From NCBI RefSeq assembly GCF_000487995.2, contig NZ_CP097562.1, positions 1,237,001-1,301,000 on the forward strand: DNA of 64,000 nucleotides, given 5' to 3'. This DNA is from Mucispirillum schaedleri ASF457 (GTDB taxonomy: Bacteria; Chrysiogenota; Deferribacteres; Deferribacterales; Mucispirillaceae). Below, in pieces: positions 1 through 64,000 of this stretch. Every line of letters begins with the position of its first letter. Position 1 is the stretch's first letter. The position numbers and the translations under genes were made by a program. Below the pieces are notes generated by a model. It did not search any database and was not told where the DNA came from. It worked only from the letters and a program-made list of their open reading frames with translations.

Positions 1-103
1 CCAAAAGTATATATTTTTGAATAATTATTTTTGGGTTGTAACAGAGTTTCTTATTGTAAAATATACTATACATCTTTAAAAAAATTCTTTATATTAATTG
101 ACT

Positions 104-1273
104 ATGAAAAAGGAAATTATAAAAAATTTGGAAATAACAGATACAGCTTATGGTGGAGCTGGTGTTGGCAGAAGTGAAAGCGGGCAGGTAATATTTGTGC
201 AGAAAACTGTGGAAGGCGATATAGTAGAAGCAGAAATATTTGATGATAAAAAAAGTTTTGCTTTTGCACGCCTTATTAAAATAGTTAAGCCATCACATTT
301 GAGAGTTAAACCATTATGCTCTGCAGCTGATATATGTGGCGGCTGTTCTTTTGCTCATATTGATTATGAAGCACAAAAAAATATAAAAAAACACATAGTA
401 TTAAACCAGTTTAGAAAATATAAGCATAATATGCCTGAAATAAAAATTGTGGAAAGCAGCAGTAAAGAATACAGGCTGAGAGCAACAGCAAGAAGCAGAA
501 ATGGCAAAATTGGTTTTTTTGAGCATGGCACAAATAAACTTGTTATGGCAGAAAAATGTCCTGTAATTAAAGAAAGTCTTTATAAGAAAATGAAAGAATT
601 TGCAGAGATTAATAACTTATCTGGTGAAATATATGCAATAGAAAATGATGAGGGGTTATCGCTTGCAGATATAAGGGCAGAAAGTATTGATTATAAACAT
701 ATAGGCAGTTTTGAAGGGGTATGTATAAATAATAAAAAATATGGTTGTTCAAATATAGCTTTTAATACAGCTTATGGAGCCGTGCAGGTTACACACAAAT
801 CATTTTTTCAGGCAAATAGGTATTTACTAAATGATTTTCAAGAGTATGCTTCAAGTCTTGTATCAAATAGTTTAGATATTGTGGAGCTTTATGCTGGTTC
901 TGGTTTTTTTACATGTGCATTAATGGCAAAAGGCAGAGTGGAAGCATGTGAATATGAGCAGGTTTCAGCAAATTTAGGCAGGCAGTCAGGTTATAATATA
1001 AAAATCAGTGACAGCGGCATATTTTTATCAAAAATCAAAAAATGTGACTGCATTTTTTTAGACCCGCCTAGAAATGGTGCAGATAAAAAAGTAATAGAAC
1101 ACATAAAAAGATTACATCCTTATGAGATAATATATGTTTCATGCAACCCGATTACTCTTGCCCGCGATATAATAAGGCTTGAAGAAAAATATAAAATAAC
1201 TGATTTTACACTATATGATATGTATCCTGATACTTATCATATAGAAAGTGTTGTAAGGCTTCAAAGGATATAG
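104..1273 (+). CDS. TrmA/RlmD-family RNA 5-methyluridine methyltransferase
   Basis: Class I SAM-dependent methyltransferase that makes 5-methyluridine in rRNA or tRNA. An N-terminal TRAM-like domain (about residues 1-60) is followed by a 4Fe-4S motif with Cys at about 72, 78, 81 and 152 (CGGC core), then the methyltransferase fold. A FLDPPR motif and the SCNP motif near residue 350 hold the catalytic Cys. At 389 residues it is at the short end for RlmD, so whether the target is 23S rRNA or another uridine is not decided. A TTG lies two codons upstream in frame; ATG 104 is preferred, although no clear Shine-Dalgarno (SD) sequence is seen. First gene of a tightly packed plus-strand run. Confidence 0.88.
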   Translation: MKKEIIKNLEITDTAYGGAGVGRSESGQVIFVQKTVEGDIVEAEIFDDKKSFAFARLIKIVKPSHLRVKPLCSAADICGGCSFAHIDYEAQKNIKKHIVLNQFRKYKHNMPEIKIVESSSKEYRLRATARSRNGKIGFFEHGTNKLVMAEKCPVIKESLYKKMKEFAEINNLSGEIYAIENDEGLSLADIRAESIDYKHIGSFEGVCINNKKYGCSNIAFNTAYGAVQVTHKSFFQANRYLLNDFQEYASSLVSNSLDIVELYAGSGFFTCALMAKGRVEACEYEQVSANLGRQSGYNIKISDSGIFLSKIKKCDCIFLDPPRNGADKKVIEHIKRLHPYEIIYVSCNPITLARDIIRLEEKYKITDFTLYDMYPDTYHIESVVRLQRI

Positions 1274-1274
1274 T

Positions 1275-1742
1275 ATGAAAATAACTGTAAATTATATAAG
1301 CAATGTATTTTTAGCTGTTATTTTAGCAGTTATTCCATATACTGCATTGATTAAATTATTTATTAAAAATAATGATACACCATTTTTAAATGTTGAAATG
1401 GTTTTAATTATTATATTAAATATTATAGTATATATTTCAGCTGTTACAGGTCTTGAAACAGCAGAAAATAAAGCAAAGGAAAATGGTATAAAAACTCATC
1501 TTTCGGCGGCTCTGTTTATCCTTATGGTGCTGCCTGTAATATTAAAATATATTATAGGCATGATGATTGCTGTAATACCAGAATTAATACATTATAACAT
1601 TACAAGGGCAGATGATGTTATATTGATTATATATACAATTATTCTTTTAACTGCATTTTTTAAATATTCACATAAAGCAGGATATTTTTTAACACCGCTT
1701 TTAATTTATCATATATATTCAGCTTTTCAGTATACGGGGTAA
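1275..1742 (+). CDS. hypothetical integral membrane protein
   Basis: A 155-residue protein made almost wholly of hydrophobic segments, at about residues 8-29, 41-60, 75-101, 113-129 and 134-152, joined by short charged loops. I recognise no family. It starts one base after the stop of the RNA methyltransferase and ends four bases before rdgB, so it is probably cotranscribed with them. It has no signal peptide distinct from the first membrane segment. It is a real gene by codon use and packing; its function is unknown. Confidence 0.7.
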   Translation: MKITVNYISNVFLAVILAVIPYTALIKLFIKNNDTPFLNVEMVLIIILNIIVYISAVTGLETAENKAKENGIKTHLSAALFILMVLPVILKYIIGMMIAVIPELIHYNITRADDVILIIYTIILLTAFFKYSHKAGYFLTPLLIYHIYSAFQYTG

Positions 1743-1745
1743 ACT

Positions 1746-2321
1746 ATGGTTTTATATGTAGCAACAAAAAATCAAGGGAAAATAAAAGAAATAAATAAAA
1801 TTATGGAACGAGCAGATATTATATGCAAATCTTTTCCTGATATGGAAGATGTGGAAGAAACAGGTAATACTTTTGAAGAAAATGCAAAAATTAAGGCTGA
1901 TTTTTTATCTTCTAAGTTAAAAGATGAATATGTAATAGCAGATGATTCAGGCTTATCAGTTGATGCTTTAAATGGAGCACCGGGCATTTATTCTGCTAGA
2001 TATTCAGGCACTCATGGTGATGATAAAGCCAATAATATAAAGATATTAAAGGAAATGCAGGAGAAAAAAGACAGGAAATGCAGGTTTATTTGCGCAATAG
2101 CTCTGTCAAAAAATGGTAAAACTGTTAAAACATTTCATGGAGAGCTTGAAGGTGAAGTAGGGTATGAAGAAAGGGGTGAAAATGGTTTTGGGTATGACAG
2201 CATATTTTTACTGCCAAATGGAAAAACTACAGCAGAAATAGAACATAATGAAAAAAATAAAATAAGCCACAGATATAAAGCATTAGAAAAATTAAGAGAT
2301 TATCTGAATAAAGTAATATGA
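1746..2321 (+). CDS. rdgB: RdgB/HAM1 XTP/dITP pyrophosphatase
   Basis: Hydrolyses ITP, dITP and XTP to monophosphates, cleansing the nucleotide pool of deaminated purines. Family marks are the N-terminal ATKNQGKIKE substrate motif, the ADDSGL metal-site motif near residue 65, SARYSG shortly after, the GFGYDSIF segment in the C-terminal half and the final SHR motif. The length, 191 residues, is typical. The stop overlaps the start of the downstream penicillin-binding protein gene (ATGA), implying translational coupling. Confidence 0.95.
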   Translation: MVLYVATKNQGKIKEINKIMERADIICKSFPDMEDVEETGNTFEENAKIKADFLSSKLKDEYVIADDSGLSVDALNGAPGIYSARYSGTHGDDKANNIKILKEMQEKKDRKCRFICAIALSKNGKTVKTFHGELEGEVGYEERGENGFGYDSIFLLPNGKTTAEIEHNEKNKISHRYKALEKLRDYLNKVI

Positions 2322-4228
2322 AAAAATTAATTGCAGTTTTTATTATTTTGTTTGTTTTGCAGCTTGCAGCAGGTCTTGCTTTATATATTCATTCAGAAGT
2401 TGAATATATAAAAGTATATGTGCCTGAAACAGATAATATTGCTGCATATAATGATACAATAGCTTTTACTGTTTACGGGCAGAATGATTTTGTAATGTAT
2501 CAAAAATATTATGTCAGGCAGGAAAAGCTCCGTGGCGATTATGATATATCTCAGATTATGCCAATGGTGGAAATCCTGATAAATGAAAGATATAATACAG
2601 TAAAAGAGCAGGGTATAGAAAGGTGGAAAAAGATAATATTAAATTATCAGGGCATAGAGCCGTTCTCTCTGGAAGCTGCTGCATATCTTCATTATACAGA
2701 TATGCTTATATCTAAAAGCAGGCTTTCCGGTTTTAAAAAAGAGCTTTTACGCTGGTATACTATTGATAAGCTGCATAACCAATACAGCAGAGTAGGAATT
2801 ACCAAGCTTTTTTTAGACAGTTCTAACTATGCAGAAAATATTTATGGAATAGCTGCAGCATCAAAATATTATTTTAATAAAGATATAAAAGAAATCAACT
2901 ATTTACAGACTGCTTTTTTATTATCTGTAATATCTTTTTCAAATAAACATTATGACCCTGTAAAAGATTATCAGGAGTTAGACAGGAAAGCACGCAGTAT
3001 TTTAAATAAACTTTATCAGCAGAATATTATATCATCCAGCAGGCTGGCAGAATATATGGCAATGTCTATTAAATTAGAGCCTGAAAATATAAAGATAGTG
3101 GAGCCTGCATATTTAAATGGAGTATTTAAACAGATAGCAGATATTAAAGAGATAAAAGAAAATCTTGGAAAAAAGAATATAGAAATATATACAGGTTATA
3201 ATGAAAAGGCAAATCTTGCAGCAAGAAGTGCATTGAATGAGTATTTTAAAGATAAAGATGATAAGCTGCAGGCAGCTTTTGTTCTGATTAATAATAATAC
3301 TCAGGAGATAATGGCAGCAATAGGCAGCAGACAGTATGATACAAAGGTTAATAGAGCACTAACTACATCAAGGCAGATGGCTTCTACATTTAAGCCAGTT
3401 GTATTTTTAGCAGCCTTTGAAAAAGGAATAAAGCCATCAGACCAGATTATAGACATGCCTTATGATTTCAGGGTAGGCGATATAATATACAGACCAAACA
3501 ATTATAATGGTTATTTTATGGGAAAAATTCCTATCCGCTATGCTTTTACATATTCTCTTAATAATTCAACAGTAAAACTTGCAGAGCATGTTGGGCTTGA
3601 TTATATATGTGAATTAAGTAAGTCAATGGGTATGAATGATGAAGTTAAACCATTTTATGCTATGGCTTTGGGTGCATTTCCTGCTACCCCATTGACTGTT
3701 GCTCAAATTTATTCTACAATAGGCAATATGGGGGAGTATAAAAAGGCTGTCCTTGCAACAGGGTATAAAATCAGCAGTAAGTATGTAGATTTAAGGCCAC
3801 AGGGTGAGAGAGTAGTTTCTGCTGAGGCTGCATATCAGACATTATATATTATGCAGACAGTAGCAAGCAGAGGCACAGCACGAGGAGCAAACCTGCTTAA
3901 AGGCACAGGTGCTAAAACTGGCACATCTAATGATACAAAAGATGCTTGGACTGCCACTGTTTTTGGTGATTATACAGCAGTAGTGTGGGTTGGCTATGAT
4001 GATTTAAGCCCTATAACTTATGCAGGCAGTGGTGGAAGGCTTGCTGCCCCTGTAATATCTTCATTTCAGCGGAAATATTTTGGAGCAGATGCTGAATTTT
4101 CATTCAAGACACCTAAAAATATTGTATATAAAAGAGTAAATGCAAGAACAGGATATTTAACAAACAAGAAAAATACTGGCACATATTTAGAAGCATATAA
4201 TAAAAATAAACTTCCTAAGTATGAATAA
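2318..4228 (+). CDS. Penicillin-binding protein, PBP1-like, with degenerate glycosyltransferase half
   Basis: Membrane-anchored peptidoglycan synthase homologue of 636 residues, with one N-terminal membrane segment (about 3-23). The C-terminal transpeptidase is complete in its motifs: S356-T-F-K, S413-L-N and K533-T-G. Residues about 80-215 align by pattern with the end of a GT51 domain (an ENIYGIAAASKYYF-like stretch). However, the catalytic EDxxF/H region and the GGSTI..Q motif that GT51 enzymes share are not recognisable. It is therefore likely a transpeptidase with an inactive glycosyltransferase remnant; this is an inference from motifs only. ATGA overlap with rdgB. Confidence 0.85.
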   Translation: MKKLIAVFIILFVLQLAAGLALYIHSEVEYIKVYVPETDNIAAYNDTIAFTVYGQNDFVMYQKYYVRQEKLRGDYDISQIMPMVEILINERYNTVKEQGIERWKKIILNYQGIEPFSLEAAAYLHYTDMLISKSRLSGFKKELLRWYTIDKLHNQYSRVGITKLFLDSSNYAENIYGIAAASKYYFNKDIKEINYLQTAFLLSVISFSNKHYDPVKDYQELDRKARSILNKLYQQNIISSSRLAEYMAMSIKLEPENIKIVEPAYLNGVFKQIADIKEIKENLGKKNIEIYTGYNEKANLAARSALNEYFKDKDDKLQAAFVLINNNTQEIMAAIGSRQYDTKVNRALTTSRQMASTFKPVVFLAAFEKGIKPSDQIIDMPYDFRVGDIIYRPNNYNGYFMGKIPIRYAFTYSLNNSTVKLAEHVGLDYICELSKSMGMNDEVKPFYAMALGAFPATPLTVAQIYSTIGNMGEYKKAVLATGYKISSKYVDLRPQGERVVSAEAAYQTLYIMQTVASRGTARGANLLKGTGAKTGTSNDTKDAWTATVFGDYTAVVWVGYDDLSPITYAGSGGRLAAPVISSFQRKYFGADAEFSFKTPKNIVYKRVNARTGYLTNKKNTGTYLEAYNKNKLPKYE

Positions 4229-4369
4229 AGATATAATATAATAAATGAAACTTTGGGTGCGATTTAAAGTATTACTGCATTATAATTTTTGCATTGTGTT
4301 AAGCAATGTAAAACCAGCATAGTTGGAAAAATTTTTTTGTCAGATATATCTCTAAAAGTGAGTAGATTT

Positions 4370-4903
4370 ATGGAAAATTTAAAGAATAAACAAGACCGTA
4401 TTTATCTAACAGGATTTATGGGGACAGGCAAAAGCACAGCAGGTGCATATTTAAGCCGTGTTACTTCCCGCAGAGTTATTGATACAGACAGCCTTATTGA
4501 AAAAGAAACAGGTATGAGTATCGCTGAAATTTTTAAATTACATGATGAAGCTTATTTTAGGAAGCTTGAACGAAGTGTATTAACAAGCACTTTTCAGTTA
4601 CAGAATGTTATCATAGCAACAGGTGGCGGGCTGCCCTGCTATAAAGATAATATGAAGCTTATTAATGCAAACGGCATTTCTGTATGCCTTATGGCACGGC
4701 CTGATGTGATAATATCCAGATTATCATTTGAAAAAAATATCCGTCCACTGCTTATGGGAGAAGATAGAATAGATAAATTAAATTTACTTATGCAAAAAAG
4801 AGTGTATTATTATATATCAGCAGATATATTAGTAGATACATCAGATAAATCTATTGATGAAATAGTAAAATATATATGTGCAGAGGCAGGGATTAAAAAA
4901 TGA
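4370..4903 (+). CDS. aroK: Shikimate kinase
   Basis: Phosphorylates shikimate at the 3-hydroxyl in aromatic amino acid synthesis. A Walker A motif GFMGTGKST lies at residues 15-23, DTD near 38-40 binds Mg/shikimate, the GGG motif is in ATGGGLP, and RPLL is the lid-region arginine motif. I chose ATG 4370, which gives 177 residues, normal for the family. A longer reading frame from a TTG at 4289 would add 27 residues with no homology pattern. The stop overlaps the aroB start (ATGA), so the two pathway steps are coupled. Confidence 0.93.
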   Translation: MENLKNKQDRIYLTGFMGTGKSTAGAYLSRVTSRRVIDTDSLIEKETGMSIAEIFKLHDEAYFRKLERSVLTSTFQLQNVIIATGGGLPCYKDNMKLINANGISVCLMARPDVIISRLSFEKNIRPLLMGEDRIDKLNLLMQKRVYYYISADILVDTSDKSIDEIVKYICAEAGIKK

Positions 4904-5940
4904 AAAGCATTACAGTAAATATTTTAGAAAATAAAACAAATTACAATATATTTATAGGCAGTGATTTTATTGGGGATAAACTTGCCAAGTATGAAAAAGA
5001 TGGTGCTTATTTTATTATAGACAGTAAAGTTGCATCTTTGTATAAAAATATCATTCCAAAAGAGCGTGTATTTTTATTTCAGGCAGCAGAGAAAAATAAA
5101 ACATTTTTAAGTCTTGAAAAAATGCTTGATTTTTTAAGGCAGCATAATGCTTTAAGAGATTCTACACTTGTTTCAGTTGGCGGCGGCATAACTGGTGATG
5201 TGGCAGCTTTTGCAGCTTCAGTATATATGCGTGGTATTAAGCTTATTCAAGTCCCTACAACGCTTTTGGCAATGGTAGATTCCAGTGTTGGTGGCAAAAC
5301 AGCAGTTAATTTTAAAGGAATAAAAAATAATATTGGCTCTTTTTATCAGCCAGGTATGGTGTTAATTGACAGCAATTTTTTAGACAGTTTAACTGATAAA
5401 GAATATTTAAACGGACTTGTAGAATCTATTAAAATAGCAGCCATTAGAGATAAAGAATTTTTTGAATATATTAATGCAAATAAAAGCAGTATCTTAAAAC
5501 GCTCAAAAGCAATAATGGAATATATAATTGCTGAATCATGCAGGTTAAAAGCAGAGATAGTAGAGCAGGATGAAAAAGAGGCTGGCATTAGAAAACTGCT
5601 TAATTTTGGTCATACAGCAGCTCATGGTATAGAAAGTGATTCTAATTATAAAATTCATCATGGATTTGCAGTTGCATTAGGTATGATATATGAATCAAAA
5701 TATGCTTTACAAAATGGCTATACTGATAAAGAAACATACGAAGCAGTATATGGTTTATTAAAATCACTTAAATATCCAACTCATTATGAGCCAAAAGATA
5801 TAGATAAAATGCTTGAAGCTGTATCAAAAGATAAAAAAGCAGGCAAGAATGGTATAAGTGTGGCATTTTCTGGCAAAAATATGCAGGGGATTATTATAAA
5901 TGATATAAAACCAAAAGAATTAATTGACTTATTTCTATAA
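4900..5940 (+). CDS. aroB: 3-dehydroquinate synthase
   Basis: NAD- and metal-dependent conversion of DAHP to 3-dehydroquinate, the second step of the shikimate pathway. Recognisable are the GGGITGD nucleotide-binding motif, the PTTLLAMVDSSVGGK block (about residues 119-135), the Zn-binding Glu in NGLVE, and two histidine motifs, NFGHTAAHGIE and HHGFAVALG. The length of 346 residues is typical. It follows aroK with a 4-base overlap; aroQ, another step of the pathway, lies two genes downstream. Confidence 0.96.
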   Translation: MKSITVNILENKTNYNIFIGSDFIGDKLAKYEKDGAYFIIDSKVASLYKNIIPKERVFLFQAAEKNKTFLSLEKMLDFLRQHNALRDSTLVSVGGGITGDVAAFAASVYMRGIKLIQVPTTLLAMVDSSVGGKTAVNFKGIKNNIGSFYQPGMVLIDSNFLDSLTDKEYLNGLVESIKIAAIRDKEFFEYINANKSSILKRSKAIMEYIIAESCRLKAEIVEQDEKEAGIRKLLNFGHTAAHGIESDSNYKIHHGFAVALGMIYESKYALQNGYTDKETYEAVYGLLKSLKYPTHYEPKDIDKMLEAVSKDKKAGKNGISVAFSGKNMQGIIINDIKPKELIDLFL

Positions 5941-5971
5941 ATAAAAGTAATATATATAAACTGCTATATTA

Positions 5972-6033
5972 GTTTTAGATAAGGAAAAGATATAATTTCT
6001 GCATTTTTATAATCTAAAATCCTTATCTAAAAC
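5972..6033. repeat. Perfect 14-bp inverted repeat (long hairpin) between aroB and the TPR gene
   Basis: GTTTTAGATAAGGA at 5972-5985 is repeated in inverse at 6020-6033, with a 34-base loop that is itself partly self-complementary. Outside the perfect arms, TATTAG/CTAATA pairs extend the stem with a bulge. It ends about 15 bases before the SD of the next gene. It may be a terminator-like or RNA-processing hairpin for the aroKB transcript; it lacks the T-run of a classical terminator. Confidence 0.6.
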
Positions 6034-6062
6034 AATTCTAATATAAGTAAGGGGTGCAGCTG

Positions 6063-7847
6063 GTGGACGAAAGGACACATGCTCGCTATATGTCTGATAT
6101 AGCTTATTTTCTTTCAAAAATGGAAGCAGAGCCTAATTCTGGTTATTTTATACCTATTGCATTAGCATATAATAAACTGGAAAAATATGACGAAACAATA
6201 GCAATGTGTAAAACAGCTGTTGAGCGTTTTCCATCAAACTGTGCTGCTAAAACTTTTCTTGCAGAAGCCTATGTTTATAAAGGTTTTTTTGACCAGGCAC
6301 GAGACCTGCTTTTTGATGTTACAGCAGAAGATGACAATAACTACAAGGCTTTAAAACTGCTTGGTATTATCTGCAAAGAGAAAGGGGATAATACAGAAGC
6401 TCTTAAATATCTAACAGGTGCATTTATCCGCAGCCCAGAAGATGAAGAAGTCCGCAACATGATTGATGAGCTTGGGGGGACATTAAACCCTGTTGAAATA
6501 TATGATGAGCGGATGAAACGACAGTCTCAAAATGCAGCAGACAGCGAAGAGGATGAAGAATTAAAAACATATCAGGAAATAGATAAACGAATTAGAAATG
6601 CAGAAATTATCATGGCAGATTTAGTGTCAGATACATCTATTAATGCTAGAAATTATGATGATGAAGAAGATGATTTTCACTCTGATAACCCTGATGACTA
6701 TATGCCATTAATTACGCAGCATGAAGAAGAGGATGAAAGCCTTTCTGATAATCCTGATGATTTCCTGCCACAAATTACTACATCAGAAGAAAGTGAAGAA
6801 TTAGAACCTGCTGAAACTTTATCAAATGAAGAAGAAAGTCAACGAGATGACTTATTATCAGCATTACAGGAAGAAGATGAGCTTTCTGAAACATCAGAAG
6901 AGAGTGCAGCAGATGATTTGCTTTCAGCTTTATCAAATGGTGATGAAAGCCAAGATGATGATTTATTATCAGCATTACAGGAAGAAGATAAGCTTTCTGA
7001 AACATCAGAAGATGGTGCAGCAGATGATTTGCTGTCAGCTTTATCAAATGATAACGAAAGCCAAGATGATGATTTACTATCAGCATTACAGAAAGAATAC
7101 GAGCTTTCTGAAACATCAGAAGATGGTGCAGCAGATGATTTACTGTCAGCTTTATCAAATGATAACGAAAGCCAAAATGATGACTTACTATCAGCATTAC
7201 AGGAAGAAGATAAGCTTTCTGAAACATCAGAAGATGGTGCAGCAGATGATTTGCTGTCAGCTTTATCAAATGATGATGAAAGCCAAGATGATGATTTATT
7301 ATCAGCTTTGCAGGAAGACAATGAGCCTTATGAAATAAATGAAACAATATCAGAAACAGAAGCAGATACAGAAGAAGCAAAAGATAATGCAGAGTTTTTA
7401 CCAGAAACAGCAGAAGAAAATACAGAAGAAACATTAGAAAATATAGAAGATAGTCAAGATATAATAGATATTCCAGAAGAAAATGCAGATATTAAAGATA
7501 ATACAGATGAAAGCATGCCAGCAGATAATGAATATAATGAACTTCTTAATAAACAGGTGCCGTCATCTATTGAAAATATGACTTATAATGATATGATAGA
7601 CGATGATTTTCAGTATGGCAGAATAGTTGATGAAAGCTATAAGGATAGTGATAATCCACCTATTGATTTAGGAGAATCTGCACCATTTACTCAAGGAGAT
7701 ATTATGGATGAAATATTAAGTGCAGTTGGTATGACTCACGATGATATGGCAGATGATGAAAGAATAGATATATCAGAAAAAGATAGAAAACTTATGCGGC
7801 TTGAAAACTTTTTAGAAAAAGTTCAGCATAATAAGGAAAGCAGATGA
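6063..7847 (+). CDS. TPR protein with long acidic tandem-repeat region
   Basis: Residues about 10-130 form tetratricopeptide-type helices (repeated A..Y...K....A motifs). Everything after about residue 150 is highly acidic and low in complexity, including four 36-residue copies plus a partial one of a DDLLSAL..EDE unit. No signal peptide or membrane segment is seen, so it is probably cytosolic, perhaps a scaffold. A GTG at 6054 is also in frame, but the SD AAGGGG (6049-6054) sits 8 bases before the GTG at 6063, so 6063 is preferred. It lies between aroB and aroQ and overlaps aroQ by four bases. Function unknown. Confidence 0.75.
   Translation: MDERTHARYMSDIAYFLSKMEAEPNSGYFIPIALAYNKLEKYDETIAMCKTAVERFPSNCAAKTFLAEAYVYKGFFDQARDLLFDVTAEDDNNYKALKLLGIICKEKGDNTEALKYLTGAFIRSPEDEEVRNMIDELGGTLNPVEIYDERMKRQSQNAADSEEDEELKTYQEIDKRIRNAEIIMADLVSDTSINARNYDDEEDDFHSDNPDDYMPLITQHEEEDESLSDNPDDFLPQITTSEESEELEPAETLSNEEESQRDDLLSALQEEDELSETSEESAADDLLSALSNGDESQDDDLLSALQEEDKLSETSEDGAADDLLSALSNDNESQDDDLLSALQKEYELSETSEDGAADDLLSALSNDNESQNDDLLSALQEEDKLSETSEDGAADDLLSALSNDDESQDDDLLSALQEDNEPYEINETISETEADTEEAKDNAEFLPETAEENTEETLENIEDSQDIIDIPEENADIKDNTDESMPADNEYNELLNKQVPSSIENMTYNDMIDDDFQYGRIVDESYKDSDNPPIDLGESAPFTQGDIMDEILSAVGMTHDDMADDERIDISEKDRKLMRLENFLEKVQHNKESR
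6846..7308. repeat. 108-bp in-frame tandem repeat inside the TPR gene
   Basis: Four full copies begin at 6846, 6954, 7062 and 7170, with a partial fifth from 7278. Each copy encodes 36 residues containing DDLLSAL twice. Copies differ by a few bases, mostly conservative at the protein level. The unit is a multiple of three, so copy-number change would lengthen or shorten the acidic region without breaking the frame. Confidence 0.9.
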
Positions 7848-8275
7848 ATATATTAGTGATTAATGGACCAAATATTAATATGCTTGGCAAGAGAGAGCCA
7901 GATAAATATGGACAAATAAGTTTTTATGAGCTTGAAGATTTAGTAAGAGAGCAGGCAGAAAAATATGATATGGATATAGATTTCTTTCAGTCAAATTCTG
8001 AAGGGGACATAGTGGACTGCATACAAAAATCAGCAGGATATGACGGCATTATACTTAATGCAGGAGCATATACCCATACAAGTATAGCTATAAGGGATGC
8101 TCTGCTTTCTATTAATGCAAAGTTTATAGAAGTGCATCTTTCAAATGTGTTTGCAAGAGAGCCTTTCCGTCATCATTCATATCTTTCAGATATTGCTCTT
8201 GGTGTAATAGCAGGTTTCAGGGAAGATTCTTATTTAATGGCAGTAGATTATTTTGCAAATGGAGTATGGCAATGA
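7844..8275 (+). CDS. aroQ: Type II 3-dehydroquinate dehydratase
   Basis: Dehydrates 3-dehydroquinate to 3-dehydroshikimate. Type II signature: N-terminal NGPNINMLGKREPDKYG with the lid Arg and catalytic Tyr, FFQSNSEGD, the NAGAYTHTS substrate loop, and EVHLSN with the catalytic His. The length, 143 residues, is typical of the dodecameric enzyme. It starts inside the last codon of the TPR gene (ATGA) and is itself overlapped by the next gene. Confidence 0.96.
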   Translation: MNILVINGPNINMLGKREPDKYGQISFYELEDLVREQAEKYDMDIDFFQSNSEGDIVDCIQKSAGYDGIILNAGAYTHTSIAIRDALLSINAKFIEVHLSNVFAREPFRHHSYLSDIALGVIAGFREDSYLMAVDYFANGVWQ

Positions 8276-9330
8276 TAACAAGAATTGCAGCAGTTCAAAG
8301 AGAATTACGCAGTCTTGATATACCTGCTGTTCTCATTACAAACTTAACTGATGTAAGATATTTAAGCGGTTTTACAGGCACTACTGCATATATGCTTGTA
8401 GATATAGAGAAAGCAGTATTTTTTACAGACAGCAGATACAGTATTCAGGCAGCAGAAGAAGTTTCTGAAAATATTATTGTAGAGATTGTCAGCGATTATT
8501 CAAGCATTTATAAAGAGAGATGTTCGTTTTTTAAAAAAATATTATTACAGCCATCATGCTCTATAAATATCAGTTCAAAAATAGCTGCTCAGGGAGTAGA
8601 AATATATCTTGATGAAAAAGATTTTATGCAGAAACTTCGTATGATAAAAGATAATTCTGAAATATCATTAATAAAAGAGCAGTATCATTTGGCAGGCACA
8701 GCATTTCTTCGTGCATTAAAATTATTTAAATATGGCACAAGTGAAAAATCATGGGCAGCAGCATTAGAGTATCATATGAAAATGCTTGGAGCTAAGGGAG
8801 AAAGTTTTGAAACTATTGTGGCTTCTGGTGTTCGCGGTGCAATGCCACACGGCACAGCTTCTGCTAAAAAAGTTAATGAAAATGAACCTGTTATTATAGA
8901 TTTTGGAAGCCGTGATATATATACAAGTGATTATACAAGAATGATATATGCAGGAAATGATGAAGAAGTATTAAAGGTTATTGATATTGTCCGCTCAGCT
9001 TTGGAAAAGGCAGTAGACAGCATTGAAGAAGGCATAATGTGCAGTGATATTGATAATACTGCCCGTTCCTACATAGAAGAACAGGGATATGGTTCATATT
9101 TTAAACATTCATTAGGTCATGGCGTAGGGATAGATGTCCATGAACTTCCAGTATTAAAGCCAAAAAGTGATTTTTTAATTGAAGATAATATGATATTTAC
9201 AGTAGAGCCGGGTATATATCTGCCAGAAAAATTTGGTGTCCGCTTAGAACAGACTGTTTTAATAAATAATGGCAAGCCTGAAATAATAAGCTCAATTCTT
9301 GATAGATATGTATATAATTTAATAGATTAA
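8272..9330 (+). CDS. M24-family Xaa-Pro aminopeptidase
   Basis: Dimetal aminopeptidase that removes residues N-terminal to proline. A creatinase-like N-terminal domain (about 1-125) precedes the pita-bread catalytic domain. Metal ligands are visible as IIDFG and SDYTRM (two Asp), HSLGHGVGIDVHE (His), TVEPGIY (Glu) and VRLEQTV (Glu). The SD GGAG at 8261-8264 is 7 bases from ATG 8272, which also overlaps the aroQ stop as ATGA; the earlier ATG at 8266 is too close to that SD. Length of 352 residues, like YpdF/PepQ-type enzymes. Confidence 0.9.
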   Translation: MITRIAAVQRELRSLDIPAVLITNLTDVRYLSGFTGTTAYMLVDIEKAVFFTDSRYSIQAAEEVSENIIVEIVSDYSSIYKERCSFFKKILLQPSCSINISSKIAAQGVEIYLDEKDFMQKLRMIKDNSEISLIKEQYHLAGTAFLRALKLFKYGTSEKSWAAALEYHMKMLGAKGESFETIVASGVRGAMPHGTASAKKVNENEPVIIDFGSRDIYTSDYTRMIYAGNDEEVLKVIDIVRSALEKAVDSIEEGIMCSDIDNTARSYIEEQGYGSYFKHSLGHGVGIDVHELPVLKPKSDFLIEDNMIFTVEPGIYLPEKFGVRLEQTVLINNGKPEIISSILDRYVYNLID

Positions 9331-9333
9331 AAT

Positions 9334-9367
9334 AATAAAACAGTTTTTTATGTTTGTTTTATTTTTC
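9334..9367 (+). terminator. Probable AT-rich terminator after the M24 peptidase
   Basis: Inverted repeat AATAAAACA (9334-9342) and TGTTTTATT (9355-9363), followed by Ts. The stem is A/T-rich and so weak, but it sits directly after the stop codon at the end of the operon. The remaining spacer to 9575 is AT-rich with no gene or structure I can support. Confidence 0.5.
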
Positions 9368-9575
9368 AGTCTAATAATATAAAAATTTTCTGTCATAATA
9401 TTCCATATACTTTAATATTTCCTGTTTTCATATATGATGCTGAAAAATCTCTAAATAATAAAGATTTATAAGTATTTTTTGCAGTATATTATGTTTAATG
9501 CATAATATTTTTATTTAATAAACAAATTATTTCATAAAATAATTTATTTTTCTCTATAAAAAAACTCACTTTCTA

Positions 9576-9604
9576 TTGCCTTAGTAAAATAAATATGCTA
9601 GATT
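9576..9604 (+). promoter_or_regulatory. Sigma-70-type promoter for the DASS transporter
   Basis: TTGCCT (9576-9581), 17-base spacer, TAGATT (9599-9604). It leaves a leader of about 80 bases before the strong SD GGAGGG ahead of ATG 9691. Assigned by consensus only. Confidence 0.45.
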
Positions 9605-9690
9605 AATAATGTTCAGTCTAGCAAACTGTTCTATAATCACAATTATCTAAGTAGTTTTTTACTGCTCATGGATATAATTTGGAGGGTTAG

Positions 9691-11226
9691 ATGAAAGAGT
9701 ATACTACTACTCAAAGGGTAGGACTATTTTTAGGACCTATTGTTTTTATTATTATGCTGCTTATCACTCCGCCAGAAGGTATGAATCCGTCTGCAATGAA
9801 AGTAGCGGCTATTACTACACTTATGGCTATATGGTGGATAACTGAGGCGGTGCCTATACCAGCAACTTCTTTACTTCCTATACTGCTTTATCCTTTATTG
9901 AATGTTATGGCTGCAAAAGATGTTACTGCACGCTATGCAGACCCAACAATATATCTTTTTATAGGTGGTTTTTTTGTTGCAGTTACTATGGAAAGGTGGA
10001 ATCTTCACAGGCGTATAGCATTATATACTATTAAAATGGTTGGAACAAGTCCTGTTAAAATGACTCTTGGTTTTATGATAGCTACTGGTTTTATATCTAT
10101 GTGGGTTTCTAATACTGCTACTGCTATGATGATGGTGCCTATTGGTTTAGCGGTTATTGCGCAGGTTACAGGTATTTCTTCTAAACAGCTTTTAGATGGC
10201 TCTGTTGGTATTAAAGAGCAGAATTTTGGCAAAGGTTTAATGCTTGCTATTGCTTATTCTGCTTCTATTGGCGGTGTTGCAACCATTATAGGAACTCCAC
10301 CAAATACAATTATGGTAGGTATGCTTAATACTACTTATGGTCAAACTATTTCTTTTTCTCAATGGATGATGTTTGGCTTGCCGCTTGTTATTATAGTTAT
10401 GGCAGGCACATGGCTGCTTCTTGTTAAAATTCTATTTCCAACAGGTGATTTAAAACTTGCAAAAGGAAAAGATGTTATAGAATATGAAATTAAAAAAATG
10501 GGTCCTATCAGTAAACAAGAACTTGTTGTTTTAATAGTATTTTTACTTGTGGGTTTTTTATGGGTATTTTCTCCAAAGCTGAAATCAATATTTCCTAGTT
10601 TAAAAAATGTAAATGATACTGTTATTGCTATGCTTGGCACAATCCTTCTTTTTACCATTCCTGCTGATTGGAAAAAAGGTATATTTATCCTTGACTGGAA
10701 AACAGCTGTCAAAATTCCATGGGACATAGTGCTCCTTTTTGGAGGTGGTTTTGCCGTTGCTGCAGGTTTCCAGAAAACAGGTTTGGCATCTTTTATAGCT
10801 AAACAGCTTGAAAGCCTGAATGGTATGCATATGCTGATTTTTATTGCTCTTGTTACTCTTTTAGTAGTATTTTTAACAGAGATTACATCAAATACTGCAA
10901 CAGCTACTCTGCTTGTTCCTATTATGGGTGCTTCTGCTGTTGCTCTTGGTATACACCCTTATGCAACTATTGTTCCAGCCTGTGTTGCTGCATCATTTGC
11001 ATTTATGCTGCCAGTTGCTACACCACCTAATGCGGTTGTCTTTGGAAGTGGAGCCATACGCATAAAAGATATGGCAAAAGCAGGATTGGGTTTAAATATA
11101 TTTGGCACAATTGTTGTTGTTTTATTTGTTATGTATTTAATGCCAGTGCTTTGGGGTATAGACTTAAATGTAACACCTGAATGGGCTTTACAAGCTGCTG
11201 AGGCATCTGCAGGGGCAGCAAAATAA
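9691..11226 (+). CDS. DASS/SLC13-family sodium:dicarboxylate or sulfate symporter
   Basis: Inner-membrane secondary transporter of 511 residues with about 11-13 hydrophobic helices. The two family-defining Ser-Asn-Thr motifs are present, SNTATAMMMVP in the first half and SNTATATLLVP in the second, each in an inverted-repeat half of the fold that binds Na+ and the carboxylate. The TPPN motifs (GTPPNTIMVG and ATPPNAVVFG) are also duplicated. Substrate cannot be told from sequence; C4-dicarboxylates, citrate, tartrate or sulfate are possible. A monocistronic unit with its own terminator. Confidence 0.92.
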   Translation: MKEYTTTQRVGLFLGPIVFIIMLLITPPEGMNPSAMKVAAITTLMAIWWITEAVPIPATSLLPILLYPLLNVMAAKDVTARYADPTIYLFIGGFFVAVTMERWNLHRRIALYTIKMVGTSPVKMTLGFMIATGFISMWVSNTATAMMMVPIGLAVIAQVTGISSKQLLDGSVGIKEQNFGKGLMLAIAYSASIGGVATIIGTPPNTIMVGMLNTTYGQTISFSQWMMFGLPLVIIVMAGTWLLLVKILFPTGDLKLAKGKDVIEYEIKKMGPISKQELVVLIVFLLVGFLWVFSPKLKSIFPSLKNVNDTVIAMLGTILLFTIPADWKKGIFILDWKTAVKIPWDIVLLFGGGFAVAAGFQKTGLASFIAKQLESLNGMHMLIFIALVTLLVVFLTEITSNTATATLLVPIMGASAVALGIHPYATIVPACVAASFAFMLPVATPPNAVVFGSGAIRIKDMAKAGLGLNIFGTIVVVLFVMYLMPVLWGIDLNVTPEWALQAAEASAGAAK

Positions 11227-11265
11227 TTATAATTTAAATGTGTTAATTATAATAAATATATCATT

Positions 11266-11298
11266 AAAGGCTGTGTATAAAAACACAGCCTTTTTTTA
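11266..11298 (+). terminator. Rho-independent terminator of the DASS gene
   Basis: AAAGGCTGTGT (from 11266) pairs with ACACAGCCTTT, with a short A-rich loop, and is followed by a T-run. Strong stem, 40 bases after the stop codon. Confidence 0.9.
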
Positions 11299-11342
11299 TG
11301 TTCAAATGATAGTATTATGCAAAAAATAGAATGTATCATATA

Positions 11343-11370
11343 TTGTAAAAAGAGATATTTAATGTATTAT
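11343..11370 (+). promoter_or_regulatory. Sigma-70-type promoter for the CMD/cupin operon
   Basis: TTGTAA (11343-11348), 16-base spacer, TATTAT (11365-11370), about 20 bases before the start codon at 11392. Consensus match only. Confidence 0.4.
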
Positions 11371-11391
11371 ATCTAAAACGAGGTGGTATGT

Positions 11392-12459
11392 ATGAAAAAA
11401 ACTGTTTTATTTATAATATGTTTTATAATGATTTATATGGAGACTAATGCTATGCAGCCAACACTATCAGAAAAAGAAGAACGGATAGTAGAAATATCAT
11501 CTTTTACATCTGCTGGAAATCAGGAACAGCTTGCAGTATCATTAAATAAAGCTCTTAATAATAAAATGACTATTAATGAGATTAATGAAATTTTAATCCA
11601 GAGTTATGCTTACTGCGGTTTTCCAAAAAGTTTAAATGCAATTACAACCTTTATTAATGTTATAAAAGAAAGAAAGTCTAAGGGTATCAAAGATATACAA
11701 GGGGAAATGCCAAAAGAGCTTACTTCAAAAGATGACAGAGATAAAATAGGCGAGAAAACAAGAGAAAAACTATCAGGCAGAAAAACTGTGGCAGAATGGC
11801 AGACATTTGCTCCGGGTATTGAGCAGTATTTAAAAGAGCATTTATTTGCAGATATTTTTGCAAGAGGAATACTTAATCATCAGGAAAGAGAGCTTGCAAC
11901 AGTTTCATTTCTAGCAGTATCAGCTGGTGCAGAGCCGCAGCTTAAAGCTCATATTAATATGGCAAAAAATACTGGGTTAAGTGATGAAAAATTAAATTAT
12001 GCTGTCCGTTATGCTCAATTTATAACAAGTTATAATATGGGAGTATTTAATCGTGGTGCAGAAAATACAGTTTATGCAAAATATTTTACAGGCAAAAGCT
12101 ATCTTGAACCTTTAGCTAAAAGCTGGTATGGGGTATCTGCAAGTAATGTGGTATTTGAGCCGAGCTGCAGGAACAACTGGCATATTCACCATAAAGGCGG
12201 TCAGATTTTGCTTGTTACTGGTGGTAATGGCTGGTATCAGGAATGGAATAAGCCTGCAAGAAAATTAAAGGCTGGTGATGTTGTAGAGATACCTGCAGGT
12301 ATAAAACACTGGCATGGGGCATCAAAAGACAGTTTTTTTGCTCATATTGCAATAGCTGTTCCACCAAAAATGGTATCAAAATTTGATGCAGCTCCTGTTA
12401 AAAATACTACTGAATGGCTTGAACCTGTAAGCGACAGTGAATATAGTAAATTGAAATAG
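11392..12459 (+). CDS. Secreted carboxymuconolactone decarboxylase-like / cupin fusion protein
   Basis: 355 residues with a Sec signal peptide (about 1-21, MKKTVLFIIC.. to NAMQ), so it is exported. Two AhpD/CMD-type helical modules follow (about 25-80 and 140-220; the second contains ERELATVSFLAVSAGA), then a C-terminal cupin barrel (about 255-335) with an HIHHKGGQ metal-binding motif and a second His in GIKHWHG. The CMD modules lack an evident CxxC. The SD AGGTGG is 5 bases from ATG 11392; an in-frame GTG at 11383 would overlap that SD. Such fusions often sit beside flavodoxin and cyclophilin-like genes, as here. Substrate unknown. Confidence 0.85.
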   Translation: MKKTVLFIICFIMIYMETNAMQPTLSEKEERIVEISSFTSAGNQEQLAVSLNKALNNKMTINEINEILIQSYAYCGFPKSLNAITTFINVIKERKSKGIKDIQGEMPKELTSKDDRDKIGEKTREKLSGRKTVAEWQTFAPGIEQYLKEHLFADIFARGILNHQERELATVSFLAVSAGAEPQLKAHINMAKNTGLSDEKLNYAVRYAQFITSYNMGVFNRGAENTVYAKYFTGKSYLEPLAKSWYGVSASNVVFEPSCRNNWHIHHKGGQILLVTGGNGWYQEWNKPARKLKAGDVVEIPAGIKHWHGASKDSFFAHIAIAVPPKMVSKFDAAPVKNTTEWLEPVSDSEYSKLK

Positions 12460-12467
12460 GTGGAGTT

Positions 12468-13007
12468 ATGGGAAAAAGAGTGCTTATAATATCCAGCAGC
12501 CCAAGAAAAAACGGCAATTCTGATACTTTGTGCCACAGCTTTGCAAAAGGTGCAAAAGAAAATGGCAGTGAAGTAACAGAGATTTTTATAAATGATAAAA
12601 AAATAAACTACTGTAAAGCATGTGGATACTGCGAAACACATAATGGCGCTTGTTCGCAAAAGGATGATATGGATGAAATAATAGATGAAGTTCTTAAAAG
12701 CGATGTAATAGTTTTTTCAAGCCCTGTATATTTTTATTCAATAAGCGGTCAATTAAAAACACTCATAGACAGGCTTGTAGCAGTTTATACTAAAATTACT
12801 GGTAAAGAAATATATTATTTATTAACTGCAGCAGAAAATGGAAAATCTACTTTTGACAGGGCTGATGCATGTCTTGATGGACTTTGCGACTGTTTATCAG
12901 ATATAAAAATAAAAGGCATGATTTATGCTGGTGGAGTATGGAAAAAAGGGGAGATAAACTCTACTAGATATATTCAGCAGGCTTATGATATGGGAGCGGC
13001 TGTATGA
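12468..13007 (+). CDS. Flavodoxin-like NAD(P)H:FMN reductase family protein
   Basis: 179 residues with the flavodoxin-like fold. SSSPRKNGNSD at the N-terminus forms the FMN phosphate loop, and SPVYFYSISGQLKTLIDR near residues 84-101 contacts the isoalloxazine ring. A cysteine cluster (KACGYCETHNGACSQ, about residues 48-62) is typical of the iron-sulfur-flavoprotein-like branch, but only some ligands are present. Cytosolic. The stop overlaps the next gene by four bases. Likely a quinone or flavin reductase; physiological partner unknown. Confidence 0.85.
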   Translation: MGKRVLIISSSPRKNGNSDTLCHSFAKGAKENGSEVTEIFINDKKINYCKACGYCETHNGACSQKDDMDEIIDEVLKSDVIVFSSPVYFYSISGQLKTLIDRLVAVYTKITGKEIYYLLTAAENGKSTFDRADACLDGLCDCLSDIKIKGMIYAGGVWKKGEINSTRYIQQAYDMGAAV

Positions 13008-13435
13008 AAAAGTTTTGCATTTTATTATATATCACATTTGTTTTTGTTTATTATGCAGGAGCGGAAGAAATGAAAAGTAATGATGTAATAGTTGAAATAC
13101 TCATAGGCAGTGAAAAAGCAGAAGGCATCATATATGATAATAATGCAGGTAGAAGTTTTTTATCACTTCTGCCACTTACACTAAAAATGTCAGATTATAA
13201 TAATACAGAGAAAATTGGTAAAATTTGAAAAAGAATTGATACAAATGGACTTCCATTATCTTATGACCCAAATGTTTCAGATATTGCATATTATGAACCT
13301 TTTGGTAACTTGTGCTTCTTTTACAGAGATTTTGGGCTTTCAAATTCTCTTTATTCTATTGGCAGGCTTACAAAAGGCATAGATATATTTGCAGACCAAA
13401 AGCAGGATTTTGAAATAACGATTAAAAGAAAATAA
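13004..13435 (+). pseudogene. Secreted cyclophilin-like fold protein interrupted by an in-frame TGA
   Basis: The frame opens with a signal peptide (MKKFCILLYI.. to YYAGA) and a beta-barrel start (VIVEILIGSEKAEG, PLTLKMSDYNNTEKIG), then stops at TGA 13226-13228. Translation continues in the same frame for 68 more codons with the expected rest of the domain (YDPNVSDIAYYEPFGNL, FYRDFG, LGRL-like SIGRL) to TAA 13433-13435. A single nonsense change therefore separates two halves of one domain. No sign of a selenocysteine element was noticed. Last gene of the CMD/flavodoxin operon. Confidence 0.85.
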
Positions 13436-13462
13436 GTTATAGTAGAGAGTTAAAGCAAAATG

Positions 13463-13582
13463 GGTCATACTGAGAGTAATAAGGCGAAGTATCTACAAAA
13501 CTGGATAGTTTTGAATATATTATGCACTGCTGTAAATATATATTTTTTAGATTTTTAGCCTTTAAAATCAGGCTCAAAATGA
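13463..13582. repeat. Dispersed palindromic intergenic repeat, copy A
   Basis: One arm reads GGTCATACTGAG...AAGGCGAAGTATCT (13463-13494). The opposite arm, AGATTTTTAGCC...AATCAGGCTCAAAATGA, lies at 13549-13582. The two arms are inverted relative to each other, and the same two arms recur at 20886-20974, 44816-44932 and, shortened, at 15571-15620. It lies between convergent genes. Confidence 0.75.
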
Positions 13583-13637
13583 TTTATATGATAAAATTTT
13601 TGGATAAGTCCACATCTTTATCTATTAATCCTAAACT

Positions 13638-13661
13638 TAAAAAGGGGAGCATAAGCTCCCC
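13638..13661 (-). terminator. Rho-independent terminator of rpsB-tsf
   Basis: Read on the minus strand, GGGGAGC-TTAT-GCTCCCC is followed by a T-run (plus-strand A-run from 13639). The stem lies inside a run of ten C (plus strand 13658-13667), an unusually long homopolymer for this genome. Confidence 0.85.
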
Positions 13662-13690
13662 CCCCCCTGAAATTTTATATGAGAAATTTC

Positions 13691-14572
13691 TTATAAACCT
13701 GCCTGTTTTCTAACTTCTTCAGCAAAGTCTTCTTTTTTCTTTTCAATACCTTCGCCAAGCTGATATCTAGTAAAGCGAATAACTTTTTTATCGCCTAAAA
13801 GTTTAGCTATGCTTTCATCAGGATTTTTAACAAATTTTTGACTAATAAGGCATGATTCCTGTTTAAATTTATTTACCTGACCTTCAACTATTTTTTCAAT
13901 AATATTGTCAGGTTTACCGCTTTCTTTTGCTTTTTGGATATAGATAGCTTTTTCATGCTCAATAACAGCAGGGTCTAAATCTTTATCACTTATGCAAAGT
14001 GGGTTAGCAGCACAGATATGCAGAGCAACATCTCTGATAACTTCTTTATCAGTATCACATACATTATCAAACTCAACTAATACGCCTATTTTACCACCTG
14101 CATGAATATATGCTTCTAATCTGCCAGCAGCATCATATTGAGCAAAACGGCGGATTTTTATATTTTCACCAATTTTTGCAACTTTTTCTGCAATAGTTTT
14201 TTCAACTGATAAGCCTTCATAGTCAAGAGCCATTAAAGCATCCATATCAGCTGGTTTTTTATCAGCAATAAGTTTGCATATATCATTAGAAAATTTTATA
14301 AAATCATCAGTTTTTGCAACAAAATCTGTTTCGCAGTTTATTTCAACGATAGCACCATTTTTTAAATCATCAGACATATAAGTTACAACTAAACCTTCAG
14401 CAGCAACTCTGCTTGATTTTTTAGCAGCATCAGCTAAACCTTTAGTGCGGAGAAAGTCAACAGCTTTTTCTAAATCGCCGCCTGTTTCTGCCAATGCTTT
14501 TTTGCAGTCCATCATACCTGCGCCAGTTTTTTCACGAAGTTCTTTTACAAGTGATGCAGTAATTTCAGCCAT
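13691..14572 (-). CDS. tsf: Translation elongation factor Ts
   Basis: GDP-GTP exchange factor for EF-Tu. The N-terminal UBA-like domain carries the signature LREKTGAGMMDCKKAL (about residues 11-26); the TDFVAKTDDF core motif and two dimerisation subdomains follow. The length, 293 residues, is typical. Its ATG overlaps the rpsB stop by one base (TAATG), the usual rpsB-tsf arrangement. Confidence 0.97.
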   Translation of the reverse strand: MAEITASLVKELREKTGAGMMDCKKALAETGGDLEKAVDFLRTKGLADAAKKSSRVAAEGLVVTYMSDDLKNGAIVEINCETDFVAKTDDFIKFSNDICKLIADKKPADMDALMALDYEGLSVEKTIAEKVAKIGENIKIRRFAQYDAAGRLEAYIHAGGKIGVLVEFDNVCDTDKEVIRDVALHICAANPLCISDKDLDPAVIEHEKAIYIQKAKESGKPDNIIEKIVEGQVNKFKQESCLISQKFVKNPDESIAKLLGDKKVIRFTRYQLGEGIEKKKEDFAEEVRKQAGL

Positions 14573-15375
14573 TATTTCACCTCATCTTCTGGTATATCAT
14601 TAAGTTCAGCTTCAGCCATAGAAACTATTTCATTTTCTTCCACATCTTCTTCTTTAGATGCATCTCTAACTTCGCCAACAAGTTCATCTTCTCTAGATTG
14701 TCTGCCCTCATTAATAGCATCAGCAAGTCTGCCTGCAATAAGCTGGCATGCTCTGATAGCATCGTCGTTCCCGGGAATAGGGAAGTCAACCATTTCCGGG
14801 TCGCAGTTAGTGTCAACTATTGCAACTATTGGTATACCTAATTTATGAGCTTCTAAAACTGCATTCTGCTCCATATTAATATCAACTATAAACATAACAT
14901 CAGGGATATTTTTCATATCCTTGATACCGCCTAAGTTTTTCTCTAATTTATCATATTCTTTTTTAAGAAGAGAAGCTTCTTTTTTAGTAAAGCGTTTGAT
15001 AAAATCAGTAGCAAACATTTCTTCTAATTCTTTAAGTCTTGCAACTCTGCCTTTAATAGTATTAAAGTTAGTAAGAGTGCCGCCTAACCAGCGGTTATTA
15101 ATATAGTATGCACCGCACTGCTCAGCAGCTGCTTTAATAGCATCTTGAGCTTGTTTTTTAGTGCCTACAAATAAGAAATTACAGCCTTGTTTAGCCATAT
15201 CTCTTGTAAATTCAAATGCATTATTAAAGCATTGAACAGTTTTTTGAAGGTCAAGAATGTAGATACCATTTCTTGCACCAAACACATATTTTGACATTTT
15301 AGGGTTCCAGCGATTAGTTCTGTGACCAAAATGAACACCTGCTTCTAACAGGCTTTTCATAGAAATATACGACAT
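14572..15375 (-). CDS. rpsB: 30S ribosomal protein S2
   Basis: 267 residues. Recognisable blocks are [19 protein letters not shown] near the N-terminus, the IYILDLQKT segment, [12 protein letters not shown] and the [13 protein letters not shown] block. A C-terminal acidic tail of about 40 residues extends beyond the conserved core. ATG 15375 is preceded by SD AAGGAG; an upstream in-frame start would add 15 residues with no family match. First gene of the rpsB-tsf operon. Confidence 0.97.
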
Positions 15376-15419
15376 ATTAATCTCCTTTAGTTTTTTTCTT
15401 CCACTGATAAGATTAAGCA

Positions 15420-15439
15420 CCTTATATTATTATATAAGG
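15420..15439 (-). promoter_or_regulatory. Perfect leader hairpin upstream of rpsB
   Basis: CCTTATAT-TATT-ATATAAGG forms a perfect 8-bp stem 45 bases before the rpsB start, within the inferred leader. In many bacteria S2 represses its own mRNA; whether this hairpin takes part is a guess. Confidence 0.35.
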
Positions 15440-15486
15440 AACACGCCGAGCTCTTATTTTGCCAGTGTGATAAGTCGTAGGCTATA

Positions 15487-15515
15487 TTTTTAATGAAATA
15501 CCTTGAAATTGTCAA
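15487..15515 (-). promoter_or_regulatory. Sigma-70-type promoter for rpsB-tsf
   Basis: On the minus strand, a perfect -35 TTGACA (15515-15510), 17-base spacer and TAAAAA (15492-15487). About 110 bases upstream of rpsB. Confidence 0.5.
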
Positions 15516-15525
15516 GTATTTTTTT

Positions 15526-15547
15526 GTAAAATCTAAAAACGATTGCA
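15526..15547. mobile_element. Solo IS30-type terminal repeat (IS remnant)
   Basis: These 22 bases are identical to the terminal inverted repeat of the IS element at 40967-42127 (GTAAAATCT...CGATTGCA). No second end or transposase is nearby. The following bases (AATT after a short gap) resemble the IS interior only briefly, so this is a decayed or deleted copy between rpsB and lgt. Confidence 0.7.
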
Positions 15548-15570
15548 GCAATTTTAAATGTTATATTATG

Positions 15571-15620
15571 GGTCAGAGTTTGGCAATCTAGATACTTCGC
15601 TATTCAGGCTCTGTATAATA
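15571..15620. repeat. Dispersed palindromic intergenic repeat, copy D (short)
   Basis: GGTCAGAG...CAATCTA is followed at once by TAGATACTTCGC...TTCAGGCTCTGTAT. These are shortened versions of the two arms found at 13463, 20886 and 44816, here almost touching so that they form one hairpin. Confidence 0.6.
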
Positions 15621-15671
15621 TAATATATATATAATTACATACTTAAATATGGTATACTGCTATCTAAATTA

Positions 15672-15702
15672 TTGACATCTTCATTTTTTATATTAATATG
15701 AT
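15672..15702 (+). promoter_or_regulatory. Sigma-70-type promoter for lgt
   Basis: TTGACA (15672-15677) and TATGAT (15697-15702) with a 19-base spacer, longer than ideal. 27 bases before the lgt ATG. Confidence 0.45.
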
Positions 15703-15728
15703 ACAATTAAATTTTGGAGTTTTTTATA

Positions 15729-16679
15729 ATGATGCCATATCTTTTTAAAATAGGTAATTTTGAGCTGCGTATATACAGCCTTATGATAATTACAGGTCTT
15801 CTTATCTGCATATTTATGGCAGGCAGGAAGATGGTAAAAATGGGTTATAAAAAAGAATATCTTGAAAATATGATAATAGTAGTATTTATTGCAGCATTAA
15901 TTGGTGCAAGGATATATTATGTTATTTTTCAGTGGGAATTTTATAAAGATACTCCGCTTGAAATATTTGCAGTATGGCATGGGGGGCTTGCAATTCATGG
16001 AGGTATTATAATGGGTTTTATTGCAGCCCTTATATATTCTCACTATTTGAAAATAAAAGTTATGTTTTTTGGTGACTTAATTGCACCATGGCTTATATTA
16101 GGGCAGGGGCTTGGAAGATTAGGCAACTTTGCAAACGGGGAAGCTCATGGGGTGCCTGTAATTACTCCACCAGAAATAATATTCAGATTAAAGCCAGTGT
16201 TTACAGATTTCTGGACATCTGTATTATATACATTTAATTTAAACAGCATGCCAGAAAATGTATCAAAATTAAATGAAATAGCTAAAAACGGGGCAGAAGT
16301 AACATTTCAAGGCAAAGTATATGAATTAAAAGAATATGTGCCGTGGGGTATCAGCTTTACAGATAAACATATGCCTGCAGCATACAGAGATTTTGGCACA
16401 CTGGCAGTGCACCCTACATTTTTTTATGAAATGATTTTAAATTTTACAGCTGCTGCAATTATGTATTATTTTTGGCGTAACAGTAAAAATATTTCAACAG
16501 GTTTAATTTTTGGTATATACTTAATATCATATGGATTAATTCGTGGTTTTGTTACAATGTTTAGGGCTGATGATTTAATGCTTGGTTTTATCCGTGCCCC
16601 ACATGCAGCAAGCCTTGCTTTTATATGTATTGGTATATTTTTAGTAGTTAGAGCAATGAAATTGAAGGATAATATTTAA
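15729..16679 (+). CDS. lgt: Prolipoprotein diacylglyceryl transferase
   Basis: Inner-membrane enzyme that moves diacylglycerol from phosphatidylglycerol to the lipobox cysteine. Seven or so membrane helices, the WHGGLAIHGG motif and the signature GRLGNFANGEAHG are all present. A periplasmic loop of about 80 residues after the signature is longer than in short family members (316 residues in all). The SD GGAG at 15716-15719 selects ATG 15729 over an in-frame TTG at 15714. It modifies lipoproteins such as the CpoB-like and RlpA proteins in this window. Confidence 0.95.
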   Translation: MMPYLFKIGNFELRIYSLMIITGLLICIFMAGRKMVKMGYKKEYLENMIIVVFIAALIGARIYYVIFQWEFYKDTPLEIFAVWHGGLAIHGGIIMGFIAALIYSHYLKIKVMFFGDLIAPWLILGQGLGRLGNFANGEAHGVPVITPPEIIFRLKPVFTDFWTSVLYTFNLNSMPENVSKLNEIAKNGAEVTFQGKVYELKEYVPWGISFTDKHMPAAYRDFGTLAVHPTFFYEMILNFTAAAIMYYFWRNSKNISTGLIFGIYLISYGLIRGFVTMFRADDLMLGFIRAPHAASLAFICIGIFLVVRAMKLKDNI

Positions 16680-16685
16680 TAAAAT

Positions 16686-16709
16686 GTAATGTCTAACATT
16701 ATTTTTTTT
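16686..16709 (+). terminator. Short terminator after lgt
   Basis: TAATGT-CTA-ACATTA followed by a run of eight T. It separates lgt from the restriction genes, which start 22 bases later. Confidence 0.6.
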
Positions 16710-16730
16710 GTATGACTTTGTGGAGTTTAT

Positions 16731-17510
16731 ATGGATAAAAAGAAGTTTGAAACAGAATTCTCTGCTTTTTTAAGTATATTAAATCAGTATGTTTCTGATG
16801 AATCAAAAAACTGGACAATTAAGGGTTTTATAGATGTATATAAGAATATTTTTACAATATCTACCGATACAAAGATTATTTCTAAAATACTTGAAATACA
16901 TATATTTCCAATTATTAGTCGTTTTGCATTTGAAAAAGGATTCAATTTGGTTTTAGCTGATCATCAAAATTATTATCCTGATATGTCTTTTGTATTTATA
17001 GAAAATCCCTCTATTAAGTATGCTGTTGATATTAAAACAACTTATAGAAAAAGTGATAACAAATGCAATGGGTTTACATTGGGTTCACACGGTGAATATT
17101 TTATTAATAGAGCATCAAGTAAAAATATTCAGTATCCATATAATGAATATAAAGCCCACTATTGTTTAGGCATAATTTATTCTCGTAATTATATTGTTGA
17201 CGAAATAAATATGTTTAATATAAATGAATTGTATACAATAGAATCAGTAATTAAAAATATAGAATTCTTCTTTATTGAAAAATGGAAAATAGCAAGTGAT
17301 AAAAGCGGTAGTGGTAATACCGCTAATATAGGAAGTATTACTAAAATACAAGATATAATTAATGGTAATGGAGTATTTAAAGATTATGGGGAAGAAATGT
17401 TTGATGCCTATTGGATGAACTATAATAAAATAACTATTACTACAAATGATGGACGAACAAAGAAAATATCAACATTAAAAGAATATTTGAAGTATATAGG
17501 AAGAGAGTAA
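16731..17510 (+). CDS. EcoRV-family type II restriction endonuclease (predicted GATATC)
   Basis: 259 residues. The EcoRV active-site layout is reproduced exactly: E55, P83-D84, D100-I-K102, with the same spacings (29, 16, 2) as EcoRV E45, D74, D90, K92. The DNA-recognition loop GSGNTANIGS (193-202) matches the EcoRV R-loop almost letter for letter, and other blocks (NYYPD, VDIKTTY, KNIQYPYNEY.AH) also align. This predicts cleavage at GATATC. The family assignment rests on recalled EcoRV sequence. Its stop overlaps the methyltransferase start (TAATG). Confidence 0.92.
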   Translation: MDKKKFETEFSAFLSILNQYVSDESKNWTIKGFIDVYKNIFTISTDTKIISKILEIHIFPIISRFAFEKGFNLVLADHQNYYPDMSFVFIENPSIKYAVDIKTTYRKSDNKCNGFTLGSHGEYFINRASSKNIQYPYNEYKAHYCLGIIYSRNYIVDEINMFNINELYTIESVIKNIEFFFIEKWKIASDKSGSGNTANIGSITKIQDIINGNGVFKDYGEEMFDAYWMNYNKITITTNDGRTKKISTLKEYLKYIGRE

Positions 17511-18331
17511 TGATAATTCCACCAATTAAATGTCAAGGAATAAAAACAAAATTAACAGAATGGATAAAGAATAAATTACCTGAAAATTATAATATTTGGT
17601 ATGAGCCTTTTATGGGTTCAGGCGTAGTTGGATTTAATATTAAGCCAAATAAAGCTATTTTTTGCGATACTAATCCTTATATAATCAACTTTTATAATGA
17701 TATAAAAACAGGGGTAATAACATCTGATAAGATGAAACTATTTTTATTAAGTGAAAGTATCAAACTCAATAAATATTCTAATGATTATTACATGGAAGTT
17801 AGAGAGAGATTTAATAAAAATCCTAATTCTTATGATTTTATATTTCTTAATCGTAGCTGTTTTAATGGTATGATGCGATTTAATAGTAAAGGTAACTTTA
17901 ATGTTCCATTTTGTAAAAAGAATAATAGATTTTCAAGAAGTTATATTACAAAGATTGTGAATCAAATAAAAAATATTGAAATGTTACTGGAAACTTATGA
18001 TTATCAATTTACAACTCAATCATTTAATAATACAATTAATTATGCAACCAAAAATGATATTATTTATTGTGATCCACCGTATATTGATAGGTATTCAGAT
18101 TATTTTAATGCTTGGAGGCATGATGATGAGGTATCGTTATTTAATATGTTGTTAAACACAAAATCAAAATTTATACTATCAACATGGCATCATAATAAAT
18201 ATCGTAAGAATTCTTACATAGATATATATTGGAATAGTTTTAATATAGATTTAAAAGAGCATTTTTATTATATTGGAGGAAAAGAGCATAATAGAAATAC
18301 AGTGATTGAAGCTCTTGTAACAAATTTTTAA
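17510..18331 (+). CDS. EcoRV-type DNA adenine-N6 methyltransferase
   Basis: 273-residue alpha-class, Dam-like methyltransferase. Motif I is FMGSGVVGFN (about residues 36-45) and motif IV is CDPPYIDRYSDYF (about 183-195). The N-terminal PPIKCQGIKTKL, the LNRSCFNGMMRFNSKG block and STWHHNKYR follow M.EcoRV closely. It would protect GATATC from the partner nuclease. It overlaps the nuclease by one base; lgt lies upstream and a DJ-1 gene downstream, so the pair is a cassette dropped between unrelated genes. Confidence 0.92.
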   Translation: MIIPPIKCQGIKTKLTEWIKNKLPENYNIWYEPFMGSGVVGFNIKPNKAIFCDTNPYIINFYNDIKTGVITSDKMKLFLLSESIKLNKYSNDYYMEVRERFNKNPNSYDFIFLNRSCFNGMMRFNSKGNFNVPFCKKNNRFSRSYITKIVNQIKNIEMLLETYDYQFTTQSFNNTINYATKNDIIYCDPPYIDRYSDYFNAWRHDDEVSLFNMLLNTKSKFILSTWHHNKYRKNSYIDIYWNSFNIDLKEHFYYIGGKEHNRNTVIEALVTNF

Positions 18332-18382
18332 TATTTTAATAAGTCTATTATGAGATTCATTAAATAATAATTGGAGGAAAAT

Positions 18383-18931
18383 ATGAAAAAAGCGGTTGTA
18401 TTTTTAGCAGACGGGTTTGAAGATATAGAAGCTCTTGCACCTGTGGATATTTTACGCAGAGGTGGAGTTGATTTAACTATTGCTGGCGTGACTGGCATGC
18501 AGGTGGTAAGCTCCCATAATGTAAAAATAATGGCTGATAAAGATGTAAAAGACATTAAAACAGATGACTATGATGCTTTTATATGTCCCGGTGGTATGCC
18601 CGGTGCATCTAATTTAAGAGACAGCAGTATAGTTATAGATATAATAAAAGAAGCTTATGGCAAAGGCAAAATAGTTTCTGCAATATGTGCAGCACCTATG
18701 GTTCTTGATAAGGCTGGAATATTAGCTGATAAAGATTTTACAATGTATCCTGGCATGGAAAATAATGCACCAAGTGGCAGCTATAAAAATGATAAATTTG
18801 TTGTAAAAGATGGCAAAGTTATTACTGGAGCAGGTCCTGCAGCTGCATTTGAATATGCTTTTGAACTGCTTGCAGAGCTGCAGGGTAAAGAAATTGCATC
18901 GCAGGTTGCAAAAGGAATGCTTTTTAAATAG
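18383..18931 (+). CDS. DJ-1/PfpI family protein (YajL-like)
   Basis: 183 residues of the DJ-1 flavodoxin-like fold. DGFEDIEA near residue 13 carries the conserved Glu, and AICAAP near residue 100 carries the nucleophilic Cys at the elbow. Proposed roles in the family are deglycase/glyoxalase or oxidative-stress chaperone. An SD GGAGG lies 7 bases before ATG 18383; an in-frame TTG at 18371 is less likely. Confidence 0.92.
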   Translation: MKKAVVFLADGFEDIEALAPVDILRRGGVDLTIAGVTGMQVVSSHNVKIMADKDVKDIKTDDYDAFICPGGMPGASNLRDSSIVIDIIKEAYGKGKIVSAICAAPMVLDKAGILADKDFTMYPGMENNAPSGSYKNDKFVVKDGKVITGAGPAAAFEYAFELLAELQGKEIASQVAKGMLFK

Positions 18932-18951
18932 CATTTGATGACAGGTTAAGT

Positions 18952-19935
18952 ATGTCAAACCATATCAAATATGAATTAAATAATAATCTGCCTTTATTAA
19001 AGGCAGATTATTCAGGCAATATTTTAGTTAATGGCAGGTTTTCAAAAGATTTAGTCAAAAAGAAAACTCATTTATTTAAAACTATCAGATGGCTTGTTAA
19101 AAGAAACCCACAGAAAGAAGAGCTTGCAAAAGAAAAATCTATTATAAAAGTTAATAAAATCAATAGTTTTGAAGATAATAAAATATACTGGCTTGGTCAT
19201 TCCTGTTTTTATATAAACATTGCAGGTATATCATTTATAACAGACCCTGTTTTTTTTGATTTAATTACAAATAAAAGAGATACAGCACTTCCATTTAATA
19301 TTAAAGATTTGAAAAATATTTCATATATTCTTATAAGCCATGACCATTATGACCATTTAAGTATAAAAAGTATATCATCTCTTTTAGAAAATAATCCAGA
19401 TATGGAAGCACTGCTTCCGCTTAAAACATCAGAGCTTTTTAACAGCTGCCCGTTAAAATGGATAAGCAGACAGGAAGCTGGCTGGTATCAGTCATATATT
19501 TATTTAAAAGATAATGTTCGTGTTACATTTCTGCCTTCTGACCACTGGTGCAGACGGGGTTTATTTGACCAGAATAAAAGGCTCTGGGGCAGTTTCATGA
19601 TAGAGCATAAAGGTCATAAAATATTTTTTGCAGGTGATACTGCATATAATGAAGAAATGTATAAGGATATAAAAAACACCATGGGAAGCCCTGATATATG
19701 CCTTATGCCGATAGGCAGCTACAGCCCTTATTATATGATGCGAGACCATCATATAAACCCTGAAGAAGCAGCGGCTCTTTTTGAAATATTAGGCGGCAAA
19801 AAGTTTATCCCTATGCATTACGGCACTTATACAATGAGCAGTGAGCCAGCAGGAGAGCCAGTTCGCAGGATAAAAAAAGTAATAGATAAAGATAAATTAG
19901 TTCTTTTAGAAATAGGTGGAGAATATAATTTATGA
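18952..19935 (+). CDS. MBL-fold metallohydrolase (NAPE-PLD/UlaG-like)
   Basis: 327 residues. The metallo-beta-lactamase motif SHDHYDHLS (HxHxDH) is followed by further metal ligands in PSDHW, AGDTAY and MHYGTY. The N-terminal extension of about 75 residues and the overall pattern resemble the L-ascorbate-6-phosphate lactonase / N-acyl-phosphatidylethanolamine phospholipase branch. It overlaps the patatin gene by four bases, which would fit a lipid-related role, but the substrate is unknown. Confidence 0.88.
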   Translation: MSNHIKYELNNNLPLLKADYSGNILVNGRFSKDLVKKKTHLFKTIRWLVKRNPQKEELAKEKSIIKVNKINSFEDNKIYWLGHSCFYINIAGISFITDPVFFDLITNKRDTALPFNIKDLKNISYILISHDHYDHLSIKSISSLLENNPDMEALLPLKTSELFNSCPLKWISRQEAGWYQSYIYLKDNVRVTFLPSDHWCRRGLFDQNKRLWGSFMIEHKGHKIFFAGDTAYNEEMYKDIKNTMGSPDICLMPIGSYSPYYMMRDHHINPEEAAALFEILGGKKFIPMHYGTYTMSSEPAGEPVRRIKKVIDKDKLVLLEIGGEYNL

Positions 19936-20825
19936 GTATAATAAAAGATATAATTTATAATAAAAAAATATCACTTGCACTGGACAGCGGCTCTGCAAAG
20001 GGTATGGCACATATTGGAGTAATAGAAACACTTGAAAAAGAAGGTTATCAGATTACAGCAGTGGCAGGCACATCTATGGGTGCAATAGTTGCAGCTTACT
20101 ACTGTTTGGGAAAGCTTGATATATTAAAATCATGGCTTACTGGGTTAAACAAAAAATCTACATTTATGACATTTGATGTTTCATTTTCTGGCGGCTTTAT
20201 TGGCGGCAAAAAATTAATGCAGGCTTTTGAAGAACATTTGGGATACGCAAAGTTTTCAGATGCTAAAATACCTTTATATATTACAGCTACTAATCTTGAT
20301 ACTGGTAAAGAATGTATTTTTTCAGAAGGTCCTATAATACATGCAATAAGGGCAAGTATTTCTGTGCCCGGAGTTATGAGGCCTTATCTATATGAAGGCA
20401 GCTATTATGTAGATGGGGCAGTTACTAACCCGCTGCCTGTTGATGTGCTGCATAATAATAAACACAAAAATATTGTGGCAGTTCATCTTCATGAATATAT
20501 AGAAGAAAGAGATAATTCATCAGCCCCCGGTCTGCTTGAAACTATGAGCAGGTCTATGGGGATAGTTTCCCGCTGTCTTGCAAAAGCAAAAATGCAGGAA
20601 GCAGTGGCAGTTATTGAGCCAAAGTTATCAGGTATTGATATGTTTCACTTTTATCAGGCTCAGGAAGTAATTAACTGCGGTGCAAATGCTGCAAAAATAG
20701 CAGTAGAGCAGGGAGCATTAGACAGCATAACACTTAAAATATTAAACAATTTTAAAGAAAAAATAAGTAACAGGATAATACATATTATGAAAAAAAAGCT
20801 GGGAAAGGAACAGTCAGGTGAATAG
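19932..20825 (+). CDS. Patatin-like phospholipase family protein
   Basis: 297 residues. The glycine-rich oxyanion loop (SGSAKGMAHIG), the nucleophile elbow GTSMG (about residue 40) and the dyad Asp in VDGAVTNPLP (about residue 160) are all present, so it should be an active Ser-Asp acyl hydrolase. No signal peptide. RssA-like in length. ATGA overlap with the MBL hydrolase gene suggests that they work together. Confidence 0.9.
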   Translation: MSIIKDIIYNKKISLALDSGSAKGMAHIGVIETLEKEGYQITAVAGTSMGAIVAAYYCLGKLDILKSWLTGLNKKSTFMTFDVSFSGGFIGGKKLMQAFEEHLGYAKFSDAKIPLYITATNLDTGKECIFSEGPIIHAIRASISVPGVMRPYLYEGSYYVDGAVTNPLPVDVLHNNKHKNIVAVHLHEYIEERDNSSAPGLLETMSRSMGIVSRCLAKAKMQEAVAVIEPKLSGIDMFHFYQAQEVINCGANAAKIAVEQGALDSITLKILNNFKEKISNRIIHIMKKKLGKEQSGE

Positions 20826-20885
20826 ATTTTAAATTTAACTAACGAAAAAAGTTTAAATTATACCTTGCTTTAATATGTATAATAT

Positions 20886-20974
20886 AGATTTTTCGCCTTT
20901 AAAATCATGCTCAAAATGACTTATATTGCGAAGGGTGCAGGTCATACTGAGCCTGAAAGGCGAAGTATCTAAAA
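20886..20974. repeat. Dispersed palindromic intergenic repeat, copy B
   Basis: AGATTTTTCGCC...TCATGCTCAAAATGA (20886-20919) and the inverted partner GTCATACTGAGCC...AAGGCGAAGTATCT (from 20941) lie between the convergent patatin and hemerythrin genes. Same arms as copies A, C and D, in the opposite order to copy A. Confidence 0.75.
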
Positions 20975-21063
20975 GATAAGATAATTCAAAAGATGTATTT
21001 ATAACACTATATAGTGTAAATGGTGCTGTATTGTTATAAAAATATGAAAAAAATAATTTATGA

Positions 21064-21088
21064 ATAAAAAAGGGGCAAATTTTGCCCC
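21064..21088 (-). terminator. Rho-independent terminator of the hemerythrin gene
   Basis: On the minus strand GGGGCAAAA-TTTGCCCC is followed by a T-run (plus-strand A-run before 21072). It lies 10 bases past the stop codon. Confidence 0.9.
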
Positions 21089-21098
21089 ACACATTTTA

Positions 21099-21560
21099 TC
21101 ATTCTTTATATTCGTAGTTATAATAATCAGAAAGTCTTTTATCAGCACCAAGCATATGGCTGTGATACCAGTCTGTAATAAAATCGGCAATATCCGTTAG
21201 AACGCCGTCAACTCCCCTTTCGTCATATTCATCAGCAGGCACATTTGCTCTTTTAAGCAGTAATCTTTTTTTCAGAAGTTTTGCCACACCTAAATTAAAT
21301 TTTTTATGGTCTGTTTTATGCTCATCAAGTGATGGATACTTAATACGCTCCATTAAATCTTCCTGAGGTGGAAAATGCTTGTGCGAATATTCTGTAAGGT
21401 GATTTAATACATTATCAAGCTGTTCTTCGCCGTTGCCAACATTTTTTGCATCTATAAATACATTTGCAAACCGTAAAAATTCTTTTGTGTGGTTATCAAG
21501 AGAATAATCACCTAATCTTAAATCATCTACCCATTCTAATGGTTGTATAGTTTTACTCAA
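21099..21560 (-). CDS. Bacteriohemerythrin
   Basis: 153-residue four-helix protein that binds O2 at a non-heme diiron site. Ligands are visible in order: His in LDNHTKEF, His and Glu in YSHKHFPPQEDLM, His in DEHKTDH, and His plus Asp in WYHSHMLGADKRL. Cytosolic, with no extra domain. It could store or sense oxygen in a microaerophile or anaerobe. The start overlaps the stop of the upstream 580-residue membrane protein gene by four bases. Confidence 0.92.
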   Translation of the reverse strand: MSKTIQPLEWVDDLRLGDYSLDNHTKEFLRFANVFIDAKNVGNGEEQLDNVLNHLTEYSHKHFPPQEDLMERIKYPSLDEHKTDHKKFNLGVAKLLKKRLLLKRANVPADEYDERGVDGVLTDIADFITDWYHSHMLGADKRLSDYYNYEYKE

Positions 21561-23299
21561 GGCAGCACCTCTTTTCTAGTATTTTTATCAGGCACTAAGG
21601 CTGATGAAATATATAAAACTGCAAAAAGCAGTAATAATGGATATATATAAACTATAAAATGAACTGCAGAAGCAGTTAAAGAAATATCAGGCATATTAAA
21701 GCTGTGCTGAATAAGCATACTTTGAGAATATGTAACAACAGGCAGCATAAAATAAGAAATCACTGAAAAAATAGTAATAGTTTTTCCTATAAAACGAAAT
21801 GCTGGAAATATCATTATAACAGCACCAAATCCCAGTGAATACTGTAAAAGATAGCCATTATTCATAAGGATTTCAACACCTTTTAATGAACCGTAAAATG
21901 CTATTGCACTGCTTTTCATCATAGCAATAGACATTTCAGCAATATCACTTACTGCTTGACCGTCAGGCATATCAATTTTATAATTTTGTATCATATTAAC
22001 AGCATTATTAGCTTCTTTTAAAAATACATCACTTAAAGGCTGCGGCAAAAGTGAGAAAACGAACTGATAGCCGCCATAAATTGCAATAATAGCAGTGAGC
22101 CAGTATATTACAAAAGGAGGAAGAAACCTGCCCACAATTTTATTTAATATATATGCTGGTAGAAAAAAGATTATACCAATAATATTTGCAGCTATTTTTC
22201 CGGGAATATCAAGCCATGGTTTATTTCTATTTTCATAAGTATATTTTTCGGCTTCTTTTGCTCGTTTTTTAGCAAGTTTTGCCTGTCGTTTTTCTTCTTT
22301 ATTTTTTAATTTTGCATTTTTTTTATCATTAGAAGAAGTATTATTAGATTTGCCGCTTTCATCAGAAGCCATATCTTTTATTTCTTCTTCACTTATAATA
22401 CCCGCAGGTATTTCATCAAATGTTTTTTCAACAGGTCCGCTTGTAGAAACTTCAATTTTATCTGTCTGTTCATTTAAAAGCTTTCCATATAAAAGCTCAG
22501 CTTCTACCTCATCTTTTGGAGTGTCATCTTCCTGCACAGGTTTTAAAAGGTCTGATAAATCAATACTATCTAACAGCTCATCTTCTGCGGTATATTCTGA
22601 ACTTTCTTCTGCATTTTCTGTGCTGTTACTTTCAACCTTAGCAGATTTTGTTTCTGTATCATTTTCAGGTTTTGGCTCAACAAGTGGTGTTTCAGCATCA
22701 AAATTACTATTCTTTGGGGCAGATAAATCAATATCTTCTATACTGCTGTCTTCTTTTGGAGCAAAAACTGGAGCAATATCATCTTCTTCTAAAATATTAT
22801 TTGTATCATTACTATATTTTTTATAAAGTTCTGCTAAATTATCTTCCATTCCTTTATCAAAAAATATAACTAAAAACTCTCCCTTTAAAGGCACAGTTTG
22901 GAATTTATATGAATTACTGTTTAAATATTCTTTAATTTCAGCACTGTTTTCTTCGCTGATTATAAGTGCAGATTTGCACTCAAAGGCAGATATATCATCA
23001 TCAGCAAGTTCAAACTTGTTATTATTTGCACTTATATCCTGACCTATTTTATATAAAGCATTTGCATTATTTTCTGAAAGTGAATTGTCCGCAGCGAGTT
23101 TGGAAACAGATTGTGCAGTATCGTTATTTATAGTTTGAATATCTGTTTCTGCAAAATAATATGATTTGCGTTTTGTATCTAGCAAAAGATAGGCAGGAAA
23201 TGTAATTTTATCATCATATCCTTCACCTTTTTTTATAAGGCGGACACCTGCTTTTTCAAAAAATTTAGATATAGATTTTTCAAACTCCTGCTGCTGCAT
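21557..23299 (-). CDS. Unknown 580-residue protein: soluble head, acidic linker, membrane tail
   Basis: No family recognised. Residues about 1-165 look like a folded soluble domain. About 180-320 is acidic and low in complexity (E/S/D-rich). A basic, Lys/Ala/Glu-rich stretch around 325-355 may be helical. From about 365 to 565 there are four or five hydrophobic segments, so the C-terminus is in the membrane and the head probably cytoplasmic. It is translationally coupled to hemerythrin, which hints at a shared role. ATG 23299 is the first start of the frame. Confidence 0.7.
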   Translation of the reverse strand: MQQQEFEKSISKFFEKAGVRLIKKGEGYDDKITFPAYLLLDTKRKSYYFAETDIQTINNDTAQSVSKLAADNSLSENNANALYKIGQDISANNNKFELADDDISAFECKSALIISEENSAEIKEYLNSNSYKFQTVPLKGEFLVIFFDKGMEDNLAELYKKYSNDTNNILEEDDIAPVFAPKEDSSIEDIDLSAPKNSNFDAETPLVEPKPENDTETKSAKVESNSTENAEESSEYTAEDELLDSIDLSDLLKPVQEDDTPKDEVEAELLYGKLLNEQTDKIEVSTSGPVEKTFDEIPAGIISEEEIKDMASDESGKSNNTSSNDKKNAKLKNKEEKRQAKLAKKRAKEAEKYTYENRNKPWLDIPGKIAANIIGIIFFLPAYILNKIVGRFLPPFVIYWLTAIIAIYGGYQFVFSLLPQPLSDVFLKEANNAVNMIQNYKIDMPDGQAVSDIAEMSIAMMKSSAIAFYGSLKGVEILMNNGYLLQYSLGFGAVIMIFPAFRFIGKTITIFSVISYFMLPVVTYSQSMLIQHSFNMPDISLTASAVHFIVYIYPLLLLFAVLYISSALVPDKNTRKEVLP

Positions 23300-23617
23300 T
23301 TACTGCTCCATATATATAATTATAAATTACTTATACATTATACTACTAAAAGAATAATACTTCAACAAAAGATTTGCATAAATTTCTTAAATATTTTTGA
23401 AAGTAATAGATATGATTTGATATGCAGCAAAAAAACAATACAAAAACACTGTTATGAAAATAGTGTATTTTCATTGGTAAGGCTGTGCCGCTGGGTAGTA
23501 TAACCGAAGCGGCAGTAATATGTAAAAAAATAAAGCTGTCATCCTGCCTAAAAACTATCTGATTATATATAATCAGCAGCATTCAGGCGGGAATAATTGT
23601 ATATAAAAGCTTTTTTC
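23300..23617. other. 318-bp structured spacer between two minus-strand genes
   Basis: Two hairpins: TGCCGCT (23486-23492) with AGCGGCA (23508-23514) around an inner GGT/ACC pair, and a larger fold around 23538-23592 in which TCCTGCCT pairs with AGGCGGGA around CTGATTATATATAATCAG. The CTGCCT/AGGCGG arms recall the dispersed repeat family but are not a clear copy. No ORF seen. The spacer also has to hold the rpmB 3' end and a promoter for the gene at 23299. Confidence 0.5.
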
Positions 23618-23809
23618 TTATGCTTTTTTAACTTTGCCGGCTTTAAGGCATTTTGCACAAACTTTTTTTCTTACAACAGTTCCATCTGCCTCAACAGTTT
23701 TTACACTGTGAAGGTTAGGGTAGAACTTTCTTCTTGAAACATTGTGTGCATGGCTTATTAAGTTTCCACTTAAAGGACCTTTGCCACAAACATCGCAGCG
23801 TCTTGCCAT
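23618..23809 (-). CDS. rpmB: 50S ribosomal protein L28
   Basis: 63 residues. It begins MARRCDVCGKGP with a CxxC pair, continues SHAHNVSRRKF, and ends with a second CxxC (VCAKCLKAG), so it is the zinc-ribbon form of L28. Good SD (AGGAGG). Its own promoter lies upstream on the minus strand, divergent from the DUF1858 gene. Confidence 0.97.
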   Translation of the reverse strand: MARRCDVCGKGPLSGNLISHAHNVSRRKFYPNLHSVKTVEADGTVVRKKVCAKCLKAGKVKKA

Positions 23810-23839
23810 ATCATTCCTCCTTGCTTTTTAGGGAGTAAA

Positions 23840-23869
23840 ATGATAACCTATTTTTTATGAAAATAGCAA
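23840..23869 (-). promoter_or_regulatory. Sigma-70-type promoter for rpmB
   Basis: Minus strand TTGCTA (23869-23864), 18-base spacer, TATCAT (23845-23840). Consensus only. Confidence 0.45.
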
Positions 23870-23890
23870 GTGTTTTTTTAAGGAGGAGCT

Positions 23891-24088
23891 ATGATTATTA
23901 CAAAAGATACTTTGACAGCTGATATTTTAAAAAATATTAATGGAGCAAAAGAGTTTTTTGAAAGCCTTAATATGGGCTGTCTTAGCTGCATGGGTATACA
24001 AAATGAAACATTAGAAAAAAGCTGCCTTATGCATGGATTAAATCTTGAAGAAATTATGGAGAAGTTAAATAATTTATCAAATCAGTAG
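23891..24088 (+). CDS. DUF1858 domain protein
   Basis: 65 residues, all one small helical domain. The hallmark CLSC near the middle (MGCLSCMG) and a third Cys (SCLMHGL) match the DUF1858 pattern found alone or beside hybrid-cluster proteins. A metal or redox role is assumed in the family but not shown. SD AAGGAGG lies just before the ATG. Short gap to trmB. Confidence 0.85.
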   Translation: MIITKDTLTADILKNINGAKEFFESLNMGCLSCMGIQNETLEKSCLMHGLNLEEIMEKLNNLSNQ

Positions 24089-24102
24089 TAAATGAGAATA
24101 GA

Positions 24103-24840
24103 ATGGAAGAAAATAATTTAAGTAAAAATGAAAGGCAGCTTCCAGCATTTTTTTCATGGTGGCAGGGAGGTATCCGTTATGCAGAAAATATTGATAAAAA
24201 TGGTGAAACATTGAAACTGCCTTTTGAAAACAATGCTCTTTATGGTGATGCAGTCTGGAGCCAGCTTTATCCTGATATTAAGCTAAGACCTTTAACATGT
24301 ATGGAAATATTTGGCAATAATAAGCCTTTGAATTTAGAAATAGGTATAGGAAATGGAGAGTTTATTGCAAAATATGCAGCTGACAGGACAGAAGAAAACT
24401 GGCTTGGAGTGGAAGTATTTAAAAAAATATTTAAACTGGCAGAAAAAAGGGTAAATAAAATAGATGCTGATAATATACGCATTATCCAGTTTGATGCAGC
24501 TCTTATTTTGAGGCTTATGGAAGATGAAGCTTTAAGTAATATTTATGTAAACTTTCCAGACCCATGGCCTAAAAAAAAGCATAAAAGAAGAAGGCTTTTA
24601 AAGCCTGAATTTATGCAGCTTATGGTTTCAAAGTTGAAAAAAGGCGGGCTTATGCAGATAGCAACAGACCATGATGATTATGCGGAAGAAATAAATGAAA
24701 ATTTAAAAGAAGTAAAAGGAATAAAATCTATATATGAAACAAGTTTTGTCCGCCATGTAGATAATTATTTTCCTACAAAATATTTTAGAAAATTTGTAAG
24801 CAGTGATGGTGCTTATTTTTTTAGATATGAGAGAATATAA
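24103..24840 (+). CDS. trmB: tRNA (guanine-N7)-methyltransferase
   Basis: Makes m7G46 in tRNA. LEIGIGNGEF is the SAM-binding loop, VEVFKK follows, and NFPDPWPKKKHKRRR is the TrmB signature (about residues 149-163). 245 residues, with an extra N-terminal part of about 60 residues before the Rossmann core. The stop is directly followed by the nfeD start. Confidence 0.95.
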   Translation: MEENNLSKNERQLPAFFSWWQGGIRYAENIDKNGETLKLPFENNALYGDAVWSQLYPDIKLRPLTCMEIFGNNKPLNLEIGIGNGEFIAKYAADRTEENWLGVEVFKKIFKLAEKRVNKIDADNIRIIQFDAALILRLMEDEALSNIYVNFPDPWPKKKHKRRRLLKPEFMQLMVSKLKKGGLMQIATDHDDYAEEINENLKEVKGIKSIYETSFVRHVDNYFPTKYFRKFVSSDGAYFFRYERI

Positions 24841-24841
24841 T

Positions 24842-26091
24842 ATGAAAAAAATAATTTTATTAGTAATGATTACACTATGCTTTTCACAAATATCCTATGG
24901 TGAAAATAGTTATGATAAAATATACTCTTTTACTATTGATGGAGTGATTACAGATGCAGCGGCATCATTTATTGAGGCTAATATATCAAAAGCTGAAAAA
25001 GATAATGTGCCAGTATTGATGTATATTGATACACCGGGGGTGTTCTTGAATCTACAAGAAAAATAGTTCAGATACTGCTTTCTGCAAAAGTGCCTGTTAT
25101 ATCTTATGTTTATCCAAATGGTGCAAGGGCAGCTTCAGCTGGTATTTTTATTACCATGGCTGCAGAATTTTCTGCAATGAGTGAAAGCTCAAATATAGGG
25201 GCAGCCCATCCTGTTTCATCAAATGGAGAAGATATAAAAGGTGATATGGCAGAAAAAGTTTTAAATGACACTACTGCATTAATTAAAACTATTGCAGAAA
25301 AGCGTGGTAAAAATATTGAAGTGGCTGTTGGTATGGTTACACAATCTAAAAGCTATACATCATCAGAGGCATTGAAGCTGAATATTGTTGATGCAGTTGT
25401 AAACCACGATGAGCTTATAAAAATAATTTCTGAAAAATATAATATATCAGAAAATGCAGATATAATCAATTTATACCCTGATTTTAAGCAGGAAATATAT
25501 AATATTATAGCTAACCCTGATTTTTTAGCAGCTGTTCTTTTCCTTGGCATTATCCTTATTATGCTTGAAATTAAAATGCCCGGCACATTTGTTTTTGCAG
25601 GGCTTGGCATTGTATGCTTAATAGTATTTGCTTTTGGTGCAAATATTATACCTATAAACTTTTTAGGAATAATGCTTATACTTTTAGGCTTTGGGCTTTT
25701 TATTGCAGAAATATTTATTACAAGTTTTGGGGCATTAACAGTGGCAGGTCTTGTGAGCCTTATTTTTGGACTTCGTATGCTTTTTGACAGCGAGCATTCT
25801 GCGGGAATATCTGTATCTTTATGGGTTATAATATTAATTACAGGCACAACTTTATTGATAGCTTTATTAATAGGCAGGCTTATAATAAAAGATTTTACAA
25901 AAAGACCATCATCAGGTCCAGAAACTATGCTTGATAAGGAAGCTCGTGTAATAGATTGGGAAAACGGCATTGGAAGAGTTAAAATATATGAAGAAATATG
26001 GAATGCTTACAGTGACGAAAGTTTATTAGTAAATGATATAGTTATTATTACAAATATAGAAGGTTTAAAACTTAAGGTTAAGAAAAAATAA
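24842..26091 (+). pseudogene. NfeD-type ClpP-like membrane protease, frameshifted
   Basis: The 5' frame encodes a signal peptide (MKKIILLVMI..) and the first part of a ClpP-like domain as far as YIDTPG. It then runs into TAG at 25064. Adding one G to the G5 run at 25036-25040 restores IDTPGGVLESTRK and joins it to the downstream frame. That frame carries the Ser motif ARAASAG, about four membrane helices and the C-terminal NfeD OB-fold (KEARVIDWENGIGRVKI). Sequencing error, true inactivation and a slippery tract are all possible. Confidence 0.85.
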
Positions 26092-27252
26092 ATGAAAAGA
26101 GTAGTATTTGTAAGGGATAAGACTAATAAACACTCTATAAGAGCACTTTTAGCAGCTTATGAAAAATGGTTTCCTGAAAAGGATTATTATGTATTAACAC
26201 CACAGGATGCTTTTGAATTTTTAAAAGAAGATGATTTAGCTTTATTTTCATTTTTAACAGGCACAAGCAGTGCATATATTGATTATGTTACAAAACTTAA
26301 AGAAAAACTGCCTAAAATAAATACTGTATGCGGTGGAGCTCATCCCAGTGCAAGAAGTGAAGATATGCTTGAATATTTTGACGGAGTATGTGCAGGCGAA
26401 GGCGAAGAAAGTATTAAAGATATTATAGAAATGGCACATTCTGGCAGAGTGGAAGGAATAATTACTGGCAAAAAAGTATTAAACCTTGATGAATACAGAG
26501 TATTTCCAAGAAAAATGGTTTCACTTGGACCAATAGAGATAGTCAGGGGCTGCCCAAGTGGATGTGCTTACTGCCAGACACCCCAGCTTTTCCGTGGCAG
26601 ACTAAGGCACAGAAGTATAGATTTTATTGTGGAAGAAATAAAATTTGCTTTAAGCAGAAAAGGTTTTGCAGATGTGCGGTTTATTGCACCTGATGCTTCA
26701 TCATACCAGTATAACAAGGGAATAAATTTAGAAGCAATAGAAGGTCTTTTATATAATGTCCGCAGCACAATAGGGACAAAAGGCAAACTTTTTTATGGCA
26801 CATTTCCATCAGAATTAGACCCGTCAGGTGTTTCAAAAGAGCTTGTAGATTTGCTTGTTAAATACTGTGATAATAAGCAGATAGTTTTAGGACTGCAGTC
26901 TGCATCTTATTATATGCAGAAGATTATGCACAGGCGTTCAGGGCTTGCAGAAACAGAAAAAGCTATTGAACTTTTATTAAATAAAAATTTTGAAATAGTT
27001 GTAGATTTGATATTTGGACTGCCCTATGAAACAGAAGAAACTTATGAAGAAACATATAAGTTTATAGAAAAATGGAAAGGCAGAGTAACTATACATTCCC
27101 ATCCATTTGACCCGCTTCCCGGAAGCCGCTGGCAGTATGAGAAATCTACCGAAGTGCCTGCAAAGTTAGTAAAAGCTGTAAAAAGTCTGGAAGGCATAGG
27201 AAGAGTTTTTGGCAGAGTAATAAAAGATAAGGAGAAAGTATGCAGAATATAG
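26092..27252 (+). CDS. B12-binding/radical SAM domain protein
   Basis: 386 residues. The N-terminal half (1-125) resembles a cobalamin-binding Rossmann domain without a clear DxHxxG. The radical SAM core follows with the cluster motif CPSGCAYC (CxxxCxxC) near residue 150, and ends with a HemN-like strand. The pattern fits the TIGR04013-type family of uncharacterised enzymes. Reaction unknown. It follows nfeD without a gap and overlaps the DUF493 gene by 13 bases. Confidence 0.85.
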   Translation: MKRVVFVRDKTNKHSIRALLAAYEKWFPEKDYYVLTPQDAFEFLKEDDLALFSFLTGTSSAYIDYVTKLKEKLPKINTVCGGAHPSARSEDMLEYFDGVCAGEGEESIKDIIEMAHSGRVEGIITGKKVLNLDEYRVFPRKMVSLGPIEIVRGCPSGCAYCQTPQLFRGRLRHRSIDFIVEEIKFALSRKGFADVRFIAPDASSYQYNKGINLEAIEGLLYNVRSTIGTKGKLFYGTFPSELDPSGVSKELVDLLVKYCDNKQIVLGLQSASYYMQKIMHRRSGLAETEKAIELLLNKNFEIVVDLIFGLPYETEETYEETYKFIEKWKGRVTIHSHPFDPLPGSRWQYEKSTEVPAKLVKAVKSLEGIGRVFGRVIKDKEKVCRI

Positions 27253-27515
27253 AAAATAACGGCAAAACATTAAAAGACTTGCAAAAATTTCCAGATGTTT
27301 TTACATTTAAAATTATGGGAGAAAACACAAACAATTTTTTAGCTGATGCAAGAAAGGTTTTTGATGGAAGAAGTGATGTTAATTTTGCAGAAAATATAAG
27401 CAGGACAGGAAAATATATAAGCATATCAGCAACAACAGAAGTATGGACATATGAAGAACTAGAAAGCCTTTATACAGCTATCAGTAAACTTGAAGGCTTA
27501 AAATTTTATGTATAG
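27240..27515 (+). CDS. DUF493 (YbeD-like) protein
   Basis: 91 residues with a ferredoxin-like alpha/beta pattern. The FPDVFTFKIMG segment and the C-terminal ELESLYTAISKLEGLKFYV strand/helix fit the YbeD/DUF493 regulators. Its start lies inside the end of the radical SAM gene, with SD AAGGAG. Probable small regulatory or allosteric domain protein; partner unknown. Confidence 0.8.
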   Translation: MQNIENNGKTLKDLQKFPDVFTFKIMGENTNNFLADARKVFDGRSDVNFAENISRTGKYISISATTEVWTYEELESLYTAISKLEGLKFYV

Positions 27516-27524
27516 GAGCAGTCT

Positions 27525-28136
27525 ATGAACCAGCTGGAAACAAAACTTTATGATGCAGTAACTGAAAATAATACGGCTTTATTATCAGAGCTTTTAAAAG
27601 AGCAGGGTGTTAATATTAATTTTAAAACACAAAATGGCGGCACTTTACTTCACTATGTAAAATCACCTGAAACTGTAGAAATATTAATGAATGCTGGCAT
27701 AGACTGGACTGTGCAGGATAATGATGGTATGACGGCTTTTGCTAAAAATTTTGAGAGAGTATATATAAAAAGTTATGAATTAGTTCTGCTTGCTATGCTT
27801 AAAAAAGGTGTTAATATTAATGCACCTGCTTATTTTGATGAAGCACCTGTCATAAAAATATCAAACCATGCAGCAACTTTAAGTGCAAATATAGAGCAGC
27901 TGCAGTTTTTAGAAAAAAACGGAGCTGATTTAAATATAAAAAACAGTCAGGGTTATACTCCACTAATGCTTGCAGTAATAAAAAATAATATAGATATGGT
28001 GCATGCTTTGTTAAATGCAGGGGCAGATACTGCAATAACAGATAGTAAAGGAAGAACAGCAAAAGAGATTGGTCTATCATTAATTGATTCAGGATATTTT
28101 ATTCCTGCATTAAAAACTATTATTAATGATATGTAG
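27525..28136 (+). CDS. Ankyrin-repeat protein
   Basis: 203 residues with about four ankyrin repeats: N.QNGGTLLHYV, DNDGMTAFAKN, a divergent one in the middle and NSQGYTPLMLAVIKNNIDMV..LLNAGADTAI. No signal peptide, so probably a cytosolic protein-interaction module. Last gene of the run starting at 23891. Confidence 0.85.
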   Translation: MNQLETKLYDAVTENNTALLSELLKEQGVNINFKTQNGGTLLHYVKSPETVEILMNAGIDWTVQDNDGMTAFAKNFERVYIKSYELVLLAMLKKGVNINAPAYFDEAPVIKISNHAATLSANIEQLQFLEKNGADLNIKNSQGYTPLMLAVIKNNIDMVHALLNAGADTAITDSKGRTAKEIGLSLIDSGYFIPALKTIINDM

Positions 28137-28217
28137 CATAATCTTACTACTGCAAATATCTTATAAAGCAACCTTTTGTTATCTGCTTTAAGCAGAACAT
28201 TATTAAAACAAATAAGC

Positions 28218-28247
28218 CTGAATTTATGCTGTTACACATAAACTCAG
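28218..28247 (-). terminator. Possible terminator after dxr
   Basis: On the minus strand CTGAGTTTATG and CATAAATTCAG pair (one mismatch) around an 8-base loop, followed by a T-rich stretch. It is 14 bases past the dxr stop. Confidence 0.5.
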
Positions 28248-28261
28248 ATTTTGAAAATATA

Positions 28262-29374
28262 TTATAATCTTCCTGTGATTTCTTCGGCAGCTTTTTGGTA
28301 TTTTATAATATTTGCTTCTGCTTCATCAATAGTTTCAGCATCCTGTATCTCTACTTTCCCTAAAACTTCTTCTATAACATCAGGAATATCTTTAAATACT
28401 ATCTTTTCTTTCAAAAATGCATAAACTGCCTGTTCATTTGCTGCATTCATTGCAGTCATTAAAGCATTAGAATCTGTTTTTAATACATCCACAGCAATTT
28501 TTAAGCATTTAAATTTCTGTAAATCAGGTTTAAAAAATGTAAGTGATTTCTGTTCCCACATATTTAAAGGCTGGACTGTTGAGTTAATTCTATCAGGATA
28601 GCCTAATGCAACTGCAATAGGTGTTTTCATATCAGGCATTCCAAGCTGAGCTATTGTAGAGCCATCTGTAAAAGTAATATATGAGTGAATAATACTTTCT
28701 GGATGGATTATAACATCAAGTTTTTCTGATTTCATATCAAATAAAAATCTTGCTTCTATTAATTCCAGCCCTTTATTCATCATAGTTGCAGAGTCAACTG
28801 TAATTTTTGAGCCCATAGACCAGTTAGGGTGTTTCAATGCTTCTTTCTTATTAATATAGTTAAATGCTTCTTTTGGTCTGTGTCTAAATGGACCGCCGCT
28901 TGCTGTCAGTGTAATTTTTGAAACATATTGTTTTTGCTGTCCTAAAAGGCACTGAAATATTGCAGAATGTTCACTATCAACAGGCAGTATCTTTGCACCG
29001 CTGTTTTTTGCTTCATTCATTATAAGGCTTCCTGCTGTAACGATAGATTCTTTATTAGCAAGGGCAATATGTGTGCCATTTTTTACAATATCATATACAA
29101 GTCGGACAACAGATACACCAGCTGCTGCAAAAAGAACAATATCTACCATTTCGTTATTAATAATGTCTAATATCTGTCTGCTGCTTTCAGGGCTGCTTGT
29201 AAGGACCGCATATTTTGCATTAAGCAGATTTTTTGCTTTTTCAAGCCCCTGCATATTCTGGTGAGCTGTAACAAATACTGTATCAAATAAATCACTATTT
29301 GCAGCAACTACTTCCACACTTGATGAGCCAACTGAGCCAGTAACACCTATAATACCTATTTTCTTTTTATTCAT
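28262..29374 (-). CDS. dxr: 1-deoxy-D-xylulose 5-phosphate reductoisomerase
   Basis: NADPH-dependent second step of the MEP isoprenoid pathway. GVTGSVGSSSVEV is the NADPH loop, LANKES and PVDSEHSAIFQ are conserved blocks, TASGGPFR is the flexible substrate loop, and the MNKGLELIEARFLF region binds metal. 370 residues. Two bases separate it from cdsA. uppS and cdsA upstream also act in isoprenoid/lipid metabolism. Confidence 0.96.
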   Translation of the reverse strand: MNKKKIGIIGVTGSVGSSSVEVVAANSDLFDTVFVTAHQNMQGLEKAKNLLNAKYAVLTSSPESSRQILDIINNEMVDIVLFAAAGVSVVRLVYDIVKNGTHIALANKESIVTAGSLIMNEAKNSGAKILPVDSEHSAIFQCLLGQQKQYVSKITLTASGGPFRHRPKEAFNYINKKEALKHPNWSMGSKITVDSATMMNKGLELIEARFLFDMKSEKLDVIIHPESIIHSYITFTDGSTIAQLGMPDMKTPIAVALGYPDRINSTVQPLNMWEQKSLTFFKPDLQKFKCLKIAVDVLKTDSNALMTAMNAANEQAVYAFLKEKIVFKDIPDVIEEVLGKVEIQDAETIDEAEANIIKYQKAAEEITGRL

Positions 29375-29376
29375 AA

Positions 29377-30192
29377 CTATTTGCCTGCAATATATATAAG
29401 ATAAAAGTAAAGAACAGGACCTGCAATCATTAAAGAATCAAACCTGTCTAAAATACCGCCATGCCCCGGAAGCAGTGTGCCGCTGTCTTTTACATTTGCA
29501 CTGCGTTTTATCATAGACTCAATTAAATCTCCAATTACACCAGCCACTATTACATCTACAATAATAATCGCCATAATTATCCAGTTTTCATTTAAAAGAT
29601 AATAGTTAAAAAGAGCACCAATTATTAATGCACCAATTGTGCCGCCAATTAGACCTTCTATAGATTTGCCGGGACTTACTTTTGGAATAAGTTTGTGCTT
29701 GCCGCAGGTAACACCTGTAAAATATGCAAAAGAATCACTTGCCCATACAATAAAACATAAAAATAATACCCATTCATAGCCTATATTTTTTAAAAGAGCA
29801 AGGAAAGTAAACATAAATGGCACAAACATTACAGCAAAAAAGTTATATGATACTTCTTCCATAACTTTTTCTGTTGGGGTTGCAGAAAACATTTTTAAAA
29901 GGAATAATATAAAAATAATAACGAATGAGTAGGCAGTAAAAGCAGCAAACCCTAAAAAGTATATTAAAAATGGCACAGCAGCTGATGACACCCACATTAA
30001 TGGAGTATATAAGCGGATATTATCATTTTTCATAATTTTTATAAATTCATGTGTTCCTAATATAGATAGCAAAGCAACAATAGTCAAAAATATATGGGAA
30101 TGTGCTTTTATAATTAATAATAGTGCAAGTGGTATAAGTATTAATGCCACAACTATCCGCATAAACATTTCTTTTGATTTTTTGCTGTCCAT
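29377..30192 (-). CDS. cdsA: Phosphatidate cytidylyltransferase
   Basis: Integral membrane enzyme that makes CDP-diacylglycerol from phosphatidate and CTP. About 7-8 helices; the C-terminal signature (SVKDSG-like NVKDSGTLLPGHGGILDRFDSL) carries the metal-binding Asp residues. SD GAGGGA selects ATG 30192; an in-frame TTG at 30204 would overlap the end of uppS. Confidence 0.94.
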   Translation of the reverse strand: MDSKKSKEMFMRIVVALILIPLALLLIIKAHSHIFLTIVALLSILGTHEFIKIMKNDNIRLYTPLMWVSSAAVPFLIYFLGFAAFTAYSFVIIFILFLLKMFSATPTEKVMEEVSYNFFAVMFVPFMFTFLALLKNIGYEWVLFLCFIVWASDSFAYFTGVTCGKHKLIPKVSPGKSIEGLIGGTIGALIIGALFNYYLLNENWIIMAIIIVDVIVAGVIGDLIESMIKRSANVKDSGTLLPGHGGILDRFDSLMIAGPVLYFYLIYIAGK

Positions 30193-30200
30193 AAATTCCC

Positions 30201-30932
30201 TCAATTATTGTTTAACTGTTCATCAGTTTTACCAAACCTGCGAACTCTTTTATTAAATTCATCTATTGCTTTGTCAAAATCTTTTTCATTAAAATCAGGC
30301 CACAGTTTATCTGTAAAATAAAGCTCTGCATAAGATATTCGCCATAACATAAAGTTACTTATACGCTGCTCACCGCTTGTGCGTATAAGTAAATCCACAT
30401 CTGGAAGTTCGCTGTTATAAAGATTATCTCTAATAGTATCTTTTGATATATCATCAATATTTATACTGCCTTTCTGCACTTTTTTTGCAATCTGTTTCAT
30501 ACAGTCTACAAGTTCATCCTGCGCACTGTAACTTAATGCCATATTTAAAAGCAGACCAGTATTATTTTTTGTTTCTTCTTTAAGCTTTAAAAGAGACTGC
30601 CTTGTTTTTTCTGGTATAAGCTCTGCTTTGCCAGACATTACAAAACGAATATTATTTTTAGTAATAGTATCCCATTCTGAAACAACATACTCATCAAGCA
30701 GGTTCATTAAAAAAGAAACTTCTTCTTTTGGACGGAGCCAGTTTTCAGCAGAAAATGCAAATATGCTTAATGCTTTTAAATGGTTTTTAGCAGTATGAGT
30801 GATAATTTTTTTAACAGTCTTAACACCCTCTTTATGACCTAAAAAGCGGGGAAGTCCCCTTTTTTTAGCCCATCTGCCGTTGCCGTCCATAATTACAGCA
30901 ATATGAAGATTTTCTAAACCTTTATTATTCAT
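30201..30932 (-). CDS. uppS: Undecaprenyl diphosphate synthase (isoprenyl transferase)
   Basis: cis-Prenyltransferase that makes the C55 lipid carrier. HIAVIMDGNGRWAKKRG holds the catalytic Asp, the middle SIFAFSAENW block is present, and DLLIRTSGEQRISNF and the final FTDKLWPDF are signatures. 243 residues. No SD is visible ahead of its ATG: the bases before it are the end of the inserted methyltransferase gene, so it probably depends on readthrough and coupling. Confidence 0.95.
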   Translation of the reverse strand: MNNKGLENLHIAVIMDGNGRWAKKRGLPRFLGHKEGVKTVKKIITHTAKNHLKALSIFAFSAENWLRPKEEVSFLMNLLDEYVVSEWDTITKNNIRFVMSGKAELIPEKTRQSLLKLKEETKNNTGLLLNMALSYSAQDELVDCMKQIAKKVQKGSINIDDISKDTIRDNLYNSELPDVDLLIRTSGEQRISNFMLWRISYAELYFTDKLWPDFNEKDFDKAIDEFNKRVRRFGKTDEQLNNN

Positions 30933-30941
30933 AATAACACA

Positions 30942-31751
30942 TTATTGATTGATATAGTCTAAACTTGTATATTTATTTCTTTTATTCTGCAATTTATATT
31001 CTATTTTTATATCTCCATTATTTTCTAGTCTATCTAAAATCATTTGATAGTATTCCTGATTAAGTTCACAGCTAATCCATTTTCTTGATAATTGTTCGCA
31101 CTGTATAATTTCTCCGCCGCTGCCCCCAAACAATATAAATACAGTATCATTTTTTTGAGTACAAGATAAAATAAGCATCTCTACTAATTTTTGTGGTATT
31201 TGGCAGGCATGGAATGTTTTATCTTTACTAACATTTTTTACTAGGTCATAATAAAACCATGAATATGGCATTCGCCCAGTGGATCCATTTTGAATTCTCT
31301 GCATAATCCTTTTATCTGTTGGATTCTGATATGGAACGGCAATATTTTCTTTATAAAAGTTATTATTTTTTGTTTTTGTTGCATGTAAAATTGATCTATG
31401 TGCTGTAGTTAAATGGCTTGGGCTATGACCTACATTGGAATTATATATCCACACATAATCATATACCTTATAACATATATTATCAAGACATTTAACTCGT
31501 AAATATGCATTTTGCTTTGGATAATTTATTAAAAAAAGATTACCCGTTGGTTTTAATACTCTTATAGATTCACTTGCAAGTTCACAATACCATTCAATAT
31601 ATTTATCCCAGCTTTTTGTGTATTTATTGCCATTGTAATTTATTCCAACATTATAATCAGGATCCCCATATACCATATCAAGAGAGTTGTCTGGAATTTG
31701 TTTAAGTATTTTTAAAGTGTCTTCTAAATATAATGTATTAAAGTTTATCAT
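30942..31751 (-). CDS. Type II DNA methyltransferase, beta-class, with DPDY catalytic motif
   Basis: 269 residues. Motif IV (GDPDYNVGINY, about residues 30-40) comes first, and the SAM-binding motif I (FGGSGGE) lies near the C-terminus (about 207-213), the order of the beta class (N4-cytosine or N6-adenine). The usual DPPY/SPPY is DPDY here. The target-recognition region is between about 90 and 170. It pairs with the nuclease gene upstream (one-base overlap). Recognition site unknown. Confidence 0.85.
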   Translation of the reverse strand: MINFNTLYLEDTLKILKQIPDNSLDMVYGDPDYNVGINYNGNKYTKSWDKYIEWYCELASESIRVLKPTGNLFLINYPKQNAYLRVKCLDNICYKVYDYVWIYNSNVGHSPSHLTTAHRSILHATKTKNNNFYKENIAVPYQNPTDKRIMQRIQNGSTGRMPYSWFYYDLVKNVSKDKTFHACQIPQKLVEMLILSCTQKNDTVFILFGGSGGEIIQCEQLSRKWISCELNQEYYQMILDRLENNGDIKIEYKLQNKRNKYTSLDYINQ

Positions 31752-32545
31752 TATGCACCTTGTAATGTATTTAGAATATATCTTTTTGATTTAATATATT
31801 TTATAGAGTCTAACTTTTTGTCTTCAAATTCATATTCCCAAAGTGTGATTTCTGATGTATTATTTTGTTTTGTTCTTACTAAATAAACACATTTAATTTG
31901 TTTATACTCTAAATCTGATAGTGCATAATATAAGTATGGATAAAAAAGCTGATATATATTAAAATTAGTGGGTTTACCATTCTTTGCTTCAAATAATCCA
32001 ATAATACCATTATATTCTATAGTTAGATCAATTTCTATTTGCTGATTTTTTGCTTTAATTTGTGTATTATTAAAGGAATATTCCAATGTTTTTTTTGTCC
32101 TATGTGGAAAATAAGTTTTAGGGCATTTTTCTATTGATAAAGAATAGTATTCATTATCACTGCCAAATAAAAAGTCATGTAGTATTCTTTGATTATTTGC
32201 AACAGATAAAATATTACTTTCACTATCATTATATTGATTCAAAAGGCTTTTTTTATAATCCCACTTAATAATATCATCCTGTTTTATGTCTTCAAATTCA
32301 TGATAAACTGTATTAACACCTTTTATAAACTTATGTTTCCCTTCTCCTAAATGAATAATACAATAATCTTTTTCTAAAAGTGACATTGGCAATTTTTCTT
32401 TAATGTCTATTTTTGTAACATCAAATGGATTGCCAAAGCCAATTTTTTTAGATATTTCTTTCACTAAATTGTTGTTAAATATATAGTTATTTCTTTTACT
32501 GCATTCTTTAAAAAGTTCTTCAATGACTAGTTTTTTATTATCCAT
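31751..32545 (-). CDS. Probable type II restriction endonuclease (PD-(D/E)xK)
   Basis: 264 residues, no family recognised. An EIDLTIEYNGIIGLFEAKNGKP stretch around 168-189 (Asp, then E-A-K after about 14 residues) fits a PD-(D/E)xK nuclease core. Overlap with a DNA methyltransferase gene supports the role. Only five bases separate its start from the frr stop, so its SD (GGAA) lies inside frr. Atypical for this operon, hence likely transferred in. Confidence 0.7.
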   Translation of the reverse strand: MDNKKLVIEELFKECSKRNNYIFNNNLVKEISKKIGFGNPFDVTKIDIKEKLPMSLLEKDYCIIHLGEGKHKFIKGVNTVYHEFEDIKQDDIIKWDYKKSLLNQYNDSESNILSVANNQRILHDFLFGSDNEYYSLSIEKCPKTYFPHRTKKTLEYSFNNTQIKAKNQQIEIDLTIEYNGIIGLFEAKNGKPTNFNIYQLFYPYLYYALSDLEYKQIKCVYLVRTKQNNTSEITLWEYEFEDKKLDSIKYIKSKRYILNTLQGA

Positions 32546-32550
32546 TAAAA

Positions 32551-33105
32551 TTATATTTCCATAACTTCTTTTTCTTTTAATGCTGTAATCTCATCTATTT
32601 TTTTAACAGCATTATCAGTTCCTTTTTGAACATCATCTTGAAGTTTTTTTGCATCATCTTCACTTATTTCTTTATCTTTTTCCTGTTTTTTTATTTTATC
32701 ATTAGCATCTCTTCTTTCATTACGGATTGCAACTTTTGCATCTTCACCCATTTTTTTAACTATTTTAACAAGCTCTTTTCTTCTTTCTTCTGTAAGCTGT
32801 GGGAAAGGAACGCGGATAATTTTGCCATCATTTGATGGATTAAAGCCCATCTGGCTGTTTTGTATAGCTTTTTCAATGGCTGGTATCTGGCTTGCATCCC
32901 ATGGTGAAATAGTAACAAGTCTAGGCTCTGGTGCAGAAAGAGAAGCAACTCCAGTTAATGGAGTAGGTGTGCCGTAATAGTCAACTTTAATATTTTCAAA
33001 CATAGCTACACTTGCTCTGCCTGTTCTAACACCTTTTAATTCTTCTTTATAAAAGCTGATAGATTTTTCAACTGAATTTTTAAATTCCTTAACAACTTCG
33101 CTCAT
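32551..33105 (-). CDS. frr: Ribosome recycling factor
   Basis: Splits post-termination ribosomes together with EF-G. 184 residues: an N-terminal helix, the GRASVAMFENIKVDYYGTPTPL block, PFPQLTEERRKEL and a long coiled-coil domain. ATG 33105 is preceded by SD GGAGA; the in-frame TTG five codons earlier is not needed. It follows pyrH, the usual order, then the inserted R-M pair. Confidence 0.96.
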   Translation of the reverse strand: MSEVVKEFKNSVEKSISFYKEELKGVRTGRASVAMFENIKVDYYGTPTPLTGVASLSAPEPRLVTISPWDASQIPAIEKAIQNSQMGFNPSNDGKIIRVPFPQLTEERRKELVKIVKKMGEDAKVAIRNERRDANDKIKKQEKDKEISEDDAKKLQDDVQKGTDNAVKKIDEITALKEKEVMEI

Positions 33106-33135
33106 AAGTTCTCCTAACAATATTTCATTTATCTT

Positions 33136-33846
33136 TTATTTTACAAGAGTGCCTATAGGCTCTCCTTTAACTATTTTCATTAAATTGTCTTTGCCAAACA
33201 TATCAAATACTATTAAAGGTATCTGGTTATCCATACACATGCTTATTGCTGTGGCATCCATTACTTTTAAACCTTTTGTAAGCACATCAATATAGTTTAT
33301 TTCAGTATATTTTGATGCAGAAGCATCTTTTTTAGGGTCAGCAGTGTATACGCCGTCCACTTTTGTAGCTTTCAGCACTACATCTGCATTGATTTCTGAA
33401 GCTCTGAGTGTTGCAGTAGTGTCAGTAGTAAAGTAAGGGTTGCCTGTGCCGCCTGCAAAAATAACTACTCTGCCTTTTTCTAAATGACGCATAGCACGGC
33501 GTCTAATATAAGGCTCTGCAATTTGTCTCATTTCAATAGCAGACTGCACTCTTGTTTCTATGCCATTCATTTCAAGTGCATTCTGCACAGAAAGGCAGTT
33601 AATTACTGTTGCAAGCATACCCATGTGGTCTGCTGTAACTCTATCCATCCCTTTTGCAGCAGGGGATACTCCGCGGAAAATATTACCGCCTCCAATAACA
33701 ATGCCTATTTTCACACCTAAGTCATAAATAGGTTTGATTTCTGATGCAATAAATTTAACTGTTTCAGCATCAATTCCATACTGAGCATTGCCCATTAAGG
33801 CTTCACCGCTTAATTTTAATAATATTCTGTTATATTTTAAGTCCAT
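33136..33846 (-). CDS. pyrH: Uridylate kinase
   Basis: Phosphorylates UMP to UDP; hexameric amino-acid-kinase fold. LLKLSGEAL at the N-terminus, [12 protein letters not shown], the [11 protein letters not shown] block and [13 protein letters not shown] are family marks. 236 residues from ATG 33846, which has SD GGAGGA; the frame extends 19 residues further upstream without family match. First gene of the pyrH-frr-uppS-cdsA-dxr run. Confidence 0.96.
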
Positions 33847-33905
33847 ATATTCCTCCGCTGCATTTAAACATTTTAGAATACTATAATAATTGAATATAAT
33901 CAAGG

Positions 33906-34351
33906 GGAATAATTTTCTACTTTACCCCCATTTTTTAAACTATGATTAAAAAAGCTGTTATTAATAAAATATATGTAATTATTATTTTACTAATTAATAT
34001 GTATATGCAAAATATCTTAAACTATCCTGCCGCCGCCCATCTCAAAAATCAAAGTTTTCGTTATTTCATTTCTTATACTCCAATTCCTTAAACATTCGCT
34101 GGTTTTTCTCCATAGCTGCAGCAACTCGCTATTGCTCAAAACTTTCTAACAGCTAAACATTCCAAAAAAACAGCTCATAAGAAATTAAGTCGCAAAGAGA
34201 ATGAAATAACATGGAAGCATCCTTTAAAAGAGGATATTAAGACATATTAATTTTAAAAGTCTATTTTTAAAATCAGTATATATTTTATCTTTATTATGAT
34301 GTAGTTAGAAATATTCTTTCAAAAAAATGAGGGTAAAGCAGGAATAATTTT
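33906..34351. mobile_element. MITE-like element with terminal inverted repeats and flanking direct repeats
   Basis: A 423-bp segment (33918-34340) begins TACTTTACCCCCATTTTTT and ends with its inverse, 17 of 19 positions matching. It is flanked on both sides by the same 11 bases, GGAATAATTTT (33906-33916 and 34341-34351), as a target duplication would be. It has no ORF and contains a second long inverted repeat. This is the layout of a non-autonomous transposon. It lies between pyrH and a small gene. Confidence 0.6.
34060..34210. repeat. Long internal hairpin of the MITE-like element
   Basis: GTTATTTCATT (34060-34070) pairs with AATGAAATAAC (34200-34210), and an overlapping ATTTCTTAT (34068-34076) can pair with ATAAGAAAT (34177-34185). 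A G+C-richer centre (TGCCGCCGCC just outside, CTGCAGC within) contrasts with the surroundings. Confidence 0.6.
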
Positions 34352-34383
34352 TATACAGGTATTGTTTATTCCTAAAATTTTTC

Positions 34384-34414
34384 TTGACATAATGTATCAG
34401 GGGGGAGGTATGAT
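34384..34414 (+). promoter_or_regulatory. Promoter-like sequence before the 29-codon gene
   Basis: TTGACA (34384-34389) and TATGAT (34409-34414) with a 19-base spacer that contains a run of six G. About 45 bases before the start at 34460. Confidence 0.45.
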
Positions 34415-34459
34415 AATACATGAAATATATTTCAAATAAAAACAATATGGAGATTTTTT

Positions 34460-34549
34460 ATGAGCAAAAGTAGCGGTAGTAATCCAAATTATCCAAGCAC
34501 AACTGGCAAGCCATCTGGCGGTGGCAGAGGTAACACACCAAAAGAATAA
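34460..34549 (+). CDS. 29-residue Gly/Pro/Ser-rich small protein
   Basis: ATG to TAA gives 29 residues; the core is NPNYPSTTGKPSGGGRG. SD GGAG lies 7-8 bases upstream, a promoter-like pair precedes it and a hairpin terminator follows 28 bases after the stop, so it has all the parts of a free-standing gene. The strongly non-random composition (Gly, Ser, Pro, Asn, with no long hydrophobic stretch) supports a real, probably soluble and unstructured peptide. I have a vague recollection of similar short proteins elsewhere but no firm family. Function unknown. Confidence 0.65.
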   Translation: MSKSSGSNPNYPSTTGKPSGGGRGNTPKE

Positions 34550-34577
34550 TTTAAAATTATTATTCTTTCTCTTGCTG

Positions 34578-34598
34578 ACAGTGGAAATCACTGTTTTT
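34578..34598 (+). terminator. Terminator of the 29-codon gene
   Basis: ACAGTG-GAAAT-CACTGT followed by TTTT. Confidence 0.7.
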
Positions 34599-34638
34599 AT
34601 AAACACACTATATATAGTATAAATTACATTCTTATCTC

Positions 34639-34659
34639 AAGCGGGTTTTACACCCGCTT
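34639..34659 (-). terminator. Hairpin after lepB
   Basis: AAGCGGG and CCCGCTT pair around a 7-base loop, 7 bases past the lepB stop. The minus-strand side is not followed by a clean T-run, so termination strength is uncertain. Confidence 0.55.
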
Positions 34660-34666
34660 CTATATA

Positions 34667-35254
34667 TTAATGTATCAAATTTAACAGTCTTGAAAATCTA
34701 GGACCATTTTCTCCCCATGACCAATATATAATAAATGCTTTGCCTACGATTGCATCTTCTTTTACATATCCCCAAAATCGGCTGTCTGCACTGTTATCTC
34801 TATTATCACCCATCATAAAATAAAAGCCTTCTGGCACAGTAAACTTTTCCACATTATCAGATATTGCAAGGTGGTATCCTTCTTCAAAGCGGACATAATC
34901 AGGCTCTAATTTTTCGCCATTTCTATATACTGTTTTATCTTTTATCTCAATAACATCACCCGGCACCCCAATAACCCTTTTTATGTAATCTACTTTTGGA
35001 TTAAGCGGATATTCAAATACAACTATGTCATCATGCTCTGGTTTAGAGAATTTATAAGAAAGTTTATTCACAAGTATAAAATCACCTATTTGCAGAGTAT
35101 CAAGCATTGAGCCTGTTGGTATAGTATATACTCCTAAAAAGAAAGTTCTTATAAATACAGCGATAACAAAAGCAACTACAATGCTGTCTATAATCTCTTT
35201 TGAAGAATTTTTAGGTTTTTCTCCAGTCTGTTTATCTTTTTCTTTTTTACTCAT
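34667..35254 (-). CDS. lepB: Signal peptidase I
   Basis: Cleaves Sec/Tat signal peptides on the outer face of the inner membrane. One N-terminal helix (about 22-44), then the Ser box PTGSMLDTL with the catalytic Ser, the Lys box YIKRVIGVPGD with the catalytic Lys, and GDNRDNSADSRFWG (box E). 195 residues. One base separates it from lepA, the usual partner. Confidence 0.96.
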   Translation of the reverse strand: MSKKEKDKQTGEKPKNSSKEIIDSIVVAFVIAVFIRTFFLGVYTIPTGSMLDTLQIGDFILVNKLSYKFSKPEHDDIVVFEYPLNPKVDYIKRVIGVPGDVIEIKDKTVYRNGEKLEPDYVRFEEGYHLAISDNVEKFTVPEGFYFMMGDNRDNSADSRFWGYVKEDAIVGKAFIIYWSWGENGPRFSRLLNLIH

Positions 35255-35255
35255 A

Positions 35256-37061
35256 CTATTTATCTTCTCCTATACGCAGCACTGCTAAAAATGCTTCCTG
35301 CGGCAGTTCAACAGAGCCTATTTGTTTCATTCGCTTTTTACCTTCTTTCTGCTTTTCTAACAGTTTTCTTTTTCGTGTTATATCGCCGCCGTAACATTTT
35401 GCAATAACATCTTTTCTAAATGCTTTTACAGTGCTTCTAGCTATTACTTTATTACCTATTGCAGCTTGAATTGCTACTTCAAACATCTGCCTAGGGATAA
35501 CTTCTTTCATTTTTTCAACTAATTCTCTTCCCTTATAATCTGCCTGATCTTTATGCACTATAATAGATAAAGCGTCAACAGGCTCTTTATTTATAAGAAT
35601 ATCAAGTTTAACCAGCTTGCTTTCCCTGTATTCTGCAAATTCATAATCAAAAGATGCATAACCCCTTGAGCATGATTTTAATTTATCATAGAAATCCATT
35701 ACCACTTCCATTAATGGCAGCATATATTCTAATATAACACGGCTTTGTGACAAAAATTTCATATTAGTCTGCCAGCCCCGTCTTTGCTGTAGAAGCTGTA
35801 TTACTGCACCAACATATTCTGAAGGCAGAATTAATGTTGCAGAAATATACGGCTCTTCTATTTTTATATAGTTATTTGGGTCTGGCAAATCGGCAGGATT
35901 ATCCACTTCTATACATGTGCCGTCAGTTTTATATATCTTATAAATAACAGTAGGGGCTGTTGATATAAGGTTTAAATTAAACTCTCTTTCAAGTCTTTCC
36001 TGAACTATTTCCATGTGTAACAGCCCTAAAAAGCCGCATCTGAAACCAAATCCTAATGCACATGAGCTTTCTGGCTCAAATGTTATTGCGCTGTCATTTA
36101 ATATAAGTTTTTCTATTGCATCTCTCAAATCTTGATACTGGTTAGGGTCAATTGGGTATAATCCGCAGAAAACAACGGGTTTAACATTTTTAAAGCCGGG
36201 AAAAGGGTCTTGTGTAGGATTTTTAGCGTGTGTTACAGTATCGCCTATTTTTACTTCATGCACATCTTTAATGCTGGCAGAAATAAAACCAACTTCTCCA
36301 GGTCCTAATTCTTCCATTTGAGCAGCCTGTGGCAGAAACTTACCTATTTCTATAACTTCATATTCCCTGCCTGTAGCCATAAACTGCACTTTATCACCTT
36401 TTCTGATAATGCCATCCATAACACGGATAAGAATAATGATACCACGGTAAGAATCGTACCATGAGTCAAAAATCATAGCTTTTAAATTTTTATTTACACT
36501 GCCTTTTGGTGCTGGCACTTGTTTAACAATAGCTTCAAGTATTTCTTTTGTGCCGATATTTTCTTTTGCACTGGCAGGTATCGCCCCACTGGCATCTATT
36601 CCAATAGAGTCTTCTATTTCTGCCTTAACTCTTTCCACATCAGCCGAAGGCAGGTCTATTTTATTAATAACTGGGATAAGCTCTAAATTTTGGTCAACTG
36701 CCATAAATGTATTTGCAATAGTTTGAGCTTCTACTCCTTGAGAAGCATCTACAACAACTAATGCACCTTCGCATGCAGCAAGACTTCTTGAAACTTCATA
36801 AGTAAAGTCTACATGTCCGGGAGTATCAATTAAGTTAATTGTATAATTATTTCCGTCATCAGCTTTATAGTTTAAACATACTGTCTGAGCCTTAATAGTA
36901 ATTCCTCTTTCTCTTTCTATATCCATAGAGTCAAGTATTTGTGCTTTCATCTGCCTTTTTTCAAGAGCACCTGTATATTCTATAAGCCTGTCTGCAATAG
37001 TAGATTTACCATGGTCAATGTGGGCAATAATACTAAAATTGCGGATAAATTTAGTTTTCAT
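35256..37061 (-). CDS. lepA: Elongation factor 4 (LepA)
   Basis: Ribosome-associated GTPase. AHIDHGKST (P-loop), RGITIKAQ (switch I), DTPGH and NKIDL (GTP motifs) are followed by EF-G-like domains and the LepA-specific C-terminal domain ending [18 protein letters not shown]. 601 residues, typical length. Its terminator, or a copy of it, lies upstream of the gene rather than downstream because of the inserted R-M pair. Confidence 0.97.
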
Positions 37062-37132
37062 TAAATATTCCTGTCCTTAAAGTCTTTATAACTTTATTTA
37101 TTCTTAAAATATGTAGCAGAAAATAGAAAATA

Positions 37133-37158
37133 TAGCAATAAAAAAAGCCCATGCAGTG
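37133..37158. repeat. Left copy of the 26-bp direct repeat bracketing the DpnII-type cassette
   Basis: TAGCAAT, seven A, GCCCAT, then one base, CAGTG. The copy at 39004-39029 is identical in 25 of 26 positions. Both copies include one side of a terminator hairpin. Confidence 0.8.
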
Positions 37159-37164
37159 ATGGGC
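37138..37164 (-). terminator. Terminator after the DpnII-type nuclease gene
   Basis: On the minus strand GCCCAT-CACTGC-ATGGGC is followed by a run of seven T. Confidence 0.88.
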
Positions 37165-37210
37165 AGTGATATTTACTAAAATAATTTTTATATAATTGCA
37201 CACTTAACTA

Positions 37211-38062
37211 TTACAATTTTTTAAACAGCCCATTTTCAACATCTTTTAAATTATATAGATGATTTATACTATTAAATGTATCTTGAAGATTATTTTTAGA
37301 AGATAACCAGCCTTTACCGTCTGTAATCCAAATAAATGAAAAATTTTTCATATCCTTTGTTTCAATTGCAATTTCTTTATAACTTCTTGCTGTTTCATTA
37401 AGTTTTGAACCTTGACTATTATAAAAATTGACTTCTATTGCAAAGATTTTATCATCTTTTTTTATTACAAAATCAAACTTTTTATTTGCAGCTGCTTTTG
37501 TATATAATGATAAATTGATACCAAATTCAGCATTAAAATCAGTAGTATTTATCTGTGTAAAATATGTATCATTTTTTTTATAACCTGCACTTTGTATATA
37601 GTTTTCAATTATATTTTCCATGACTGTTCCAGTTCTATTTTTACGGGCATTAGAATCCAATCCTACTTCAATACCTGTTACATAGTCTTGCAGAGACTTA
37701 ATTTTAGATTTTGATAATAAATCAAAAAGTCCAGTTTCCTGCATAAATTTAATATATAATTTAATATCTGTATTTTTAGATATTGTAAAATTAATTAAAT
37801 GTCTATCTGTATTATCATTTACTATTATTTCCTTCTGTCTTATGGCAAGTAAGATAGGAATACATTTTGTAGTTTCTGGATATTTTTTTATAATATTTTG
37901 AAAATCTTTTTCAATGTCTTGGCTGCCTATTAAAGAATTTAATATATTTAACTCAACTTTAATATTACTTAGATTTTTATATATTTTTTTAAAATCTGTA
38001 AAATAAGAATATGTGTAAATACTGTCAGTGAAAGTGCTAAACCAATTATTAAAATCTCTCAT
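37211..38062 (-). CDS. DpnII/MboI-family type II restriction endonuclease (predicted GATC)
   Basis: 283 residues. The C-terminal nuclease core reads KFDFVIKKDDKIFAIEVNFYN, then SQGSKLNETARSYKEIA, the DpnII-family signature as I recall it (E-V-N in place of ExK). An N-terminal region (about 1-140) supplies DNA binding. The paired Dam-type methyltransferase supports GATC as target. Ten bases after the methyltransferase stop. Confidence 0.88.
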   Translation of the reverse strand: MRDFNNWFSTFTDSIYTYSYFTDFKKIYKNLSNIKVELNILNSLIGSQDIEKDFQNIIKKYPETTKCIPILLAIRQKEIIVNDNTDRHLINFTISKNTDIKLYIKFMQETGLFDLLSKSKIKSLQDYVTGIEVGLDSNARKNRTGTVMENIIENYIQSAGYKKNDTYFTQINTTDFNAEFGINLSLYTKAAANKKFDFVIKKDDKIFAIEVNFYNSQGSKLNETARSYKEIAIETKDMKNFSFIWITDGKGWLSSKNNLQDTFNSINHLYNLKDVENGLFKKL

Positions 38063-38072
38063 AAAATATACC

Positions 38073-38954
38073 TTAATAGTTACTAATAAGCAGCTCGCTT
38101 ATATAATCTCTGTTATTTCCTTTGCTATTAATCATTCGTGGGGCATAAATTCTATTTATTTTCTTTTTACAATATAGGTTATCAAAAAACATATCGCTGT
38201 TGTCAATATTATGTGGGTCAGAATTGCTTAATAAAATATATGTTCCTTTTTTCTCTATTTTTTCAATAAATTCTGCCAGAGAAATTTGCTCTTTATCACC
38301 AAAATTATTATCTGTATAGGCTGTAAAAGACGAAGTATTAGTTAATGGTCTGTATGGCGGGTCAAAATATATAAATGTTTTTTCATCTGCAAATTCATAT
38401 ACATTTGTATAGCTTTCAGCAATAATATCAATATATTTAAGTGCTTCTGATATTGCTGATATATTTTCTATGCTGTATATTTTAGGGTTTTTATATTTAC
38501 CCGCAGGAACATTAAACATATTATTTTTATTGACCCTGTATAACCCATTAAAACAAGTTTTGTTTAAAAAAATAAGTAAAGCAGCTTTTTGTATATTACA
38601 TGTATTATACATATTGTTATATTCATCTCTTTTGAGATAGTAGAATTTCTTTTGCATATCAGCATTAAGAGATAAATACTGGGTTTCAATATATGAAAGT
38701 ATCTCTATTAATTCTTTATGATTATTTTTAACTGTATTGTATGTATTTATAAGGTTTTTATTAATATCACTTATATATATCTGCTCTAAACGATATGTAG
38801 ATATAATATCAAATAAAACAGCACCTCCTCCGACAAATGGCTCTGCATATTTGGTTATTGTTTTACCAAGTCCCTGCGGATACATTTGGCGAATTTGTGG
38901 GAGCAGTTTCCCCTTACCACCAGCCCATTTTATAAAAGGTTTAAGTTTTACCAT
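38073..38954 (-). CDS. Dam-type DNA adenine-N6 methyltransferase of the DpnII-type system
   Basis: 293-residue alpha-class enzyme. KWAGGKGKLLPQI near the N-terminus and FVGGGAVLFD form motif I, FNGLYRVNKNNMFNVP is a DpnM/Dam block, and FDPPYRPLTNTSSFTAY is the catalytic motif IV (near residue 198). It should methylate adenine in GATC and protect host DNA. It lies downstream of the CpoB-like gene's terminator. Confidence 0.92.
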   Translation of the reverse strand: MVKLKPFIKWAGGKGKLLPQIRQMYPQGLGKTITKYAEPFVGGGAVLFDIISTYRLEQIYISDINKNLINTYNTVKNNHKELIEILSYIETQYLSLNADMQKKFYYLKRDEYNNMYNTCNIQKAALLIFLNKTCFNGLYRVNKNNMFNVPAGKYKNPKIYSIENISAISEALKYIDIIAESYTNVYEFADEKTFIYFDPPYRPLTNTSSFTAYTDNNFGDKEQISLAEFIEKIEKKGTYILLSNSDPHNIDNSDMFFDNLYCKKKINRIYAPRMINSKGNNRDYISELLISNY

Positions 38955-39003
38955 AAGCTCTCATAATTTTTTTTGTAATTACTTTATAATATATTATTTT
39001 ATT

Positions 39004-39029
39004 TAGCAATAAAAAAAGCCCATACAGTG
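39004..39029. repeat. Right copy of the 26-bp direct repeat bracketing the DpnII-type cassette
   Basis: Same sequence as 37133-37158 except for one A/G difference. This copy belongs to a complete 9-bp terminator stem. Confidence 0.8.
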
Positions 39030-39040
39030 TATGTATGGGC
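39011..39040 (-). terminator. Terminator after the CpoB/YbgF-like gene
   Basis: On the minus strand GCCCATACA pairs with TGTATGGGC around a 5-base loop, followed by a run of seven T. 24 bases past the stop codon. Confidence 0.92.
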
Positions 39041-39063
39041 TTTAAAAATATATAATAAATATT

Positions 39064-39885
39064 TTATGCACCTAATGTTTGCAGTTTCTGCCTTGCAAGA
39101 GTTGCAGGTTTAGATTTTGGATATTTTTTTAATAAATCTTGAAATGTGGCAACAGCATCCTGTTTTTTGCCCTGTTTTTCCTGCACATAGCCAATTTTCA
39201 GCATAGCATCAGGAATTTTATTAGATTTAGGAAATTTACTTATAACATCTTGAAATGCTTTTAAAGCATTATTCATATCATTAACAGAGTAATAAGTTTC
39301 CCCTATCCAGTATTGAGCATTGCCAGCAAGCTGGTCTTTAGGATATTTTTTTATAAATTCTTGAAATTTAGCTCGTGCTTCATTATATTTTTTCTGCCTG
39401 TTTAATTCTATAGCATAAGAATAAAGGCTGTTTTTTGCAGCACCAGAATCTTCTATTACTACTATCTGTGGAGTTTCTTCTTTTGGTGCAGCAGGTGCTT
39501 TTTCATCAAGAATAATAATGTTATTTAATGGTGCAGAGCTGCCTTTTGATGTAGTTGTTGAGCTTACATTTTTGCTGTTTGTATCCTGCATTGGAGCTGC
39601 TGTTGCACCTTTATTGCCTTTTAAAACTAATATTTCATTATTAAGATATGCTATTTCTGAACGAAGTTCTGCAATAGCATCAGCATTTGTAGTAACATCT
39701 GTTTGCAGGTTGCCGCTTGCAGACTGCACATCTTCCATATTCATTTGAGTATCTGTTAAAGATTTTTGGATAACAACAAGTTCTTCATTAATGTTAGTTA
39801 AGCTTTTTTTAACAGCATCATTGCCAGTAGAAGCACAAGATACTGCAAGCAAAGCAGTTAATGTAGAAAATAATACTTTTTTCAT
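39064..39885 (-). CDS. CpoB/YbgF-like periplasmic TPR lipoprotein
   Basis: Lipoprotein signal peptide with lipobox LAVSC (Cys about residue 17). A coiled-coil trimerisation region (about 25-90), a Pro/Ala/Lys/Thr-rich linker and three C-terminal TPR motifs follow (YSYAIELNRQKKYNEARAKF, YWIGETYYSVNDMNNALKAF and the GYVQEKQGKKQDAVATF unit). This is the layout of the Tol-Pal system coordinator. No tol or pal genes are in the window, so the name is by architecture. 273 residues. Confidence 0.88.
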   Translation of the reverse strand: MKKVLFSTLTALLAVSCASTGNDAVKKSLTNINEELVVIQKSLTDTQMNMEDVQSASGNLQTDVTTNADAIAELRSEIAYLNNEILVLKGNKGATAAPMQDTNSKNVSSTTTSKGSSAPLNNIIILDEKAPAAPKEETPQIVVIEDSGAAKNSLYSYAIELNRQKKYNEARAKFQEFIKKYPKDQLAGNAQYWIGETYYSVNDMNNALKAFQDVISKFPKSNKIPDAMLKIGYVQEKQGKKQDAVATFQDLLKKYPKSKPATLARQKLQTLGA

Positions 39886-39901
39886 TAATATACCTCATAT
39901 A

Positions 39902-40840
39902 TTATTGCACTATTTCTTTATGTATAATAATACCTTTCTTGTCAAGAACAAACTCATCAACAGCCTTTATTAAGTCACTTAAATCTGGCTTGCCAATAAA
40001 TCTTGATGCTCCAATGTTTAAAAGTTTTCTTTCATTTTCTACACTTACCATAGATGAAAAAACTAATATAGGCACATCATTAAATATTTCTTTTTCTCTA
40101 GTTTTTCTAACAACATAGTCACCACTGCCGCCAGGCATTTCAAGGTCTGTAATTATAAGAGCAGGTTTTTCTCTTCTAAGCCTTGTAAGCAAATCAATAC
40201 CGTTTTCAAATGACATAGTATTATAGCCTGCACGAGTAAAACTGCTTTGTAAAAGTTTTCTAATAGTAGGAGAGTCTTCTGCTAAAAAGATTGTTTTGCC
40301 GTTTCTGTCATAGTAGCGAGACATATCTATTTCAGTTGTTTCTCTAACCATAGTTATAGGGTTAATTTCAGCAACTATTTTTTCAAAGTCAAGCATTTGG
40401 ATAAGTCTGTCGTCAATAGTAACAACACCTAAAACAGAATCTACTATCTTTAAATCACTTATAGCAGAATAATCTTTAATATCGCTCCATGTGATACGGT
40501 GAATGCGAATAACTTCATCAACTAAAAAGCCATTATATGCACCATTAAAATAAGTAACGATTACTTTAGATTTGCTGAAATCAGGATCCTGCTGACGAAC
40601 ACCTATCCATTGACCAAGATTAATAATAGGGACAAGGTTTTGACGAATATTTGCTGTGCCTATAATTGAAGGGTGTGCATCTGGAACTTGAACAGTAGTT
40701 TCTGGAAATATTATTACTTCACGCACTTTTGCAACATTTATGCAAAAATGGTATGGCATATTTCCATTATTAATAATAAACTCCACGATTTCAAATTCAT
40801 TTGTTCCTGTTTCTAATAATATACCATGATTTAGAGCCAT
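39902..40840 (-). CDS. cheV: Chemotaxis protein CheV (CheW + receiver)
   Basis: A CheW-like coupling domain (about 15-165, with VREVIIFPE and NLVPIINL) is followed by a response-regulator receiver domain (about 180-305). Its acidic pocket is in FLAEDSP, phospho-acceptor Asp in IITDLEMPG, Thr/Ser in VFSSM and Lys in FIGKP. It couples receptors to CheA, with phosphorylation-dependent adaptation. Related to the chemoreceptor gene at 43011 by function, but separated from it by an IS element. Confidence 0.94.
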   Translation of the reverse strand: MALNHGILLETGTNEFEIVEFIINNGNMPYHFCINVAKVREVIIFPETTVQVPDAHPSIIGTANIRQNLVPIINLGQWIGVRQQDPDFSKSKVIVTYFNGAYNGFLVDEVIRIHRITWSDIKDYSAISDLKIVDSVLGVVTIDDRLIQMLDFEKIVAEINPITMVRETTEIDMSRYYDRNGKTIFLAEDSPTIRKLLQSSFTRAGYNTMSFENGIDLLTRLRREKPALIITDLEMPGGSGDYVVRKTREKEIFNDVPILVFSSMVSVENERKLLNIGASRFIGKPDLSDLIKAVDEFVLDKKGIIIHKEIVQ

Positions 40841-40913
40841 AAATTATCTCCGATTGTGAATACTATTATTTTTATCACATGTTTAAATCTTTTGCAATAA
40901 GGAAAATTAAAAT

Positions 40914-40922
40914 ATTATACCA
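40914..40922 (-). promoter_or_regulatory. Extended -10 promoter for cheV
   Basis: Minus strand TGGTATAAT (TGn extended -10), about 75 bases before the cheV start; no good -35 is seen at the usual distance. Confidence 0.45.
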
Positions 40923-40966
40923 TATATGATAAAAATCAATATTTTTATGTATAAAAATATAAAAAG

Positions 40967-42127
40967 GTAAAATCTAAAAACGATTGCAAAACAATTGAGT
41001 CAAAAAAAGTGGTTGTTAAAACTCTTTAAATAAAATATTATTTTTCAGCCAAAAAAATAGAAAGGAGTTAAGAACCACTAATGTATACTACACTAAAACG
41101 ACAAAAAAAATAAACACTTAAGTTCATTAGAATGCTGCAAACTAGAAATATTATTAAAATCAAAAATGAATGTAAGTGAGATATCGGAGTTATTAGAAAG
41201 AGACAAAAGCACAATATACCGAGAAATCAAACGGGGCATGGTAGAGTTTCGCAACAGTGACTGGAGTGTAAGAAAAGAATACAGTGCCTATTATTCATTA
41301 AACATAAGGGGACAGTTAATGAGTAAAACAGGGCGAAAGTTGTTCTATGAAAAAGACAGTTTGTTATTAAGTTATATACAAAGTAAGTTAGACGAGAAGT
41401 ATTCCCCCGATGCCATATCTGGTGAATTAAGGCATCAGGGTATATCAACAATAAGCACTCAAACGATATAATATCATTAGGACTATTAGAAAGTATAGAA
41501 TATAGAAAATATACTAAGCAGTGTAAAAGTAAGGTAAGAACAGCCTGTAATAATATATGAGGCAGAAGCATAGAAGAACGCCCATTTAAATTAAAAGAGC
41601 GCATATATGGCAATTGGGAGATGGATACAGCAGCAGGCAAACAGGGCAGTAAATCAGCATTACTTGTGCTTACAGAACGAGTATCCCGTTTTGAAATAAT
41701 AATCAAATTAAGAGATAAAACCCAGAAAAGTATAACAGCAGCATTAGATAAATTAGAAAGAGAGTATAAAGATAAATTCAGCTTAATATTTAAAAGTATA
41801 ACAGTAGATAATGGTGTAGAATTTTTAGATATGGAAAGTTTAGAAAAATCAGTGTATAATAAACTATCTAAGAGAACTATAATATATTATGCTCACCCTT
41901 ATTGTTCCCCAAGAAAGTGGAAGTAATGAGAATAATAATAAACTTATAGATGAGTTTATTAAAAAGAAAACTGATATTAAACATTTTTCAGCTGCTTATA
42001 TTAAAAAAATTCGGGGACTGGATGAATAATTATCCTAGAAAATTATTTAACTATAAATCGGCTAATGATATTTTTTATGAGAACTTGAAACAATGCTTAA
42101 ACTCTTGCAATCGTTTTTAGATTTTAC
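40967..42127 (+). mobile_element. IS30-family insertion sequence, decayed
   Basis: Perfect 22-bp terminal inverted repeats at 40967-40988 and 42106-42127 (GTAAAATCT...). Total length is 1161 bp, normal for IS30-type elements. The right repeat contains the end of the transposase gene. A short target duplication could not be seen. The single gene inside is broken. Confidence 0.9.
41081..42120 (+). pseudogene. IS30-family transposase, multiple frameshifts
   Basis: ATG 41081 has SD AAAGGAG but breaks in an A8 run (41103-41110). The HTH region (MNVSEISELLERDKSTIYRE, from 41166) is in another frame and ends at TAA 41469. The catalytic core (GNWEMDTAAGKQG and TVDNGVEF, two of the DDE acids) is in a third frame, ending at 41926. 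The C-terminus (WMNNYPRKLFNYKSANDI) is out of frame again and ends at TAG 42118-42120. The third acidic residue falls in a frameshifted stretch. No functional transposase can be made. Confidence 0.9.
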
Positions 42128-42154
42128 AATATTAAATTCATATTATATAAACTA

Positions 42155-42183
42155 TTGCAATATGATTTATTAATTGCTATGAT
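42155..42183 (+). promoter_or_regulatory. Sigma-70-type promoter for trmI
   Basis: TTGCAA (42155-42160), 17-base spacer, TATGAT (42178-42183), immediately outside the IS right end. Confidence 0.5.
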
Positions 42184-42216
42184 GTTATAAGTTATATTTT
42201 TGGAGTTTTTAAATCA

Positions 42217-42990
42217 ATGTTTGAATTTAATTCCATTGTTGTGCTTTCTGATAAAAAAGATAAGCAGTATATGATAACATTAAAAGAAGGGGCAAGGTTT
42301 TCAACCCAGTATGGCTATATTGAGCATAATGATATTGCAGCTCTTGATGAAGGCGATATTATTAAAAGCACATTAGGTCATCCTTATCTTGTATATAAGC
42401 CAACATATATGGATTTTGTAATGAATATAAAAAGGCAGGCACAGATTATCTATCCAAAAGATGCTGCAGCTATGCTTATGTGGTGTGATGTGGCACCTAA
42501 CCAAAAGATTTTAGAATCAGGTATAGGTCAAGGTGCATTATCTCTTGCGATATTAAGAGCTCTTGCAGGTACAGGAAGCCTTACAAGTTATGAAATCAGG
42601 GCAGATTTTGCAGAGCAGTCAGCAAAATTTATCAAACAGTTTATGGGGGAGACACCTGCAAATCATGTAATAGAAGTTAGAAGTATATATGATGGTATAG
42701 ACGGCACTTATGACAGAGTGCTGCTTGATTTACCAGAACCATGGCATGTGGTGCCGCATTTAAAAACTGGTTTAAAAAACGGCGGGCTTATAGTTGCATA
42801 TCTGCCAACTATTCTGCAGGTAAAAACCTATGTAGATGCATTAAAAGAATGCGGGTATTTTTCTGATATAGAAACTGCAGAGTTTACACGCCGTCCTTGG
42901 AAAGTGGATGGTATGTCTGTGAGACCTGAAATGTGGATATATAACCATAGTGCTTTTTTAATAAGTGCAAGAAAACTTAAAAATATTTAA
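42217..42990 (+). CDS. trmI: tRNA (adenine-N1)-methyltransferase TrmI
   Basis: Makes m1A58 in tRNA as a tetramer. N-terminal small beta domain (about 1-65), then the Rossmann fold with ESGIGQGALSLAI as the SAM loop (about 106-118), IYPKDAAAML just before it, and DRVLLDLPEPWHVV as the catalytic-face motif. 257 residues. The family is common in thermophiles, actinobacteria and some deep-branching lineages. Confidence 0.93.
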   Translation: MFEFNSIVVLSDKKDKQYMITLKEGARFSTQYGYIEHNDIAALDEGDIIKSTLGHPYLVYKPTYMDFVMNIKRQAQIIYPKDAAAMLMWCDVAPNQKILESGIGQGALSLAILRALAGTGSLTSYEIRADFAEQSAKFIKQFMGETPANHVIEVRSIYDGIDGTYDRVLLDLPEPWHVVPHLKTGLKNGGLIVAYLPTILQVKTYVDALKECGYFSDIETAEFTRRPWKVDGMSVRPEMWIYNHSAFLISARKLKNI

Positions 42991-43010
42991 TATACATGAG
43001 GTAAAATAAC

Positions 43011-44516
43011 ATGAACAAAATAAGTTTCAAATGGGCATTTTTCTTTATCCTTTTTTATCTTTTAGTTATCATAATTTTATCGGAATTAAATATTCTGCCT
43101 ACATGGCTTTCTCTTGTATGCTATGGTTTATTTTTCCCTGCCATATTCTTTGCTGTAAGGAAGATTTTAAATAACATTTTAAACATCGCCAAAGTTATGG
43201 CGACTGAATATGATGAAATAGTTGATTTAAGAAAGCGTTTAGATACAAATGTAAAATGTGAACATTGCAGAAACATTGCTAAATCACTTAATCATATGAT
43301 GATAAATACAGATAAAGCAATACTTGAATTTTATAAATATACAGTCAGTGCAGAGGGCAGGTCATTAAGAGTTTCTTCATCTATTGCAACAGTTGATGAA
43401 AGTATTACTAAAAATGCACAAAGTGCAAAAAATATATATCAATCTATCACTGAACTTGTTAAATATATCAGCAGAATAACACAGACTTCATCAGAAATTA
43501 ATTCTGATATAAATAAATCGCTTGATTTAACAAAAAACGGCTCAGATGCTATGGAGCAGGCAAAAATATTGATGGAAAATATTTCAAATGCTGCTTCTAG
43601 TCTGGAAGAAAAAATATCAGAATTAAATACAGGGGCAGAAAAAATTGGTGTAATTGTTTCTGTTATTGATGATATTTCTGAGCAGACTGCACTGCTTTCA
43701 TTAAATGCTGCTATTGAAGCGGCAAGGGCTGGCGAAGCAGGCAGAGGGTTTGCTGTTGTTGCTGATGAAGTTAGAAAACTTGCAGATAAAACAACTAAAT
43801 CTACTAATGAAATTAAAGATATGGTGTCAGATATTCAAAGCCATATTGGTGATGTTTCTAACCAGACAAGCAGTATATTTCAGCAAATTATGATGCAGAA
43901 AGAGCAGACAGAAGTTGTATATAAAAACTTTAATGAAATTCTTAATTTTTCAGAAAGGGTAAGTGTTACAAGTGATGAAATTACAAAAACTATAGCACTG
44001 CATTCAGGTGTTAATGAACAGATAGCAAATGATTCTCAAAACATTATAGATGTTTCAGAATCAACAGATAAATTAATGCAGGAACTTGTTGCAAACTATA
44101 ATAGAATGATAGAAACAATAAGTGAGCTGTCTGTCAAATTTTCCACTATTAAATATTCTAACTATGCCGTCCATTTTCTTAGAGCAAAAAGTGCTCATAT
44201 AAAATTTATGCATAATGTATATACCCATTATACAAGCAATAAATCAACAACATTAGCCACTCATAAAACATGTGCATTTGGTCAGTTTTATTATAGTCTG
44301 GGGCAGGAAATATTCCAGCATGATAAACTTTTTAAAGATATAGAGCCACTTCACATAAAAGTTCACGAACTGGGTAATAAAGTTATGGAAGAAATACAGG
44401 CAGAAAATAGAATTAAAGCAAATGAATATTTGCAGGAGCTGCAAAATACTGTTGACGAAATGATTGCTATGCTGGACCAGCTTATTAAACAGTATTTTGA
44501 AGGCGAATGGAAATAA
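43011..44516 (+). CDS. Methyl-accepting chemotaxis protein with C-terminal CZB domain
   Basis: 501 residues. Two adjacent N-terminal membrane segments (about 10-28 and 34-52) with almost no periplasmic loop, so any stimulus is sensed in the cytoplasm or membrane. A CEHCRN motif is near residue 83. The MCP hairpin tip ([36 protein letters not shown] region) is intact. The C-terminus is a chemoreceptor zinc-binding domain with His in [22 protein letters not shown] and [12 protein letters not shown] domains bind Zn and can sense oxidants such as HOCl. Confidence 0.93.
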
Positions 44517-44542
44517 TAAAAACAGTTTAGTTTTAAATATAT

Positions 44543-44571
44543 AAAAAGCGGTAAATTTTTACCGCTTTTAA
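44543..44571 (+). terminator. Terminator of the chemoreceptor gene
   Basis: AAAAGCGGTAAA pairs with TTTACCGCTTTT, a nearly perfect palindrome 25 bases after the stop. The rest of the spacer up to 45107 holds only the repeat at 44816-44932 and AT-rich sequence without an ORF I can support. Confidence 0.85.
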
Positions 44572-44815
44572 AAAAACTCTGAAATTTAATTTTTATACAG
44601 CTTTAATTATATTATAACGATATTATTGCCTAACTACATATTTATTCTCTACCGCATTCAATTTTTACTGTTTCTATAAATATATTCTTTCTCAGCAATG
44701 AGAGAAAAAAAACATAAATAATAAAGAAATACTTAATAACAATAATGTTTTTTTCATAATTTAGTGTATCATTATGAAGTAAAAATTTGCACTTATCAAA
44801 AAATTTTATACAGTA

Positions 44816-44932
44816 GTCATTTTGAGCCTGATTTTACAGGCGAAAAATCTAAATGATATATATTACAGCAGTGTATAATATGTTTAAATTATCCAGCTTT
44901 TTAGATGCTTCGCTTAAAAGCTCAGTATGACC
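44816..44932. repeat. Dispersed palindromic intergenic repeat, copy C
   Basis: GTCATTTTGAGCCTG...CAGGCGAAAAATCT (44816-44850) and the inverted TAGATGCTTCGC...AAGCTCAGTATGACC (44902-44932), with a 50-base middle. It lies between convergent genes, like copies A and B. Confidence 0.75.
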
Positions 44933-45107
44933 TTTACTGCATTATCATCATTATTTAAATTATATAAAAATTGGAGACACAGAAGTTTTAGTATTAATGA
45001 TATATCTAATATTTTATATAACTTCAAGTTTTTATAAACAGTAAAAATTTATAAAAAACATAATAGAGATTATGCACAGCTAAGTTACTTTATTCTACAA
45101 TGCAATA

Positions 45108-45731
45108 TTAATTATGCTTTTCTCCATAATTTATCTGAGTGATTAAGTTATGAATTCTTTTTACTTCTTTATATAAATCATCAAGATTTGATGAATTATC
45201 TATTATAAAATCAGCATATTTAAGCCTTTCCACATTTGGCATTTGGTGTGATATTATATTTTTTGCTTTTTCTTCTGAAATATTATCCCGCTGCATAACC
45301 CTTGCAATCTGTATATCATAGCTGCATGTTACAACAATTAATGCATCATATTGGTTACAGCTTCCATTTTCAATGATTAATGCTGCATGTGTAACTACCA
45401 CAGCTTTATCATTTTTACCATAGATTTTTGAGCGTTCTTTTTTTTCATATTGCATTATGGCAGGATGCACTATACTTTCTAATTTTTTTAGTTTTTCTTT
45501 ATTACTAAAAACTATTTCTCCCAGCTTTTTTCTTAATATACTGCCATTTTCATCTAATATATCTTTTCCAAAAAAAGAGACTATTTTTTCATAAGCAGGC
45601 TCCCCTTTTTCCATAACTTTTCTACATGAAACATCAGAATCTATTGTATAAAACCCAAGCTGATTAAATATTTCTGCCACTTGATTTTTGCCGCTGCTTA
45701 TGCCGCCAGTCATACCAATATTACGCATCAT
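45108..45731 (-). CDS. coaE: Dephospho-CoA kinase
   Basis: Last step of coenzyme A synthesis. P-loop GMTGGISSGKNQ at the N-terminus, DSDVSCRKV (substrate Asp), the VHPAIM block and the QMPNVERLKYADFIIDN lid/core region. 207 residues. Two adjacent ATG codons (45731, 45728) are possible; the frame overlaps the end of the cysteine-cluster gene by 11 bases. Confidence 0.94.
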   Translation of the reverse strand: MMRNIGMTGGISSGKNQVAEIFNQLGFYTIDSDVSCRKVMEKGEPAYEKIVSFFGKDILDENGSILRKKLGEIVFSNKEKLKKLESIVHPAIMQYEKKERSKIYGKNDKAVVVTHAALIIENGSCNQYDALIVVTCSYDIQIARVMQRDNISEEKAKNIISHQMPNVERLKYADFIIDNSSNLDDLYKEVKRIHNLITQINYGEKHN

Positions 45732-45960
45732 AAAGCTCTTTAATAATTTCTATTTGCTCTTGCTTTGATAATGAAGATAAAAAGTAACAGAAAAAATCAG
45801 CTTGAAAATCTCTGCAAACCTGCGGCCTGTTTTGATAATCTCCACATCTGCCATCAGCAAGCAAATGCTTACATGGTTCGCCTGCTTTTTTATTAAGTGA
45901 AGATATACTGTAAGCTGTGCAGCATGTGCCGCACATATCACATTCTATTTTGTTATTCAT
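45721..45960 (-). CDS. YkgJ-type zinc/iron-chelating cysteine-cluster protein
   Basis: 79 residues. CDMCGTCCTAYSI, PCKHLLADGRCGDYQNRPQVCRDF supplies the conserved cysteine set (CxxCxxCC...C...C......C) of the YkgJ family, thought to bind a metal. ATG 45960 overlaps the FAH stop as ATGA; an ATG six codons earlier is also in frame. Confidence 0.82.
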   Translation of the reverse strand: MNNKIECDMCGTCCTAYSISSLNKKAGEPCKHLLADGRCGDYQNRPQVCRDFQADFFCYFLSSLSKQEQIEIIKELYDA

Positions 45961-46700
45961 AACTTCCCGCTTATACATTGATTAGTAAGTGTGCCTATAT
46001 TATCAATAGTAATGTCTATTTTATCATTATGATGCACTTCTACTGCTGCACTTGGTGTGCCTGTTAAAATAATATCTCCCGGAAGCAATGTCATTATACT
46101 AGAAAGATAAGATATTTGATACGCAATATCAAAAATCATATCTTTTGTAGAGCCAGACTGCACAAGTTCACCATTTTTATATGTATTAATCATTACATCA
46201 GATACATCTATATCTGTAACTATGCAGGGACCAAGTGGAGCAAAAGTATCAAAAAATTTACCAATTGTAACTGTTAAGTCCTGCTCTTTTTGTGGTGCTG
46301 TAATATCATTTGCAATAGTATATCCTAAAATATGCTGCATTGCATGGCATTCAGCAACATTTTTTGCTTTTTTTCCAATAATAACTGCCAGCTCACCTTC
46401 TATTTTTACAGTTTGATTTTCTGGAAGTATAATATTTTCACCATGGGCAATAATAGAGCTTTGCGGTTTCATAAATATTTTTGGCATGCCAATATCTTCT
46501 CTTTTGCCATTATAATTTTTACGAAACCCTACTATTTTTGATGGCAGCACTGGTGGAAGAATTACTACATCGTTTATATTTTCAGTTTCAGCAGAAAGAG
46601 AGTAATCATGAAAAATTGTGCCGTTAATTCGCTTAATAATAGAGCCGTCTAATATTCCACGGTATTGAGCCTGACCTTTTGCATATCTTATAAATTTCAT
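45957..46700 (-). CDS. Fumarylacetoacetate hydrolase (FAH) family protein
   Basis: 247 residues. The FAH fold is shown by GFRKNYNGK.., the EGELAVIIGKKAKNV block (metal Glu residues), GYTIANDITAP and the final LLPGDIILTGTPSA. Family members hydrolyse or decarboxylate beta-diketo or oxaloacetate-like compounds (for example YcgM-type acylpyruvase). No partner genes of a catabolic pathway are adjacent, so a metabolite-repair role is plausible. Confidence 0.9.
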   Translation of the reverse strand: MKFIRYAKGQAQYRGILDGSIIKRINGTIFHDYSLSAETENINDVVILPPVLPSKIVGFRKNYNGKREDIGMPKIFMKPQSSIIAHGENIILPENQTVKIEGELAVIIGKKAKNVAECHAMQHILGYTIANDITAPQKEQDLTVTIGKFFDTFAPLGPCIVTDIDVSDVMINTYKNGELVQSGSTKDMIFDIAYQISYLSSIMTLLPGDIILTGTPSAAVEVHHNDKIDITIDNIGTLTNQCISGKL

Positions 46701-46701
46701 A

Positions 46702-47823
46702 TCAGCACCACCTGTTTTTTATGTATTCTTCTATATTATCTTGATTTAATTCATTTATTGCAAGTAAAAAAGCAGTTTCGTTTATTATTTCTGAAAATAA
46801 AGGCGATGGCTTAAAGCCAAGTGATAAAAGCATGCTTCCATTTACTGCTTTTGCTTTATTAAAATCCATTGAGCTGTATAAACTATTTAATTTTTCAGCT
46901 AAATTTTCATCCTGAAAGTTGATTTTAATATATATTATAATGTTTTTTATTAAAGTAATATTCTTGAATATAAAATATTTGAGAGCTTTATCATCACTTT
47001 GCTTTAAATCTTCATAACCTATATTAAAATAAGCAGATATATTTTTCTGCTCTTTTAAAGTTAATCCAAGATATTCTATAAATTTTTTATCTTTGCACCA
47101 TATACTCAATAATAAATCAAAATTATCAGTTAAATTTACAGCACGAAATAATTTTTCATTATCTAATTTTGATTTATCTACTAATGGCGATAAAATATTA
47201 TATTCAGTAATAATATTTACTGCTTTATTTAAAAACCTGCCTTGAAACATTTTTCTAAACTCTTCTAAAACTCTTTCTTTGGCAGTATTTTTTAAAAGGT
47301 TTTTTTTAGATAAAGCAAGCTGTAAAGTATCTTTTTCTATATTAAAGCCAAGCATGGCAGTAAAACGGACTGCTCTTATAATCCTTAAAGGGTCATCATC
47401 AAAAGCATTATTATATACTGCTTTAATAATACCATTTTTAATATCATCTAACCTGCCAATAATTTCTCCATTAGTTGAGCAGGCAAGGTTATTAATAGTA
47501 AAATCCCGCATTAAAACATCTTCATAAATTGTGCTGCTTCTTAGCTTTGAAACATCTATTATAATATTATTTTTCATAATCCGCATATTGTCCTTAAAAG
47601 CAACAGCATAAGATTTTAAATATTTTCCTAAAATTTTAGCTAGCTTTGTATATTCAATATTTTCTGCGGTAATATCAATATCATGCACAGGAATATTAAG
47701 GCATATATCTCTTAAACAGCCACCTACAATATATATTTTTGCATTATATTCTTTTTCAATATTTTTAAGAGTATCAAAAAATGGAATATTTTTCTTTAAA
47801 ATTTCTACTGAAATCATTGACAT
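46702..47823 (-). CDS. CCA-adding / poly(A) polymerase family nucleotidyltransferase
   Basis: 373 residues. The head domain has IYIVGGCLRDICL and HDIDI (catalytic Asp pair), then the RRRDFT-like VLMRDFTINNLA and the DDPLRIIRAVRF region; the neck and body are helical. Bacterial class II tRNA nucleotidyltransferase; CCA-adding versus poly(A) or A-adding activity cannot be told. SD GGGGAAG fixes ATG 47823. Only 29 bases separate it from the divergent phosphodiesterase gene. Confidence 0.9.
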   Translation of the reverse strand: MSMISVEILKKNIPFFDTLKNIEKEYNAKIYIVGGCLRDICLNIPVHDIDITAENIEYTKLAKILGKYLKSYAVAFKDNMRIMKNNIIIDVSKLRSSTIYEDVLMRDFTINNLACSTNGEIIGRLDDIKNGIIKAVYNNAFDDDPLRIIRAVRFTAMLGFNIEKDTLQLALSKKNLLKNTAKERVLEEFRKMFQGRFLNKAVNIITEYNILSPLVDKSKLDNEKLFRAVNLTDNFDLLLSIWCKDKKFIEYLGLTLKEQKNISAYFNIGYEDLKQSDDKALKYFIFKNITLIKNIIIYIKINFQDENLAEKLNSLYSSMDFNKAKAVNGSMLLSLGFKPSPLFSEIINETAFLLAINELNQDNIEEYIKNRWC

Positions 47824-47852
47824 TTTTATCTTCCCCGTTATATATTAATTCA

Positions 47853-48335
47853 ATGAAGCGTATAATTATTATATCAGACACACATATTGGCACAATAGAA
47901 AAACTTCCACCAAAGGTATTAAATGCTTTAAAAGAAGCAGATATTGTTATACATGCAGGTGATGCTGATACACTTAACTTTATAGATGAGTTAGAAGATA
48001 TCTGCAAGTGTTTATATGCAGTAAAAGGAAATTGTGATTTAGGCTCAAAGCTGCCTGTAAAACTTGTTGAAGAAATAGAAGGTGTTAAAATAGGAGTTAG
48101 TCACGGCACTGGCAACTATAATAATGTGGTGGATAGAATGTATTATATGTTTAGTGAAGATGACCCGCAGATAATTATTTTTGGTCATATTCATGAACCT
48201 TTAAATGAGGAAATAGAAGGAGTATGGTTTATAAATCCGGGCTCCACATCATTAAATAGAACATTAAGTAATGGCACTTATGCAGAGCTGACTATTGATA
48301 ATGGCAGCTTTCAAGTAAAAATAGAATGTGCATAA
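47853..48335 (+). CDS. YfcE/MJ0936-type metallophosphoesterase
   Basis: 160 residues. Metal motifs in order: SDTHIG, HAGDAD, KGNCD, GVSHGTG and GHIHEP (Asp, His, Asn and His ligands of a dimetal phosphodiesterase), ending with NPGSTS. Start ATG 47853; the frame runs further upstream but that part overlaps the divergent gene and has no family match. Likely acts on small phosphodiesters. Confidence 0.9.
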   Translation: MKRIIIISDTHIGTIEKLPPKVLNALKEADIVIHAGDADTLNFIDELEDICKCLYAVKGNCDLGSKLPVKLVEEIEGVKIGVSHGTGNYNNVVDRMYYMFSEDDPQIIIFGHIHEPLNEEIEGVWFINPGSTSLNRTLSNGTYAELTIDNGSFQVKIECA

Positions 48336-48371
48336 TAATCAATTTCTTAGTAATTAAAAGGTAAAATTTAT

Positions 48372-49298
48372 ATGAAATTATTTAAATTAACTATTATTTT
48401 TATGCTTATTTTTTTAGGTTTAAGCTGTGCTGCACAGAATGAAGTGCAGATAAAAAGTTATGAAGATTATTTCCCATCAAATACTGGTTATTCAGAACGA
48501 GAAAAGGACGGATATGATACATATATTTATGATGAACCAGCAGGCAGTGCACAGGCAGCAGAAGATGGCAAAGCCTATTCTGATGATGGATATTTTCAAG
48601 AAGCACCAGTAGAGATAGATATGGCTGCTAAATCAACAGGCAAATGCAGGGCAGTAGCAGCTCCCGGTCCTAAAAAAATAGGCAAACCGTATAAAATCAA
48701 TGGTGTTACATATTATCCAATGGAAAGTGCAGATGGTTACAGCGAAGTAGGTATGGCTTCATGGTATGGTCCTGGCTTTCATGGGAAATTAACTGCTAAT
48801 GGAGAAACATATAACCAGAAAGCAATGACAGCAGCTCATAAAACTCTGCCACTTCCTACACTTGTAAAAGTGGAAAATCTAGAAAACGGTAAAAGTATAG
48901 TCGTCAGAGTAAATGACAGAGGACCATACTCTAAAGGTAGAATAATAGATTTAACAGAGGTGGCTGCAAAAAGACTGGGAATGATAGATAAAGGCACTGC
49001 AAGGGTAAGAGTATCAGTATTATCAGAAGACCCAGACTGTTATGTTACAAAAGGGCATGAAGTAAATATTGATAAAGGCAATTTTGCTGTGCAGATAGGT
49101 GCATTTACTGATGCAGATAATGCAAAAAAACTTGCAGGTAAATTTGGCAGCCGTGCAGTAATATCAAAAGGCTATGCAAAAGGCACAGAATGGAGCAGGG
49201 TGTGGATTACTGGCTACCCTGCAAAAGAGCAGGCATTACAGGCAGCAGCTGGCGAGCTGGCAGAATACAGTGGTGCATTTGTTGTCAGGTATAAATAA
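48372..49298 (+). CDS. rlpA: RlpA-like lipoprotein with SPOR domain
   Basis: Lipobox LSCA with Cys about residue 19, a long acidic/low-complexity linker, the RlpA double-psi beta-barrel (about 118-215; MASWYGPGFHGKLTANGE, VRVNDRGPYSKGRIIDLT) and a C-terminal SPOR domain (about 232-308; NFAVQIGAFTDADNAKKL). It should be an outer-membrane septal lytic transglycosylase that binds denuded glycan. 308 residues. Confidence 0.92.
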   Translation: MKLFKLTIIFMLIFLGLSCAAQNEVQIKSYEDYFPSNTGYSEREKDGYDTYIYDEPAGSAQAAEDGKAYSDDGYFQEAPVEIDMAAKSTGKCRAVAAPGPKKIGKPYKINGVTYYPMESADGYSEVGMASWYGPGFHGKLTANGETYNQKAMTAAHKTLPLPTLVKVENLENGKSIVVRVNDRGPYSKGRIIDLTEVAAKRLGMIDKGTARVRVSVLSEDPDCYVTKGHEVNIDKGNFAVQIGAFTDADNAKKLAGKFGSRAVISKGYAKGTEWSRVWITGYPAKEQALQAAAGELAEYSGAFVVRYK

Positions 49299-49325
49299 AA
49301 TTTATAATATGAAAGAGATAATAAA

Positions 49326-50201
49326 ATGAAAGATGTTATTGAAAAAGCTTCTATTTTAATTGAATCACTACCTTATATTAAAAAATTTTCAGGCAAAACT
49401 TTTGTTATTAAATATGGCGGTCATGCTATGGAAAATGATGAGCTGAAATACAGTTTTGCAGAAGATATTACACTTTTGAAATATGTAGGCATTAACCCTG
49501 TAATAGTCCATGGCGGTGGTCCGCAGATAGGTGCATTTTTAAAAAAGCTTGATATAAGCAGCCAGTTCGTAGGCGGTATGCGTGTAACAGATGCTGCTTC
49601 TATGGAAGTTGTGGAAATGACTTTATGCGGCAAAATAAATAAAGAGATAGTCAGCCTTATCAATAAAGCAGGTGGTGCTGCAATAGGTTTTTCCGGCAGG
49701 GACGGCAACTTAATAAAAGCTAAAAAACTATATGTAGATGCACCAGATGAAAAAGGTGTGCTGCAGCATTTAGATATAGGTCTGGTTGGAGAAGTGGAAG
49801 AAATAAATACCAGTTTGATAGAAAATGTATCTAATAGATTTATTCCAGTAATTGCACCTGTTGGAATAGGTGAAAATTATGAGCCGTATAATATTAATGC
49901 AGATTTAGTTGCAGGCAGTGTGGCTGCTGCTTTAAACGCAGAAAAACTTATGCTTTTAACTGATGTAGATGGGGTAAAAGATAAGGATGGTAAAAGGATT
50001 TCTACTATCCACCCAGAATATGCAGACGGTATGAAAAAAGACGGCACACTAACAGGCGGTATGATACCAAAAATAGACTGTGCAGTGCAGGCTGTAAAAA
50101 ACGGTGTAAGTAAAGCCCATATAATAGATGGCAGAATAAAACATTCTATATTATTAGAGATTTTTACAGATTCAGGTATAGGAACACAGATAATCCAATG
50201 A
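49326..50201 (+). CDS. argB: Acetylglutamate kinase
   Basis: Second step of arginine synthesis. FVIKYGGHAM and VIVHGGGPQIG near the N-terminus, FVGGMRVTD, GLVGEVEEIN and the LLTDVDGVKD block are typical of ArgB. 291 residues. Overlaps pcm by four bases. No other arg genes are nearby. Confidence 0.95.
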   Translation: MKDVIEKASILIESLPYIKKFSGKTFVIKYGGHAMENDELKYSFAEDITLLKYVGINPVIVHGGGPQIGAFLKKLDISSQFVGGMRVTDAASMEVVEMTLCGKINKEIVSLINKAGGAAIGFSGRDGNLIKAKKLYVDAPDEKGVLQHLDIGLVGEVEEINTSLIENVSNRFIPVIAPVGIGENYEPYNINADLVAGSVAAALNAEKLMLLTDVDGVKDKDGKRISTIHPEYADGMKKDGTLTGGMIPKIDCAVQAVKNGVSKAHIIDGRIKHSILLEIFTDSGIGTQIIQ

Positions 50202-50809
50202 TATTAAAAGCACCAAGATACTTTTTAGAAGAAATAGTAGCTCCTGCCTGCAATAATGATAAAAATATTATTCAGGCTTTTGCTGATATTCCAAGAGCAT
50301 TATTTGTAGATGAAGGTATGAAAGTAAAAGCCTATGAAGATAAAGCTCTTCCTATTGGTATGGGACAGACTATATCGCAGGTTACAACAGTTGCTAATAT
50401 GCTTTATATGCTGGAACTTGAAAAAAATAATAATGTATTAGAAATAGGCTCAGGCAGCGGCTTTGTAACAGCACTTCTTTCCCGCCTTGTAACCCATGTG
50501 TATGCAGTGGAACTTCTGCCACAGTTAATGGAAAAAGCAAGAACTGCTATTAAATCTCTGCGGATAATAAATGTAAGTATGAAATCAGATGACGGCGGTA
50601 AAGGCTGGAAAGAGTATGCACCTTATGATAAAATCATTGCATCAGCTGGAGCAACAAGACTGCCTCAAAGTTTAGCAGAGCAGTTAAAAGAAGGTGGTAT
50701 ATTAGTGCTGCCGCTGAATAATAATTTGATGAAATATAAAAAAGTGAATGGCAGTTTGATAGAAGAAAAAGGAATGGCATGCTCATTTGTAGATTTTGTA
50801 GGCAGTTAG
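50198..50809 (+). CDS. pcm: Protein-L-isoaspartate O-methyltransferase
   Basis: Repairs isoaspartyl residues in damaged proteins. IPRALFVDE, the GMGQTISQVTTVANML substrate block, LEIGSGSGFVTALL (SAM loop) and IIASAGATRLP are PCMT marks. 203 residues, typical. The spacer downstream (50810-51061) is AT-rich with no ORF or structure I can support. Confidence 0.94.
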   Translation: MILKAPRYFLEEIVAPACNNDKNIIQAFADIPRALFVDEGMKVKAYEDKALPIGMGQTISQVTTVANMLYMLELEKNNNVLEIGSGSGFVTALLSRLVTHVYAVELLPQLMEKARTAIKSLRIINVSMKSDDGGKGWKEYAPYDKIIASAGATRLPQSLAEQLKEGGILVLPLNNNLMKYKKVNGSLIEEKGMACSFVDFVGS

Positions 50810-51061
50810 AATATTATAATTACTAAGATATTTATCATAACATAAATATATTTTTATTTCCTAAACTTCCAATTACTGTCTAACAATATATCCCCTGTTA
50901 ACCTTTCTTTATATGTAAAATTATCAGAAATTATACTATCATTATCTATATATTTATGGTGGTTAAGTATGGAAATATCTAAAATAATATGTATTACTCT
51001 TATAACCCCAAAGATTTTTTAACATTTTACACTAATAATAGCAGTTTGCAATATTATTTTT

Positions 51062-51077
51062 TGGCATAAATCTTGCT
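51062..51077 (+). promoter_or_regulatory. Sigma-54 promoter of flgI-flgJ
   Basis: TGGCATA-AATC-TTGCT matches the -24/-12 consensus with correct spacing. 40 bases before the flgI start. Confidence 0.85.
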
Positions 51078-51116
51078 TATATCAGGTTGTGAATAATAAT
51101 TGTGGAGCGTAAAGCT

Positions 51117-52208
51117 ATGAAAAAATTAATTTTAACTATTATTTTAGTTACTGTTTTAACAATTCCAAGTTTTGCAGCTGTTAAAATTCGTGATTTAGTA
51201 AATGTTCAAGGCATAAGAGATAACCAGCTTTTTGGTTATGGATTAGTTGTTGGTCTTAATGGCTCAGGCGATAAACAGCAGACAGAGTTTACTGTCCAGT
51301 CCCTTGTAAATATGCTTGATAGAATGGGGATAACTGTTCCGCAGGGTGATGTAAAAGTTAAAAATGTGGCAGCAGTAATGGTTACAGCAAAACTTCCAGC
51401 CTTTGCAAAAGCAGGCAATAAAATAGATGTAACAGTATCTTCTGTAGGTGATGCTAAAAGTTTAGAGGGCGGCACACTTTTATTAACCCCATTAACAGGT
51501 GCTAATGGTCAGGTTTATGCAGTTGCACAGGGTCCTTTATCAGTTGGTGGCATGAATGTTTCAGCAGGTGGTGCTCAGGTTACAAAAAACCATCCAACAG
51601 TTGGCATGATACCAAACGGAGCAATAGTTGAAAAAGAAATACCTTTTCATTTAGAATCAGATTATTTTGATTTATCTTTTGGCTCATTAGGAGTTGCAGA
51701 TATAGTGCAGGCAAAATCAGCAATAAATAGTTTTCTTGGCACACCAATTGCTACTATAACTTCACCTACTAGTATTAGAGTAGATATTCCCGGTGAATTT
51801 AAAAATAATTATTATGATTTTTTAAGCAGTCTTTTAAATATTGAAATTCAGCCGGAAACATTTGCAAGAGTAATAGTAGATGAAAGAACTGGAACAATAG
51901 TTATGGGCTCAGATGTAAGAATAAGCACAGTAGCAGTTGCACATGGCAATTTAACTATAACTATTACAAATCAGGTAGATGTTAGCCAGCCAACTCCATT
52001 TAGTGATGGTGAAACAGTTGTAACAAACAATCCTGAAATCACAGTGGCAGAAGAACAGACTAACTTAATGGTAGTGCCTGAAGGTGTTACAATTTCAGAT
52101 TTAGTGAAAGCATTAAATGCAATAGGTGTAACTCCAAGAGATTTAATATCTATCTTACAGGCAATTAAAGCAGCAGGTGCACTGCATGCAGAACTGGAGT
52201 TAATGTAA
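51117..52208 (+). CDS. flgI: Flagellar P-ring protein FlgI
   Basis: Forms the ring around the rod in the peptidoglycan layer. A cleaved signal peptide (about 1-20, ending FAA) is followed by VKIRDLVNVQGIRDNQLFGYGLVVGLNGSG, the hallmark FlgI N-terminus, and the C-terminal LVKALNAIGVTPRDLISILQAIKAAGALHAELE. 363 residues. SD GGAG at 51104-51107 selects ATG 51117 over an in-frame GTG at 51102. Stop overlaps flgJ by one base. Confidence 0.97.
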   Translation: MKKLILTIILVTVLTIPSFAAVKIRDLVNVQGIRDNQLFGYGLVVGLNGSGDKQQTEFTVQSLVNMLDRMGITVPQGDVKVKNVAAVMVTAKLPAFAKAGNKIDVTVSSVGDAKSLEGGTLLLTPLTGANGQVYAVAQGPLSVGGMNVSAGGAQVTKNHPTVGMIPNGAIVEKEIPFHLESDYFDLSFGSLGVADIVQAKSAINSFLGTPIATITSPTSIRVDIPGEFKNNYYDFLSSLLNIEIQPETFARVIVDERTGTIVMGSDVRISTVAVAHGNLTITITNQVDVSQPTPFSDGETVVTNNPEITVAEEQTNLMVVPEGVTISDLVKALNAIGVTPRDLISILQAIKAAGALHAELELM

Positions 52209-52606
52209 TGGTTGAAGCAGCAAAACTTAACACAAATGTAGAGCTTACAAAAGAACAGGCTCGTGAAAAAAGAGATAAAGAATTAAGACAGGCTTGTGCA
52301 GCATTTGAAGGTATGTTTATGGATATGATGATGAAAACAATGCGTAAAGCTACTATGGAGTCATCACTGATTAAAAAAAGTAATGGCGAAAAAATATTTA
52401 CAGAAATGCTTGACCAGCAGTATGTAGATATTTTAGCAAAAACACCAGATTCTGGTTTGGGAGTGTCACTTTATCAGCATTTAAAACAGACTATGCCACA
52501 GTATAGAGATGAAGGAAAAATTTTCCACAAAGAATTAAACCCTTATGCAGTGCAGCAGAAAAGACAGGAAGCATTTTCTCAAGAGGGTTTAGATTTAGTT
52601 CAATAA
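52208..52606 (+). CDS. flgJ: FlgJ-like rod-binding protein
   Basis: 132 residues. The rod-capping domain is clear (ACAAFEGMFMDMMMKTMRKA, then GEKIFTEMLDQQYVDILAK and GLGVSLYQHLK). The peptidoglycan hydrolase domain of gammaproteobacterial FlgJ is absent, as in many other phyla, so a separate muramidase must open the wall for the rod. Translationally coupled to flgI. Confidence 0.92.
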   Translation: MVEAAKLNTNVELTKEQAREKRDKELRQACAAFEGMFMDMMMKTMRKATMESSLIKKSNGEKIFTEMLDQQYVDILAKTPDSGLGVSLYQHLKQTMPQYRDEGKIFHKELNPYAVQQKRQEAFSQEGLDLVQ

Positions 52607-52643
52607 TATCTATCACTTCACAATAAATTCACACACTTATAGG

Positions 52644-52672
52644 AAAGGGAAGCGAAAGTTTCCCTTTTCTAT
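52644..52672 (+). terminator. Terminator of flgI-flgJ
   Basis: AAAGGGAA (52644-52651) pairs with TTCCCTTT (52660-52667) and is followed by a T-rich stretch. Confidence 0.75.
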
Positions 52673-52681
52673 TTATCAAAA

Positions 52682-52697
52682 TGGCACAATAATTGCT
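52682..52697 (+). promoter_or_regulatory. Sigma-54 promoter of flgM-flgN-flgK
   Basis: TGGCACA-ATAA-TTGCT, full -24/-12 match. The flgM start is 178 bases downstream, a long leader for this genome. Confidence 0.8.
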
Positions 52698-52874
52698 AAA
52701 ATATTTATGAAAAATTTGTTTATGGATAGCTTAGGCAAAATTTACCGTATTTGCAGGAATTATCAGCAATGGATATGTAAAAAACAGGCACAAAAAAATA
52801 TTTAAAAATTTTAAAAAAAGTGCTAAAGTTTTTTAAGCAGCATCCGATAGGGAAGAAGAGCATTGGAGGATATT

Positions 52875-53180
52875 ATGAGAATTGATAACAATATGATGTC
52901 TGGAATGGACACACTTGAACAAACTTCCCGCAAAAAAAATGTAGAAAAAGTTTCTGCAAATGACAAACAAAATTCTTCTGTAGTAGAAAGTGATGAAGTA
53001 TCTATTTCTGAAAAAGGCAAAGATGTTTCAGAAATGACACGCACTTTAAAAGAGATGCCTGATGTTCGTGCTGATAAAGTAGCTGACTTAAAAGAAAGAA
53101 TAGCTAACGGCACATACAATATATCTGGTAAAGATATAGCATCTAAAATAATCAATACTGCATTAGAGGATGTTTTTTAA
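52875..53180 (+). CDS. flgM: Anti-sigma-28 factor FlgM
   Basis: 101 residues. The C-terminal half matches FlgM: DEVSISEKGKDVSEM, then VRADKVADLKERIANGTYNISGKDIASKII. It holds sigma-28 (FliA) inactive until the hook is finished and FlgM is exported. ATG 52875 has SD GGAGG; an in-frame TTG four codons upstream is unlikely. Confidence 0.93.
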   Translation: MRIDNNMMSGMDTLEQTSRKKNVEKVSANDKQNSSVVESDEVSISEKGKDVSEMTRTLKEMPDVRADKVADLKERIANGTYNISGKDIASKIINTALEDVF

Positions 53181-53253
53181 TTATTTTCAATAGGTAAATT
53201 TTTCCATAAGTTATCCTTAAAGTATGGTGATAAGCCTTTTAAGGAGGGCATAT

Positions 53254-53742
53254 ATGGAGCATAATTCTATTAAAAACTTAGTGGAGATATTAAAATCACA
53301 GGTTAGTCATTACAGCCTTATCCGTGATACTCTGCAGGAAGAAAAAACAGCCGTTACAAGCTGGGACAATGATAAAATAAAAGAGCTTAGTAAAATAAAG
53401 GAACAGCTTTCTAAAAAAGAAAAGCTGTTAGAAGAAGCCCGCAAAACAATATCTTTGCGTATAAAAGAAGAATATAATCTTGATGATGATACTGTGCTTG
53501 CTATTATTGATGGTATTGATGATAGTGAATGCAGAAATACACTTACTCAGTTAAGAGATGAGCTTTTAGTATTAGTATCAGAAATATCTCAGCTTACAGT
53601 TTCCTTAAAAGTCATATATAATACTAATCTGAAAATAATCAGCGATGTAAAATTAAAAATGGGTTTTGTACCTGCTGCAAATAAATATGGTATGGATAAA
53701 TCTACTGTATCTATGCCTTCAGCTTTACAGATAACAGGTTAA
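53254..53742 (+). CDS. flgN: FlgN-like export chaperone
   Basis: 162 residues, almost wholly helical with heptad patterning (about 1-140). Its position between flgM and flgK and the C-terminal KMGF..AANKYG region fit FlgN, the chaperone that delivers FlgK and FlgL to the export gate. ATG 53254 has SD AAGGAGG. Confidence 0.85.
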   Translation: MEHNSIKNLVEILKSQVSHYSLIRDTLQEEKTAVTSWDNDKIKELSKIKEQLSKKEKLLEEARKTISLRIKEEYNLDDDTVLAIIDGIDDSECRNTLTQLRDELLVLVSEISQLTVSLKVIYNTNLKIISDVKLKMGFVPAANKYGMDKSTVSMPSALQITG

Positions 53743-53755
53743 AGGGAGGTGTGAT

Positions 53756-55525
53756 ATGAGTAATTTATTTGGTATGATATGGACTGGTGTTTCAGGTGTT
53801 AATGCTGCTCAGATTGGTATTTCTGTTACTGGTAATAATATGTCAAATATGAAAACAGAAAACTATTCCAGACAGACTGTTGAGCTTGTTACAAAAAAAC
53901 CGCAGTATACATATAATGGTGCTATAGGTAAAGGTGTAGATGTAGCAGCTGTCAGGCGGGAATATGATGACCTGCTTGCAGCAAATGTTCGCAACTCTAA
54001 CTCTAATTATTTATATTATAATTCTATGAGTACAACTTTAAAGAGTGCTATGCTTTATTTTAATGAGCTGGAATCAGGTTCAGGGTTAGGCGATGCTTTA
54101 AAAAATTATTTTAATGCATGGCAGGATTTAAGCAACTCAGCACCAGATGACACATCAGAATCTCTTACAAAAAGAACAGTGCTTGTGAAAGCAGCAGATA
54201 CACTTGCAATGAAAATTAGAGATGGATATAAATATTTAGAAGATACAAGAACTCAGTGTGATATAACTATACAAAATGAAGTTAATGCAATTAATGAAAT
54301 CACAACTCAGATTGCAAAATTAAATAAAGAAATAGTTTCTGCTGAAGCTATGGGACAGCCTGCTAATGAATTACGAGATATGCGGGATGGTCTGCTTGAT
54401 GATTTAGCAGAAAAAACTCAAATATCTACTTATTTAAGGGAAGATGGCTCAGTATCTGTATATATGAATGGTCAGACTCTTGTTGATAACGGCACAGCAC
54501 ACAAGTTATTAACAGAAAAAGACCCAAATAATGATAACCACTTAAAAGTAATGTGGAAAACAGACAACCCAAACTCTAAGCCAATAGATATGACATCTCT
54601 TATGAAAGGCGGCACAATAGCTGCACAGCTGCAGGTAAGAGATAATGAGCTGAAACAGTATCAGTCAGATTTAGATGCACTGGCTAAAAAAATGATAGAA
54701 GAAACAAATAGAATTCATGCAACAGGTATGGGGCTTGATAAAGCTTCTGAATATACTGGCAAAACTCAGGTGATAAACCCAGAATATCCTTTAAATTCAC
54801 CAGAAGGCATGCTGCCTTATCCTGTAAAAAATGGTTCTTTTGAAATAAATATTTCAACACCTACTGGTAAAACTGATGATGAAGGCAATGATATATATGA
54901 TACAAGAAAAATAACTATTCAGGTAAGTGAAAGTGACACTTTAAAAACAGTTTTAGAAAAAATTAACCAGCAGGGTGGAAACTATGTAAGTGCATCTTTA
55001 AATATAGACAATACAGTTACAATAAAAGCTGCAGCAGGCAGTTATATCGCTTTTGGAGAAGATACAACAGATTTCTTAATGGCAACTGGCATGAATTCAT
55101 TCTTTTCAGGCAGCAGTGCAAAAGATATAAACCTTGATGCATCTATAAAAGAAAATCCAAGATTAATTGCAGCATCAGAGTTTGGTGCAGAAGGCGATAA
55201 TACTAATGCATTAAAAATATCAAAGCTGCAGACAACATCTTTTTCAACAGTGAAAGGTAATGTAACATTCAGTGCATTTTATGGATACTTTATAGGTGAG
55301 ATGAGTAGTGCAAAATCTCAGTCTGATACATTTAAGGCTACAACAGAGATGGCATATAAAGAGTTAAATACTCAGCTTATGTCTATCCGTGGTGTATCAG
55401 AAGGAGATGAACAGGTAAACTTATCACTTTATCAAAAAATGTTTGAAATTAATTCAAGATATATAAATGTAGTTGATGAAATGCTTAATACATTAATCAA
55501 TGGTTTAGGCTCTGCAGGCAGGTAA
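53756..55525 (+). CDS. flgK: Flagellar hook-associated protein 1 FlgK
   Basis: First hook-filament junction protein. The N-terminal D0/D1 (WTGVSGVNAAQIGISVTGNNMSN, NYSRQTVEL) and the C-terminal D0 (GVSEGDEQVNLSLYQKMFEINSRYINVVDEMLNTLINGLG) are diagnostic. 589 residues, normal. Central domains are variable. Strong SD (GGGAGG). Confidence 0.97.
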   Translation: MSNLFGMIWTGVSGVNAAQIGISVTGNNMSNMKTENYSRQTVELVTKKPQYTYNGAIGKGVDVAAVRREYDDLLAANVRNSNSNYLYYNSMSTTLKSAMLYFNELESGSGLGDALKNYFNAWQDLSNSAPDDTSESLTKRTVLVKAADTLAMKIRDGYKYLEDTRTQCDITIQNEVNAINEITTQIAKLNKEIVSAEAMGQPANELRDMRDGLLDDLAEKTQISTYLREDGSVSVYMNGQTLVDNGTAHKLLTEKDPNNDNHLKVMWKTDNPNSKPIDMTSLMKGGTIAAQLQVRDNELKQYQSDLDALAKKMIEETNRIHATGMGLDKASEYTGKTQVINPEYPLNSPEGMLPYPVKNGSFEINISTPTGKTDDEGNDIYDTRKITIQVSESDTLKTVLEKINQQGGNYVSASLNIDNTVTIKAAAGSYIAFGEDTTDFLMATGMNSFFSGSSAKDINLDASIKENPRLIAASEFGAEGDNTNALKISKLQTTSFSTVKGNVTFSAFYGYFIGEMSSAKSQSDTFKATTEMAYKELNTQLMSIRGVSEGDEQVNLSLYQKMFEINSRYINVVDEMLNTLINGLGSAGR

Positions 55526-55572
55526 CAGCTGCCTGCAATAAATGCAGCAATAGAATTTTAAAGTAAATGTTT

Positions 55573-55663
55573 CCGTCGCTTTCAGCCTGTGCGATTTCTT
55601 ATTTTTCGCTATTCACTCAGGAAATCGGCAGCCCTTACAAAAACAATTCACACTAAGCGACGG
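55573..55663. repeat. Nested palindrome between flgK and flgL
   Basis: Outer arms CCGTCGCTT (55573-55581) and AAGCGACGG (55655-55663); inner arms CGATTTC (55592-55598) and GAAATCG (55621-55627). More G+C-rich than its surroundings. The rest of the 363-bp spacer holds a short GGGA/TCCC-rich stretch and the promoter at 55830; no ORF is supported. Confidence 0.7.
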
Positions 55664-55829
55664 GACTTCCCTGTCCCTGTATTATCATAATGAGCCTGCT
55701 TTCTTTGCTCGCTGATAATCACTCAAAAAGACATATTTTAGTATTTCAAAAATATATGCAGTATAAAAATATTACTTCATTTAATAAAATCATTTAAGGA
55801 AAATATATACATTTTAAAACTTGTTTATT

Positions 55830-55845
55830 TGGCATAAAATTTGCT
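55830..55845 (+). promoter_or_regulatory. Sigma-54 promoter of flgL
   Basis: TGGCATA-AAAT-TTGCT, full -24/-12 match, 43 bases before the flgL start. Confidence 0.85.
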
Positions 55846-55888
55846 AAAAAGCTATATACAGTAGTGATTATATAAACGGAGCATAATT

Positions 55889-58800
55889 ATGAGAGTAACA
55901 TTTAATATGCAGGGTATGCAGATGAAAGATATGCTTTCAACAAGTCTTTCAAATTATACAGAGGCTGTTAAAAAAGCAAATGCAAAGCAAAGCCTGCTTA
56001 ATCCATGGGAAGATTCAAGCAAGTATGTGGGAGCTTACAATGTTCAAAACATGATTGATGAGCTTACTCAGTTTAGTGAAAATGCAGGCAGTGCATCTAA
56101 CTGGCTTAATAATACTAATGCAGAACTTCAAGAATTAGTAGAAGCATTAAAGCAGGCAAGAGATGATTATGCAATTGCAGGTGCATCTGATTCTTATGAT
56201 GAAGAAAGCAGAAAGGCTTTAGCTCAAGATGTGTTAAGTTTATATAATCAAATTATGGATATAGCAAATGCCAGCTATAATGGAAGATATATTTTTGGCG
56301 GCTATCAAACAGGAACTCCACCTTTTACAGGCGGCACAAATTCAGTTACAAATGTAATCACTAAAAATGTAAATGGTGAACATTTAGCAGGAGATGCTGT
56401 AACAAAAGATGTTTTCAGTGATATGACAGAGCTGAAATCAGGAAAATATACTGCAAAAGTAACTGTTAAAGATGGTATTGCAAAATTACAGCTTTATGAT
56501 GAAAAAGGTAATGTTGTAATATTAGATTCAAACGGTTCAGATGAATCAGGCGGTTTAGGTAATAAATCAGCAGTTTCTATGTCTTTTGAATATGAGGCAG
56601 GTAAAGTTATAAATACAGGCAGGGGTATATCATTTAAAATGCCTGAAGACTTAAATAACCCAACATCTATTGTGATGGAATTTGATTATAAATCAGGCTC
56701 AGAAATCACATATCAGGGTGATAACGGCTATATTTATACTCAAATTGGATACAGTCAGGATATTGCAGTGAATATGCCCGGAAGTAATATTTTTACTCAG
56801 TCAGGTATGGTATTGCAGGGCTCAGCATTTAATACTGTAAATGGTATGTCAGCCACATTAAATACTCTGTTTTCTAATTTAGATAATACAAATATCAGCA
56901 TAGGCGATTCTATAAAAATATCAGGGACAGACCATAATGGCAATAAAGTAGGTATTGCAAGCCTTGTGTCTAACACTAACCCAAGTTTAGATTTAGCTGA
57001 TGCTTCAGAAAAAGAAAGGACAATAACTGTTACTTATGGCGATAAACTTTATAAAATAGTAGTGCCGCAAAAAGCATATTCTTCCACAAAAGAACTTGCA
57101 AGTGCTGTTGATAACGAGCTGAAAAATGCAGAATATATAGGCTCAATAAGTGGTTTATCCGGAGTTAATGCAGATATTGAAGATTATGAATCACTAATAA
57201 ATAGTCAGGTAAATTCAGGTAAATATCAGGGCGAAATAAGTGCTGCTGGTAAAAATAAATATAAAGTAGATTTATCAAGTGAGTTAAGAATAGCTGCAGA
57301 TGGTGACAGGCTTAACTTTATGAGCCAGAAAGCAGGAGATAATGTGCGTATCGCAGTTACTGGAACAGACCAAAGTTTATTAGGTTTTAAAGGTTCAACA
57401 GTAGCAGCAGAAGGCAAAGATACTACTTTTGAGATAGGATATGATTTTCATACTAATACAATAGACCCTGTTGAAACAACTCATAAAAATTTTGACCTTA
57501 CAGGAACTGCCTATACATTTTTTGTAAATGGTAAAGAGATTACTGTAAATAAACCTGCTACTCAAATAACGAATACACCAACAGCAGGTATTCCTTTTGG
57601 CGTGCAGAATGTGGAGCTTAATATTAATGGTAAAACAGTTACTATACCTGCATCAGACTTTAATAATGCACCTGCAAAAGCGGTTTATTTAAATGAAAAA
57701 CTGCGTGAAGCAGGGCTTGGTGGTGAAGCAGTTATTCAAAATCTTACTTTTAACGGCAATACATACGACTTTGACTTAACAACTACAACTCCGTCAAAAA
57801 AAGAATTGGAATTTGCTTTTGATGAAGCATTAAGAAAAGCAGGTTTTGATTTTGAAGTGGGAGTAAGCCTTGATTTAAATCCAAATGACCCTGCAAATTT
57901 TGGCAATTATGATGTAACATTTTATCTGCAAAACTATAATATGGATAGAGACACTACTCTTACTACAACAGCTTATGACAGAACGACAATTCCACCAACT
58001 TCTGATATGCAGACAGCAAAAATTGACAGAAGCCGTTTAAATAGTGCAGTAGAAAAAACTCTTGGCGATTATGTTAAATTTATTAAAGAATTATATGGAC
58101 AGTCTGTTGATGTATCAATAGTAGATGGCAAGCTTACTATTGCAGATTTAAGAAGCGGTAACAGTAAACTTACATTCAGGACTAATGCACAAAATCAAGG
58201 CATAAGTCATGCAAATGATCAGGTGACTATTGCAGGCGGTGCATATACTGGCAAAAAAGATGACACTTGGAATGTTTCTGTTACTACACAGCTTGGGCAG
58301 AATGACCAAAGAAATATAACCATTACAGTTATGGATAAAAATGGCAATATGCTATACAATAAAGTTACTAATGATTATAAAGGTGGTCCGATAGCACTGC
58401 CAAATGGTGTAACTATAACTCCAGATGATATGCAGATACCAAACCCATTAAATCCAGCAAAAAGAACATCTACCACAACATTTCAGCTTGATTTAAAAGC
58501 AAAGCCGGGTTTGAATTTTGGTGATGTAAATATTAAAGAAACAGGTAAAAATGTAAATGTATTCAGAGCATTAGAAAACTTAATGCATGCACTTGAACAT
58601 AATATTACTAAAAATGGTTTTGGGGAGCCTTCTGCTTGGAAAGCAACAGATTTAAGCTCTACTGCAAAACCTTTTCTAGATGGAGTATTTCAAGGCAATT
58701 TTAATGATAATTGGAAATATGAAATATTATCAGATAAGCAGAAAACTGATTTTTATCTACAGAATGAATATAAAACTACATCAGGGCAAATCCAGTATGA

Positions 58801-60433
58801 TAATGATGCTTATACAAATAATTCAGTTTTAAATTTCAGTGTAGATATATTTGATAATAAAACAGGCAGACAACAGCGTGTGCCAGTAAGTATTGATTTA
58901 ACAAAAGCAAACCCTGCAATAACAAATGCAGAATCAGCAAGAGATTATATTTTAGAACAGTTAAATAACAACCCTGATTTTGTAAGTGCTGGCATAAGGT
59001 TTGCAGATAAAGACGGCTCAATAGAAATACAATCTGGAAGTGGAACAAAAATAGCAAACTTTGCAAATTCATCTACTAACCCAGCAGACAGGGCATTTGC
59101 AAGTTTTGTAATGGGCTTTGAAACAGTGGCAAATGGTGCTGTATCAGATGTTTTCACGGCAGCTTTTACATTTAATGTGGCAGACCCACTTGACCCGGCA
59201 GGAGCAGGTTTTAAAACAATCAATATTAATCCTGTTATTAATGCAGTAAATAATAATGTTGTTGTAACTGCAGGAGCAACTTTTGCACTTAACATTGGGG
59301 GCAAAACTATAGATATTCCGTCAGATGAATTTAATAATGCTGCAAACAAAAACACTTTTATCAATAATAAGCTTAAAGAAGCAGGGATTAGTGTAGATGA
59401 AGGAGTTACAACAGTTACAGCAAACCCAGATGGCTCATATAGTTTTCAAATAACTGCATTTACTAATAAAGATGATTTATTAACAGAAATTAATAACCAG
59501 CTTGCAGTAAATACAAGCAGTAGAATTAAAGCAAATTTAGCTGCAGACGGCTCTATTCAGTTTGTAACAGCTGCAACAGATTTGCCTGTGGAAGCATCGG
59601 TGCTGTCAGGAGCTGATAATCCCCTTAATTTAGGTCTTGTAAATGATGCAGCAGGCAATCTGGCAGAATTAACAGTATCAGGTGTTCAGACACCTAAAAC
59701 TGACCTTAGTGAGATGGCAGAAGATGCAAGAACATTAACAATTACATATATGGAAAATGGACAGCAGAAACAAGCAAAAGTTATCCTTGAAAAAAAGGAA
59801 TATAAATCAGCTGCTGAAATGGCAGAGCATATTAATGAACAGCTTACATCACTTGGGATACCTGCTAGTAATTTAAGTGCTGTTGTAAATAATAAAGGTG
59901 AAATATCATTTGCAAAAGCAAGTAATAATTTTAGCTCAATAGTTGTAGAGGGTGATTATGCAGGCACACTTGGCTTTCCAAAAGCGGGAAGTAGTGTTTC
60001 CATAAAAGTAACAAATGCAGATGGTGGATTAGTGCAGAATGTATCACTTGATACTGCAAATAAAAGTGTATTTGTATCAGATGGGCTCTATTTAGGCTTT
60101 GATGCAGGCTCTCTTAGTGCAACAGACAGCTTTACTGCAGCAGTAGGCAGTGGAGTTGAAAATGAAATAGATTCATTAGATGCCGCTGTAAATCAAGTTT
60201 TACAGGCTGGCACATTGATAGGAACAAGAGGTCAAAGAGTAGAATCAGTTATGAAATTTCAAGAAACAGTCATTAAAAATAATGAAGAAATAAAAGCTGG
60301 TTATCTAGGTGCTACATCTACAGATATTATTAAACTTACCACTGATTTAGAGCTTTCAAAAACAGCTTATCAGTCAGCTATGAGTATAGTAAGCACTATG
60401 ATGAGCATTTCTATACTAGATTTTCTTGGATAA
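55889..60433 (+). CDS. flgL: Giant flagellar hook-associated protein 3 FlgL
   Basis: 1514 residues, several times the usual 300-500. The N-terminus (about 1-150) is a normal FlgL D0/D1 (SLSNYTEAVKKANAKQ, NASYNGRYIFGGYQTGTPPF), and the last 100 residues are a normal C-terminal D0/D1 (GTRGQRVESVMKF.., ELSKTAYQSAMSIVSTMMSISILDFLG). About 1,250 residues of beta-rich sequence between them contain internal duplications: the TITVTYGDKLYKIVV-type module at about 372 recurs near 1278 (TLTITYMENG..), and the NINGKTVTIPASDFNNA module at about 577 recurs near 1133 (NIGGKTIDIPSDEFNNA). This bulk would project from the hook-filament junction. Confidence 0.95.
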   Translation: MRVTFNMQGMQMKDMLSTSLSNYTEAVKKANAKQSLLNPWEDSSKYVGAYNVQNMIDELTQFSENAGSASNWLNNTNAELQELVEALKQARDDYAIAGASDSYDEESRKALAQDVLSLYNQIMDIANASYNGRYIFGGYQTGTPPFTGGTNSVTNVITKNVNGEHLAGDAVTKDVFSDMTELKSGKYTAKVTVKDGIAKLQLYDEKGNVVILDSNGSDESGGLGNKSAVSMSFEYEAGKVINTGRGISFKMPEDLNNPTSIVMEFDYKSGSEITYQGDNGYIYTQIGYSQDIAVNMPGSNIFTQSGMVLQGSAFNTVNGMSATLNTLFSNLDNTNISIGDSIKISGTDHNGNKVGIASLVSNTNPSLDLADASEKERTITVTYGDKLYKIVVPQKAYSSTKELASAVDNELKNAEYIGSISGLSGVNADIEDYESLINSQVNSGKYQGEISAAGKNKYKVDLSSELRIAADGDRLNFMSQKAGDNVRIAVTGTDQSLLGFKGSTVAAEGKDTTFEIGYDFHTNTIDPVETTHKNFDLTGTAYTFFVNGKEITVNKPATQITNTPTAGIPFGVQNVELNINGKTVTIPASDFNNAPAKAVYLNEKLREAGLGGEAVIQNLTFNGNTYDFDLTTTTPSKKELEFAFDEALRKAGFDFEVGVSLDLNPNDPANFGNYDVTFYLQNYNMDRDTTLTTTAYDRTTIPPTSDMQTAKIDRSRLNSAVEKTLGDYVKFIKELYGQSVDVSIVDGKLTIADLRSGNSKLTFRTNAQNQGISHANDQVTIAGGAYTGKKDDTWNVSVTTQLGQNDQRNITITVMDKNGNMLYNKVTNDYKGGPIALPNGVTITPDDMQIPNPLNPAKRTSTTTFQLDLKAKPGLNFGDVNIKETGKNVNVFRALENLMHALEHNITKNGFGEPSAWKATDLSSTAKPFLDGVFQGNFNDNWKYEILSDKQKTDFYLQNEYKTTSGQIQYDNDAYTNNSVLNFSVDIFDNKTGRQQRVPVSIDLTKANPAITNAESARDYILEQLNNNPDFVSAGIRFADKDGSIEIQSGSGTKIANFANSSTNPADRAFASFVMGFETVANGAVSDVFTAAFTFNVADPLDPAGAGFKTININPVINAVNNNVVVTAGATFALNIGGKTIDIPSDEFNNAANKNTFINNKLKEAGISVDEGVTTVTANPDGSYSFQITAFTNKDDLLTEINNQLAVNTSSRIKANLAADGSIQFVTAATDLPVEASVLSGADNPLNLGLVNDAAGNLAELTVSGVQTPKTDLSEMAEDARTLTITYMENGQQKQAKVILEKKEYKSAAEMAEHINEQLTSLGIPASNLSAVVNNKGEISFAKASNNFSSIVVEGDYAGTLGFPKAGSSVSIKVTNADGGLVQNVSLDTANKSVFVSDGLYLGFDAGSLSATDSFTAAVGSGVENEIDSLDAAVNQVLQAGTLIGTRGQRVESVMKFQETVIKNNEEIKAGYLGATSTDIIKLTTDLELSKTAYQSAMSIVSTMMSISILDFLG

Positions 60434-60455
60434 TTAGTGTATAATAGGTTTATAT

Positions 60456-60935
60456 ATGACAAATATTGTATCAAAACAGGACATTAAAAAGGACGGCAGT
60501 AGTAGAATGAAGATTAATTCAGCTAAGCTTGGGGAGATTGAATATTCAGAAGATGATGTTATAACTTTAAGTTCTCCCCTTTTAGGTTTCCCTGATTTGC
60601 AGGATTTTTTAATAATCTCTGATGATAATTCATACCCATTTTTATGGTTTCAGTCAGTAGAGGATGCAGATATTTGTTTTATCCTTATTGAAACAAATAC
60701 TTTTTTTAAGGATTATAACCCAGATATTCCAAAAAGGGAGTTGAAAGTTATTGCAATAAGTGATAAAAAAGAAATGAAACTATTTTCTATTGTTGTAGTT
60801 CCTACTGACCCAAAGTTATCTACAGCCAATCTCCGAGCACCGCTTGTAGTTAATTTTGAAAAAAAACTGGCAAAGCAGATTATTCTTGATGATGATGCTT
60901 ATAAAATAAAAATGCCTTTATTTGAGAGTGAGTGA
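60456..60935 (+). CDS. fliW: Flagellar assembly factor FliW
   Basis: Binds flagellin and antagonises CsrA so that flagellin translation follows export. [24 protein letters not shown] and [18 protein letters not shown] are FliW blocks. 159 residues from ATG 60456; a second ATG at 60507 would give a protein that begins exactly where the family usually does (MKINSAKLG), so the first 17 residues are doubtful. Directly upstream of csrA, the canonical pair. Confidence 0.93.
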
Positions 60936-60936
60936 T

Positions 60937-61176
60937 ATGTTAGTTCTCTCTAGAAAAAGCAATGAAAGCATCATGATAGGCGATGACATTGAAGTCAGGG
61001 TAGTGGAGATTACTGGCAAAGCTGTCAAGCTGGGTATAGAAGCACCTAAAAATATAGTAGTTCATAGAAAAGAAGTCTATGAAGCTATTAAAAATGAAAA
61101 TCTGCAGGCTGTGCCTAAGGAAACACCAAAAGAAAATATTATTTCATTAGCAGAGTATTTTAAAAAACATAAATAA
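60937..61176 (+). CDS. csrA: Carbon storage/translational regulator CsrA
   Basis: 79 residues. [27 protein letters not shown] and the [19 protein letters not shown] strand with the RNA-contacting Arg are intact. It blocks ribosome binding on target mRNAs, with flagellin the main target when paired with FliW. ATG 60937 begins one base after the fliW stop; the longer frame upstream lies inside fliW. Confidence 0.96.
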
Positions 61177-61258
61177 TATATATACAGGTGCTACCATAGT
61201 AGACATTAATCATCTTCCTATTAAAGATTTAAAAATCTCTGTAGAAGATATCAATACA

Positions 61259-61873
61259 ATGGAGCCTATATCTTTTAAAGGCTCTATTGCAGTAGTAGAT
61301 AATTTATCAAAAGCAGAGGCAGCATTAGACAAACTTTTTGCAGCAAAATATATAGGGTTTGATACGGAATCTCGTCCAGCATTTTTTAAGGGGCAAAAAT
61401 TTCCTGTTTCAATTATTCAGCTTGCAACTAATGAAGAAGCATTTATTTTTCAGTTAAAATATGTGCATTTTTCAGGCAGGCTTGTAGAGCTTTTATCAGA
61501 TGAAAATATAATAAAAGTTGGCGTTGGAGTGCAGGATGATATAAGACGCTTAAACGAGCTTTGCAAATTTAAGCAGGGCGGTTTTTATGACCTTTCTAGT
61601 GCAGCGAAAAAGAAAGGGCTTGTGCAGTCTGGAGCAAGAGCCTTAACTGCAAGATATTTAGGCAGAAAACTTGTTAAAAGCTCACAAAAAACTAACTGGG
61701 CTTTAAGTAAACTCAGCCCTAGGCAGCTTGAATATGCAGCAACAGACGCATGGATTTGCCTGCAGCTTTTAGAACATGTTAAGCATGACACAACAGATTA
61801 TCGTAAACTTGCAGCTTTAGAAAGAGAAGCAGGAAACCTTAGCGATAATGAAGAATATCATATAGATGAATAG
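61259..61873 (+). CDS. DEDDy-type 3'-5' exonuclease domain protein
   Basis: 204 residues, RNase D/WRN-exonuclease-like. Motifs: FDTES (Asp-Glu), VGVGVQDDIRRL (Asp) and the YAATDAW motif with Tyr and the last Asp. No HRDC domain, so it is a minimal exonuclease; RNA or DNA substrate is unknown. ATG 61259 lacks a clear SD, and the open frame continues about 25 codons upstream without an ATG, so the true start may be earlier or at a rare codon. Confidence 0.85.
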   Translation: MEPISFKGSIAVVDNLSKAEAALDKLFAAKYIGFDTESRPAFFKGQKFPVSIIQLATNEEAFIFQLKYVHFSGRLVELLSDENIIKVGVGVQDDIRRLNELCKFKQGGFYDLSSAAKKKGLVQSGARALTARYLGRKLVKSSQKTNWALSKLSPRQLEYAATDAWICLQLLEHVKHDTTDYRKLAALEREAGNLSDNEEYHIDE

Positions 61874-61973
61874 CATATAAATTTATATTTTCATCTTTTC
61901 ACATATCATTGTATAATTTATTCTTATTAATTTGTATTATATTTATCTTCTTATAAAATTGATTATAAAGAAA

Positions 61974-62000
61974 TAAAAAAGCCTTCCATATAGAAAGGCT
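61974..62000 (-). terminator. Terminator of the small RNA
   Basis: On the minus strand AGCCTTTC-TATAT-GGAAGGCT (8 bp, one G-U pair) is followed by TTTTTT. On the plus strand the hairpin has no T-run, so it does not serve the exonuclease gene. Confidence 0.85.
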
Positions 62001-62061
62001 AAATTTGGTGTGAGTGAATACTCACTTATTACTGTATTCACCACAATATTTAATATGTTAT
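61974..62061 (-). ncRNA. Small RNA upstream of cas9, tracrRNA candidate
   Basis: A minus-strand transcription unit of about 88 bases is bounded by a strong promoter (62068-62096) and a strong terminator (61974-62000), with no ORF between. The RNA would have an unpaired AU-rich 5' part ending ..GUGAAUACAGUAAUAAG, a hairpin GUGAGU-AUUC-ACUCAC, and the terminator hairpin. That order (anti-repeat, nexus stem, terminator) is the layout of a tracrRNA. Identity depends on the CRISPR repeat, which is outside the window. Confidence 0.5.
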
Positions 62062-62067
62062 ATGCTA

Positions 62068-62096
62068 AATATATTTTATTTTAATATTCTTGTCAA
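62068..62096 (-). promoter_or_regulatory. Sigma-70 promoter of the small RNA
   Basis: Minus strand: perfect -35 TTGACA (62096-62091), 17-base spacer, -10 TATATT (62073-62068). Nothing else on this strand needs a promoter here, because cas9 is on the plus strand. Confidence 0.65.
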
Positions 62097-62164
62097 GATA
62101 ATTCATATTGCTTATTTAAAAAATATCAAGTAACATAAATCATATAAATAATATGGAGCGAATT

Positions 62165-64000
62165 ATGGCGGAAAAGAAATTTAAATACCGTTTAGGTCTT
62201 GATTTAGGAACAAACTCTATAGGCTGGTGTATGCTTAGGTTAAATAAGGATAACGAACCAGCTGCAGTTATTAAATCAGGTGTTAGAATATTCCATGATG
62301 GAAGAAATGAAAAAACAAAAGAGCCTTTGGCAGTTGTCCGCAGAAATGCCCGCAGTATTAGAAGAAATCTTGATAGAAAAATATCCCGCAGAAATCATCT
62401 GTTAAATACATTAGTAAAATATTTCCTATTGCCATCAAATGAAATTGAGAGAAAAGCATTAGCAGTTTTAAACCCTTATGAACTAAGAAGCAGGGCAGTA
62501 AATGAAAGATTAGAATTATTTGAGCTTGGAAGATTATTAATGCACCTTTCAAAACGCAGAGGATTTAAAAGCAACAGGAAAGTAGATAAAGAAGACAGCA
62601 GTGGTAAAATTAAGCCAGCTATAGAAAGATTAAAAAATAAAATGCAGGAAACTAATAAAAAAACAGCTGGTGAGTATTTATATTCTCTAATGCAGAATGG
62701 TAAACCAGTCAGAGCCCGCCTTGGAAGAATAGACGGAAGTAATGGATATGAGATATATTTAGACAGGGCTTTAATAGAAGAAGAATATAATCTTATAATG
62801 AATGAACAGAAAAAACATCATAAAGAATTAACTGATGATATTATTAATGAGATATTTAATATAATTTTTTATCAGCGACCATTAAAAAAGCAAATAATAG
62901 GGAAATGCAGTTTAACTGGTGAAGATACTAAACTGAAAAAAGCACATGTATTGGCACAAGATTTTATTTTGCTGCAAAAAGTGCAGGATTTACGAGTATT
63001 TGATGATAATCAGTTAGAATTTAGACCATTAAGCAATGATGAAAAAGACATTATTAAAAGAGAATTGCGAAAGAAAAAAGAAGTATCTTATGAAAATATA
63101 CGGAAATTGTTAAAGAAATATTATGAAAATGTTAAATATGGTATGTTCTCACATGAAACATTATATAAAAAATTACAAGGTAATAAAACAAATGCTTTAA
63201 TGTCAGATAAAGAGATTATAGGTGACAGCTGGTATAGTTTATCGCCAGAAGTTCAGTATGACATAATAGAAGAATTATATTCTGATAAAGATAATGATGA
63301 ATTAAGTAAATTATATTCTGAAAAATTTAACTTAAATGAAAGCCAGATAAATGGCTTATTAAATAAAGCCATTTATAGACTTGACAGTGGATATATCAGG
63401 TATGGAAAAACAGCAGTTACAAACTTAAACAGCATAATGGATAAAGATAATTTAAATTTACACGATGCTAGAGAAGAAGCAGGCTATGAAAAGGAAAATA
63501 AACAAGATGCATCTGAATATCTGGAATATTATGGTAAAGTGCTTCCAGACAGTGTAGTAGACCCACAAATTGAAAATCCTAAAAATGATGAAGAAAGATA
63601 TGGTAAAATTGCAAACCCAACAGTGCATGCAGCTTTAAATCAATTAAGAAAGTTAGTTAATGAATTAATCAAGTTATATGGCAAACCAGAGCAGATAGTT
63701 ATAGAGCTTGCCAGAGATTTAAAAAACAGTAGAAAGGCAAAAGATGTTATTAATAAAAAAATAGCAGAAAATAGAAAACTTAATGAAGAAGTTGATAAAA
63801 CACTGCAGGAGTATTCAGAAAAATATAACACACATATTGTAAAAAATAAATTAAACAGAGATAAAGTTAAATTATGGCGGGAATTAGGGAAAGACCCATT
63901 AGAAAGGAAATGTATATATACTGGAGAGCAAATAAATATAGCAAAATTATTCAGCGACGAAGTGCAGATTGAGCATATTGTGCCATATTCTAAAACATTA
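62165..64000 (+). CDS. cas9: Cas9, N-terminal 612 residues (cut by the window edge)
   Basis: RNA-guided DNA endonuclease of type II CRISPR. RuvC-I LGLDLGTNSIGW with D13, an Arg-rich bridge helix (RRNARSIRRNLDRKISRRNH, about 59-78), FLKSNRK-like GFKSNRK, RuvC-II IVIELARDLK with E514, and the start of HNH (CIYTGEQ, then VQIEHIVPYSKT with the catalytic His at 604). HNH beginning near residue 580 indicates a short, type II-C-sized protein. ATG 62165 has SD GGAG 6 bases upstream; a weak promoter (TTGCTT 62108, TAACAT 62131) precedes it. The frame is open to base 64000. cas1, cas2 and the array, if present, lie beyond. Confidence 0.96.
   Translation, partial: MAEKKFKYRLGLDLGTNSIGWCMLRLNKDNEPAAVIKSGVRIFHDGRNEKTKEPLAVVRRNARSIRRNLDRKISRRNHLLNTLVKYFLLPSNEIERKALAVLNPYELRSRAVNERLELFELGRLLMHLSKRRGFKSNRKVDKEDSSGKIKPAIERLKNKMQETNKKTAGEYLYSLMQNGKPVRARLGRIDGSNGYEIYLDRALIEEEYNLIMNEQKKHHKELTDDIINEIFNIIFYQRPLKKQIIGKCSLTGEDTKLKKAHVLAQDFILLQKVQDLRVFDDNQLEFRPLSNDEKDIIKRELRKKKEVSYENIRKLLKKYYENVKYGMFSHETLYKKLQGNKTNALMSDKEIIGDSWYSLSPEVQYDIIEELYSDKDNDELSKLYSEKFNLNESQINGLLNKAIYRLDSGYIRYGKTAVTNLNSIMDKDNLNLHDAREEAGYEKENKQDASEYLEYYGKVLPDSVVDPQIENPKNDEERYGKIANPTVHAALNQLRKLVNELIKLYGKPEQIVIELARDLKNSRKAKDVINKKIAENRKLNEEVDKTLQEYSEKYNTHIVKNKLNRDKVKLWRELGKDPLERKCIYTGEQINIAKLFSDEVQIEHIVPYSKTL

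Follow-up and report, generated by a model that had tools for sequence, protein, structure and literature searches.

The stretch of DNA analysed here, referred to as the window, covers 64,000 nucleotides (G000:C1:1237001-1301000) of the genome of Mucispirillum, a common mouse-gut symbiont. The genome consists of one 2.35-Mb contig, and the end of the window falls inside a cas9 gene, which continues beyond it. The gene order is cas9-cas1-cas2-array. The encoded Cas9 protein has a length of 1048 aa, and the solved structures closest to it are those of NmeCas9 (6kc8, E=1.8e-65). Cas1 matches the NMENI model. The cas gene set is limited to cas9, cas1, and cas2, without csn2 or cas4, and Cas9 is of the compact (~1050 aa) class, both of which are characteristic of subtype II-C. 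The CRISPR array is located outside the window directly after cas2 (G000:C1:1303661-1304352), with the repeat 4.6 kb from the small RNA gene described below. It comprises 11 copies of a 36-nt repeat (GTTCTGTATTGACCACAATATTTAATATGTTATAAT in crRNA sense) with a spacing of 65-66 nt and is intact, as are cas9, cas1, and cas2. A gene for RNase III is present in the genome. All RuvC and HNH motif residues of Cas9 are kept but one: at the first HNH position, Glu replaces Asp (QIEH). The HNH motif at residues 606-613 reads IEHIVPYS, compared to IDHALPFS in NmeCas9, and the Glu is conserved in 6/6 aligned Mucispirillum Cas9 proteins.

Upstream of cas9, the first-pass annotation had proposed a small RNA gene on the minus strand as a tracrRNA candidate. 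The following features were assigned to this region:

62153..64000, continuing to G000:C1:1302299, plus strand: 5' part of cas9 (TIGR01865, 634 bits; NmeCas9 structure 6kc8)
62068..62096, minus strand: promoter TTGACA - 17 bp - TATATT (from the sequence; TTGACA kept in 7/7 genus genomes with a recovered gene)
62028..62063, minus strand: anti-repeat, 36 nt, complementary to the CRISPR repeat (duplex energy and conservation)
62010..62025, minus strand: nexus hairpin GUGAGU-AUUC-ACUCAC, 3' of the conserved anti-repeat/AAG junction (stem kept in relatives, length variable)
61974..62000, minus strand: intrinsic terminator hairpin and T6 tract, forming the RNA 3' end (compensatory changes at three pairs, seven genomes)
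61974..62061, minus strand: predicted tracrRNA transcript, ~88 nt (from the positions of promoter and terminator)
62009..62045, minus strand: predicted alternative self-hairpin of the free RNA, 62045-62034 pairing with 62021-62014 and 62012-62009 (MFE)

The promoter boxes (TTGACA, 62096-62091; TATATT, 62073-62068) match 11 of the 12 consensus bases, and the predicted transcript start was placed ~7 nt past the -10 box. The terminator stem (62000-61980) consists of 8 pairs, four of them GC, followed by T6. Promoter and terminator (62000-61974) were thus found as the first-pass annotation had described them on the minus strand, as were the GTGAGT/ACTCAC stem (62025-62010) and the lack of an ORF in the small RNA gene, since none of at least 60 aa exists between 61873 and 62153, the start of cas9. 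The distance of 88 bases given for promoter and terminator holds if measured from the -10 box to where the terminator stem ends; up to the start of the stem, it is ~67 nt. When both strands of the 64 kb were scanned for a promoter with at least 11/12 consensus bases and a terminator following within 30-200 nt, the small RNA gene was the single place detected; in 30 dinucleotide shuffles of the window, no such combination of promoter and terminator occurred. No Rfam family was matched at the gathering threshold anywhere in the window. Rfam contains described, curated families only, so that a match supports the identity of a tracrRNA but is not required for it. The tracrRNA was thus recognised by its pairing, its position, and comparative evidence.

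The duplex of repeat and RNA, with a predicted energy of -40.4 kcal/mol, covers the full repeat and is interrupted only at window position 62039, where a G.G mismatch is formed with repeat G11, and at 62031, where a U is bulged. The cofold of repeat and RNA reached -58.6 kcal/mol. With dinucleotide-shuffled RNA or shuffled repeat, the duplex energies were -11.9 ± 2.7 and -13.4 ± 2.9 kcal/mol, respectively. A search for a rival anti-repeat in 16 kb (both strands, both array orientations) revealed, except for the RNA's own reverse strand, no site outside the array better than -18.9 kcal/mol, which is more than 20 kcal/mol behind the tracrRNA anti-repeat. Folding the repeat downstream of cas9 with the RNA had been suggested beforehand as a check, and a better anti-repeat elsewhere in the locus had been named as evidence against the interpretation; the complementarity is present, and the next-best site falls far behind. 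The start of the repeat had also been guessed blind. The guess ATTACTGTATTCACC aligns to the real sequence GTTCTGTATTGACC with 12 matches, 2 mismatches, and one gap and agrees at 12 of the first 14 bases of the repeat. The gene has a cognate anti-repeat outside the array, a linked cas9 and array, its own promoter, and a nexus-like hairpin and terminator 3' of the anti-repeat on the same strand. With the pairing of repeat and RNA as support, the gene is assigned as the tracrRNA gene of a type II-C (Nme-like) CRISPR-Cas9 system with promoter-like repeats (probability about 0.97).

The nearest relatives of the Cas9 protein among named genomes belong to Mucispirillum MAGs (Deferribacterota); they were obtained with an alignment query, a scan of genome contigs with the single protein having given no match. 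The tracrRNA gene was recovered from seven Mucispirillum genomes, the present one and six further, and compared after alignment from anchored sequences. In addition to the promoter TTGACA, the anti-repeat is invariant in all of them from 62061 to 62028 (ATAACATATT through CAGTAAT). The nexus varies in length, with the stem being kept. In the terminator, three pairs are changed on both sides and 97.7% of the cells are paired, resulting in a covariation score of 0.197 compared to 0.092 ± 0.023 after shuffling. The Cas9 identity of the Mucispirillum relatives is 65-68%. In eight II-C loci that are more distant and have arrays (Treponema/Spirochaetales, Alpha- and Gammaproteobacteria, and two viral contigs), the anti-repeat likewise lies on the minus strand upstream of cas9. 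The bulge and the AA[CT]AAG junction are also shared by most of the 42 loci that make up a wider set with recovered anti-repeats. Two Mucispirillum genomes (G006 and G011, 94-96% completeness) gave no Cas9 match, so the CRISPR system is not universal in the genus.

The repeat contains a promoter-like sequence in minus-strand direction, TTGACC-16-TATAAT with a TG before the -10 box (extended -10 TGTTATAAT), as read from the sequence. Read on the minus strand, the array carries an extra, degenerate repeat (AGTCTGTATTGATTATAATA...) at its 5' end, which is changed solely in its first 16 nt and pairs with the RNA more weakly (-33.4 vs -40.4 kcal/mol). Degenerate first repeats are also found in further Mucispirillum arrays. 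Type II-C arrays are reported to have a promoter in each repeat and to acquire spacers at the 3' end, with mutated first repeats, changed mostly in the first 15 nt, in 60% of them (PMC12080349). The putative promoter inside the repeats and the degenerate first, presumably oldest, repeat correspond to this pattern. Promoter and T tract, the covariation of the terminator, the promoter-like sequence within the repeat, and the degenerate 5'-terminal repeat all support transcription of both the RNA and the array from the minus strand. It was also considered that the conserved G.G mismatch at repeat G11 might destroy an antisense promoter derived from the repeat (-35 box TTGACC to TTCACC); the idea was dropped as a general explanation, since in other II-C loci the mismatches lie at different positions, frequently 8-9 of the repeat.

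The strength of pairing itself would also allow a functional tracrRNA made from the plus strand, with the array transcribed in the direction of the cas genes and the minus-strand signals being incidental, since plus-strand RNA and plus-strand array pair nearly as strongly (-37.8 kcal/mol). We regard this as very improbable: promoter and terminator sit on the minus strand, where the terminator stem covaries, whereas a plus-strand RNA would lack a T tract behind the hairpin and have its hairpins 5' of the anti-repeat. A plus-strand array is also at odds with the extended -10 TGTTATAAT and the degenerate 5'-end repeat, both of which point to the minus strand, as in II-C systems (PMC12080349). The existence of an orphan degenerate repeat elsewhere in the genome (about 1472548-1472583) might indicate that the gene is a decayed array remnant, or else a stand-alone regulatory small RNA, and not a working tracrRNA. 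The chance of this appears negligible, however, as promoter, nexus, and terminator are conserved across relatives with a Cas9 just 65-68% identical and cas9, cas1, cas2, and the array are all intact.

A working tracrRNA would be transcribed from the minus strand, away from cas9, by its own sigma-70-type promoter and end at the intrinsic terminator. The array downstream of cas2 would give rise to the crRNAs by minus-strand transcription, which probably starts at promoters in each repeat. From established type II biology, we infer that, in the cell, crRNAs are bound by the anti-repeat through their repeat portion and that RNase III would trim the repeat/anti-repeat duplex. The resulting dual RNA, with a 3-bp lower stem, the bulged U, an upper stem, the nexus, and the terminator hairpin, would then be loaded into Cas9.

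The system resembles the Neisseria meningitidis Nme1Cas9 group in its II-C gene set, the Nme-like Cas9, the NMENI-model Cas1, the layout of anti-repeat, nexus, and terminator, and the promoter-like repeats, which are a general II-C property (PMC12080349). In contrast to this group, the Mucispirillum tracrRNA has a sequence unrelated enough to give no Rfam match at gathering, the duplex is AT-rich and spans the full repeat apart from one G.G mismatch and a bulged U, and the gene is located upstream of cas9 on the opposite strand. The EHCas9 type II-C system is the other close known system; its tracrRNA sequence differs, and its RNA was tested biochemically (PMC10281378), whereas the Mucispirillum RNA is known here from its sequence. 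The CRISPR system of M. schaedleri has been noted before, with the tracrRNA not described in the main text (PMC5285517). The list of guide-RNA parts (repeat, tracrRNA, and Cas9) is now complete for the Nme-like Mucispirillum Cas9.

While the system is an ordinary type II-C system, a less ordinary trait is the predicted self-fold of the free RNA, which would hide the part pairing with the guide. The MFE of the free RNA is -24.1 kcal/mol, compared to -18.2 kcal/mol with the anti-repeat held open, and a similar self-fold is predicted in all seven Mucispirillum genomes. The self-fold ties up both the nexus and the crRNA-proximal part of the anti-repeat and is therefore incompatible with the active form, in which the crRNA is paired and the nexus formed. 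Pairing with the crRNA is favored over the self-fold by ~32 kcal/mol; any effect would therefore be kinetic or protective. The in silico swap of the mismatched G to the base fitting the repeat abolishes the self-fold, and in the present RNA the mismatch does strengthen it (-15.7 vs -9.3). The assumption that mismatched anti-repeat bases serve this purpose was rejected, as the mean gain of 1.3 kcal/mol in 13 clusters was not significant (Wilcoxon P=0.08).

Across 14 repeat clusters (42 loci), the anti-repeat was more complementary to its own nexus than to swapped partners (permutation P about 0.002, downstream piece trimmed to the nexus), in a test that is exploratory, having been devised after the pattern was seen, with boundaries set by motif search and clusters that are not fully independent. 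An earlier version with a 45-nt downstream piece including terminators was noisy (P=0.018). After correction for composition, P values of 0.001-0.004 were obtained (0.002-0.005 without Mucispirillum). Measured against shuffles, the present tracrRNA gave the strongest signal of any individual case (P=0.002), and the signal is absent in some clusters (Treponema, L153, L169). We tentatively propose, as a possibility with the odds against it, that many type II-C tracrRNAs, including the present one, carry a selected second fold, which would act as a latch on the free tracrRNA and be opened by the true crRNA repeat. Such a latch might, for example, protect the RNA or block the capture of cellular RNAs as false crRNAs; non-canonical crRNAs derived from cellular RNAs are known (PMC8224270). 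In the open-licence papers searched, no tracrRNA self-fold was found, which is weak evidence of absence. If the switch between anti-repeat and nexus is real and general, the guide assembly of Cas9 would include a control step that has gone unrecognised and that one would expect standard single-guide designs to circumvent. The general complementarity of anti-repeat and nexus is the part worth following up.

A few further observations concern the array and its surroundings. Spacer 5 (AGGACTACTTCACATCTGCATTACCATTTC; L002:5961-5990, G000:C1:1303960-1303989) codes for DYFTSALPF, and its matches, with up to 27/30 identical positions, fall in the major capsid gene of several Microviridae records, at the common DYFTSALP motif. 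The individual E-values are weak (0.01-0.7), and it is the match position common to the records that makes a Microviridae origin convincing. A Microviridae relative thus seems to have been the source of this spacer. Exact IMG/VR searches with spacers 1, 5, 7, and 9 and a search with a degenerate capsid pattern gave no match. Between cas2 and the array, directly past the last repeat in minus-strand sense, a strong hairpin (AAACCCC...GGGGTTT, L002:5628-5655) could form the end of the cas transcript and also stop transcription from the promoter of the last repeat. The orphan repeat mentioned above has 5 mismatches and is located 170 kb from the array (L086:1547-1582; G000:C1 about 1472547-1472582) beside a terminator-like hairpin. 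It is probably the relic of a second array, as additional arrays occur on other contigs in some relatives. Elsewhere, positions 6706-7371 of the window contain tandem copies of a ~111-bp unit, which are 64-91% alike over 222 nt.
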